From: Crambe crambe
Lineage: Eukaryota > Porifera > Demospongiae > Poecilosclerida > Crambeidae
DNA: 64,000 bases
Direction of reading: 5' to 3'
Assembly: GCA_963924555.1 (NCBI GenBank)
Contig: OZ004589.1
Location: forward strand, 1,116,001-1,180,000
This document shows positions 1 to 64,000 of this stretch, piece by piece. Under the pieces are notes generated by a model. It had not been told where the DNA came from and did no database searches. It worked only from the letters and a program-made list of their open reading frames with translations. How positions within the stretch are numbered: position 1 is the stretch's first letter; each line of letters opens with the position of its first letter. The translations under genes were made by a program, and so were the position numbers.

Positions 1-3000
1 CATATAAAAGTATGCACAGAGAGAACTTTCCTGTTAGTTTTATCACAGCTTATTCTCTTCCACTAAATGTCGGCATAATATATGCATACACAATCATTAT
101 TAATATTGTGCTTTTTTTCTTATCCTTGGAAAATGACCGCTGATAAATGTAAATGTGGCAGCCAACTTAATGACCTCATCCGAGTGGAATTAGAATAGCC
201 ACGCCTGGTATACCCTAGCCCTATACCCATGTGCATTGCACTAGCCTGTCAATGAGAACTGTAAGAGGAGGACAAAGAGTCACCTGGGAATTATAAATAT
301 ACTACCACCAAGTGGTTTATTTAGATCACTGGGTGGTCCATCTTGTTATCTCTGCATTATAAAAACACAACCTTTTCTTCTCTAATTTGCTTGTGTGGAT
401 AAGACTTGCTGTTGTATATTGACAATACTGTTGAATATCGGATGTCGATCATTCTTTTAAGACTACGTAGGCAGTGTGCTGTGAATATTACTAAGTAAGA
501 TTTCCCCACTGATGAAGTGCATCTTCTCCCAGTGAAAGGGATTATCTTGCATCAACACGACATCAATATATCCTCATCTATCTGTGGTGCAATAAAATAG
601 ATGTACATTTATGAAATAATGTACTACATTTTATTTATATTTCTACCATGTGCACAATTGTAGTATCACTATAGCAACATAGTAGCCTAGCCCATAAAGG
701 TTTTACTACACCGCCATGCGAAAGTCATCAATAATTTCCACTTATGTCCTATACTGGGCAAAATGATGCTTTAGGCAGTGTCTTCCTTATGAACATGATT
801 TAGTAGTATCATGCTCATATATAGAACAGATCCAATTGTTCTGGTGCACAAAGCTCATGTGTAAATAGTACAAGTAATTATCAGTGGAGTGTGCATGCTA
901 TCCACTGCACTGTTTACTGAGTTATCAAAACTCATAGCTTATATAAATAAGTGGATCACTTGAGTGGATGGAATAGTGGCTCTGAAAATAATTCCCAATT
1001 GCTCTTTCATTCATCTTGTATAAATAGTGTGGGTCATTTGAGAATGGAAAGAGGGGAATATAATAGATTAAGTCACCAAAGAGTTTTAGGGCTAAAATGA
1101 TAGTTTTAACACTTGTTATAAGTATTTTCTTTGTAATAAATTTCAAATCATGTGTATGCAATCATCTTTAGACCAGCTAATATTTATTTCCAGCTACTGT
1201 TTTATTTCCAGCTTAATGAACATGAGGAAATAAAAATAAATCCACATGAGGAGAATGCTTCAATTTGCAGAATCGTGCACACACTGAATTAGCACTTCTT
1301 GGCATTCTTTGGCACATATCATGCATGTGAATGTGTGACCAATGCAGTGACCAATCCTAATGCATAACACCTGATTATCATCAACCTCACTGCATTATCT
1401 AGTGCCCAAAAAAAAAACTTCACCAAACTTTATCTCCGGTTTCATGTGACTACAAGTCTTGTTTTCTAGTGAGTAATTAGTTATGATTGCTTTATTAATC
1501 ATTTCACTTATGATGTCAGCAGTAAGTGAGTTATTGTTACTTGATCTACGTCATCACAGATCACATAATATCGTCACCTTTATGACCAATCACTATTAAC
1601 GTAATCCAATCAGCAATAGTTTGCACAGTCTTATTAATAGCTTACATAGCGTATTGAAGTGGGTTTGCATGTTTCATACTTTTAAATTAGTGAGTGTTGA
1701 CATTAGAGGCCCCATGTGCAAACTCTCTTTCTTTGTGATATTGAGGTTGGCCACAGATTTGTCATTATTATTTGTACCATAAGCTGCTAGCTTACACACG
1801 CTTGCTACAAGTTAGTTTATACTCTCTTTGGTTATTACAATACCAAGTCTGAAGTAAAAAGTGTTTGTATGCTTAGATCAATATTTGCAGAAGGGACCAC
1901 ATTGTTGCTACACTTCTCACCTGTGTATCAGCTGGAATTGTTTTAGATACTCTATGCTGGTACGGACTAAAAAAATATTGGCATATTCCATTATTCAATT
2001 CAATCTTTTACATGTCGAATCATAACAAGCTCTTTCTTTCTTTCTTTCTTTCTTTCTTTTTGCATGAAAAGTGCCAACTGTTTGTTCTTTAATGATATTC
2101 ATCATTTGGTAATGAGAGTGCTGGTGGGATGCGTATGAATGTGTCTTCCCACAGATGGTGTCCAGGAAACAAAAATAGGTGATTAAAATGTTCTCAAAAA
2201 CTTCCACAGGATGAGAGTTCTGCAATAGTCAAAGTCTCCTTACTGTACAACGTTATTCTAGTCTCTATGCCAAATCTACAATTAGAAAGTGGTATCTCTG
2301 GTTTATGATCGCATTGTGCCTGCATCTTACCCTACCTCCAATATTAATTTCAGTCTACTAATGAAATTGTTGGTGTCATCCACCTGGCCATTATTAAATC
2401 TCAGTGCCTTGGAATTTCCTACTCCTTATGCCTGCCAGACAGTGTCAATAATTATGAGATCATTAGCCCAATCCCCACGCGTGAAAGCACCCCATGCATA
2501 AAGTTCCCTCAAAATGAATCAATTTTCATTGTGTGTTTGAGTCATTTATGGATTGTGTGTAATACTCAATTATGTACATATAGAGCATAATATTCTGACT
2601 AAGCCCAATTTCTCAAATTCTATAGCTGTAATCCGATTTATTATTATTTTCCCCCTGATTCTTTGTCCGTGTTGCAGCGTCTAGTGCACTATCACAATTC
2701 TGTGGCTGTGCACAGTTTGAAATTAATCACTAGTGTTTTTAGTTCACTGAGAGATGATACTGAGCCTGAGCCTTATTGACATGGGTTCGAGTGTAGAACA
2801 AGCTCTATTGCCATTATGTATGCACTTTTCACGGGGTATTCAATGCATATAAAAATTAATGTATGTACTTATGCACTCATGATAGACTATGTTACTCACT
2901 CTCTACATTGCATTTTGCACAACAGCCTTGGCTTACACCTGCTAATAAGTTGTGGCCGGGAAGTGGACGAGTGGATGAAGTATTTGGTGACAGGAATGTG

Positions 3001-3937
3001 GCTGCTACCCGTTACGACAAAATCCCTGAGATCAAAAAATGAAGCTCATGTCAATAATAACTAATTCAGCTGATATCCTATTGACTCTTGATCTATCTTT
3101 TGATCACGAAATCTCCTTATCTCTCTTTCTTTGGCTCTCTCTTTCTCTCTTCATCATCACTTTTTTTAAATATTATTATATTGTGCACTTCATTCTATTT
3201 CAGTGAATTTCTGCCTTATTATAAAGCTCAAATCAGTGAGCTTTAGATCAACTTGACTCTATTTTCAATCTCATCTTGAAAAAAAAAGAAGAAAAACAAA
3301 CTTCCTCTCTCACACTCATCACTTTGTCCTTCCTAATATCATTATATTGTGCACTTCATTCTATTTTAGTGAATTCATGTCTCAATCTACATATTTATAT
3401 AATCCACACTGTCTTTCTGTACAGTGCCAACAACATTAGTATTATTGTCTGATTATTTTTGGACAGTAAAATTTATCAATCATCGATCAGAATAATATTT
3501 TATTATTATTATTAATGCACTGACCAGCAGAACTATTTATGTTAAATTTAGATTAAATCCCTGCTGCTGCAATGATCTTTAAAAAAATGATGTAAATTAT
3601 TATACAAGCAAATAATTATAATAATAATGGGTGGCCTTCATGAATAATTGAGTTACTTTATAGGTCATATTATGTATGAAAAAAAAAGACAATCCTGAAT
3701 CAATAATACTGAACACTATAATAGTTATACAAAAGTGATTGTGATAATCTCAATGGGTAGTAGTAAATCAGAGAGTGCTCACACACTACAAAACAAACAA
3801 AAAAATGGGATCATGAATTCAAAGAAAAAAAGCACTGATGAGTAATAATACATTAATAGTAATTACAAAGAGCAGGAAAATATAATTCAATTTTTTTAAA
3901 AATAATATAATGAGCTTGCACTGTTGCTGTTATTTTC
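1..3937. other. gene-free AT-rich intergenic region
   Basis: I see no convincing coding exon on either strand here. The open frames are short, AT-rich, without domain-like composition, and not joined by plausible splice sites. The stretch holds homopolymer runs, a (CTTT)n tract near 2034-2059 and TTATTA-rich segments at 3480-3640. Its right end is the 3' flank of the forkhead gene and probably contains that gene's 3' UTR. A non-coding RNA or a distant 3' exon from a neighbour outside the window cannot be excluded. Confidence 0.6.
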
Positions 3938-5884
3938 TCAAGTCGAATCCTTCAGAAGATTTGAAATTGTGAAATTGTTACACTTGCCGACAGGGTGCAG
4001 GTCACCAGAGTGCAGTTCAGTGAGTCCAGCTGAATGTGGGGGGTACACGATGTGAGGGCTAGTGCAAGCATTGGGAGGATGGTAAGTTGTGTAAGTGAAC
4101 GCAGCAGGTGGACTTGCTCCATGCCCATTCTGCATTCCATACGATTCTATGGGTGTGTTGGCATGGGAATGAGGTGATAATCCGTTGGTGGTATGATAGG
4201 GAGGAGCGGGCTGGTGACTATTTGACGGTGTTAAAGGTGTGCCGGGGGTTATAGGCGTGACAGGGGTAATTGGACCAGGGGTTCCGGGGGTGACCGGAGT
4301 GGGAATGGCGGGAACGTGTGATGGTGTGATAGGGGTGAGTGGTGTGATGGGAAGATGCGAAGACTGGCTTGAAAATGGTGGGTAGGTCCACGACGACTGT
4401 GTCGGTCCATCAACTGGCTGGTAGTGTCTAAGTGAATTCAGATGCGATGGAGGACTTCCCAATGCATAATTACTCTTAGTAGCAGACGCTGGGAGCTGGG
4501 GGTACTCGAAAGGAGGGATATCGCCAATTGGTGGGGAAGAAAAACTCCGGGACCGCCCAAATTCTTCACTTATAATGATCCGTGATTGATCTGGAGAGGA
4601 CATAGCCACTCCCACTCCACTGGCCGGACCGAATGTCGTGTGCATTGGAATTCTTCCATCATAGTTATGCGGAGAGCACGGCAAGCTATTGAAAGGAATT
4701 TCCTGCTTAGGGATAAGGGGAGGAGGAAACGTCATCTCGTGATTCTGCAAGCTGGTTGGAGAGGTCATGACCTCAGAATACGGTTTTTGTGGCAACTGGT
4801 GAAGAAATCGATACCTCCTCCTAAGGAAACTCCCATTTTTGAACATTTCGGTACTAGCTGGATGGAGTTTCCAAAAATTACCCTTTCCTGATGATCCATA
4901 CTCTCTTGGTACCTTGATGAAGCAGTCATTCAAGCTCAGGTTGTGTCTGATTGAGTTTTGCCAAGTTGGCCAGCGCTTTCGATAATATGGAAACTGCTGG
5001 ATGATGTAATCACAGATTTCTCCAAGTGTCAGCATCTTATTGGGTGACTGAGAGATGGCCATAGCTATTAGTGCAATGTAGGAGTATGGTGGTTTGATAT
5101 CATCTTGATTACACTGCGACGTCGAGGCAGACTTCTTGCGATTTCTGTTCTTCTTGCTGTTCCCCTTGTTGGCATTCTCGCTAGCTCCATTCGACAAACT
5201 GCTGCCACTACTTGAGACTGGGGTGGAACTTGCAGAGGAAGAAGCAGACTCTGGACTTAGTTGTTCCTCATGCAAACTTTCCTCTGAGATTTCGTCTCCA
5301 ATTCCATTCTGCGACTGTTTTTTCGCTGCAGACTTCATCGATGAACTACGTTGGCACTGAAGTTTCGTCTTGCTTTCACTCTTTATATCCTGTTAATGAA
5401 TTAATTTAAATTATTAATGCAGACCTTTACAACTTTACTATAATTGATACCAATTAACTGAAGGAATTGAAAAATAACAAGAACCATCTGTTTTCCCCAT
5501 CTATGACATCATACAGTGCATAGCAACTGATGGTCATTAAGCACTGAACTACATTATGAATTTATGCAGCTTTGCAGCTGGACATAACCAAGCTCAGGAT
5601 CAAATTTCACTTTTACTCAACTGGTAACACGATAAGCCAAAGCCCCGGAATGGCCGAACTTGTACACATGCTAACTCTTAGCTAAGTAAGTACGTCCAGA
5701 GACAAGTTTCTTGCATGTGCAATGACAACGCATTTTTACAAGGTCGAGAAATAAAAACCGCTCCAATACACTAAATAAACCATACAAGTATTAACAAAAG
5801 AAACTGTAGCATACTCTATATAAACATCACACAGCTGAATGAGCATGATACAACCATCTAGCTAGCTATCGTGCAACTTACCAT
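3938..5884 (-). CDS. foxD-like: forkhead-box transcription factor, FoxD-like
   Basis: DNA-binding transcription factor, expected in the nucleus. The large exon (3938-5389) encodes a forkhead domain at about residues 100-196 of a 484-residue protein. It has the recognition-helix core [20 protein letters not shown] and wing 2 residues NGSFLRRR. The EIC in helix 2 and the [17 protein letters not shown] spacing most resemble FoxD. The C-terminus carries FTISNLL, an eh1-like Groucho-binding motif also typical of FoxD proteins. The N-terminus is Ser/Lys-rich, and the C-terminal half has a long TP/PG-rich repeat tract. The reading frame stays open upstream of the first internal ATG (5338) to an acceptor at 5390-5391. 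A donor gtaagt at 5881-5876 directly follows an ATG at 5884-5882, so the first coding exon appears to be the ATG alone, giving M-DIKSES. The fold is certain; the FoxD class is inferred and needs a tree. Confidence 0.9.
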
Positions 5885-6130
5885 TTCTTAGGACTCTGTA
5901 AAAACTGCCGATATGGCTCGGGATATTATGCAGCTCCTGCTCCTCTCCACCAGTGTCCAATGCAACTTTCTGAGAATCCAACTAAGTTTCTGCTCTGCAA
6001 AATCTATTTTTATGCTTGCTGCAAACTTTACTCCGCGCGCAAATATGCGCATGCGCGTAGAAATGTTGAGAGAACTGTTTGAGAAATGTTGATAGAACTC
6101 TGCTCTGTCATCATCAGAACCTGAGATCAT
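5885..6130 (-). promoter_or_regulatory. probable 5' UTR and promoter of the forkhead gene
   Basis: This segment lies immediately upstream of the inferred ATG-only exon. An open frame of 80 codons runs 6130-5888 and stops four bases before the start codon. If transcription starts above 6130 it would be an upstream ORF. A perfect GCGCATGCGC palindrome lies at 6047-6056, in a core-promoter-like CpG-rich stretch (6032-6058). It matches the NRF-1 type site. The UTR and uORF assignments are inferred. Confidence 0.45.
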
Positions 6131-6580
6131 TTTTATGTTACACCTGAGTAGCCTCCCTCAGTCACTTGACATTCTTTTTCCCCCCGTTTATTTTGCATAT
6201 GCCCTTTGGGCTTTACATTGCTAAGATTGATTGATTGATTGATTGATTGAGTCTGGATAAGAATTGATAACTAAAGCAGCTTTATTATAATTATAAATGC
6301 AATCATAAATGCAAGAGTCCTGATATACATACACACATTTACTACAATTATTATTAATGTCATCTTAAGTCTACTATTTGGATGAAAGAATTGGTGTCAT
6401 GATGAATGTGCTTGCATTCCTGTATATAATATGCATGGAAAAGGAAAGTGGAGAATCAAATATGAATCTATTATTAAATTGAGACTTTCAGATAACAATA
6501 GGGAATTACATATATCTTTGAACATGCAGTCTACTTTAAAAGTAGTAAAGGGGAGTTATGTGCTGTAGCTAAAAGCTCCT
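6131..6580. other. spacer between AMSH 3' end and forkhead 5' end
   Basis: Tandem same-strand spacer. It contains a short (TTGA)n tract at about 6226-6250 and AT-rich sequence. The missing terminal exon of AMSH should lie here or nearby, but I could not recognise it. Confidence 0.4.
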
Positions 6581-16112
<9,532 letters not shown>

Positions 16113-16297
16113 AGTTCATTCACAAGCAAAATACCGCTCTTCAGGCTGCTACTGAAGCTTTTAAGAAGACATCCAAAGCGGTCTTGTGACTGCTGATTGA
16201 GCACTTTTAACAGAGTTCAAAGGTCACATAAATTAATCCTCAGGAGAGATCGAGAATTCACAGAGGTGTTTGTTTGTCCTGATTTCTCCTGCCCACA
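16113..16297. promoter_or_regulatory. bidirectional promoter AMSH / fucosyltransferase
   Basis: Only 185 bp separate the divergent start codons (16112 minus, 16298 plus). Both 5' UTRs and core promoters must lie here or in the genes. There is no obvious TATA box. The shared-promoter role is inferred from spacing alone. Confidence 0.5.
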
Positions 16298-17737
16298 ATG
16301 CGCTGTTCTGTTCTTCGTGTCTTCCTTGGCTCTGTCTTATTCTTTCTCGCCTCGTTTGCGCTAGTAATTCACTTGGACATTCTTCCCGAGCACGAAGGAA
16401 GTGAAGAACTATTCCACAATGGTGATGATGACAATCTTCCAATAGCAGCGAGGAGTCTGACACCAGTGCTTCTTCCCCCTGAGGAACCTACAGACTACCC
16501 CATCATCGTATGGTGGACCCCCTTCACTCCTACCCAGAGACGAATCAATAAATGTCCAAAGGGTACATGCCTCGTCACCCACAGTCGGACCGAATTGACC
16601 AATCCTAAGACAACAGTATCAGCATTTATATACTATGGAACGGAATTTAATCTGAACGATGTGCCACTTCCAAGAAAACCAAACCACCTCTGGGCACTTC
16701 TTCATGAAGAATCACCGAAGAATAACTGGGTACTTGCTACCAAAAAGGGGATAGCCCTCTTTAATATTACATCCACCGTTAGCAGATATTCCGATTACCC
16801 CCTCCATTTACACTACCTACACACACTAGAACATCTTCTCCAGCCTGTTCGTACTCCAGCACACCTGAAGAGCAAAAAAGACCTTGGTTTGGTGATATTT
16901 TTGCAGTCGGGCTGCAACCCACCTTCCGATCGTGATGCTTATGTGAAAGAGCTTATGAAGTTCATCTCTGTGGACTCGTATGGAAAGTGTTTACACAATA
17001 AAGATCTCCCTGAACATCTGCACAATCCTCTGACATTCGGAACAGATGATGTCCTGGACATAGTGGGGAAGTACAAATTTGCACTCTCCTTTGAGAACGC
17101 TCTATGCCAGGACTATTTCACTGAGAAATTCTGGCGGCCTTTGTATGCAGGATCTGTGCCTATCGTCAGAGGTTCCCCTACTATCCGTGATTGGGATCCA
17201 TCGAGTTCTCATCCATCAATAATTCTTGCTGATGATTTTGATAGCCCGAGAGAATTGGCTGAATATCTGTTGAAACTCGACAAGAATGATACTGAATATG
17301 AAAGGTATTTGGAGTTCAAGAAAATAGGGGTCACAAATAAGCTCCTTCTGGAACATTACAATACTAGAAAGTGGGTGGTTGATGCTCCGGGAGAGAACTT
17401 TATCGATGGTTTTGAGTGTTTCGTGTGTGATACTTTGCATGACAGAAAACTCAGAAAGATGCAAGAGGAGGCCAAAGGGAAGAAGAATGTAAATCACTCC
17501 ATCATAGCTAACATTTCTCATTACGACTGTCCAATTCCTAAACCTTCTGTGAAGCAGAAATCTCAGAGGGACAGCATGGAAGAGAGGGAGAGTAATGTCA
17601 TGGACTTGGAGAACTGGATTTGGGTTGCTCAGCGTGCAAAGGAGAAGGCACAAGTGGCATCAGATGCAATAAGTAGAGGGGCTGACCAAAAGCAGCTGGA
17701 CGATGCACTGCTGAAGCATATGCATGATATTAAATGA
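16298..17737 (+). CDS. FUT11-like: FUT10/FUT11-type fucosyltransferase (GT10)
   Basis: GT10-family type II Golgi/ER membrane enzyme of 479 residues in a single exon. FUT10/11 relatives transfer fucose from GDP-fucose to O-linked sites on protein domains. Residues 7-24 are a hydrophobic signal anchor (LGSVLFFLASFALVIHL). The alpha-1,3-fucosyltransferase signature is intact: FENALCQDYFTEKFWRPLYA followed by GSVPIVRGSP. Family landmarks include WALLHEESPKNN, FNITSTVSRYSDYPL, VDSYGKCLHNKDLP and the late cysteine cluster GFECFVCD. The C-terminal DCPIPKP and HMHDI also match FUT10/11 rather than the blood-group type FUTs. The length fits the family. It is head-to-head with AMSH and convergent with SLC35E1. 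Choosing between FUT10 and FUT11 needs a tree. Confidence 0.95.
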   Translation: MRCSVLRVFLGSVLFFLASFALVIHLDILPEHEGSEELFHNGDDDNLPIAARSLTPVLLPPEEPTDYPIIVWWTPFTPTQRRINKCPKGTCLVTHSRTELTNPKTTVSAFIYYGTEFNLNDVPLPRKPNHLWALLHEESPKNNWVLATKKGIALFNITSTVSRYSDYPLHLHYLHTLEHLLQPVRTPAHLKSKKDLGLVIFLQSGCNPPSDRDAYVKELMKFISVDSYGKCLHNKDLPEHLHNPLTFGTDDVLDIVGKYKFALSFENALCQDYFTEKFWRPLYAGSVPIVRGSPTIRDWDPSSSHPSIILADDFDSPRELAEYLLKLDKNDTEYERYLEFKKIGVTNKLLLEHYNTRKWVVDAPGENFIDGFECFVCDTLHDRKLRKMQEEAKGKKNVNHSIIANISHYDCPIPKPSVKQKSQRDSMEERESNVMDLENWIWVAQRAKEKAQVASDAISRGADQKQLDDALLKHMHDIK

Positions 17738-17891
17738 CAATAGTAGGACCAGCTATAATTATGCTATCTTGCCTCCGACTCATAGCCAGCATTTTTATAT
17801 ACAATTTCCCATCATAAATCATATAAAAATTAAAAATGAGTTAAATTGATACTGAAAAATGAATACCATTATAGCTGAGTATATGTTGATG

Positions 17892-20465
17892 CTAGATGAT
17901 CGTTCTCATTGGGGACTCAGGACCCCAGGAGGGACTCTTGTAGTCACTGTGATACTCGTCACTGACAGATTTGATGCCATTGAAGACAGTGGGAAGGGTC
18001 GACTTGGACAACCTCTTCTCATCAATCTTCATCTAGAAAAGAGAAAAGGATTGATTCTAAAAGAGTAGAGATCTGTATTATTAACACAAGTGATCATTGG
18101 CATATGATTACTTGTCTTTCTATTTTCAGACATGGAGGAAAGGAAGATGGATTAATTGTTATTAACACAAGTGAGCAGATTATCATCTTTTCTGGCTGGT
18201 GTTTGAACTCGAGAATTGAGCAGAGGAGCAAAACACTCAAGAGCAGCCCAGGCATCTTAAGGCATAGCAGGCCACTATCCCCTATCCCTTATTATTCACT
18301 ATTGGTGGCTGGCTTCTACACCAGGAGGCATCTCAAAACATTCATAGCCAATCATGGTCTTGCCCCTATGCCTTCAATAATCCTAAGGAGATTCCCGAAG
18401 AGGTGATTCACCTCAGGTGAAAAAGTGAATGGAAACTTCTGTTACCTTATTGTAGAAAGCAACTCCTCCAATAGCCATCAACATGCCACAGATGTTCCAC
18501 AGAGTGACAGGATTCTTGAGCATGAGCAAAGAGACACTGATGACAATGATCCTCTTTGTGGCATTTGCCACGGAATAGCTGACAGGAGAGACAGCAGATA
18601 TCATGCTGAAGGCCACAATGTTCTGTCCGAAGGTAAGGAAGCCGTTTAGAGGGAGGACCAGGGCTAACCAACTTAAATGCTGCACCTGATAAGAGAAAGA
18701 AGAAACAGTTCTAAATGTTCTTCCTAGGAGATGTCCTTATTAAAGGAATGATCTCATTTCCAATGGTCAAAAATGGAGGGGAGAGAGGGAAGGGGAGGGG
18801 GAAGGGGGAGGGGAGAGAGGGAAAGAGGAAGGGGATGGGGAGAGAGGGAAAAGGGGGAGGGGGAGAGAGGAAGGGAAGAGGAGGGGAGAAAGGCAAAAGG
18901 GGAGGGGGGAAGGGGGAGGGGAGAAGAGAGGAAGGGAAGAGGAGGGGAGAAAGGTAAAAGGGGAGGGGAAAAGGGGGAGGGGAGAGAGGAAGGGAAGAGG
19001 AGGGAGAAAGGTAAAAGGGGAGGGGAAAAGGAGGAGGGGAGAGAGGGAAAGAGGAAGGGGATGGGGAGAGAGGGAAAAGGGGGGAGGGAAGAGAGGGGGA
19101 AGGAGAAGGAAAAGAAATGGGGAGGAGAGAGGGGGTTAAAGAGAATACAGGAGGGGGAAGGGGAGCCCTTCATTGGCCCACCTTGTGGAGACTTGTGATG
19201 ATGTCCCATACGTCTGTGTATAGCCAGAGGGGGAGCAAGAAGACACAGGCTAACTGACTCAGTGACAACAATAGTCTCAAGTGGTGAATTCTTGTGTCCT
19301 TCATGCACTGCGAGTAAAGTATCATAATCAGTATCAAAACTCAGTAAACTCGAGTTAAATATCAGTATTCAAAGAATCACCTTTTTAGAGTAAATATTCT
19401 GGAGGGCAAAGCAGAGTGTTGCTGAGAGGGCAGCCAGGAGTCCAACCAAGTCAAATCTGAGTTCAGTGACCGTTGCTATCAACACTCCAGTTACAATGGG
19501 CAGCAGTGACAGGTAAACCTAGAGTGCACGATGAAACCTCCGATAAAGGACTCTCTGGAAGAGGACACTAAGGACAATCTAAAACATGTACACTCCACCT
19601 CCAAAAGAGGACAACCTCTCTACAAAAAGGCTGGGTCTCATTATCAAAGGCTGGGTCTCATTATCACAGGCTGGGTCTCATTATCACAGGCTGGGTCTCA
19701 TTATCACAGGCTGGGTCTCATTATCACAGCATCTAATCAACATGCACTACATTCTTTTTAATAGACCACTTCATGCAATAATTATTAGGCAACATGTTTC
19801 ACAATAATTATTTCTGTGCTTCTCAGGGGAAAACAAACTTCTAAATCAACACTTGCCTTCAGAGAAAAAGACTCCCGCAGGACGAGAACAGATAACAGGA
19901 CTGTGAAGATAGGCATCATAGCCTAGAGGCAAAACAATATAATATTTAGACCCTTTGTACTTAAAGAAAACCAAACATACCTTAACTTCAGAGTTGAGAT
20001 AGCAGGTTGACGATATCAACATAAAAATTAATGAAAAGTTAATTACCAATGTGGTTGACAAGAAAATTTTCCTTATAAGTAGTAACCTATTTAATCACTA
20101 ATCCTTTGATAGCAATAGGTCAATGTCTCTTCTTACTTACCTGTGTGTGCATAGGAGACAGGAACTTTTAAGATGCTGAGTTGTGAGGACAGGGAAGCAA
20201 ATAGTTTCCCCAGAGCCAGAGGCGTCATTCTCCTGATATAAAATCGTCTACTGATGTAGGGTGCTGGCTCTACATTCAACAGCGCCAGGGAAGGACCTAG
20301 AAAAGCGTTCAGAGCCAGTAGCTGGGCCATACATAGAGTCATAGGGTAAGGAAAGACGTTGAAAATCTGTTTTCCAATGACATTATTGGCCGAACTGAAA
20401 CTGTACCACGCTACACACAGACAGATGATCTTCAGAGCTTCTCTTGAAACGTATTTTCTTAGCAT
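17892..20465 (-). CDS. SLC35E1: SLC35E1-type nucleotide-sugar/triose-phosphate translocator
   Basis: Polytopic Golgi/ER transporter of the TPT family, 346 residues; the substrate of SLC35E1 is not firmly established. Exons: 20141-20465, 19981-19985, 19857-19922, 19381-19518, 19182-19307, 18446-18685, 17892-18032. The lengths sum to 347 codons and every phase fits. Family landmarks are FGK-like [20 protein letters not shown] and SYAHTVK at the exon 1-3 joins, [29 protein letters not shown] and [19 protein letters not shown]. Exon 2 is only 5 nt (TTAAG, giving the conserved Val-Lys). The exon 3 donor is GC (AAG|gcaagt). The soluble C-tail is shorter than in vertebrates and ends ...SPMRTII. Introns hold a G-rich purine tract and a 21-bp tandem repeat. 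Confidence 0.92.
18773..19165 (+). repeat. G-rich purine satellite in SLC35E1 intron
   Basis: About 390 bp almost free of pyrimidines, built from degenerate GGGGAGGGGA / GAGAGGGAA units with longer-range repetition (a GGGAAAGAGGAAGGGGATGG block occurs near both 18819 and 19046). The many G-runs of 3-5 on the plus strand (C-runs on the transcript strand) could fold as G-quadruplex DNA or triplex. It sits about 20 bp from the exon 5 donor at 19181. Confidence 0.9.
19628..19732 (+). repeat. 21-bp tandem repeat, about 5 copies
   Basis: Repeats of the unit AGGCTGGGTCTCATTATCAC plus A, starting next to a family B fragment (19590-19625, AAAGAGGACAACCTCTC...). It lies in SLC35E1 intron 3. Confidence 0.93.
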
Positions 20466-20570
20466 TCTCTCTCTTTTTTACTACAGTACGGTACACTATA
20501 AACTACTGCGGTCAAAGGGTACCGGGTAATCCACGCCCCTAATGACATCATCGCTTTATGACGTGTACAT

Positions 20571-20582
20571 GGCGCATGCGCG
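20571..20582. promoter_or_regulatory. NRF-1-like GCGCATGCGC palindrome
   Basis: GGCGCATGCGCG lies about 106 bp upstream of the SLC35E1 start and 13 bp beyond the PRPF38A stop codon, so it fits the SLC35E1 promoter. Factor identity is inferred from the consensus. Confidence 0.45.
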
Positions 20583-20594
20583 AGTATGCATGTA

Positions 20595-22361
20595 TTATTT
20601 TCTTAATGGCTGGATGCCCAGTTTAGCTCTCAGTTCATTAGCTTGCTTTATCTCCAGATCTTCATCTTCAGTGCTCGCTTTTTCCTTCTTCTCCTTCTTG
20701 TGTGAGGACTTCGATGACTTCTTGTCCCGACTGCTCTTCTCCGACCCCCTACTGCTTCGATCCTTCTCATGGGGGTGGTGCTTACTGGATGGGGAATGTG
20801 ACCTGCTGTGTCGTCGTCCATGTCTACTCTGGCGGGGAGAATGTGAACGCGATCGATGGCGCCGTGGAGAGTGGGACCTACTCCTACTGCGTCTGAAAGA
20901 GGGAAAAAAATTAATATAATAGATATCAGATTTTATAGGAATTACAATACTTTCGATTGTCTCTTCTGTCTCTATCCCTCTCTCTCCCTCGTTCTCCACG
21001 ATGAGGACTAGCAGAGGAACGTCTTCTTGAGGATGGGGGCGGGGATTTCTCCCCTTCATCCTCTTCCTCCTCCGACTCCACATCGGAGAGGTCCTCATCA
21101 AGGGCACTGACCCTTGGTTCCAACTCCTCGTTCTGTTCCAGAATGTATCTCTTTTGCACTCTGGGTAGGATGATGTCACAACATCGCTCCTCATGTAGAA
21201 GTTCGTCCACAAACTCATCAATGTGAATAAGCTCAAATTCTGAATAGAAATTAATGGTCAGTAATAATTACCGAAAAAAACAACAAACAAAAACAAACAA
21301 AAAACAAACAAAACAAACAAACAGTGGAACCACACTGCAATTGTACTGTGTACAGTGGAACCCAATAATTTACTCTGAAAGAGGACAAACCTCTCGACAA
21401 AGGACAATTAATCTGTACAGAAATAACCTCTCCACAACCTTAGGACGAAAAGATTAGGTCCCATTATTTGGAAGTTTCACTGCACACACTCAACCTCCAA
21501 AAGAGGCTACAAAGGACAATCTCTCTATACAAAAATAACCTCTCTATATACACAAGACAAAAAGAAGGTCCCAAGTGCGTGTACACTCCATATAAAACAA
21601 CCTTCAAAAGAGGATAAACTCTCTACAAAGGACAAAAGGATGGGTCTCAAGTGCGTCCATTATTTGGAGGTTCTACTGTATTTTCAGGAAGAACCTGGTG
21701 TGATGGGATAGCTAACACATTGACAGTACCAGTCATGACTTGACATGGGTAGGTACAAATGGACTTATACATACGTCCATCTCTTTTCTTTCTCTTGAGC
21801 TTGCGATAGTCATTGTACAGGGGCTCCAAGTAGTTGTAGCACTCCATTGTGTCACCCACCAAACGCAAATACATAGCACCCAAAGCTCGCACGTATCTGT
21901 ATGTATATAATAGTGAATGTGACTATACAAATGATGACCCTTTACCATACTTGTAATCTGGGTTTTTGATGAATTCCACGATGATATCCTTGGAGGGCTG
22001 TATCTGGAGCATTTTGAGGATGAGGCAAAGGAAAGGAGTGGGTTTAATATTGCTACTAAAGTGTCCTCCGACATGGTCCAGCTCCATTGCTTTGTCTACT
22101 AACAATTCCGCTATGAAAGAGAGAGAGAATGTTTTAACGTATTCCCTAAACAGGGAAAAATAGTAGACACACGGTACCCAATAAGACTACCATCACTGTG
22201 GCATCACCGAGAAAAGATCCCTTAAACTTACCAGTGAGTCCAAAGCATTCTTCTTTCCAGTACTGGCAGTCATAAATCCTAGTCCTTATGATCTTCTCCA
22301 CCAGATACTGGGGATTTGTGCCTTTCACGGATTTGGCGTCTTTGGCAGTTCTATTTGCCAT
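20595..22361 (-). CDS. PRPF38A: pre-mRNA-splicing factor 38A
   Basis: Spliceosomal B-complex protein, nuclear, 332 residues. Exons: 22232-22361, 21951-22110, 21775-21896, 20951-21239, 20595-20892; phases agree throughout. The start at 22361 gives MANRTAKDAKSVKGTNPQYL, nearly the vertebrate N-terminus. The PRP38 domain is complete, with EKIIRTRIYDCQYWKEECFG, NIKPTPFLCLILKMLQIQPS, CYNYLEPLYNDYRKLKRKKR and PRVQKRYILEQ. The second half is acidic (SDVESEEEEDEGE) followed by RS/SR repeats (RRSRSRSHSPRRHRSRSHSP), as in human, but it ends in a Lys-rich tail, ...LGIQPLRK. An intron between exons 3 and 4 carries a family B element. Confidence 0.96.
21353..21678. repeat. TA-flanked palindromic element, family B (CAGTGGAACC...)
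   Basis: It begins TA|CAGTGGAACCCAATAATTTA and ends TATTTGGAGGTTCTACTG|TA. Internal repeats read GAGGACAAACCTCTC and ACAAAGGACAAT. Another copy of the terminus lies at 21322. It is in the PRPF38A intron. A Tc1/mariner-type MITE is inferred from the TA flanks and imperfect inverted ends. Confidence 0.6.
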
Positions 22362-23676
22362 CACGCACCTGGAGTTTCTCGCCTCTCTACTGCTAACTCA
22401 GCCACTAGCTACCTCCTCTGAACTTTGAACCGAAAACGCGCGCGCGATTCCCGCATGGTGGGCGTGTTCCTTCACTGAAAGAATTTCTCTATTCCCCTAT
22501 TCCAAGAGTTCAAAATTATAGCTTCAGTTGAAACAACTGTGATCTATAAATTATCACATTTTAGCGGTATTCAATTTCCCTATTCCAATAGCTTCAGTTG
22601 ACATCAACTGTCTGGCCTGGTTTCAATGGTGATGGAGGAACTTTAATTATTTTGATCATCAAGAGTACATTTTGCAGTTAATGACACACTTGCCAGTTGG
22701 AATGAAAATTAGCTAGATGTCCATACATTGTAGGATTTGTAGCTAACAAACCAGATAGTCATTATGGACACTACACTGGTCAATTAAGGCAAGGGTCTAA
22801 CTAAGGAAATGCATAGTCTGGTGTCGCCAACGGCTGACGACACCAGACTAATTAAAGGAGAGGTCTTTAACTAACACTCAACAACATTAGTTAGGTAATG
22901 GTAATGATATTCTCCCAGAATTCAATGGCTATTTCAATGACTTCTACATTATCACATAGCTATTCTCCAAAACTTTTTGGGATCTTCAGATCAACATTCC
23001 TTAATCCTTCAAGGAACAAATCTGGACTGCTGAATAATTACCACAAGTAGGTTAATTATCTACATTTATGCAGAAGAGGGTATGTAGCTAATGTATTAAG
23101 ACTACAAACATAGCAACCTTGCAAATAGTACAAGTGTACAAGGTATTAATTAGTGCTTAAAAGACTTGACCGGCATAATTATTTGAATAATAGGATCATT
23201 TTCCCCTACCACACCCATTTTTAGCATCTTGTTGCTTCCGTCTGAAAGTTGAAGTAGGTAAAATGTCTTCTAGGAGTCATTTAATAATAGTTACGGAGAG
23301 AAATTAGCTAATAATAATGCAGACATGTAGAAGAGAGTTTTGCACTATAACCAACAGTAATAAGGACTAGTGTTCCCTTGAATTAGACATGCATGTGTTA
23401 ACAACTTATAGCAGCTAGTTATGGATGTACTTCATTCTGTGGGGACTATTCACATGGCCTAACTAATTATTTATGCATGCACTACATGCAGTACCCATTT
23501 AACCCAGCTTTGTTGTGTTACAATTATGTTTGATCAGATGACGTATATAACTGATGCTGATGTTCTGCTAACAATGAAATAATAATCTGTGGTTTATGCT
23601 TCATGAATTACATGCTACGAACACATGCGTGATATTTGATAGCTAACTCATTATAGTAACGAATATCTTTGTAAAA
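22362..23676. other. intergenic region between PRPF38A and hydroxylase-like gene
   Basis: Contains the PRPF38A promoter, with a CpG-rich GCGCGCGCG run at 22438-22446 just upstream of the start codon. A small palindrome sits at 22822-22850 (CTGGTGTCGCCAACGGCTGACGACACCAG), a stem-loop candidate. No gene is seen. Confidence 0.6.
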
Positions 23677-24843
23677 TCAGTTCAAGTTTGGTATGTCAAG
23701 AATTAAAACAATTCGAGTATCTTTCCCATTGTGGTAGACCTCGTGTTCCCAGGAGCTGTCAAACATTATTACTTTTCCCTCTTGCCACGTTCTCCACTCG
23801 TTCCCTACTCGAATCTTTGCTCCACCAGTGTGGATCAACGTAAGGTGTATTCTGAGTCTAGAATTGGATGGTCCTGTGTGTGGCTTGATATGTGTTCCAG
23901 GTTGAATTGTAGAAAATTTGATTTCAATGAAATCTGTGTTGCAGTCTTGTATGATCTTCACTGTCTCTGTGAAGAATCTGGAATATGCGGTGAAATTTTG
24001 AGCTCCTGGGTGTTTTAAGTACATTACTGTCCATATCTTATCCACATCAATTGCAGCCTTGTTTGAAATGTCGTCAGCCATAGCAACTTTCCCATAGTTC
24101 AGATTCGATAGAAGTTCACTGTAGATCTTGGCATACCCAGCTTCAAGCTTACGAATGAAAGGATAGTCATTAGGATTGTGCCATGGCTTGGAATTAGTTT
24201 TAGGAATGTAAAACCATTCTGGACGTTGTAAGATATGGGGCCAAAGGCCTCTCTCTACTGCATTAGAAAATAGTGCATTTGCCAAAGCTTTTGATCCATA
24301 CGACATCAAGGCCAATCCAAATTGACTGATGATAAAGGTACTGTTTGGATGCAACACGACTGCTTTGGTGTACAAGTCGATCTCTTCAAGTGGATTTAAC
24401 CTCATTTCAGTACGTCTTAAATCAAATAACTTCAAAGCTTGTTTATCTCCCGACGGTGCCTCTTGTAAGACTTGCAACATCTCCCAGTAAAAATGACTGA
24501 AATCATCTTTCTTCCTGTAGATTGGGAAAGTTTCTTTGCAGTTCATGAATAATCGCTCATCCACATCGAGTTGATTCATCACACTTGAAAAGCTCAGTAT
24601 CTCCTTCTGCATCTTCCTCTGGTACATATGCACACATCTATGGGTTGAAGAAACATTCACAAACATGCAGTATTGAATAAGTTCAGAGCATGGATTATCA
24701 TTTTCCCTGAGCACTAGGTCTCGGCCAGGCACGAGTTGGAATCTGAAGAGTTCCTTGCTGCTCGTCCATCCTGAAGATATTGGCTGGTAGCATGAAGCTG
24801 TATGCAGCAGTATGGTCAGAAGGGTAGCGAATTTCAAAAACAT
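23677..24843 (-). CDS. secreted aspartyl/asparaginyl beta-hydroxylase-like dioxygenase
   Basis: Fe(II)/2-oxoglutarate oxygenase of the ASPH family, 388 residues in one exon. The N-terminus (MFLKFATLLTILLHTASC) is a signal peptide, so it should act in the ER lumen or outside the cell. The C-terminal third is the catalytic domain. GPSNSRLRIHLTLIHTGG holds the first iron-binding His, and FDSSWEHEVYHNGKDTRIVL holds the second His and the 2-oxoglutarate-binding Arg. A Trp-rich segment at about residues 195-230 (RGLWPHILQRPEWFYIP, then PWHNPNDYPFIRKLE) is the usual ASPH pre-catalytic region, preceded by a TPR-like helix pair. Unlike vertebrate ASPH there is no type II membrane anchor or acidic stalk. 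The substrate is unknown; EGF-like domains would be the family guess. The absence of introns contrasts with most neighbours. Confidence 0.88.
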   Translation of the reverse strand: MFLKFATLLTILLHTASCYQPISSGWTSSKELFRFQLVPGRDLVLRENDNPCSELIQYCMFVNVSSTHRCVHMYQRKMQKEILSFSSVMNQLDVDERLFMNCKETFPIYRKKDDFSHFYWEMLQVLQEAPSGDKQALKLFDLRRTEMRLNPLEEIDLYTKAVVLHPNSTFIISQFGLALMSYGSKALANALFSNAVERGLWPHILQRPEWFYIPKTNSKPWHNPNDYPFIRKLEAGYAKIYSELLSNLNYGKVAMADDISNKAAIDVDKIWTVMYLKHPGAQNFTAYSRFFTETVKIIQDCNTDFIEIKFSTIQPGTHIKPHTGPSNSRLRIHLTLIHTGGAKIRVGNEWRTWQEGKVIMFDSSWEHEVYHNGKDTRIVLILDIPNLN

Positions 24844-25129
24844 GACTAAGAAAAGTTTACTAGTTCTATCTTGCCGTTCGTGATCGTGGATTGCTACTTA
24901 ATCCGTGATTTTTATAGTGCAGCTGAAGTTAGTTATTATTAAATTTCTGCGCATGCTCTGTAGACCTAGAAATATCTACGCGCAAACAATGCAATGATAG
25001 GGCCCGCATCAAAATTAAGTGGAAGTTGCATGTCAGAGAGCCGTATAAAATAGTCACTGCAAAGCTGCATGTAATTAATATGACATGATAATAATACAGT
25101 GAATTGCTAAACTATATCAGTCCTCAACA
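24844..25129. other. short intergenic spacer
   Basis: Spacer between the hydroxylase-like start and the FAM192A stop. TGCGCATGCTCTG at 24950 is a half-match to the NRF-1-like site. No gene is seen. Confidence 0.5.
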
Positions 25130-28100
25130 TCAGTCATCCTCAGAGGAATCACTTGAATAAGCAACAAGTCCTGACGAGCTTTTGATGTTTTCAGCATCAT
25201 TTTCTCTTTTTCCTGTCTGCTCGCTTTCTTCCTCTGTCTTATCAGACAGAGAAGAAGAACTCAACTTTGTCTTCTTCTTAGGAGATACTTGCTTCTCATC
25301 CGACTCACTGCTAGACTTCCTGTGAGTGTGTGTGCAAATGAAATCAACCTGATATTTACACATGAATTTTAGTAATCCAGATTATGTATTAAGTTACCAA
25401 GCTCTCAGTATAGCTGTAGGTGCTATACAGCTGTGCAGTTGTCATTCAAATAACCCCTAGGGTCTTATCTTATAACCCCTTGGCCCCAACAGCTATGTAA
25501 TATAATGAATCTGAGCAAGAAAGGGTCATATAAAAATTTCTTAATTAAATTTTCTCCAGAAAACATCTCTGTAACCCAATCTATCACATCGAGCGGACGA
25601 GGATTATAGTTGAGTGATATAACTAGTTTAGCGTCCTCCCCCTAATTCTAAGAATAAGTCAAAGAATGTTTATATTGTTGTCAGATGAGCAATAGAGCAA
25701 TGTTTGCACTGCTTTGGTTCGTCGACTCTATCACCAACGACTTAAAAGCACCAACAGTAACTAAAACAATATTTCATCTCGGGACCAAATAAGGGACACA
25801 CTTGGGACCTACGTAGCCTTTCGTCCTTTGTAGAGAGGTTGTCCTCTTGTGGAAATAGAATGTATAATACAGATTGTTCTGGCTTGTTCTCTTTCGAAGT
25901 GTCCTTTAATCGGAGGTTCCACTGAGGGAATGAACTTCCAGTCAGAAGGTTGAATGCAAATCATTTCCCCTGTTCACACTCGACTTCAAGTGTGGATGCA
26001 CACGTACACATAGTCACAGGAACCAGAACAAACAATTATTACTAGTATGTTTACGAATTCTCATTTCATTCATACACCGAAATGAACATGATACTTCCTT
26101 GGTAGCTAATAACCAATGTGCTACATTTTTTTTAGTGATCTCTTTAGTATCCTGATGCATAACTAGGATATGTGCATCAGCCTACTAAAAAAATGTAATT
26201 TGATAATAGTACAAGGCTGTATAATGTATCCTAGTTATGCATCAGGGCACTAAAGAAATGTAATTTAATATAGTACAAGGCTACTATATTAAATAAGGGA
26301 AAAAAACATTTCATGAAATGAACAAGGCTGTATAATATATAATATCCTGATGCATAACTAGGATATATTATACAGCCTTGTACTATTATTAAATTACATT
26401 CTGATGCATATGTACTATATTAATGAAATAGTGGCAACCCTGTAACTAGGATTGCATTTAAATTACATTTCTTTGGTAGGCTGATGCACATATACAAGAT
26501 CCAGATGCGTAACCAGGACATACACAACTTTTTACTATATCAAATTACTTTCTAGGATGACTATCTAATTAACCACAAGTCATTATAACAAGTGCACTTT
26601 TATAGACTAAGCAATTAATCAAAGTTGAAATTACACCTGTAGAGAAGCACAGTAACCCCTCCTTCCTCTAATTTTGATGCTTCCCCAAGAAAAAAAAATA
26701 TATATATTAGGGTCAAAGTTCAAAAATATTGAGCACCCCCAATGTTGGGAGTTGATTACCATAGTTACGTACACAATTATACACATCCTAATTACTGATT
26801 CCACTAGCTCAAGGCGCCCTCCACAAACTTATAGCTAATAACAACATAATAGGGTATCAAACCTTTTTCTTTTAGTCTTTATTGAACCAGCAATCAGTGC
26901 CAGCTGCGATTTAGGATCACTTGTTGTCGAGTTACTTATAAGACTACCTCTGCTTGTAAGATTTCGGTTCCCTGAAGCATCCTTTACAGAAGATCCTGAG
27001 CTATTCTTGCCAAGGGCTTCAGATTGTCCTGACGACAGCGAAGGTGCAGTGGCTTCTTCTTCGAGTTTGGCTACCGCATCCTGCAAGATAACAAACCTTT
27101 AACAACTGCCTTGCCTAAGGCAATAATGAGCTTAGGCATTGAATGTCTCACTGGCTAGAGTTATGTCTAAATGTCTATTTGCAATCCATTATTCACTTGA
27201 TCCCAAAAATCATCTCCTCTAACTTTCACATTTGACAGAGAACTGATCTATGAACTGGTTTTTTTTTTGTTTTGTTTTTTTTTTTTTTTTGAAATTTGGT
27301 TTAGAATTGAGAAAGTTATAGTAGTTAGAATGAAATGATCAAAGGATCAAGTGAACGTAAAAACTTTAGTCCATTTTTATCAGTCAATAGCCATGACATT
27401 AGGACTTTCATCATGTCAGAATAATAATCAAGCACTGAGAAATAATTCTAGGCTGCTGCTGACTAGTTAGAACCACCCTGGTCAGAATCTGCTTAATTGT
27501 AATAGTGTCAGGACAAACAGGAAAATGGCCGGACAAACGCTAACTGGAGTTTTTGCCTGGACATTTTGTTACTGTCTGGATTGCATTGAGTAAATATTTC
27601 CTAATGTGAGATCACTTTCACATTCAAATCTGCATTGCAATTGATATGGGTAGAGTGACAATAACTATGTGACAATAACTACATCAGGTGTGTCAAATCA
27701 GTGCAAATGCTATGCCATCAAATGTCTGGTCAACTGTATGTGAATTGTCATAACTGGTCCTGCAACCCCAGAAAAAGATGTGTTATTCAGAGGAATTTAG
27801 AAAGAAAGGCTAGTGGGAAGGAGTGGGAAGAAGTGGGTGGTTTCACACATTTATAGCATCCAATTGAGCATGTCGTGGAAAGAAAAAAGAAGACATATGT
27901 CATCCATAGAAAAGACAACTTGAAGGACAACTGGGATTTCACACCCACAGATATGGTTTCTCTTGTATATACTTCACCTTCCCCTCTCAAAACTGGATTT
28001 ATGTGAGGGTGGCAGGATCTAAGTGATAAGGAGAGACACCTCTGCAATTATCAAGACAGCTAAATAATAATCAGGACACCTCTCTAATAATCAGGACACC

Positions 28101-30157
28101 TCTCTAATAATCAGGACACTGCTCTAATAATCAGGACACCTTTCTAATAATCAGGACATCTCTCTAATAATCAGGACACTTCTCTAATAACCAGGACACT
28201 TCTCTAATAATCGGGACTCTTGGGACTCATTTGCACTTACTCTGTATGCATGAACTTCTTCTGTTTCCCTTCGGATCAAAGTGGCTTCATGTTCAGCCTG
28301 TCTCTGGGCCACCGAGGTCAGAAAGCTGGCTTCTTCCTCATCCAAACCTTTGTAAATCATATTCTCTGAAAACAAACAAAGTCTTGTGTAAGTAAATTCA
28401 GTAAAAATCTGACGGGTGACTAAAAGAGGAAGCTGGACATGTGCAATGTCAGTAATACACACGTACAGAAAACTTCACACTTTTGGGACCAGAAGAAAGT
28501 GTCCTGATGAATCCGGTGTCCTGATTAGAGTAGTGTCCTGATTAGAGTGGTGTCCTGATTAAAGTGGTGTCCTTATTCATGGACAAATTGAAATGGGATA
28601 TTGAAATGGGACATAAATGTGTCCTGATTAGAGGGGTGGCTGATAATTAGTGTCCTGTGTTTTTTTACAATGTCCTGATGTTTTTTACAGATAAGTGTCC
28701 TGATGTATTTTACAGATAAGTGTCCTGATTATAGAGGTGTCCTGATTATAGAGGTGCTACTTATGGAGTCCACACAGGAAAATTCCACCATTAGAACTAA
28801 AAGTCTATTTCATTCACTTGATCCCTTGAACATTCGCTACATCTGCTCTAACTTTCTCAATTCTTGACCAAATTTCACATTTACAACACCAGCAGAGAGA
28901 GAGCTGATCATCCACTCTATGAGCTAGTTTTGAAATTTGAAATTGGTCAAGAATTGAGAAAGTTATAGCAGTTATAGTGAATGATCAAAGGGATCAAGTG
29001 TAGACTTTAACATAGCTAATGCACTCATAAGAAATCTTGCATTTCTCTGCTATAATTTGGTGTGGTTCAGCTCTATATAGCATTGGTATGATATGACCAC
29101 ATGAAATAAATTTTTTGAATACTGATGTTGGGATGAGAAAGAATCTGCGTACCTAGCTCAGATTTTTTTTCCCAGAAATTGCCTTGTGATGAAAATCATG
29201 CAATGGAATCTTAAATTTCAAGCATTCCGCACCATTGCACCGAACAGATGCAAATTCTTTCCTATCCCAAGACGCATGTACCAGTAATGGGAGAAATGGT
29301 TTGTTCCACTTTGTCTTTTAATTTCCACTAATTGGAGTGTCCACTCAAACAGAAAACTTTATTATTGGCAGGAATTTATAAGTCAAAAGGGCCTTGAAGT
29401 TTCAACACACAAGAGATTTCCAGTTAAAAGGGAATCAGATAACATGCAGAGAATGTTGGGATGAGTTCAGTCAGTGTCCCCTTGGCTCCAGTCCTGGCAG
29501 CCTACTTTAAGATGCATGTAGCAGACTTTATGTGTACCCTATCAGGGTTTCATCTAGGAATTTCACCTTGGAGGGGAAGCTCATGGAATGTGTGGCCGTA
29601 AGGCCATGGTGAGGGGGAGGGTGCAGGAGGGGGATGTGCCCCCTCCCATGAAGCCAAAAATGCTTAAATCCTAAAATAATACTTAGAAGTATTTGTTGTC
29701 CTGAAATTGGCTTGGGGGGGAGGAAGCTGGGTCAGTTTGGGGGGGAAGTTGAGCTGCTTGGAGGGGAAGCTTCCCCTGTGCCCCCTTCCTTAGATGAAAC
29801 CCTGCCTACTTCAGTGGTGGAACCTTAGTGTGTGGACACAGTGGAACCAGGAAAGCAATGTCTTGACCAAACCTCATCCAATTTTGCTCACTGAATTTGA
29901 ATTGTTCCTCCCATTCTTCTTGTTTCCTGTCTTTTTGTTCCTTGAGTCTCTCATATAAGGTCCGAGGATCATAAACTTCTTCAGGACGTTCTGAAATGAA
30001 TCAACCCCATAAGTACCCAGCCAAGAATTGATAATATCTTAACTCTACCTAATGGCTGATCTGGTCTCCTAACTTTTTCCCATTCTTCCTGTCGTTTCTT
30101 CTTCACCTCTTCAATTTCTTTCTCTGAGATGAATGACTTGAAGGTGGGTGCAGTCAT
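25130..30157 (-). CDS. PSME3IP1: PSME3-interacting protein, FAM192A/NIP30 family
   Basis: Nuclear protein of 246 residues; the human relative binds the PA28-gamma proteasome activator through its C-terminus. Exons: 30049-30157, 29892-29990, 28241-28365, 26863-27080, 25130-25319; lengths total 247 codons with matching phases. NIP30 domain landmarks are [46 protein letters not shown] and [12 protein letters not shown]. The middle is Ser-rich and includes [16 protein letters not shown], like the ALLAGAVKxK segment of relatives. The C-terminus [13 protein letters not shown] matches the conserved phospho-serine PA28-gamma-binding motif GLGAYSxSSD. The large introns are filled with family A and B repeats. 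Confidence 0.93.
26120..26530. repeat. cluster of AT-rich direct and inverted repeats
   Basis: The strings TATCCTGATGCATAACTAGG, ATAGTACAAGGCTGTATAAT and TAAATTACATT recur 3-5 times in both orientations, so the segment can fold into several long hairpins. It lies in the last intron of the FAM192A homologue. The class of element is unknown. Confidence 0.7.
27167..27372. repeat. inverted-repeat element, family A
   Basis: Left arm GTCTATTTGCAATCCATTAT with CACTTGATCCC. Right arm GAATTGAGAAAGTTATAGTA then GATCAAAGGATCAAGTGAAC. The core is interrupted by T-rich sequence at 27259-27290. Confidence 0.65.
28060..28215 (+). repeat. 20-bp tandem repeat, about 7-8 copies
   Basis: Unit AATAATCAGGACACCTCTCT with small changes. 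It carries the TCAGGACAC core of the family B elements and lies just past the FAM192A exon 3 donor. Confidence 0.9.
28480..28760. repeat. diverged family B repeat array
   Basis: GTGTCCTGATTAGAGTGGT and close variants are repeated about 10 times in the opposite sense to the array at 28060-28215. The two arrays therefore flank FAM192A exon 3 as a large inverted pair. Confidence 0.75.
28799..29010. repeat. inverted-repeat element, family A (best copy)
   Basis: Arms of about 75 bp face each other. The left arm has TTCACTTGATCCCTTGAACA and CTTTCTCAATTCTTGACC. The right arm has GGTCAAGAATTGAGAAAGTT and AAAGGGATCAAGTGTAGACT. The core is CAGCAGAGAGAGAGCTGATC. Confidence 0.8.
29543..29804. mobile_element. 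short inverted-repeat element with CAGGGTTTCATCTAGGAA ends
   Basis: The left end CAGGGTTTCATCTAGGAATT is mirrored at the right by TTCCTTAGATGAAACCCTG. A GGAGGGGAAGCT motif repeats near both ends. It is non-coding and sits in FAM192A intron 2. The CAGGG termini suggest a hAT-like non-autonomous element, but I see no clear 8-bp target duplication. Confidence 0.6.
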
Positions 30158-30465
30158 TTTTTTTCTTGGTCCGGAAAGGAAAAGGGTCGGCGAGACTGCA
30201 AGTGGAATACACGCGCGCGCAAATGCACGTGGCTAACTAAAGTGAGACTTCTACCTGGCATAGCTATGGTGCTCTCTGACAGCAGTACTGTCTCACGTGT
30301 ATGGAAGTGAAGTAGAAATCATCATAATTTTTCATTCATTAATTTTCATTCGAATTATTTACAGTGCTGAACAAACAGAGATTATTATATAAAAGTAATA
30401 ATAAGTTTCTTATAATAGAAGTCTATAATAATATAGACTTTATATTATAAAGTCAATAATGTGGT
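30158..30465. other. FAM192A promoter / NPC1-like 3' flank
   Basis: Contains a CpG-rich ACACGCGCGCGCAAATGCACG tract at 30208-30228 next to the FAM192A start and AT-rich sequence beyond. No gene is seen. Confidence 0.5.
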
Positions 30466-33104
30466 TCATAGGTTCTTTTTCGACTTGCTCATCTCTAGAA
30501 AGCGCTCTGAGGAGGTGATTTTGTAGAAGCAGTGAGACATAATAACTTTGAACTAATACAGCGAAACATGTCTAATCAGACCACTGGCCCCCTGCATTGC
30601 AAACTAAGGTACCTAAAACATATTAAGGCCATATATTATTCCTGGCCCTGAATACTCACTTCAGCTGAGTAGCTGATGTCAATGTATTTTCCTAAGTAAA
30701 GCTTGATGTACTCTTGAAAACCTTTCTCCCAGATTTTGGCCAATTGGTTGTCCTGGACTGGAATTGAGACGACAAGTCTCGTGGCATTCTGGAAGTTGGG
30801 CTTTCCATTAGGCAGGACTGTAAAGGAGGGAGGAAAAGAAGAAGGTAAGAGAGAAAGGGAAGGAGGAGAGAAATAGCTACTTTTAGAATCTGTTGATAGC
30901 TCACAATTGAATCCTTCAAATGCAAAAATAGGTAATACTGGCCCTCCAAAGGCCCCCAGGCAGGACATCTGTCGACTTGAGTACAAGGGGTTCTTAGACG
31001 AGGTTGGGTCCCTATGAAGGAGAAGGAGAAGGTAGGGAAGAAAATCTAGTCCAGGATAAAAGATGGCCTATTTTTTCTATGCCCACTTTTTGGTGTTGCA
31101 ACGACCAAAGCCTGTTGTAGTGTTCACTTGATCATTCATTATAACTAGCTAGACTATCTCAACCAAATTTCAAATTTCAAAAATCAGCTCATAGAGAGCT
31201 CTCTGCTAGCTAGTATTTGAATTCTATGCCCACTATTTGGTGTTGCAACAACCAAAACCTGCTAGAGTGTTCACTTGATCACTATAGCAATCTCAATTCT
31301 TCAAATTTCAAAAACCAGCTCATACAGTGGATGATCAGCTCTCTGCTAGCATTTTGGTGAAGAATTGAGAAATAGTGTATCTATTTTACCTTATGCAGTA
31401 GTAGATGTGGTAAGAATTGTTTATCAGACCAAATTCCTCAGTGTATAGCAGATTTTCCTTGCTGTTCTGGAAGTAATTGAGCACACTCCATATGGTGCAA
31501 TTAGCGTTTGCAGGGGCCAATGGCTTGTGGCAAATGTCACTCAGGGTCACAACGACATCAGTCCCATTGCCAAGAGTACCAGTGTATCTAGCATAGTTGA
31601 GGTAGTCTTGCACTTCTAAGAGCTGTGCATGTGATGTGTAGACTATAACTTATGTTAACAATCTCTCTATAACTCATCTCTAAGAGAACTTCATTGTCAA
31701 GAGCTGGTCCAAAAGTCCAATTGCCAGCACCATACACTCCAACAGGTTGGAACTCAAAGGAATATGCATTGGATTTTGGGGTCACTATAATCCGTTGGGA
31801 AGGGGGATAAGGAGGACGAGGAGGTAAAGGGCAGAGGTCAGGTGTTTTGCAATCATCACAGCTGCATCGGTACTGAGGATAACTGGTGTTGCATGGGATG
31901 ATGAAGGTCTCGTTCTTGACATGAGCACCAGGAGGTATGGAGGAAGTGGGGTGATCATAGTGATAATGTATGGGAAAGGGTGAGATATGGTTCTGGATAG
32001 GATTACTGAGATAATTCAACCATTTTGTTGAGCTGCAGCTGTCTGTGCCTCCACACATGAGATCTACCACATTTGTATCACCCTGGGGATATCGCACGTC
32101 TGAACAAGACCGATACAGACTCTTTGCGTACTTGTCAGAGAGATAGAATGCAATGCTAGTGATGGCCATTGTAGCTTTCCCATCTCCATCTGTACAGTCT
32201 TCAGGGGTGGAGTAGAGGGATTGATCAGGGGAACATGTTACAAAACAAAAATGATCAATGAAATTCCTGATGCAAGCGGGACAATGACCGAAGAGTTGTC
32301 GAGGAAATTTCATTTGTGTTGCAAGCTCAACTAGTTGTGAGTAATCACAGCAAGCCAACCCACGCTCAGCTGCTATTCTGGGACAAGTTTCCTTGAGTAA
32401 CTCGACAAATCCTGTTCCGAGGGAATTTATATCCCGGGCAGGATTATTGTCGTAGCAGGGAAGCCTACCACCTGCGATATAGGGACTATCAGCACACATG
32501 CCATACCAAGTACAACGGCCAGACTCCCTGGTGAAGTTATTGAGGTTGCAGGCTGAAGATAGTACCAGTGGGATACAACCCAGAGCCTGTTCAAAGTGCA
32601 ACATCCGTGAAGTATCACAATAAATATAGCTAGTCCTAGCCCATGTGCAGAGTCACCTGATCTTAGTAATTCAGAACTCAAAGTTGAACTAATAGCTAGT
32701 CTTGGAAATGTTGATGTGTCTGCAGAATTATTTGGTGGTGGTGGTTGTCATCAACCAAGGCATACTCTGCACCATATCTCAGCTATAAGCACTATAGTTA
32801 GCTAAATGCTAAAATAAGGACTCATAGCATATATAAATGACCTAGCCAAGATGTAATTCCACTTTGTAATATTTGCAATGTGAGGTTTATGCTTAGTGCC
32901 ATCCAACTATAGAGTGTTTGCATGTATCTTTATATGCCTAGTTGCCAACGGCAGCAATTCGGTGCACAATCTCCATAGAGCATAAAATGATTGGTATGGT
33001 AAAAGACGCCTGGTAAAGGATGCATTACAAACACTCTACTGCTAGCTAGAAAGTGGACTCACCAGGGGCAGCAGACTAAGAAGAAGTTTGAGTGAATACA
33101 TCAT
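30466..33104 (-). CDS. soluble NPC1-like protein, copy C (NTD fused to middle luminal domain)
   Basis: Predicted secreted or luminal sterol-binding protein of 493 residues. Exons: 33063-33104, 31674-32586, 31390-31612, 30905-31011, 30660-30817, 30466-30504; 494 codons, all phases agree. Exon 1 plus the start of exon 2 give the signal peptide MMYSLKLLLSLLPLALG. Exon 2 carries the NPC1 N-terminal domain (CTWYGMC, CCDYSQL, HCPACIRNFIDHFCFVTCSP, CGGTDSC, CSCDDC), with the Gln equivalent to human Q79 kept and the N41 position changed to Pro. After a PLPPRPPYPP hinge, the same exon runs straight into the middle luminal domain (RIIVTPKSNAYSF, GPALDNEVLLE). Later exons complete that domain ([37 protein letters not shown]). 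TM1 and its linker are absent. The protein ends ...SAERFLEMSKSKKNL where full NPC1 would enter TM2. The exon 2 donor is A|gttata, the only one that fits the phase. Confidence 0.88.
31115..31380. repeat. two family A fragments
   Basis: Both carry TGTTCACTTGATCA, AAATTTCAAATTTCAAAAA and CAGCTCTCTGCTAGC. They are separated by a duplicated segment, TCTATGCCCACTATTTGGTG / TCTATGCCCACTTTTTGGTG. They lie in intron 3 of NPC1-like copy C. Confidence 0.6.
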
Positions 33105-33268
33105 TAAATCTTCTGTTCAGCTGGAGAAACTGCGCTGACCTGTGCAACTATCTATGAACGATCTGATAGCCAGCCCTTTTACCTTTGACCCCTTCGGGGA
33201 GGTGACCATATGCACGCACACATAGGGTGCATAGGGTGCGCGTGCATGCTGCTCGAACCTAGTACCTA
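33105..33268. promoter_or_regulatory. upstream region of NPC1-like copy C
   Basis: Holds the putative promoter. The palindromic-element nest begins about 165 bp upstream of the start codon. No TATA box is obvious. Confidence 0.35.
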
Positions 33269-33270
33269 TA

Positions 33271-34366
33271 CTGAGGTTTTCAGGTTGGTTGACACAAAAT
33301 TTGCCAACAGTGCAGAATTAAATTCGTGCTCGCAAACTTTAGGAGCATTGCATTTGTATGACAGTATTTTTGCTCGCTTGAATTTATCTTGCACATGCGC
33401 AAATTCTACTGGTCAACCAACCTGAAAACTTCAGTACAGGGGTTTTCAGGTTGGTTGACCAGTAGAATTTGCACATGTACAAGATAAATTCAAGCGAGCA
33501 CAATATACTGTCATATAAATGCAATGATCTTAAATTTTGCGAGCACGAATTTAATTCTGCACAGTCGGCAAATTTTGTGTCAACCAACCTGAAAACCCCT
33601 GTACACCGATTTGCAGGTCGGTTGTCACAAAAAGGTCGTCAAATTTCACGCATGCGCGTTCGTCTCGATTCAAAACCAATGGAATTCAACACGCATGCGT
33701 GCAAATTGACGACCTTTTCGTGACAACCGACCTGCAAATCGGTGTAGTACGACCTTTTCGTGACAACCGACCTGCAAATCGGTGTAGTACGACCTTTTCG
33801 TGACAACCGACCTGCAAATCGGTGTAGTACGACCTTTTCGTGACAACCGACCTGCAAATCGGTGTAGTACACCGATTTGCAGGTCGGTTGTCACGAAAAG
33901 GTCGTCAATTTGCACGCATGCGTGTTGAATTCCATTGGTTTTGAATCGAGACGAACGCGCATGCGTGAAATTTGACGACCTTTTTGTGACAACCGACCTG
34001 CAAATCGGTGTACTGCAGATTTCACTTGCCTTTGAAAATTGCGTGGGCTACTGCGCATGTTTTGTATTGCAATTTTATACAGTGGTAATGAGGGTCAAAG
34101 GTCATACGCAAAACTCAATTTTCAAACGCAAGTGAAATCTGCAGTACACCCATTTTCACTTCACTTTGAACGTGCTCCGGGAAGCGTATGGTTTGTTTTT
34201 TCAAGGCTGTTTCAATGGGCATCAATGGAACCCACAAAGCATAAGCTTCCCGTGAGATATTTGGAAGGTTATGCTTTGTACGCGCCGTTTAATGTTTATT
34301 GAAACTGCCCGAAAAAACAAACCGTACGCTTCCCGGGGCACGTTCAAAGTGAAGTGAAAATCGGTG
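33271..34366. mobile_element. row of TA-flanked palindromic elements (MITE nest)
   Basis: Full-length palindromes sit end to end, each bounded by a single TA. E1: 33271-33434 (CTGAGGTTTTCAGG...CCTGAAAACTTCAG). E2: 33437-33601 (CAGGGGTTTTCAGG...CCTGAAAACCCCTG). E3: 33604-33744 (CACCGATTTGCAGG...CCTGCAAATCGGTG). Then three 40-bp direct repeats of the E3 right end (33747-33866), E3' in reverse orientation (33870-34010), E4: 34013-34144 (CTGCAGATTTCACTTGC...GCAAGTGAAATCTGCAG) and E5: 34147-34366 (CACCCATTTTCACTTCAC...GTGAAGTGAAAATCGGTG). None codes for protein. TA flanks and inverted ends fit Tc1/mariner-type MITEs. Confidence 0.85.
33747..33866 (+). repeat. 40-bp tandem repeat, 3 copies
   Basis: Each unit starts GTACGACCTTTTCGTGACAA and ends CCGACCTGCAAATCGGTGTA. 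It is the amplified right terminus of palindrome E3. Confidence 0.97.
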
Positions 34367-34377
34367 TACCTATATGC

Positions 34378-35915
34378 TACCGTACTCGCGCGTTATTAGG
34401 CGTATGCGCTTATACAGAGGTTTTAGGGAATCTTGCAAAATGCTGAGTGTGCATTCTCGCGCATGCTCAACTTTCGAGCCTCGAAAATCTCACCGGAGAT
34501 GGTGAATAGCATGCTAATAGGTTAGAACTATACTAGAACAGTCACTAGCTAGCTCTTCAAAGCTTACTTCTCTAAAGTCCTGAACAAATCTGAGCACAAT
34601 TTCAAAAATTCAAGCAGTGCGCATGCGTAGTAGTCCGAGGCCTGACGACCAATTTTTGCAAGATTCACAGGAAGCAAACCACCGCTTAACAGCGAGTATG
34701 CGCCTAACGGCGAGATGGATAATTTAATTTAGGTGGGCATTAATTAGAGTATCGCGTGAAGCTAGCGTGAAGAACCATAGATAGTAGACACGGAACAGGA
34801 TTGGAAACTTAATACTACCATGCGCGTGCTATCCGTGTTTGCCGGGAAATTTTGGCGCGAGATATGAATGCATAGTTACCACATAATATGTAGTTAAGAA
34901 TGAGTTCTGCAAAAGATATCAGAGCGAATATTAGTTTAGTAGCTTAATATTAGCTGGACTAGAGTGTTTCCATGTTGTGCTTTTATAAAATAATAAAATT
35001 TAATATGAGACTAGATCTAGCTAGATAGTATAAATCTATGAGAGATTCAGTATCTCAAGTTTTGAAAGATGAAGAGTTTAGTCTTCCTCTCCAGCCATCT
35101 ATAGATGCCCGTTCTTGTGCAGAGAGCTTTATGGAGTGGATAATGAAACATGATAATCCAAATAAATAATAGAAATGTAATAATAATAACTATTTAACCC
35201 ATAGTTTAACACTGCAATCAAAAAAAACTAACAGCTATGAATCAATATAACATATATCATCCGATAGACAAACTATTATACTACTAAAAGATATCAAACG
35301 CTTGACTTCTAAATTTATATTAGTCCTGTTCTAGTCCCACAAATTGGTAGGCCTATAAAATCTTTAGCAACATATCCTACACCAAAAACAGTTATTACAC
35401 TCTTTATTTCAGTCTATTCCAGTAAGAAACTTTACCTTCCAAAATTCTATAGGATAAAATTGCAAGAAAAACACTTGTACTCGTAGCTCTAGTCCCACAA
35501 AGTCTGTACCTCTCTTCCTCAGAAAATGTATTGCGACAATAGGGCTAAATTTTCTATGGTTACAACGCGGATAGCACGCGCGAAATGTATTAGCTTAATG
35601 GGAGTGACGTCACATGACGTAGGCAGTTTCCAATCCTGTTCCGTGTCTAATATCTATGGAAGAACCAGCAGTAAGTGGCAGTTCTGTGCAGAAACACAGT
35701 TTTAAGTGAGGTAAGCTTAGCAAAGAGTTGCTAAACCAGTAAGAGAACACAAATAAGCCAGAAGAAGCAGAAATAGAGCTTATTATTATTAGGATTAAAC
35801 TATGGGTTAAATAGGAGCGCTTAACAAAGGGTAGTTAGTGCAGCAAGAAAACCAGCGCCTAACAATGAATGTGCGCTTATTAGCGAGATGCGCCTAATAA
35901 CGCGCGAGTACGGTA
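34378..35915. mobile_element. 1.5-kb TIR element with a nested second element
   Basis: The outer ends TACCGTACTCGCGCGTTATT (34378) and AATAACGCGCGAGTACGGTA (to 35915) form inverted repeats of at least 25 bp. Inside, ATANTAGACACGGAACAGGA at about 34782 and TCCTGTTCCGTGTCTAATAT at about 35631 bound a second inverted-repeat element of about 0.86 kb. The inner element carries further inverted CpG-rich blocks (near 34822 and 35567). I see no transposase frame. Confidence 0.75.
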
Positions 35916-36172
35916 GTACATAGCCTCTACTCTATCAATTCACAGATTCTTCGAAAGAAAACTCAAAGTAGCTAATAGCTACAGTAGCCATAGAAACACA
36001 TGGAGTCCAAGACCATAGTTCAATGATAACCACCCAACCATGGTGTGCAGTCATTTTGTAGCTAAAATCTGGAAATCATCACAATCATTAAAATCTAATC
36101 TTTTCCTGTATTTATACAAATATAAAGGTAGTAAGTAGCTAAATAGCTAGTAACACATTTCTTTAAAAATCA
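35916..36172. repeat. 3' flank of NPC1-like copy B, duplicated at 38390-38600
   Basis: TACAGTAGCCATAGAAACAC and nearby sequence (AGTCCAAGACCAT, CCACCCAACCAT, CATTTTGTAGCTAA) recur downstream of copy A. The duplicated unit of the array therefore includes 3' flanking DNA. Confidence 0.75.
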
Positions 36173-37295
36173 TTAGCAGTTAAGTTCAATCACTTCTTTT
36201 CCATCTCTCAGGGAGCACTCTGTGGAGCAGAAGCAGTGAGCCACAATATAATAACACAACTTAAATTTTAGCTAATACAGTGAAACATGTCTAATCAGAC
36301 CACTGGCCCCCTGCATTAAAAACTAAAGTGTCCAAATAGCACCTATTCAAACTATTATTCCTGGCCCTGAACGCCCACTTCAGCTGAGCTGATGTCGATG
36401 TATTTTCCTGAGTAAAGCTTGATGTACTCCTGAAAACCTTTTCCCCAGATTTTGGCCAGTTGGTTGTCCTGGACTGGAATTGAGATGACAAGTCTTGTGG
36501 CATTCTGGAAGTTGGGTTTTCCATTAGGCAGGACTATAAGGGAGAGAGGAAGGAAGGAGGGTGTTGAGGAGTGGAGAGAGAGAAGTGGAACACTCATCTT
36601 ACTTTGAGAATCTGTTAACTCACCATTGAATCTCCTGAATACAACATCAGGGTACACTGCCCCCCCAAAAGCCCCCAGGCAGGACATTTGTTGAAATTCG
36701 TAGAAGGGGTCATTGGATGAAGTTGGGTCCCTAAGAAAGGGAGGATTTCTTAAATGATGGCCTATTTCTACATTTTTTGGTGCTGCAAACAATTTGGTAC
36801 ATTGCATGCAACACCCACCAAAACCTGTTATAGTTTCAATACTGGAATTAGTTTTCAGCTGACATTTCAACCAGAATTACTCTAGCCTTCATCAGCGTTT
36901 GTTATAGTCTATTTGCATTCACTGTGTACTGCTCAATTCTTCTAAGACTAGAGAAAGTTATAGTAGTTATGAGAAAGTTATAGTAGTTATAATGAAGTCT
37001 GTTTTTAATAATTATTATTAATGCGACATTATGAGCAAATATCAGTGAACACAAATAGACTTAGTTAGCTACTTATGGTAAGAGTTGTTTATCATACCGA
37101 ATTGCTCCATACGTAGCAGATTTTCCTTACTGTTCTGGAAGTAATTGAGCACACTCCATATGGTGCAGTTAGTGTTTGCAGGGGCTGATGGTTTGAGGCA
37201 AATGTCCTTCAGGGTCACATTGACGTCAGTCCCATTGTCAAGAGTACCAGTGAATCTAGCATAGTTCAGGTAGTCTTGCACTTCTAAGAGCTGTG

Positions 37296-37327
<32 letters not shown>

Positions 37328-37357
37328 ATTATGTGTGTGCATGCGCATGCGTGTGTG

Positions 37358-37388
<31 letters not shown>

Positions 37389-37841
37389 TGGTATAATTAG
37401 CTATAAAAAGTTTTTTGAAATCTTCCACCAATTTTTCAGTTTCTTCATATCTGCACTGTAAAGATTTACTGCACCATTTTGTCCCAATAGCTAGTCGTGT
37501 TGTGTTGTTGTTGTTTTTTGTTTTTGTTTTTGTTTTGTTTTTGTTTTATTGTTGTTGTTGTTTTAGTGTGTGTGTATTGGGACAATTTAGTGTGCAGCAC
37601 ACACTTTCATTTTTATAGCTCTATCTCTAATAGAAGACAATCTCTCTCACTATAACTCACCTCCAAGAGAACTTCATTGTCAAGAACTGGTCCAAAAGTC
37701 CAATTGACAGCATCATACACTCCATAGGGTTGGACCTTAAAGGAATATGTGTTGGATTTCGGTGTCACTATGATCCAATGGGAAGAAGGATAAAGGGGAT
37801 CAGGTGGTAACGGGCAGAGATCAGGCGGTTTGCAATCAAAA
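36173..37841 (-). pseudogene. NPC1-like copy B, decayed
   Basis: Recognisable pieces: last exon 36173-36217, exon 5 36379-36533, exon 4 36624-36730, exon 3 about 37075-37280, and the 3' part of exon 2 37657-37841. Exon 1 and the whole N-terminal sterol domain are gone, leaving only from CKPPDLCPLPPDP onward. Exon 3 has lost its end: relatives read NNSYHIYHCTR before a gtaaat donor, but here it reads NNSYHK-stop with no proper donor. The exon 5 donor changed from gtgagt to gtgggc. The remaining frames are open, so decay may be recent. Homology upstream of 37841 switches to another copy's intron. Confidence 0.8.
37302..37388. repeat. (TG)n microsatellite in copy B intron
   Basis: Two TG runs around a GTGCATGCGCATGCGTGTG core, at the same intron position where copy A has a much longer (GT)n. 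Confidence 0.9.
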
Positions 37842-38257
37842 GAAGGTAAGGGAGAAAGGGAAGGAGTGGAAAGAGAGAAATACAACTCATTTTACTTTTA
37901 ATAGCTCACCATTGAATCCTTCCAATGCAAAATACTGGCCCTCCAAAAGCCCCCAGGCAGGATATCTGTCGACTTGAGTACAAGGGGTTGTTAGATGAGG
38001 TAGGGTCTATGAAGGAGGAGGAAGAAAATCTAGTCCAAGATCAGATTTAGATTTTGCAGTAGTAGATGTGGTAAGAATTGTTTATCAGACCAAATTCCTC
38101 AGTGTAGCTAGCTATAGCAGATTTTCCTTGCTGTTCTGGAAGTAATTGAGCACATTCCATATGGTGCAATTAATGTTTGCAGGGGCCAATGGCTCGTGGC
38201 AAATGTCACTCAGGGTCACAACGACATCAGTCCCATTGCCAAGAATACCAGTGTATC
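37842..38257 (-). pseudogene. fourth NPC1-like fragment (exons 4 and 3)
   Basis: Carries exon 4 (SSRQISCLGAFGGP, about 37910-38011) and most of exon 3 ([31 protein letters not shown], about 38050-38257). Sequence and intron order match copy C more than A or B. It breaks off at 38257 exactly where a repeat-like GGGGCTGATCCAGG sequence starts, so it is a rearrangement remnant. Confidence 0.75.
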
Positions 38258-38320
38258 CAGGGGCTGATCCAGGTAGGGGCGGGCCTAAGGGACCAGGGCC
38301 CCCCCTTTTCCATAACCGCA
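38258..38320. mobile_element. transposon-end-like fragment
   Basis: CCAGGGGCTGATCCAGGTAG, followed by GGGCGGGCCTAAGGGACCAG and a run of C, resembles the terminal sequence of many animal hAT-type elements (CAGGGGCGGATCCAGG-like). No opposite end was identified. Confidence 0.35.
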
Positions 38321-38608
38321 GTATACATGCGCACTCGCATGCATACATGCTTTGGGTGCGCATGCGTGCATGCTGTACTGAGGAAGTAGCTAATAACTAC
38401 AGTAGCCATAGAAACACACACAGTCTCCAAGACCATTGTTCAATGACAGCCACCCAACCATAGTGTAAAAGATGACTCCATTATGTTTAATAGAGTGACC
38501 CTTAAGGATGCAGTCATTTTGTAGCTAACATCTGGAAATCATCACAAAATCTGTTTATTCAGTATATAAAGGTGGTAAGTAGCTAAATAGTAACAATAAA
38601 GTCATTAA

Positions 38609-41385
<2,777 letters not shown>

Positions 41386-41722
41386 TACTGAAGTCTTCTG
41401 TTCAGCTGCCAGTTTATGCTGTGCAATGATTTATATAGCTGATGGAGAGTCGCACCATAGTCGTGCCATGCTCGTATGATGACGATCTTACGGTCTTACG
41501 ACGATCTTACGATGGATTCATGGGCTTACTGCGGGGCTAGTCTGGCAGACTACCGCGGGGATTTTTATAATTCAGTTATTACGCTAAAGATCGACCCCTA
41601 CGCGACCTCTAGTCTAGTAATGACGCAAGCTTATGTTGCGCATGCGCGCGTGATAGCTATGGGCGTGTCGTATAGTGACCTTCGACCTTCTCTATACCCA
41701 GCAGCTGGCTAGTTTGTGAAAG
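41386..41722. promoter_or_regulatory. divergent promoter region NPC1-like copy A / VMAC-like
   Basis: 337 bp between divergent starts. TGCGCATGCGCGCG at 41637-41650 is an NRF-1-like palindrome about 73 bp upstream of the VMAC-like ATG. A short tandem, CTTACGGTCTTACGACGATC, lies at about 41487-41506. Confidence 0.5.
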
Positions 41723-42235
41723 ATGAGCTTAACCAAACTAAATATAGACGAGGCAAATGCGCATCTCAGACAGCTACATAAGAGGGTCTTTGAGCTGGAA
41801 AACCAGATCCAGATGCAAGCTTTACACGTGGAAGAACTCCAGAATACTAATCTCCACTTGCAACAGCAGCTGAAGAAGACCACAAGAGAACATGCTGAGG
41901 CTTTAAAGGAGAAAGATGGTCTAGTTTCAGAACTGACTCAACGCCTGGAGGAGTCAGAGGAACAAGTTCAGCAACTTCTTGAAGCAGCCCAAGAGAGAGA
42001 TGCTGCTGTTTCAAAGCTGGAGAAGAAAGCTAGATTATTTTATGAAGTAGTCGAACATCGTTCATCTTTATCTTGCATTCTAGCAGTGATGGATGAATTG
42101 AGTGTACAAGATAGTGAAGAAGACGAGAAGGAAGACAAAGAAAGAACAGATAGTAACAGAGGGACCACTGGTGGATCAAACCCAAGAAACAGTCCAGAAA
42201 CTGAAACAGCTGCAAAGCTAGACTCAACAAGTTGA
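41723..42235 (+). CDS. VMAC-like: VMAC-like coiled-coil protein
   Basis: 170 residues, single exon. The N-terminal 105 residues form a continuous heptad-rich coiled coil. EANAHLRQLHKRVFELENQI matches the EANAHLxxVHRRxxELE start of vertebrate VMAC (vimentin-type intermediate filament associated coiled-coil protein). The segment KKARLFYEVVEHRSSLSCIL matches the RAELLQDICRRRPPLAGLL segment. The C-terminus is acidic, then Ser/Thr/Asn-rich and unstructured. The cellular role is poorly known even in vertebrates. Given two aligned conserved blocks and similar length, homology is likely but not certain. Confidence 0.7.
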   Translation: MSLTKLNIDEANAHLRQLHKRVFELENQIQMQALHVEELQNTNLHLQQQLKKTTREHAEALKEKDGLVSELTQRLEESEEQVQQLLEAAQERDAAVSKLEKKARLFYEVVEHRSSLSCILAVMDELSVQDSEEDEKEDKERTDSNRGTTGGSNPRNSPETETAAKLDSTS

Positions 42236-42322
42236 TTGTGAAGTCACTATGGTTATTATTGTACAGCACAAAAACAGTTACAGTTCATTTGTATATCACT
42301 ACTTGAACATGGAGTGGCTAGC

Positions 42323-43717
42323 TCACACCTTCTCATTTCTTTCTGGATAGTCCAAATATGGCTTAGCCCACTCTAAGCCCTCTTCAGTAGTCCCTGCAGT
42401 GCAATAGTTATTAATTGTGACATCACTATTAGATATTCTTTACCAGTAGGGATATATTCACAGCCCAGCCATCCATCATAACCGAGGGAAGCTAAAGACT
42501 TGAAGAAGAAAGGGAAATTAATCTCTCCATTCTCGTTTGGTTCATGCCTGCCAGGAACTTGGCTAATTTGCACATGTCCTGGACGAAAATAAGTACATGA
42601 TCTATAATGACCTACAAGAGCTACCATGTGGGTCACACCAATGTATTCGAAGTTATTTCGAAGAAATACTGTCATATTCCCATCAAGGGTTTGAGCATGA
42701 TATGTATCCTGCATGATATTAAAGATATGCTATAGACTGAAATGGTAATCAGCTAACAACATACGAATTCAATCTTGACATTGTTCTTGCCAACTTTTTT
42801 TATAATCTCTACAGCTGTGTAAGAGGTTAGTTAATGATCTTGGATTGAACCAGGACAGGGAAAAAATGGCTTGCCTTGCTGCTGATGCCGAAGAAAGTAG
42901 TTTTGTATTGTTGAAATGGGTTCAATAAGGAGCATGATCCCATTCTGTGAAGGGAAAAATAATAATAAACTTGGGCCACTTTTCACAGAGCTACAGCTAG
43001 AGCTAGCTATAGCTACCTTGGCACATTCATCAGCTGCATACTTTAAATTTGCAATATACGTTTCTTCCGCTCTTTTTACACTTTCAGGAGCTGATGGATC
43101 CACAGTTCCAGCTAGAGCATGAATCCTGTGAGGGATAACTATTGATAAATCCATGGATCCTCTTGCCATTATCTAGCAATGCAGGTGCAGAGATGGCTCC
43201 AATTACTTTGAACACTGCAATGCTGTAGCACATTCAATGGCTCTGGCAAGAACAGCTTGAAATTCTTCCTCCCTTTGGAATTGTGCAGCTAATCCCATAT
43301 CTCCAGGCTGACTACCTGTTATACTATTACAGTGTTAATAGATATCATCCACTAGAAACAGACTGACCGACCATTCTGGGCACATAAACCAATGACTTCT
43401 ACATTGGCTTCTTCCTTGGCTGCCACCAACTGTTCCTTCGATAGAGCATCCAATATGTCTGCACCCAGCTCCACAGCTTTAAAACCTGAAAGTCACAACC
43501 ATTATTAGTAGCCTAGCTACAGTACAGGGTAGTCTGGCGCGAGCTACAGTAGCTACAGGGCTCTCTGACGATGACAATGCAGTTATTCCTGTTTAGCACA
43601 TCTTAGACTTAGATTTAGGACTTTTATTTTCGATGTACCAGCTAGTGACGCAGCCTTAAATCGTTGCAGAAGTGGTTGATCTTTGAAAAGGAAGCTCAAG
43701 TTCGCTGCTAACTTCAT
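42323..43717 (-). CDS. HYI: putative hydroxypyruvate isomerase
   Basis: TIM-barrel isomerase interconverting hydroxypyruvate and tartronate semialdehyde, 268 residues. Nine small exons: 43639-43717, 43372-43485, 43207-43315, 43017-43125, 42875-42944, 42765-42814, 42639-42708, 42444-42578, 42323-42393; 269 codons with matching phases. Landmarks are MKLAANLSFLF at the start, GFKAVELGADIL, GDMGLAAQFQREEEF, KIHALAGTV, LLIEPIS (catalytic Glu), GHVQISQVPGRHEPNENGEI and GWLGCEYIPTG. Most introns are below 100 bp. The exon 5 donor is GC (CAAG|gcaagc). Length is near the human protein (about 277). It shares a 140-bp divergent promoter with the CHORD-like gene. Confidence 0.94.
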
Positions 43718-43857
43718 GGCTTCTAGAACCACGCCCACTACTAGAGTACTCCATGTGACACTGACACTGCGCATGTTTAGCCTTACGAGCACCTCCCACT
43801 AGCCTATAAAGTACCCCAGCTCTTACTAAAGAGCCACTTTTCTGGCTGGGTTTTAAA
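43718..43857. promoter_or_regulatory. bidirectional promoter HYI / CHORD-like gene
   Basis: 140 bp separate the two start codons. ACTGCGCATGTTTAG at about 43767 is an imperfect NRF-1-like half site. Confidence 0.45.
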
Positions 43858-46800
43858 ATGGAGCAAGAGGTCGAGCAATTGAGAACTTTGGTTGAAGATC
43901 TATTTGCCAAAGTGGAGGTGAGAAGAAGAAATTTAATTATGATCTGCTTTAGCCTAGCAATTAAATTCACATCTTTCTTTTCAGTCACTGGAGGAGAGGA
44001 TTGGAATATTGGAAGATGAGAAGGCTGCAAAGCCTGTGGGACCTGAGCCCATTCTTACCTGTGTTCAGTGCCTTGCAGAATATAAGGAGTCTGAAAATGG
44101 AGGTAAGTTTAACATGAATTTGCCCTGGAGTTTTTCACTCTGTTTTTCTATGCCTGCACACAGAGGGTTACTGCAAATACCACAATGGTACCATCAACTA
44201 TTACAAGAACAACCTGAGCTGCTGCAACAAGAGAGCCAACAATGGTGACCTACAGAGCGTGCCCGGGTGTACCAAGGGGAAGCATCACAGCAAACACCAC
44301 ATCAAGTATTTTTACACCATGTACTCTGTCTATATGAAGGAGCTGGTAAGATCTTAAATAAGCATATTAATAGCTTTTACACTATGTACTGACCATATTA
44401 TTAGCTATAAATATGCATCATGCATGAGTGAGTAATCACATGATTGGGTAATCAGCCAAGAGTCCCCCATCATGTTCCCATTGCAGAGCACCCCTATATT
44501 ATGCAATATGCTATTTTGGTTACAGTACATTATCAAGTCACCCCCCCCCCCCTTCTCTCATCTAAGTAACTGGATGGTGTATTATAGCTAGTGCACCGCA
44601 GGGTCTACCTGCCACCCCTCTTTATCGATTTGGTGGGAGAACACAGAGCTGTTATTTATTGTTGTATATTTTTAGTCTTCTGAGGCAAAGGAATTGTGGT
44701 TGGAGATGGACATTTATGACTACATTACTGAATCCTGTGAATGGGCAGAGGTCAGTGAGTACAAAGTATAGTACTAGGACCTGGGGACTTCCTCTTGAAC
44801 TTATAACTTCCTCTTGAACTTGTACAGTATACTCTACTAGGGCCTGGGGACTTCCTCTTGAACCTCTTGAACTTGTACACTATACTCTGACTTCACAATT
44901 ATGTTGAGATAAGTTCTTTATTTCAGGTTGCCATTTCAAAGGAAGGAAATTTATTTGTGATAGCTGGTCCTGTGCGCAACAGACCGGACGTTTGCACTGA
45001 ATTCACGATCAAAGAACTTAAAAAATGCAAGGTTAGTTTTTTCATAGCAATGACCCAGAAGCATAACTTCCCAACAAAGAATACAGTGTCTCTTTTTTCC
45101 CCTTTGCACCCAAAAAGAGGATAATCTGGTCCCAAAGTGAGGCCCCATTGCATTAATGTTGTTCATTGAACCCTGAGGCTATGGCTTTTATTAATGGATA
45201 TCGTACAAATGACTGTATGTTTGTTGCATGCAGAAACCTTCTTCAGTGGTGTTTGAAAAGAGTGACGATATTGGCTGGAGTCTCAAAGCTGAACTCCTTG
45301 CCTCTGGCACTACTGCAACAGGTATATACTGCCTTGAGGCACAGCTGTATGCAGATTACTATGCTCTCTTCCTCTTCAGCTATTATCATGACCATCAAGA
45401 CTGCTTGGTCAAATACACTTTATGCAAAGAAGGTCAACTTCACTCTAGATGGAGAAAAGGTCAACCTTGGAGAGATCAAGTGTCTTTCTGATCCAAGACC
45501 AAAAATAGTGAGTTGAGAATCCCCTTCAGAAACTTTGCATCATGGGAGCCTAGATCATATCATGAATCAAAATCAGTTTTGTTCCTGTCTGTTTGTGTAA
45601 TAGCCAGAAGTGGCCTACAGCATTCCAGAAGGGAACAAGTCTGGGCCAGAACTTGAGATTGGAGAAGACTTTTCCAAAGGAAGGAAAACTGACTATCCCA
45701 CCAAGACCAATGATGAGTGAGTAGACAGAAAATTAATGCAAGAGGGAGAGAGAGAGAGAGCAAACCAACTTTATTCAAAGCGATGAACAAAGTGACGAAA
45801 TTTAATAGGCTATTGATTCCGTGAAATGCAAAGTGACCACAAAAACCACAAAATTAAAATCCTCGAAAATATCTACACATATGGTATAATTATTTAGAGG
45901 GATCCCAAAAAGTGTGTATTTATTTATTGTATTGATTATTTTCATTTAATATTATTGGCCCATGCCAAGCCCTTTTGTCTCCAACTTCTTGGATCGTTTC
46001 ATTTTATTAATTTTAGCACATGCGCATTAGTCATTACGGAGTACTTTGACCTCGATCTTTCCAGATTGCTCTCTACAAGTATTTCAGAACTTCGCTTCAG
46101 ATTCTGAGAACTTCGCTTTCAGAGCAGCAGAACTTCGCCATCTGAAGCTTCCTGTAGACATGAAATTCCCTAACCATTGAAGGGTAACTAAAACTGGTCA
46201 TCCTTCCAGCTGCTCACGATTCACCACATGTGCAATTTTTTTTTACACTGCGCGCGAGCGATATAATAATTATTGCAACACATGCGAAACGAAATTAAAT
46301 TCCTTGAAATTTTATAATCTAGCTTGGTATTGATATTCACAAAATTTTAATTCCTTGAAAATATCTACCCATACGGTACCTCCTTAATAATCAGGGCACT
46401 TATTGCTGGTCCCAAAAAGTGTCCACGTTCCACTGTAGAGGTTTCACTGGTATTCAATGTACTGATTCCAATCCATTTCAATTATGGTTGTGTTTTTCAG
46501 CATGTTTATGATAGAGCTGAAGCAACTGGGGGACACGGAGGTTGGTTCTGATATGTGGGACAGAGATGGAAAGTGGAAAAACTACTTCACTACCACCATC
46601 AAGGCTACCAACGGCTCCATGGATATCATCTCCATGGTGGATGTGCAGGGAGACTACAAGAACAAAAGTGAGGAGAACTGGTAGAACATTAATATTGAAA
46701 GTCGAGTTGTATTGCCACTTCTTTCCACTAGCTAGAATTCTCTCTCACACACACACACCCAGCCTCTGATAAAATTTAGACTTGTGCTGGTTCTAGCTTG

Positions 46801-49452
46801 TGATGTTGTCCCTTTAGATGGAGACTGGGTCAAATGTGATCAAGTGCTTGTGAGGCAGAAAGGCAGTAATAAAGACTTTGAGACTCTGGACTTCCTCCTC
46901 GATGCAGCTGCACCCATGACCCTCAGCGTGACTCTTGGCATTGAGATCCAAGGTAAGTTCAAATAGCAGCTGCATAGCATAACTAGTGTACATACACAAA
47001 GATATTGTCACTATAATATATCTACTCTAATTTTCACGATTAGCACCAGCAGAGCCACTCCATGAGCTGGTTTTGAAATTTGAAATTTGGTCAAGAATTG
47101 AGAAAGTTAGAGTGAATGATCAAGGGGTCAAGTGAACCCAAATAGACTATAGTTTTTGTGCATTCATTAAGTTTATGTAGCTAATGGGATGTTTTTATTC
47201 TTCCCCCACCACCCCCCCCCCCCCTCCCTCCCCCCGGCTAAAAATGACTTCCTCCCTGCGATATGAAAAAGTGATCGTGAGTCTGGGTTGTTTTTTTTTT
47301 TAATTGTGACTTTAGTGTGATAAAATTAATGTCCATGTGTGTGTTATAGATCGTTCTCCCAAGGACAACCAAGAGCGGCAGCGAGCACATCACAGTCTCC
47401 CCCAGCCCCTCCTCCTCAGAGTCACTTTCATTGATAAAGACAAGAGAACTGCCTCCCTCATCTTCGAACAGGTAATGGTTGACCGTACTTTGGTTTTTAT
47501 TCAGAGGGAAAGGAGGGATCATTAAATATTAATTAATTAATTAATCAATTAATTAATTAATTAATTAATTAATTAATTAATTAAATTAATAATTAATTAA
47601 TTAATTAAATATATATATAGCAAACGGTTTGCTATAATTATATTTAATCAAAGTCAGAGCTGGGAAGTCTTCACCAAGTGTTCTGATTTTTACCCCGTGT
47701 TCAAAATTATAGCTACTCTTACCAGGCTTTAGTATACATAGCTAACATGTGACATTTTGTTTCCAGGGAAACAGACCTCTTCCTCTGGCCACTCTTGAGA
47801 AACGTCAAGCCAGCTGGGCTAAAAAGAAGCAGATTCTCTTTTACTTGTTTGCAGATGACGTTGATCTTCGTCACAGAAGTGATGTTGCATTATATTATGT
47901 GAGTCTATTAGCAGTAACTACTACCTACAATACATTATCATTTTATATAATTTAAGCTATTAACAATTACAATGTTAATAAACTTATTCTAATTGTTACA
48001 GCTTAGCTTTACACAGGGTATCTTCCCCATTATTCTTTTTTTCCAGAATGATGAAGGCGTACTGTGCTATCGTCCGGCTCCAAATGATAACGGATCTTCA
48101 ATTTTCTACCTGCGCGAGTCAGAATTTGAGACAGCAGCTTATAAAGCTAAGGCATGCTACAATCATTGGAAATTAAATCTAGAGCAGAAAAAATGTCCTT
48201 AGAACCTATACTTGTAATCATATTTAAGATAGTTTCATAGAAAGAATTTGATGTCACTAAGTTATCTGTTGTTGTTGTTATTTTTTTATATCAAGAAATC
48301 TGGAGTAAAGGAACGAGAGTTGACAAGTTTTAGGAAGGAGAGTAAAGGAAGCAAGATAGAGCTTTTTGCAATCGTGGATTTAGACAACCAACACACCTTT
48401 GCTCTTAAGGTTAGAACTTTATATTGTTTGGCTAATCATAGTAATCAATACTTCTAATTTCCTTGTCTGCATGGCTTAACTCACAAGGTTGCAATCACCA
48501 CCCCTACTTCTTCTGCTGTGGGTTATTACCTTTTACCAAGGGATGACTTCTCACAGGCAACCCTCACTGTTGAACAAGAAGAGGTATGTGAAATTCACTA
48601 ACCATGCACTGCATGTTTCATTTCACCACTTTTCGCTGTGATTGCTTACAAGGTGGAGGTCAATAGTAACTTGACAGTGAAGTGGAGTGGTTTGCCTCGT
48701 GTTTCCAAGCAGGATATGATAGGTATGCATGGTTATGATACTTGCTGTACAGTGGAACCTCTAAATGCGGACACCTTTGGGACCAGCGAAAAGTGTCCTG
48801 ATTAGAGAGGTGTCCCTATTTCAGGGGTTAAATTGTATATTGTGTTGAAACAAGAAAAAGTGTCCTGATTAGAGAGGTTTTTGCATTTCAGGGGAGTCCA
48901 CATTTAGGGGTTCCACTGTACTCACGTCTGTAGCCTAGAAAATAACTGTTTACTGCTGCAAAAGTGAGAAATGCCCTGATACTTTTATCTAAGAAATTAA
49001 AGGGTACATGACCAGGCTGGATAAGGCTAGTTAGGCAGCTGTGTCATAGATGGAGCACAAAAGCAGGTTGGCTGTGCATGGGTGGGATGCCCCCAGGATG
49101 TCGGTGCCCCCTTGATTTGCATTTTTTTTAAATTTATCAGCAATCATTACTCCCCTTGGAAGTAAACAGATCTCTTCAGCTTATAATCGAGCAGAGAAGA
49201 TGGAAGGCTCAATCAGTATGAAGGTGAGGGAGGACTTAATCTTTGGGAGGGGGGAACATAGCCTCAGGCTAAATACATGATGAATCAGTGATTGATGTAG
49301 CTATGTGCATGACCATGTGATCACTACAGGTTCCAAGGAACCCAGGGGAGTATGAACTCCACTACTACCCCAAGCAGCTGATGGGGACTTACACCAGCCT
49401 CAGGCACAATATCAGTGTGGCCTCTGCCACTTTCACTGTCATCCGAGCATAG
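43858..49452 (+). CDS. uncharacterised 671-residue protein with CHORD-like zinc finger
   Basis: Not recognised as a named family. Eighteen exons: 43858-43917, 43985-44102, 44164-44345, 44676-44750, 44927-45031, 45234-45321, 45380-45507, 45604-45716, 46501-46667, 46818-46952, 47350-47471, 47767-47898, 48047-48151, 48296-48409, 48488-48583, 48653-48722, 49141-49223, 49330-49452. They sum to 672 codons with no phase conflict. The N-terminus (residues 1-35) is a short coiled coil (EVEQLRTLVEDLFAKVE). Next comes a Cys/His cluster at about residues 48-105: CVQC, CKYHNG, LSCC, PGCTKGKHHSKHH. This spacing resembles the CHORD zinc fold of CHORDC1/RAR1. The rest is beta-rich, with Trp and aromatic strands such as DMFMIELKQLGDTEVGSDMW and WVKCDQVLVRQKG. 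The end resembles an Ig-like sandwich (LTVKWSGLP, PGEYELHYYPKQL). The exon 13 donor is GC (AAG|gcatgc). No signal peptide is seen, so it is probably cytosolic. Confidence 0.85.
47020..47155. repeat. family A element, right half
   Basis: Core CACCAGCAGAGCCACTCCAT, then GAAATTTGGTCAAGAATTGA and TGATCAAGGGGTCAAGTGAA, terminus CAAATAGACTATAG. It is in intron 10 of the CHORD-like gene. Confidence 0.65.
47524..47625. repeat. (TTAA)n AT-rich microsatellite
   Basis: TTAATTAA tandem tract followed by ATATATATA. It is in intron 11 of the CHORD-like gene. Confidence 0.95.
48750..48918. mobile_element. complete TA-flanked palindromic element, family B
   Basis: TA|CAGTGGAACCTCTAAATGCGGACA at the left mirrors GTCCACATTTAGGGGTTCCACTG|TA at the right, 169 bp in all. 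Two internal GTGTCCTGATTAGAGAGG motifs also occur in related fragments at 28480-28760, 46380-46440 and 54810-54850. It is in intron 16 of the CHORD-like gene. Confidence 0.8.
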
Positions 49453-49770
49453 TTAGCCAGAATAATTACCTATAACAGACATCCATAGGTTTGTATCTAG
49501 CTGATAGCTGTGAGTGTATGAAGTTTGCTATTAGATAAGTATATAGCTAATAGACAGGACAATTTTTAGCCTTGAATTTTTTATGAAGCTGATTATTATA
49601 CTAATAACTGCTAATCAATGGTATTTACATAAGAGGGGGTATTATTATGGTTGAACAATGAGTTTACATTAATTATGGCCAGTACTGCTAGCTACTTTAG
49701 TTATAAAATGTCTGTAGGCTCTGTGGAGATCACATCCAGTGTCACATCACATTTGGCTTCATCTGCACTG
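49453..49770. other. convergent 3' spacer
   Basis: AT-rich spacer between two convergent genes. It probably holds both 3' UTRs. Nothing else is seen. Confidence 0.5.
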
Positions 49771-51936
49771 TCACAGTGATCTTCTACTCGACAATCGAGA
49801 GCATGAACCTGGTTCCAGATGGTCGGGAGTTGGGGACAGTGGTGGTAATTCCTCATCATTAGTATTCGTTAACAAGGGTGAAAGTACTCGTTGACGCGGA
49901 ACAAGATCAGACATAAATGCATTTGAAAGTCTTCTCTCTCGCTCCCATCTCGACACGGCATTTAGCAAATTATCTGTGCTGTCAAAGGTGTGCTTCCTGC
50001 TCCCACTTTGCAATGGTGTAGCAAAACCAGTACCATATTCCATGATTGAGCATTGTCTTGCCCGCTCCCACGATTCAACGCTGTCTAGGAATTCTTCAAA
50101 TTCATCATCCCCTCTTATAGAATTGCTTAACAGTCTTGCATGGTGAGGAACATGTAAGGGATTAGTCACAGCATCAGTATTTGATGTTCCAGCCGTTAAT
50201 TCCAACATCCTTAAGTTAGTATTTGCATTACACGATCCTCCATCCATTACTTCCCTTGCTGTAGCTAATTGAATGACGGAACGTTTCTCCCTCCTTCTTC
50301 TTCCACTCAAAAACACTGAAATGGCAAACAATTTCAAGAGAATTCTCTTCTTTACGGGAGTGACCAAACAGAGATTGTACTCCCTTTTTTCCAACCTTTT
50401 ACGGAGTCCAGGTAGAACGGCAAGGAGTTCATTTACTACTCTGAAGTAAGTGGCCTTGCGCTCCAATTTGCCAAAGAGAGAATGAGGAGCAAGTAGATTA
50501 TGAACATCCGCCATCTCCATCAGTAGTGTTGTTAAAGAACTGTGTGTTATGTTTCCGAGCAATTCGGCCTCTCTGCAGTATGTATTGATGATTTTAATTT
50601 GCTGAGAGAGTTGGTGGACAGGAGTGAAGAATTTTGGGTAGGAGTAACATGTCTCCAAATCTTTACGAGCTTGTATCATTGCTGTGAAGTATTTGAGTGT
50701 GTGGAAGTTTACCAGTCTCTTGCCTGGATCTAGATCGGAGAGCATGGGCCAAAAGGAGCCAAACCTTTTGGTCAGCATTCGAGAATTCCTCAGCAAGATG
50801 TAGCCTAACCACACAATAGTGGCTAGCAACCAACTTAAGTTGATGACTAGGAGACCGGCAAGTAGATTCTTTCCAGATAGAAGTGCACTTTGCACCTGCA
50901 GTGCTAAGAGTGAGCCGATTAGCAAGTTGCACAGGTGCACGAATAAACTAAACACCAAGATGATGTTGAAAACCGTCAGCCTGAAGACTGGAAGTAGCAT
51001 GGTAGCTAAACAGGGGATGCATAAGTATGAAAAGATAGCAATGCTCTGGAACTGTGGGATGTAATAAAGTCCTCCATAGAGAGAGAGGATGATTGCCTTG
51101 TGGAAGAAGCTGAGAGGTCTGAAGAACACCCAGGGTCTCTTAAAGGAAGAGAAGAGAGAGTAGTTACTTGTGGCCCATGATGAATCAAGTCCGAGCATGA
51201 ATTCTATTTCTTTTAAGAGCAAGTGTCTTTCATGATTTCTCCAGGATTTTTTGCCAGTGCAGAAAGAAGGGGTGGGCAGTTCCAATCTTATCTTGAAGAG
51301 GAGCCAAATGGGTGTGGCTATAAAGTAGCCCATGGCAACAAACAGAAGCGGTACAAGAATACAGCAATGCTTCACACCCCAGCAGACTGTGTCTCTAAGC
51401 ACGATTGAACGATAAAGTGTTTCTCCGGTTTCTTGATTTGAATAAACTTGGCAGTCGAAGAGACGAATGAAAGTGATCCCAAATGGTATGGAAGATATTT
51501 GAACTCCAAACATAAAGATATTGAATAGCCTTGCTCTAAGAACTACACTATTTGATGGTGTCATTGACCAGAATCTTGGAATAGCAAAGTAGCAGAGTAT
51601 GAATGATGCTATGAATAATATGATTACTACAAGCCATAGTATGCAGAAAGCCAAGTAATCGAATGGGATGGCATTAGGATCAGGATAAGCTTGAGCTTTC
51701 CCATGGTACACAGTGTGGATTTTAGAGAACTCCCAGAAGTCGAGATTAGCAAATAGGAGGAAGCTGGTTCCTTTTATCCACTCCACGGGCCAGGGCCAAT
51801 AGAGTGACAACGAGAGAATGATTGAGAGCAGCTGTAGATAGTCCAGACAGAGTAACACAGTATCAGACTTCACCAGAGACACACTTCTCCTGAGATTTAT
51901 TTTTTCAGACCTCTTACCACTTTCGGTATCATCCAT
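49771..51936 (-). CDS. 721-residue polytopic membrane protein, TRP-like C-terminal module
   Basis: Single-exon multi-pass protein; function unknown. I count roughly ten hydrophobic segments between residues 28 and about 405 (for example LDYLQLLSIILSLSLYWPWP, ILWLVVIILFIASFILCYFA, LVPLLFVAMGYFIATPIWLL, FNIILVFSLFVHLCNLLIGS, LLVINLSWLLATIVWLGYIL). The entry LLCLDYLQLLSIILSLSLYW and the FANLDFWEF that follows resemble the NYLQVVSLL...WP...N.D module. That module forms the membrane end of many large eukaryotic surface proteins and fungal TRP-like proteins. Here it lacks the long ectodomain and starts near the N-terminus. The last 300 residues are cytosol-like, with a Lys/Arg patch (SGRRRREKR) and two SxxSWERxRxxS repeats (about 600-650). 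It is divergent from ALKBH7. Confidence 0.75.
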   Translation of the reverse strand: MDDTESGKRSEKINLRRSVSLVKSDTVLLCLDYLQLLSIILSLSLYWPWPVEWIKGTSFLLFANLDFWEFSKIHTVYHGKAQAYPDPNAIPFDYLAFCILWLVVIILFIASFILCYFAIPRFWSMTPSNSVVLRARLFNIFMFGVQISSIPFGITFIRLFDCQVYSNQETGETLYRSIVLRDTVCWGVKHCCILVPLLFVAMGYFIATPIWLLFKIRLELPTPSFCTGKKSWRNHERHLLLKEIEFMLGLDSSWATSNYSLFSSFKRPWVFFRPLSFFHKAIILSLYGGLYYIPQFQSIAIFSYLCIPCLATMLLPVFRLTVFNIILVFSLFVHLCNLLIGSLLALQVQSALLSGKNLLAGLLVINLSWLLATIVWLGYILLRNSRMLTKRFGSFWPMLSDLDPGKRLVNFHTLKYFTAMIQARKDLETCYSYPKFFTPVHQLSQQIKIINTYCREAELLGNITHSSLTTLLMEMADVHNLLAPHSLFGKLERKATYFRVVNELLAVLPGLRKRLEKREYNLCLVTPVKKRILLKLFAISVFLSGRRRREKRSVIQLATAREVMDGGSCNANTNLRMLELTAGTSNTDAVTNPLHVPHHARLLSNSIRGDDEFEEFLDSVESWERARQCSIMEYGTGFATPLQSGSRKHTFDSTDNLLNAVSRWERERRLSNAFMSDLVPRQRVLSPLLTNTNDEELPPLSPTPDHLEPGSCSRLSSRRSL

Positions 51937-52060
51937 TACAATGACTTTTGATAACTGATATGTTTCTCTCCGCTTGAGCTTCTAGTTAAGTTCTTTGCAC
52001 CTCGAAATTGAGCATGCGCAGTGGGGAATAAAACGATACTTTACCTATTTCAGATGCATA
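51937..52060. promoter_or_regulatory. bidirectional promoter membrane protein / ALKBH7
   Basis: 124 bp between divergent start codons. GAGCATGCGCAGTGG lies at 52011-52025. No TATA box is seen. Confidence 0.45.
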
Positions 52061-52769
52061 ATGATTGGTGTAAGAAGCATCATTTGTCCTGGCAGCAACT
52101 GCCCCCTGCATAGACTGATAGTGATCAGGAGACTTCTGAGAGCACAGAGACATTCTGCAGCCACTGTGTGGGGAAAAGGAGTTCAGTTCTTCTCTTCAGT
52201 CTCAGCCTTCTCAGCCTGCCCTTCTGATCAGGAGTTGATTGATCACAGTGCATCTGCAGCTGAAGATGTCAGACACTTCAAAGTCATACCAAGGTTTGCC
52301 ACTTCGCAAGAAGAACAGAGCATTCTAAAGGAGGCCTCACGAGCTTTGAGGGGAAGGAAGTACCAGTACGACCACTGGGATGGGGTGAGGAAGAAAGGAA
52401 AGCTAATGAGTGTAGGTACTGCCCACATCATGCTATGCCATTATTGTACTATCTTTATCTTTTGAATCTACCTCCACTAAAAGACTTATGACAATAATTG
52501 CATACCATGTTTCTAATAATTTTTTGTGATACTCTCTCCATCTCCAGGCCATTGAAGGTTACAGAGAAACTGAGAAGCTGCAGTGGGAAGAGGAGAATAG
52601 ACCACTTGTTGATAAGTTACGGAAACTGACTGAACTGGCAGTGGAAGGGAAAGAGTTGAAGACTCTCGAGGAAATTCACGTGCTGGACCTTGCACCAGAT
52701 GGAGAAATCAAACCTCACATTGACAGCATCAAGGTATATAGCTAAATGAAGTGAGTCTGCCCCTTTAAT

Positions 52770-52824
<55 letters not shown>

Positions 52825-53149
52825 AATGTAGTTTTGTGGTGAAGTCATTGCAGGAGTGAGCTTGCTGTCTTCAAGTGTGATGAAAATGGAGCATGAAGAG
52901 GACCCAGGGAAATGGATCCATGCTCTCCTCCCCCAGTTCTCTCTTTACATTATGAGGTAAAGGCAGCAAAGAGTTTGTCTATATATTGAAAAGATGAACA
53001 ATTCTTGCATTCTAACACTTAACTTCAGTGGTGCTGTGAGGTACAAATACAAACATTCGATTCCTAAGGAAGCAGGTGCCATCTTTAAGGGAGAGAGAAT
53101 ACCAAGGAACAGAAGACTTTCCATTATTTGTAGAACTGTAGCTCTTTGA
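52061..53149 (+). CDS. ALKBH7: ALKBH7, mitochondrial 2-oxoglutarate dioxygenase
   Basis: AlkB-family Fe(II)/2OG enzyme of the mitochondrial matrix, 251 residues; in vertebrates it is linked to programmed necrosis and fatty-acid handling. Exons: 52061-52384, 52548-52733, 52832-52956, 53029-53149; 252 codons in phase. The first 45 residues are basic and lack acidic residues (IRRLLRAQRHSAATVW), a good mitochondrial presequence. Landmarks are YQYDHWDGAIEGYRETEK, VLDLAPDGEIKPHIDSIKFC (iron ligands His and Asp), GVSLLSSSVMKM, RYKYKHSI (distal His) and RIPRNRRLSIICR (2OG-binding Arg). An upstream in-frame non-ATG extension is open but starts inside the divergent promoter, so I chose the ATG at 52061. 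Confidence 0.95.
52775..52820. repeat. (CT)n microsatellite in ALKBH7 intron 2
   Basis: About 22 CT units, serving as the pyrimidine-rich stretch just before the exon 3 acceptor. Confidence 0.95.
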
Positions 53150-54612
53150 ATTCATAACACAGTAGGCACATAAGCAATTAAAGTGCAACCTCCAATAAAG
53201 GACCCTCCAAAGGACAAAGGACAATCTCCCAACAAAGGACGCTCTTTTGGCCTCTATAAGTGGCTGATCCTTTACTTGGAGGTTTCATTTTTAATTAAGA
53301 CGTGCGTTAATTACGTGATCACTTCCTGTCTGGTGGCTTGTACTAGACTAGGTCAATGGAGTGGAATTTGACTTTTAACATTACTGTATTTTACCTGTGA
53401 TATCTCAGAAATGCTTTCAGCTAAAGCTTTCATTTTTTGATACTTACTAAATGAAAGGTTGGTGATCACTCTCTTTACCTTTAATTCAGCAAAAACTCAG
53501 TGCCCTCTCTGATGTGGCAGGGCTAACTAGTGAGATTTCGGCATGGGTACCTATCTTCAGTACACCGGACATCTCGATGCGAAATGGATTGGGCCTTTGA
53601 TACTTTGCATGTGGATAGCCAACAGTATGAACTATATAATCATGCAAAAAACTTAAGTCTAGCTTGAAAACACACTGAACTGCAGGACAATGAAATGTCA
53701 CAAAAAATCACTTATTTTGGAGTGACACAGCAAACTTTCTACTCATAAAAGGTTTCTGAGACTTGAATGGAGGCTTAACTAGCCCTTTCTTTATAGTGTG
53801 GAGCAATCAGACTGTTTGTATGTTAAACCAATAAAAAGTTATACAAGTTTTATTGGCACTATTTTTTCAACTTTCTCCAAACTGGTCAACTTTAGTACAC
53901 CGGACATCTCGATGCAAATGGTCTGTTCCCAAATTTTTTAGTTGCTATCTGATCCACACAGTTTGAACTTTAATATGTATAATAAGATATGCACAAAACC
54001 TTGTCATAAATGAAATATGACTGTTGAAAAGTATAGATTACAGCTTCAGAGGTACTTAACGCATTTTAGTGTAAACTGATAATGGGACACTGTTTTTATG
54101 ATACTCAAGAGATTTATGTATATGATTATGTATCTTTCCTCCTCCATCAGGGCTCAAAGTAACACTCTAATAATGTCTGGACATTGTTATCTAATAGCAG
54201 TTTTATAGCTGTAATGGAAATTTGGTCAAACAAAAGCAGAAAATGACCGGAAAATCGACTGGAAAATGTCCTGTGACTGACTGTTATTTTTTGAGCCCTG
54301 CTCGTTTTATCCTCCAATAACATGACAATTAAATCACCATGGCATTGCCATGTAGAAATGCAGCTGACGAAAATTATTTATGTAACTGAAGTTAGTAAAA
54401 ATAAATGATTGGGAATCATTACTAAGATAAAATTTTAAAAGTAATAATAACTTGCTACTGTACATACCCAGCAATAGCTTTAGTCCATATTCACACACAT
54501 GACAAAAAATAGTAGGAATCTCATGAATGGCATATTATTATTAATAATGTGAAACTGCTAATAGTTGTGTTGTTTATTTGTTGTTGTTTGTTTTTTTTAA
54601 GATGTCCACTAG
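53150..54612. other. convergent intergenic region with repeats
   Basis: Contains a diverged family B fragment (53175-53290, CAACCTCCAATAAAGGACCC ... CTTTACTTGGAGGTTTCA). A duplicated motif, TAGTACACCGGACATCTCGATGC-like, occurs at about 53568 and 53892 in direct orientation. No gene is seen. Confidence 0.5.
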
Positions 54613-56096
54613 CTAGTCCTCTTGCTCTTGTAAGAATTCTCTCATGTACTGGTTGACTAAGTCGGGCTGATCCTGCTGTACCCAATGGCTACAGTTGGGG
54701 ATGTGTCTATATCATCATAGGAAAGAAGAAAGGAACTGATCACCGACTGAAATTTCTCAAGACTCCTTGAAATGGAAGCTTAATCCCACACACTATCTGT
54801 GGGCCAGTATCAAGTGTCCTGATTGGAGAGGTGCCCCTTAATTTCAAGGGTTAATTAAAGACTATATTACAGTTAGCTCTGATGGGCAATCTAGTAGCTA
54901 GTAATACTAATGATTTAATGTACGTATGCATTCACCCGGCACCTTGATCATTCACTATAACATTTCAGAGACCGGCAGAGAGAGTGAGGCAATGTAGTAA
55001 TTTTACTGCTAGTAATCTAGTAATTTTACTCTAGTAATCTAGTAGTTTTACTACTGATAGTAACCTAGTTAGTAATCTAGTTAAATTTACTGTTAGTAAT
55101 CTTGCTAGTAATCTACTAGTGAGTTTTCTTACTTAATGGTGATGTTGCTAGCCACTGCTGTGTGTTCATCAGCCATGCCGGTATCCAAGGCTGCATCATT
55201 GTCTCCCTACAAAAGCAGGAAAGGAGACATTTTTTGTGTAACACATACACAACATTATCCATTCATTGACTTTAAAATGAATCAACCACCTCACATATTG
55301 ATGAAAATTAAATGTGTTATGTTCTATAATGGTTGAACACTATCTCTACACTATATTTCAGCCCCAGTCATGGAGAGCTAAACAACACAGAGGGATTGTT
55401 ATGTCTGCAGTACCTTCAAACTGCTGTGTAGTTACAATGACCTAACTACAAGCTTGCAAGTAGTGAACACTCATTAGCTGTGAACTTTACCAGAAAGCAC
55501 AAGAATTCTGTAGCAACAACTAAATCACCATCACCACACTTTACTAAATTAAACTCTCATAGAGGAAAGGATCCAGTGTTGCTGGTGATATTGATGGCAA
55601 CACATACTCCAAGGGACTTTCATTATGTATATTAGAGATGGGTAGGATTGGATATGGGAGGGGTTTGATAGAATAGTGTTCCAAGTGCCTTGCTGAATAA
55701 CAGGTGTTGGCATAGCCGACATTATTACCCTGTGGCCAAGAGGAGGGGGTCCACTGTATACGTGTGCTGAGGTGTCAGGGGGTTGGTTTCACTATATACA
55801 GAGGAGTCAAGTCCATACAGTCAGTTTTCTGGTTAGGAATGCAAGCCACCATTCCCTTACCCAAATAAGAAGAGTTGGAATGTCGATCTTCTTTGGGGGT
55901 TCCCCCCTGCTCCTCTGTCCACTCCTCCCATTCATCATGCAGCGATAGTAATTAATAGGGGCAGTGAGGGCGCCTGGCTGCGAGAATGTGTACTTGTAGG
56001 CCTCCAGCACCTCTGGAGGAAACGAGTCCTTGGAAATCGCCCCCTACATGAAAATAAGAGGATATTAAGATTGCCCCTAGTAATCCCCCAAGTAAT

Positions 56097-56162
<66 letters not shown>

Positions 56163-59100
56163 TTACTTACTGCTGGTGGTTTAGTGAACATCTCAACCAG
56201 AGAACTGAAATCATTCATGGAGATCATGAGCTCGGGCAGCTTGGGAAGTTGGAACATGAAGATGTACTAATGGAGACATACAACATCAAATGAGCCCAAT
56301 CAATTCAAATCTCAGTGCTGATGGATTATTCAAATCTCAGTGCTGATGGATCACTAGCTATGTGTGCGTGTACGTGTGTGCAAGTGTGCGTACATACACA
56401 CGCGCATGTGTTCTTGATTATGTCAACTCACCCAAGATTTCCATACTTGGTTCCAATTCTTGGATAAAGCATTAGCATAGACTCTGAATAAAAAGAATAC
56501 TTCAATTTCCATTCTGAAATAACCACAGAGAGAGACGGACACTCACTTTGGATGTGGGCAGTTCATGACAATGAAGTTCTGCACACACTCCGGGAATCTC
56601 TGTACCACACGCCTGGAAGAGGGGGAGGGAGAGGGGGAGGGAGAGGGGGGAGAGGGGGAGAGGGGGAGGGAGAGGGGAGGGGAGAGAGGGGGAGAGGGGG
56701 AGATGGAGGGGTCAAGGAACATTATTGTTGCTAGTAAAAGCAGAGGAGACCAGTGGGGTTATAATTTATTCTCACAATGGGTGACCCTATAATACTGTTA
56801 TTTGCTTCATTACCATATTAAATGGCATCAACAGTTGATATCAAGGTGACCAATCACCTTTGGACTTGTAGAGTGGTGTTAACTAGAGGTGTCTCCCCCT
56901 TTTGGATTTGTAGAGTGGTGTTAACTAGAGATGACCTCCCCCCAGAAAGCTGAACACAAAAATAAAGTCTTTGCACTCTAGGGCTAGGGGAGTCCATGTA
57001 GCTACAGATTGAGCAGGAAACTGCATGCAAACATTGAAAAAAAGGTACGTACTAGTATCAACAAAATAACCTAGCAACCATTAACTAAAGGGCTACAAAG
57101 AGAAGCCGTGATTGTTGTCATGGTGATAAAGTGATAGAGACAGACAAAACTCAAGCCATTCAACCCAAGGAGATGATACCGTGGCTAGCCCCTGAGAGTG
57201 AAGGGAAAATTTTTAGTTGTGCCTTGGTCACTCACCTTGGTGGTAGACCTTGAGAATTACAGAATGAGAACAAGAGTTTTAAGAAAGTATATAACCATAC
57301 AATGTATGCACATTCCACCTTTCCAAAAGGATTGATAATTGAAACATTCCCTTTGATGAAACATTTGAATTTTGATGAATTTCATGTAATGCTAGTAATA
57401 AGAGTAAACATATTTCCATCGTGAAATGCTTACCAGGCAACAACTCCACCCCAATCGTGTGCCACGAGGGTGCACTTGGCGTACCCAAACTGTTGGATCA
57501 AGTGGACAATGTCCTGGGTCAGTTTATCAAAGGTGTAGTCCATCTTGTTGGGTGGACGTTGGGTGTCCCCGTACCCCCTCATGTCGATGGCGATAACTCG
57601 ATACTCTTTGCTGAACTCACGAATCTGGTGACGCCAGGAAAACCAGAACTATGGGATAGTAAATAATGTCAAAAATGTACAGGATAATCAAAGAAAATCA
57701 GTATCTAGTTTCGAAAATTTTGCTGACCATGCACATTTGTTTAGCCACACCCCTTAAATATAATGTTCTATTGTGGTCACTAGAAATGCCAGAGGGGTTG
57801 AGGATGCTACTGAACTCTGTTACAGTGGATTGCAGTGATCTTGCAACATGAAATTCAGAACACCAAACCAAAATTTACATATCCTCCTTTCAAAGGACTT
57901 AATTGTGGCTTTAGAGTTGGGCTACTTAGAATTTGGTTTGGTGTTCTGAATTTCATGTTGCAAGATGACTGGAATCCACTGTAGCAATATGGTCCTATGT
58001 GGTTGGAGAATTAGCTCTTAAGTGTGTGGTAGTGCTTCAGACTCTATCCAGTTATTCGACCAATTACCAGAAGCATCACCACTGCAAATCATCAACAAGA
58101 GGGAATGCACACAAACATTTTCATTGTTGAAGGAATTGTATCCATTACATATGTATTACTGAGACAGTATGACAATGTTCTAGTGGCTGGGAGTACTAAT
58201 TAGAGGGGCTTCCTCTATGTAGAATAGATATCCATATCAACTATTCAACAACATTCTAAGGAATGTATTACATTTGAGAAAAAAACAACTCACTATCAGG
58301 GAGCACTCTTGTGCAAATCTAGACTCCCTGAAAATCTCCATATTCAGGACATTTTGGGGGGATCCCTCTGCAATAAGTATGTATTAATTCACCCCTGAAA
58401 TTAAGGACACTTCATTAATCAGGACACTTCATTAATCAGGACACTTCATTAATCAGGACACTTCATTAATCAAGATACACTTATTACTAGTTGAGGTTCT
58501 CAAATAATTGTAGTGCAGCCACCAAAAACTGCATGCCAATGTCATGTCATCCAATCATTACAGGAAAGGGGAAAAGGAAATAATGTCACCAGCAGTTGTT
58601 GCATTTCCTTCCCTCGTCCACTGCTTCAACTCCACTTGGGTAAGGTGGTCACTTGTGGACCTCTGCAGGTGGTACAACCTGCCAACCACTGTGTCAGGCT
58701 TGCTGCACTGACCACTGCTTCAGCTACCTCATAGCAGCAGAAGTTTCGTAGGGTTCATGGATTTTGTGACAGTGCTTACGAACTGTGAAAACTTTTAGTT
58801 CCACAATACAAGGTTGTTGTTGTTGTTGTTGTTGTTGTTACCAAGATCCATGGCTAGGAGAGATGTATGAATGATAGTACAGCTGTTTACGTATAACTAG
58901 CTACGACCACACCTCCAATCAGTGCCTCCTGAGGCATGTAGGTTCGGGTTCCTGGACATTGGGTCTCAATCACATGATTGTCTTTAAGTACCCTGTATCG
59001 TACGTCTAGCATGCCACACTCCACACCACTTGATGACTTGTTTCTGTGGACCTGACCAACTAACCAAAGCCCTTTGTCACAGAGGATTTGTCAAAACTAT

Positions 59101-61063
59101 TCAATCACTATAACAATCCTGAAGGGCACTCAACCTCAAAATAATGCACTCTGTTCATCTATCATGATAACCCAGACAGCTCAGAGTTTAATACCAGGGG
59201 AGAATTACTAAACAAGATTATAGATTTGGTTCGATATCGTCCAGTAATGCTGAATTAAAATTCGGTCATCCATTTCCCATGATCAGTGCCCATTACGTTT
59301 ATGTCGTCATGATCTGATTGGTCAGCAGAGGGATGATCAAGGCTTACGATATGTCATTAACCAGGAAATCTCAAGTACAGAAACCTGATCTAATGAGAGA
59401 AGCCTTCTGATATGCTACAAACACTACACAATTATCATACCAGTATAATTATGCTTCTCTACCCAAAGGATATCAGTACCGTTGATATTGTGGTTAACAT
59501 ACCGTAGAGAGAACTTGATCATAGAGAGAACCTTTACTCTTGAATCCTTCTGTGTAACAACTAGTCTTGACCATCATTATCAATGCATGAAAAAATAGCA
59601 CCTTGTACCTAGTACCATGTGTGTACCATAGGGGTTTGATGAGGTTACCACCAACAGCAGAACTAATTTAGGAATGTGAAGGGAAAGGTATCTCTTCTCA
59701 AACTTAATGGACGGGGGGAAAGAATGTCCTAATGACACCACAACACACGACGTTATAGTGCAAGATTAAAATTGACCGACTGAGTTTTCCTTCTTGGTGG
59801 TCTGCCTGCCTACTCACAGGTGTAATCAGAGGGAAATTGGTCCTAGAGCTTATGCCATCTGTTGACATTCTTTAAAAGCATAGGTTTGTCTCCATGGATA
59901 CACAGATAACATCCATAGGAAATGAATAATTTTTCCCCCCTTTTTCCTTTGAGTCTGCTCATCAATTCTTTGTTTACTTGTAACCTGGCTACCGTAGGGT
60001 GCATAGCAATGAGAGAGTGTTTTTTGCTATTAAAAAAAACCCCTTGGCAATTAGTTATCCACAAGTAATGGGAAGGAGAATGGAATGTTGAATAACAGCA
60101 GATCTTTAGTGCTATCAAACGGAAGGTGTTGCTTTCAAACACGAAACTGTTACCTCTCAGCTTGTTGAGTTTCTTGAGTTTCTGTCACCAGAAACCCAGC
60201 CCTACAAGCCCTACACTTTGCGCAGTTTTTCCCTCCTCACCTCTGGGAAACCATGGAGCATCAGCATCAGAGGCTTTGTGCGATTGCCATTGACAACATA
60301 ATGGAACTTGATGCCATTGGCCGACATGTACTCGTGTGAGCCGAGGGACGGATCAAGAAGACAATCGGGAGTCACTGCAGGAAGGAGGGGACAGCAAGGG
60401 AGAGGGAGGGGGAGGGGAGATTACTTGATTGCTACTTAAAACGTAAGAAATGCAGTGGGTAATTGGGTCCAAGTTAGCCAACTGGTTGTCTATCACAATT
60501 GAGTGGCCAATTGTTGACTTTTGATTGGGTCAGACATTGTGACTAAAATAACTATCCATTTGTAAGGATGGTGGCCTTTATTCCACCATTGCATGCTTGT
60601 AAACATGGCAGCTACAGTACACAGAGGGAGCTAGAGGTGTGAAAAAAAGCACTAATGAACTCCTCTTAATTCTTCGCACATTAGTCAACCAGTGGCTGTA
60701 CAGTTAATGGCAGTATTTAATTGGAGTACCTTCTACCTGGACTAAAGGCTTTAGTGACAATTAGAAGTAATGAATATGGAGAGACTAGCTGGCCAAATTA
60801 TTTTAACTACCAGTATATAGCAACTGCTAGTAAAATTACTGCTTGTTACAGGTTAAATTAGAGACATAACAAACATGCAGCTGATGTGAGATGAGATCAT
60901 TTCCTAAACTGCATGCAATACCTGATCTGTCTTTTTTCTTGTACCAAGAGAAGGGATGTGTGGCCATCCAAAAGAGAACGCGCAGAGATGAGATCAGCCC
61001 GTACGTCACCGTCAGGAAAATAATCAGAGCTTTGAAGCGCCAGCTCTCCGTCACGCTAGCCAT
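54613..61063 (-). CDS. EPHX4-like: EPHX3/EPHX4-type membrane-anchored epoxide hydrolase
   Basis: Alpha/beta-hydrolase of 351 residues. Nine exons: 60922-61063, 60241-60374, 57434-57648, 56547-56612, 56432-56483, 56171-56266, 55861-56043, 55133-55206, 54613-54706; 352 codons in phase. An N-terminal hydrophobic segment (ALIIFLTVTYGLISSLRVLF) is the membrane anchor. Catalytic landmarks are LHGFPE (oxyanion HGxP), VIAIDMRGYGDTQRP, VAHDWGGVVAW (nucleophilic Asp), FSQPGALTAPINYYR (cap tyrosine region), IWGDNDAALD (charge-relay acid) and CSHWVQQDQP (catalytic His). Vertebrate EPHX3 hydrolyses fatty-acid epoxides; EPHX4 is poorly known. Length matches both. The introns are rich in repeats, and the largest (57649-60240) holds no recognisable gene. 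Confidence 0.94.
56100..56158. repeat. (CT)n microsatellite in EPHX intron
   Basis: About 29 CT units just beyond the exon 6 donor. Confidence 0.95.
56617..56710 (+). repeat. G-rich GAGGGGGAGG satellite
   Basis: About 95 bp of GGAGAGGGGGAGGGAGAGGG-type repeats. They lie 5 bp from the exon 4 acceptor of the EPHX gene, which makes its polypyrimidine tract on the transcript strand. Confidence 0.9.
57649..60240 (-). other. large EPHX intron
   Basis: Holds a near-palindrome around 57826-57985 (CAGTGATCTTGCAACATGAA ... TTCATGTTGCAAGATGACTG), a 17-bp tandem at 58408-58470 (AGGACACTTCATTAATC), and a (GTT)n run at 58813-58838. No nested gene is seen. Confidence 0.6.
58408..58470 (+). repeat. 17-bp tandem repeat
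   Basis: Four copies of AGGACACTTCATTAATC, derived from family B-type TCAGGACAC sequence. Confidence 0.92.
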
Positions 61064-61291
61064 GGCGAGTTTGCTTTTTTCGCTTGCAGTTTGCTTGTAA
61101 AAAGTACTTATACCTCACACCCCTCTCAATGCGGTACAGGGTCGATAAATAAAGAGATGTCGGATATATGGATGCGCGCGCGAGCGATGCGATCGCATAT
61201 TCGATCGACCCTGGGTCACTTCCCGAGGAAGTGAATTTATAAAACTGAAGATCGCTCATTGCCACGGTCATATTAAACTGTATTCTTGAAG
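61064..61291. promoter_or_regulatory. bidirectional promoter EPHX / Rab3
   Basis: 228 bp between divergent starts. CpG-rich GGATGCGCGCGCGAGCGATG is at about 61169, followed by GATCGCATATTCGATCGACC. Confidence 0.5.
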
Positions 61292-61497
61292 ATGGCTGAG
61301 CAGCAACCACCAGCGTCGAACGTGGAGAGCCTGGACACAGCAGTCGATCCGAACTTCGACTACATGTTCAAGGTCCTGATAGTTGGGAATTCCGGAGTAG
61401 GGAAAACAGCCTTTCTAATCCGCTACACTGATGACCACTTTTTGCCCACCTTCGTCTCCACAGTAGGCATTGATTTTAAAGTTAAAACTCTCTTCAG
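61292..61497 (+). CDS. RAB3: Rab3 small GTPase, first coding exon only
   Basis: Vesicle-exocytosis GTPase of the Rab family. This exon gives 68 complete codons plus 2 nt and ends at a gtaaaa donor. It covers the N-terminal extension, [19 protein letters not shown] (P-loop GNSGVGKT) and switch [14 protein letters not shown]. The NFDYMFK lead-in and [13 protein letters not shown] effector region are diagnostic of Rab3 rather than Rab8/10. The WDTAGQE exon and C-terminal prenylation signal were not found in the next 2.5 kb, so the gene continues past the window. The ATG at 61292 is preferred to the in-frame TTG two codons before. Confidence 0.93.
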
Positions 61498-62767
61498 GTA
61501 AAAGAACCAGGAAGAAACTAGTGCTATCAAAGCTGGGGTTTTTTTGCTATCATTTTGTGGTATATATGGTAGCTAAGAAGCTGCTATGAATATAATACTT
61601 TTTTTAAGCCCGAAAGTTAAGGCTACCTGTGTTCCCCAGGAAGCCTGTTTTCATCATTTAGACATGCAAATTCAATGCCAAGTATGTGCTTGCCAAGATA
61701 ATTGCCCTCAAGCAGTTACTATTTTGTACTCCTTAACAAATTGTAACATTGCCCCTTGTACTGTGCATTTCCAGTCTAAAAATCATTTTTTTAAGTTTAA
61801 AAAATATATTTGGTGTCAATTTTGTTCAGTCAACACCCGCCCCCCCCTTGCACACCTTAAGAAGATAGACCACACCCATAAAAAATCAAGAACACCTCGT
61901 CATTTACAAGCTGTGTAGATACTCCTTTTCTATCATGTTTACAAAACTTATACCTTCTCGAAGTGAAAATCACCATCTAAATGATAATGTTAGATATTCA
62001 GTATTCTCAGACTGCTGCCTAAACCCTATCCCAGTTTTGGAACTTAAACCCTATCCTGGACCCTATCTTGAATCCAATTGCCAATGTTTTTGAACTCTGA
62101 ACTCTGAACCCTGCAGCTCTAGTTTTAAGATGAGCATGTCCTCAGAATACCCACCATCACTTGAGTCTTGGTCCTGAATGAATCTGCTTGTCCTTGAATT
62201 ACTGTTTCCAATGTGGTAATAGGGTTATCTCTACCAAACTTCAGCCCTCTATAAACAACCAACTGCTAACTAATTTTTGTGGGTAGCAATATTTATCCAG
62301 CGTGACTGGAACTTCCAGGAAAGGAACTACTACTCGTTAATTCTTCTGTGCACTAGCAAAGTGATACACTGCAATAAACATTGTAGAATTCAGAGGAAAG
62401 CTCATTAGTTGTGAGGCAAGGGGACCTCGTTAGTCTAGATGTATTTTCATTTGTAAGAAGTTCTCTGGTTAGTCGATCCCCTTCCAGAGAAGGTAGGATA
62501 AGGTTAAAAATTGATGGATACTTTTCATTTGTAAAAAGAACCTGTTCTCTGGCTAGTCCATCCCCTTCCAGGGAAGAATACTTTTGTAAAGTGATCTTTA
62601 TTTCTTACTGCATTAAGTTATGTGCATCGTGTGGCTGCAGCAGCTGGTATGTCCCTTACTTCATTAGCAGGGACCCACTACATCACACACAAAGGCCCCA
62701 TTAATGATAGGGCCCCTTATTTAATTAGCAGGAACCCACCCTTGAAATAACCAAAGGCCCCATTAAA

Positions 62768-62950
62768 TTGTGTTTACTTGATCCATCATTTCTTATAACT
62801 GCTATAACTTTCTTAATTCTTAACCAAATTTAAAATTTCAAAAACCAGCTCATAGAGTGAGTGATCAGCTCTCTGCTGGTGTTTTAAATTTGAAATTTGG
62901 TCAAAAATTGAGAGAAAATTGAGAGATATGACAAATCACTGAATGAAAAG
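62768..62950. repeat. inverted-repeat element, family A
   Basis: Left arm TTTACTTGATCCATCATTTC with TAACTGCTATAACTTTCTTA. Right arm AATTTGGTCAAAAATTGAGA. Core CAGCTCTCTGCTGGTGTTTT. Confidence 0.7.
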
Positions 62951-63332
62951 ACTATAATGAGGTGTGCATATGTAGTGACTTGAGTTTGCAAGGTGTGCGA
63001 GAACAAGTTTTGTACATTGGAACCTCTTACAGAGACAAGTTGGGGCAAAGTTCCACCGTACTTTCCAAAAAGACTTGTGCCTCGGATCTAGGAGTTCACA
63101 TACCTTAGAAGCATAGTAGTGACCATGGCTATAGATGTCACATGCCACCTAGATCTGAGACCAAAGAAATTGTGCATAATTTGAAACTACTCATTTTGTG
63201 CATTCCATATTACTCTGCCCCTATATTCCAATGTGTGGTTGTGATCATACCATCAACGTGATAATGGTGCCATGTGCATCCATAGTGACATCCTGTATCA
63301 TAGAGAGAGAGATGCCATCCATAGTGATATCC

Positions 63333-63340
<8 letters not shown>

Positions 63341-63396
<56 letters not shown>
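63341..63396. repeat. (AG)n microsatellite
   Basis: About 28 AG units. Confidence 0.97.
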
Positions 63397-63401
<5 letters not shown>

Positions 63402-63851
63402 AACCCGTAAAAGTGGTCTTATTTGGGACAGTGAAGCACTGATTTGAGGTTTCAGAAACACCCGAGTTGGATATTTCTGAAAGAGATTTCACCGTGTGCA
63501 TTGCAATTAATCTTCTTAAAGAACACTGTATCATTGTTCTATCTAAGCCACACAATAATGGTCAGGAATTGAATCGAGTGAAAAATTTTACACTGTGTGA
63601 CACTTTAGTTATGTTGGAGTATGTTACTGTTAATGTAATTGTAACTCCAGCAGCTGCAAGCATTTCTGTTTTGATGAATGGAGTGGCCTGTTCAGATTTG
63701 TGTTGTGGTCTCATCCCTGGAGTCATTCCATCTGCAGAGATTAGGACGTTGGTACAAGAGGGAGAGGGAGAAGGGGGGATAGGGCTAGTTAACTTTTAAT
63801 AGAAGCTAGTATCTCCCAAGACTTTCCCCCTGGATGGAAGTTAACATATTA

Positions 63852-64000
63852 CTGAAGTTTTCAGGTTGGTTGACCAGTAGAATTTGCGCATGTGCAAGAT
63901 AAATTCAAGCGAGCAAAAATACTGTCATACAAAATGTAATGCTCTTAAATTTTGCGAGCACAAATTTAATTCTGCACTGTTGGCAAATTTTGTGTCGACC
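63852..64000. mobile_element. palindromic element related to E1/E2, truncated by window end
   Basis: TA|CTGAAGTTTTCAGGTTGG at the left matches the ends of E1/E2 at 33271-33601. The interior (TTGCGCATGTGCAAGATAAA, AAATTTTGCGAGCACAAATT) and the start of the right arm (GGCAAATTTTGTGTCGACC) match too. This is a second locus of the same family 30 kb away. Confidence 0.8.

Follow-up and report, generated by a model that had tools for sequence, protein, structure and literature searches.

A tandem array of NPC1-derived genes in the sponge Crambe crambe encodes an offshoot of NPC1 in which the N-terminal sterol-binding domain (NTD) is joined through a Pro-rich hinge to most of the middle luminal domain (MLD), preceded by a signal-like exon 1 and with neither membrane helices nor a sterol-sensing domain (SSD). 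The array lies on the minus strand at 30.6-41.4 kb of the 64,000-nucleotide stretch of DNA analyzed here (the window; C12:1116001-1180000). A separate full-length NPC1 was found in the same genome, on contig C15, and comparison with it indicates that the offshoot was created by a deletion within a single large exon.

Results

The genome searched comprised 143,139,886 bases in 119 contigs. By Pfam profile search, NPC1_N (PF16414) matched three places in it, i.e., copies A and C of the array, both on the minus strand (E 9.8e-58 and 2.7e-59, respectively), and one place on C15, while NPC1_MLD (PF22314) gave eight genome matches, six at the array and two at the C15 gene. A preliminary description of this DNA had proposed a tandem family with two intact copies, in which one open exon runs from the NTD straight into the MLD. 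The domain order held, with NPC1_N matched and NPC1_MLD matching the succeeding exons in both A and C, and so did the single open exon, which in both copies leads from the NTD through CPLPP... to IIVTPKSN...DNEVLLE. The family stood insofar as A and C carry this layout, but only copy C is intact.

The signal peptide proposed earlier was recovered as a hydrophobic, signal-like stretch formed by exon 1 and the start of exon 2, with the hydropathy peak of copy C at residue 7; signal-peptide and anchor calls were made here from hydropathy rather than with a dedicated signal-peptide predictor. Past residue 30, the 19-residue windows of A and C fell below TM-like hydropathy (maxima of 1.29 and 0.84, respectively), in agreement with the earlier claim that membrane helices are absent, and the part of the full-length NPC1 that was tested gave three hydropathy peaks beyond its signal stretch. 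The reported absence of an SSD from the locus was also borne out, as none of the eight genome matches to PF12349 lay on the window's contig. When the whole assembly was queried with the TM3-to-SSD region, all three matches fell in the C15 gene and none at the window locus. The possibility of overlooked downstream helices was rejected because neither PF12349 nor the TM3-SSD query matches the window's contig. The array is flanked by exons of a FAM192A/Fyv6-like gene (PF10187; 29806-30232, minus strand) and of a xylose isomerase-like TIM-barrel protein (PF01261; 42373-42729, minus strand).

Copy C (41385-38795; all features on the minus strand) begins with exon 1 at 41350..41385, which carries the ATG and the signal-like stretch (gene model, donor GT, hydropathy). 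Exon 2 (40187..41092, donor GT) holds the PF16414 match and encodes the NTD, the Pro-rich hinge, and the start of the MLD, without TM1 or TM2. The MLD continues in exon 3 (39701..39933; PF22314 E 1.3e-13) and in exon 4 (39277..39383), which was placed by the gene model and is followed by an intron absent from the full-length gene; the PF22314 genome match over this stretch, at 21.2 bits, is below the cut-off. Exon 5 (38795..38973) encodes the end of the MLD and reads through the old splice donor to TAA, its one terminal stop in the model; the PF22314 match to its ORF (E 0.064) is below the cut-off as well. The frame is open, all four introns are GT-AG, and the product has 486 aa. By exact string, TATATAAA occurs at 41430..41437, which places it 45-52 bases before the ATG of copy C, and AATAAA occurs downstream at 38554..38559; exact-string searches found no TATATAAA upstream of copy A and no AATAAA after it in 30300-30636. 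Two introns of copy C contain long uninterrupted repeats, i.e., 166 bases of CA in intron 2 (39946-40111) and 208 bases of CT in intron 4 (39031-39238). An ORF with an ATG start and a coiled-coil-like sequence (41723-42235, plus strand) is oriented opposite to copy C, with 337 bases between it and the ATG of that copy; its Pfam matches were all sub-threshold (BLOC1_2, NYD-SP28). It may form a head-to-head pair with copy C and share its promoter.

Copy A (33104-30636, minus strand) has exon 1 at 33063..33104 (gene model), exon 2 with the NTD, the hinge, and the MLD start at 31678..32586 (PF16414), and MLD exons 3 and 4 at 31390..31622 (PF22314 E 1.8e-13) and 30905..31011 (gene model; 76.6% identical to copy C). 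Exon 5, read through to the stop, was modeled at 30636..30817, with PF22314 matching ORF 30636-31067 at E 2.3e-09. The frames are open and three of the four introns are GT-AG, but intron 2 is AT-AG, with AT in place of the GT that is found in copy B, copy C, and the full-length gene, and on this point the count of two intact copies failed. If spliced, copy A would yield 490 residues. Because intron 2 is 55 nt long, its retention would shift the frame and give a 346-residue product composed of the NTD, the first MLD strand, and a tail. Four GTs lie within this intron, three of them out of frame, and the in-frame one leaves an intron of 37 nt, which we judged too short; with the AT donor, this led us to reject two intact genes. 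The AT may reflect a miscalled base in the assembly. Immediately upstream of this copy, 33269-34024 contains nested inverted repeats, with arms that reach 161 nt and are 97% complementary, together with a tandem unit of 40 bp; the stretch probably represents a cluster of mobile elements by which the copy A upstream region was replaced or displaced.

Between A and C lie two damaged relatives, both on the minus strand. Copy B (36173..37837) is a 5'-truncated remnant that runs from the end of exon 2 to exon 5 and a relic of the TM3 exon; it lacks the NTD, and its joined frame is broken, although its exon 3 ORF still matches PF22314 (E 6.2e-13). A 30-base CA run is also present in it. Fragment B' (37931..38327) consists of disrupted pieces of exons 3 and 4 (PF22314 E 1.3e-9 on ORF 38112-38396) and is closest to copy A, its exon 4 piece being 94% like that of A.

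Six exons had been proposed for these genes. In A and C the old donor, which follows SAE, is gtgagt, and in B it is gtgggc; translation past SAE gives VS(I/V)QGQE in A and C and VGVQGQE in B before reaching TAA. From the old donor to this in-frame TAA, A and C are identical at 23 of 24 bases, compared to 24 of 60 bases beyond it, and the putative sixth exon is identical at 26 of 39 positions, with gaps of 1, 3, and 17. Because conservation ends at the TAA, we set the gene end at 38795 in C and 30636 in A, with five exons; the conserved donor itself could account for part of the 24-base conservation. Five exons fit better than six, and the six-exon model was set aside, as conservation between A and C does not support it. 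A relic of the ancestral TM3 exon lies behind copy C (38609..38668, minus strand) and reads CSLRDELK, compared to RSIEDELS in the full-length protein; it is the counterpart of the former exon 6 of copy A (30466-30504). Splicing to either of its two AG acceptors gives SAP or SAF and then a stop, or a short tail. Since each 3'-end reading (read-through or either AG acceptor) stops before any helix, the product is without membrane helices regardless of the 3' model.

In the C15 gene, one 1440-nt exon encodes the NTD, TM1, the cytosolic loop, TM2, and the start of the MLD, and is followed by MLD exons, the TM3 exon, and the SSD exons; its sequence was read on into the third luminal domain, and the gene model stops short of the end of the gene. 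The corresponding exon 2 of the offshoot is 531 nt shorter in A (909 nt) and 534 nt shorter in C (906 nt). Because a single C15 exon spans the NTD to the MLD start, a deletion within that exon created the fusion. In the full-length protein, the missing segment begins just past the hinge, CPTPPQAP, and ends near FYRTEMMIV; the aligner places four hinge residues inside the gap. The fusion had been attributed to loss of TM1; TM1 is indeed gone, but the cytosolic loop, TM2, and ~30 N-terminal MLD residues went with it. Consequently incomplete, the MLD is nonetheless matched by Pfam in exons 3-5; its match to human NPC1 begins at residue 404, and its match to the crystallized soluble MLD chain 5HNS begins at residue 20 of that chain, compared to residue 3 for the full-length protein. 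The intron phases (0, 0, and 2, with 0 for the old donor that follows SAE) match those of the full-length gene. The common exon order and phases and the deletion inside one exon support the derivation from NPC1 claimed previously, and the TM3-exon relic together with the shared introns and phases likewise marks descent from NPC1. The deletion junction is common to A, B, and C; hence, the deletion predates the duplication of the copies in tandem, and it is not an error made locally in the assembly.

The extra intron of the offshoot is GT-AG with a CT-rich tract and lies at 39276-38974 in C, 36623-36534 in B, and 30904-30818 in A. At its position, the full-length gene (C15, about 199530-199465) has ~22 coding residues that human NPC1 does not have, and within the offshoot this stretch contains a TAA in C but reads in frame without a stop in A and B. 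Possible origins of the difference are an intron gained in the offshoot and an intron turned coding in the full-length gene.

Synonymous divergence from the C15 gene is saturated (NG86 dS of 2.06 for A and 2.39 for C), and with dS to NPC1 above 2, the offshoot is, by this estimate, old. With human NPC1 as the outgroup, changes unique to the offshoot and unique to the full-length gene numbered 23 and 26 for A and 20 and 29 for C, which suggests that the offshoot protein has changed no faster than NPC1. Between A and C, 151 sites differ in 475 codons (dN 0.081, dS 0.243, ratio 0.33); the ratio is 0.29 for the MLD and 0.38 for the NTD, and Fisher tests on rounded counts gave p values of 1e-6 and 1e-4, respectively. 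Seven of seven coding indels in exons 1-5 are multiples of three, and only 21 of 5000 neutral simulations ended without any stop. Relative rate, dN/dS, in-frame indels, and neutral simulation together led us to reject a long-dead pseudogene, though not recent decay.

A branch model gave omega of 0.41 on A and C and 0.165 on the long branch to the C15 gene, with a one-omega model worse by 2 x delta lnL of 15.0, so constraint is, on these estimates, weaker on A and C than on the long NPC1 branch. Omega of 1 was rejected for A and C together (2 x delta lnL 24.0) but not on either branch alone (1.5 for C and 0.9 for A); thus, present constraint on both copies cannot be claimed. Exons 1, 2, 3, and 5 of A and C are 90-95% identical and their introns 46-74%, which places exon 4, at the identity given above, near intron-level divergence.

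Within the aligned stretch, 17 of the 18 human NTD cysteines are kept, as are all four MLD cysteines. Of the residues taken here to form the sterol site (W27, E30, N41, Q79, P202, and F203), both offshoot copies and the full-length gene retain W27, Q79, and P202. F203 is present in A and C, with L at this position in the full-length gene, and none of the three retains the E30 or N41 of human NPC1. The equivalent of L176 is M in the offshoot. The designation of the MLD as NPC2 binding was upheld in part: copy C keeps the QPY loop, one Phe of the second loop, and the CxR Arg, presumably the residues that touch NPC2, but ~30 MLD residues are lost, and copy A has QPV in place of QPY. NPC2 genes had been suggested as something to look for; the same genome has NPC2-type matches at four places on three other contigs. 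Structure prediction of copy C exon 2 with copy A gave a mean pLDDT of 31.8, too low to inform on the fold.

Functional work on the human protein gives these residues a context. According to PMC6062155, P202A/F203A in human NPC1 abolishes cholesterol binding, and export by an NPC1 without an NTD is rescued when the NTD is supplied separately on a TM1 anchor; an ER-directed version of the anchored NTD fails, and the construct is anchored, not soluble. PMC6163316 reports a loss of transfer with L175Q and with L176Q in the human NTD and states that direct contact of the NTD with NPC2 is undemonstrated; MLD binding to NPC2 is described in PMC7228765.

Discussion

The reading we favor, tentatively and with somewhat less than even confidence, is that the offshoot is a soluble luminal or secreted sterol carrier or buffer that would meet NPC2 via its remaining MLD and pass sterol in trans. 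An NPC1 duplicate would have lost TM1, the cytosolic loop, TM2, and the first ~30 MLD residues through the deletion in its large second exon, and everything from TM3 on by terminating at a stop codon shortly beyond the former splice donor. The 486-residue product of copy C would enter the secretory pathway through its predicted signal peptide and either stay free in a lysosome-like lumen or be secreted; its NTD would bind sterol, with the protein acting as a soluble carrier or buffer, and, meeting NPC2 through the rest of the MLD, it would hand sterol over to full-length NPC1 in trans. The steps from expression and secretion to sterol binding, contact with NPC2, and hand-over are ones that we infer from the gene's sequence. 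A free luminal carrier is the simplest reading; NPC2 docking is less sure because the 5HNS match begins at residue 20, not 3. The carrier reading is favored because the domains, the cysteines, and W27, Q79, P202, and F203 are kept with no TM-like window, because the coding sequence shows the signs of constraint given above and NPC2-type matches occur in the genome, and because an NTD separate from the transporter part can serve it (PMC6062155). It is weakened because only one copy is intact, ~30 MLD residues are missing, E30, N41, and L176 are changed, and copy A has QPV; because omega on A and C is raised and exon 4 is near intron-level divergence; and because the NTD of PMC6062155 was anchored and failed when directed to the ER, and PMC6163316 calls direct NTD-NPC2 contact undemonstrated.

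Other explanations draw on much the same data. The protein might buffer or scavenge sterol by the NTD alone, the shortened MLD being a leftover without NPC2 docking. The ~30 missing MLD residues and the retention of P202/F203 fit this, and the donor loss in copy A, with its 346-residue NTD product, would be a further step toward an NTD-only protein; on the other hand, MLD dN/dS is at least as low as that of the NTD and all four MLD cysteines are kept, so the MLD was not free to drift, and we consider this explanation unlikely. No more probable in our judgment is a gene family that was long functional and whose remaining copies are now turning into pseudogenes: the exon 2 donor of copy A is dead and that copy lacks TATATAAA, both B and B' are wrecked, exon 4 diverges at the intron level, and omega on A and C is 0.41, with neither branch alone excluding 1. 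Against such decay, copy C has a full set of GT-AG introns, an open frame, TATATAAA, and AATAAA, and omega of 1 is rejected for both branches jointly.

That the offshoot is instead a decoy or regulator, binding NPC2 or sterol and thereby lowering delivery to full-length NPC1, would agree with the presence of the loading modules and the absence of the membrane part that completes transport; we regard it as distinctly improbable, as constraint on sterol-pocket residues suggests that sterol binding matters. Least credible, and by a wide measure, is an artefact of assembly collapse or missed exons that hides a true gene running into membrane helices. The long CA and CT repeats in the copy C introns are prone to assembly error, but A, B, and C share the deletion junction, the TM3-to-SSD query of the whole assembly matches the C15 gene only, and each 3'-end reading stops before a helix.

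Compared to known systems, the carrier that we propose is closest to NPC1 itself. The NTD of copy C is 34% identical to that of human NPC1 (PDB 3JD8) and 59% to that of the C15 protein, and its MLD is 43% and 65% identical, respectively; exon order and phases equal those of C15, whereas the offshoot differs from NPC1 in having no TM1, no TM2, nothing from TM3 onward, no SSD, and ~30 fewer MLD residues. In a PDB search, the NTD also matched NPC1L1 and yeast NCR1 (6V3F, 3QNT, 9F40, and 8QEB), with scores below those of NPC1; the full chains deposited under these entries are multi-pass membrane proteins. The laboratory NTD-TM1 fragment described in PMC6062155 is alike in that an NTD apart from the transporter part still serves it, but it is engineered, TM1 anchored, and without an MLD, unlike the offshoot. 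To NPC2, a soluble luminal sterol carrier with an ML domain, the likeness is in role only, as that domain (PF02221) is unrelated and encoded by separate genes in this genome. PMC6548501 reports non-canonical NPC2s from anthozoans and not from the sponge Amphimedon; with these, too, a soluble carrier broadens sterol handling, by a different route. In another sponge, Halichondria, NPC2 changes on bacterial uptake are reported (PMC12345144), a result with no bearing on the offshoot.

Among titles and opening lines of abstracts in the open-license literature, we recognized no description of a natural membrane-free NPC1 with the NTD joined to the MLD; the parts of the offshoot are those of NPC1, and their arrangement was not found in print within what those titles and openings cover. 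A pattern search for relatives, in collections without animals, gave seven matches on prokaryote contigs and two on viral contigs, none of which was confirmed.

Going further, a natural soluble two-module NPC1 might serve as a free sterol shuttle from NPC2 to full-length NPC1 or to other cells, and so be a third partner in the pathway, a proposal that we put forward as rather doubtful. If the offshoot is expressed and functional, evolution would have split the luminal loading part of NPC1 from the membrane transporter, leaving a soluble protein of natural origin in which the need for the membrane part in the hand-over among NPC2, the NTD, and the MLD could be examined, and an early-branching animal would have another route by which to handle dietary or symbiont sterols.
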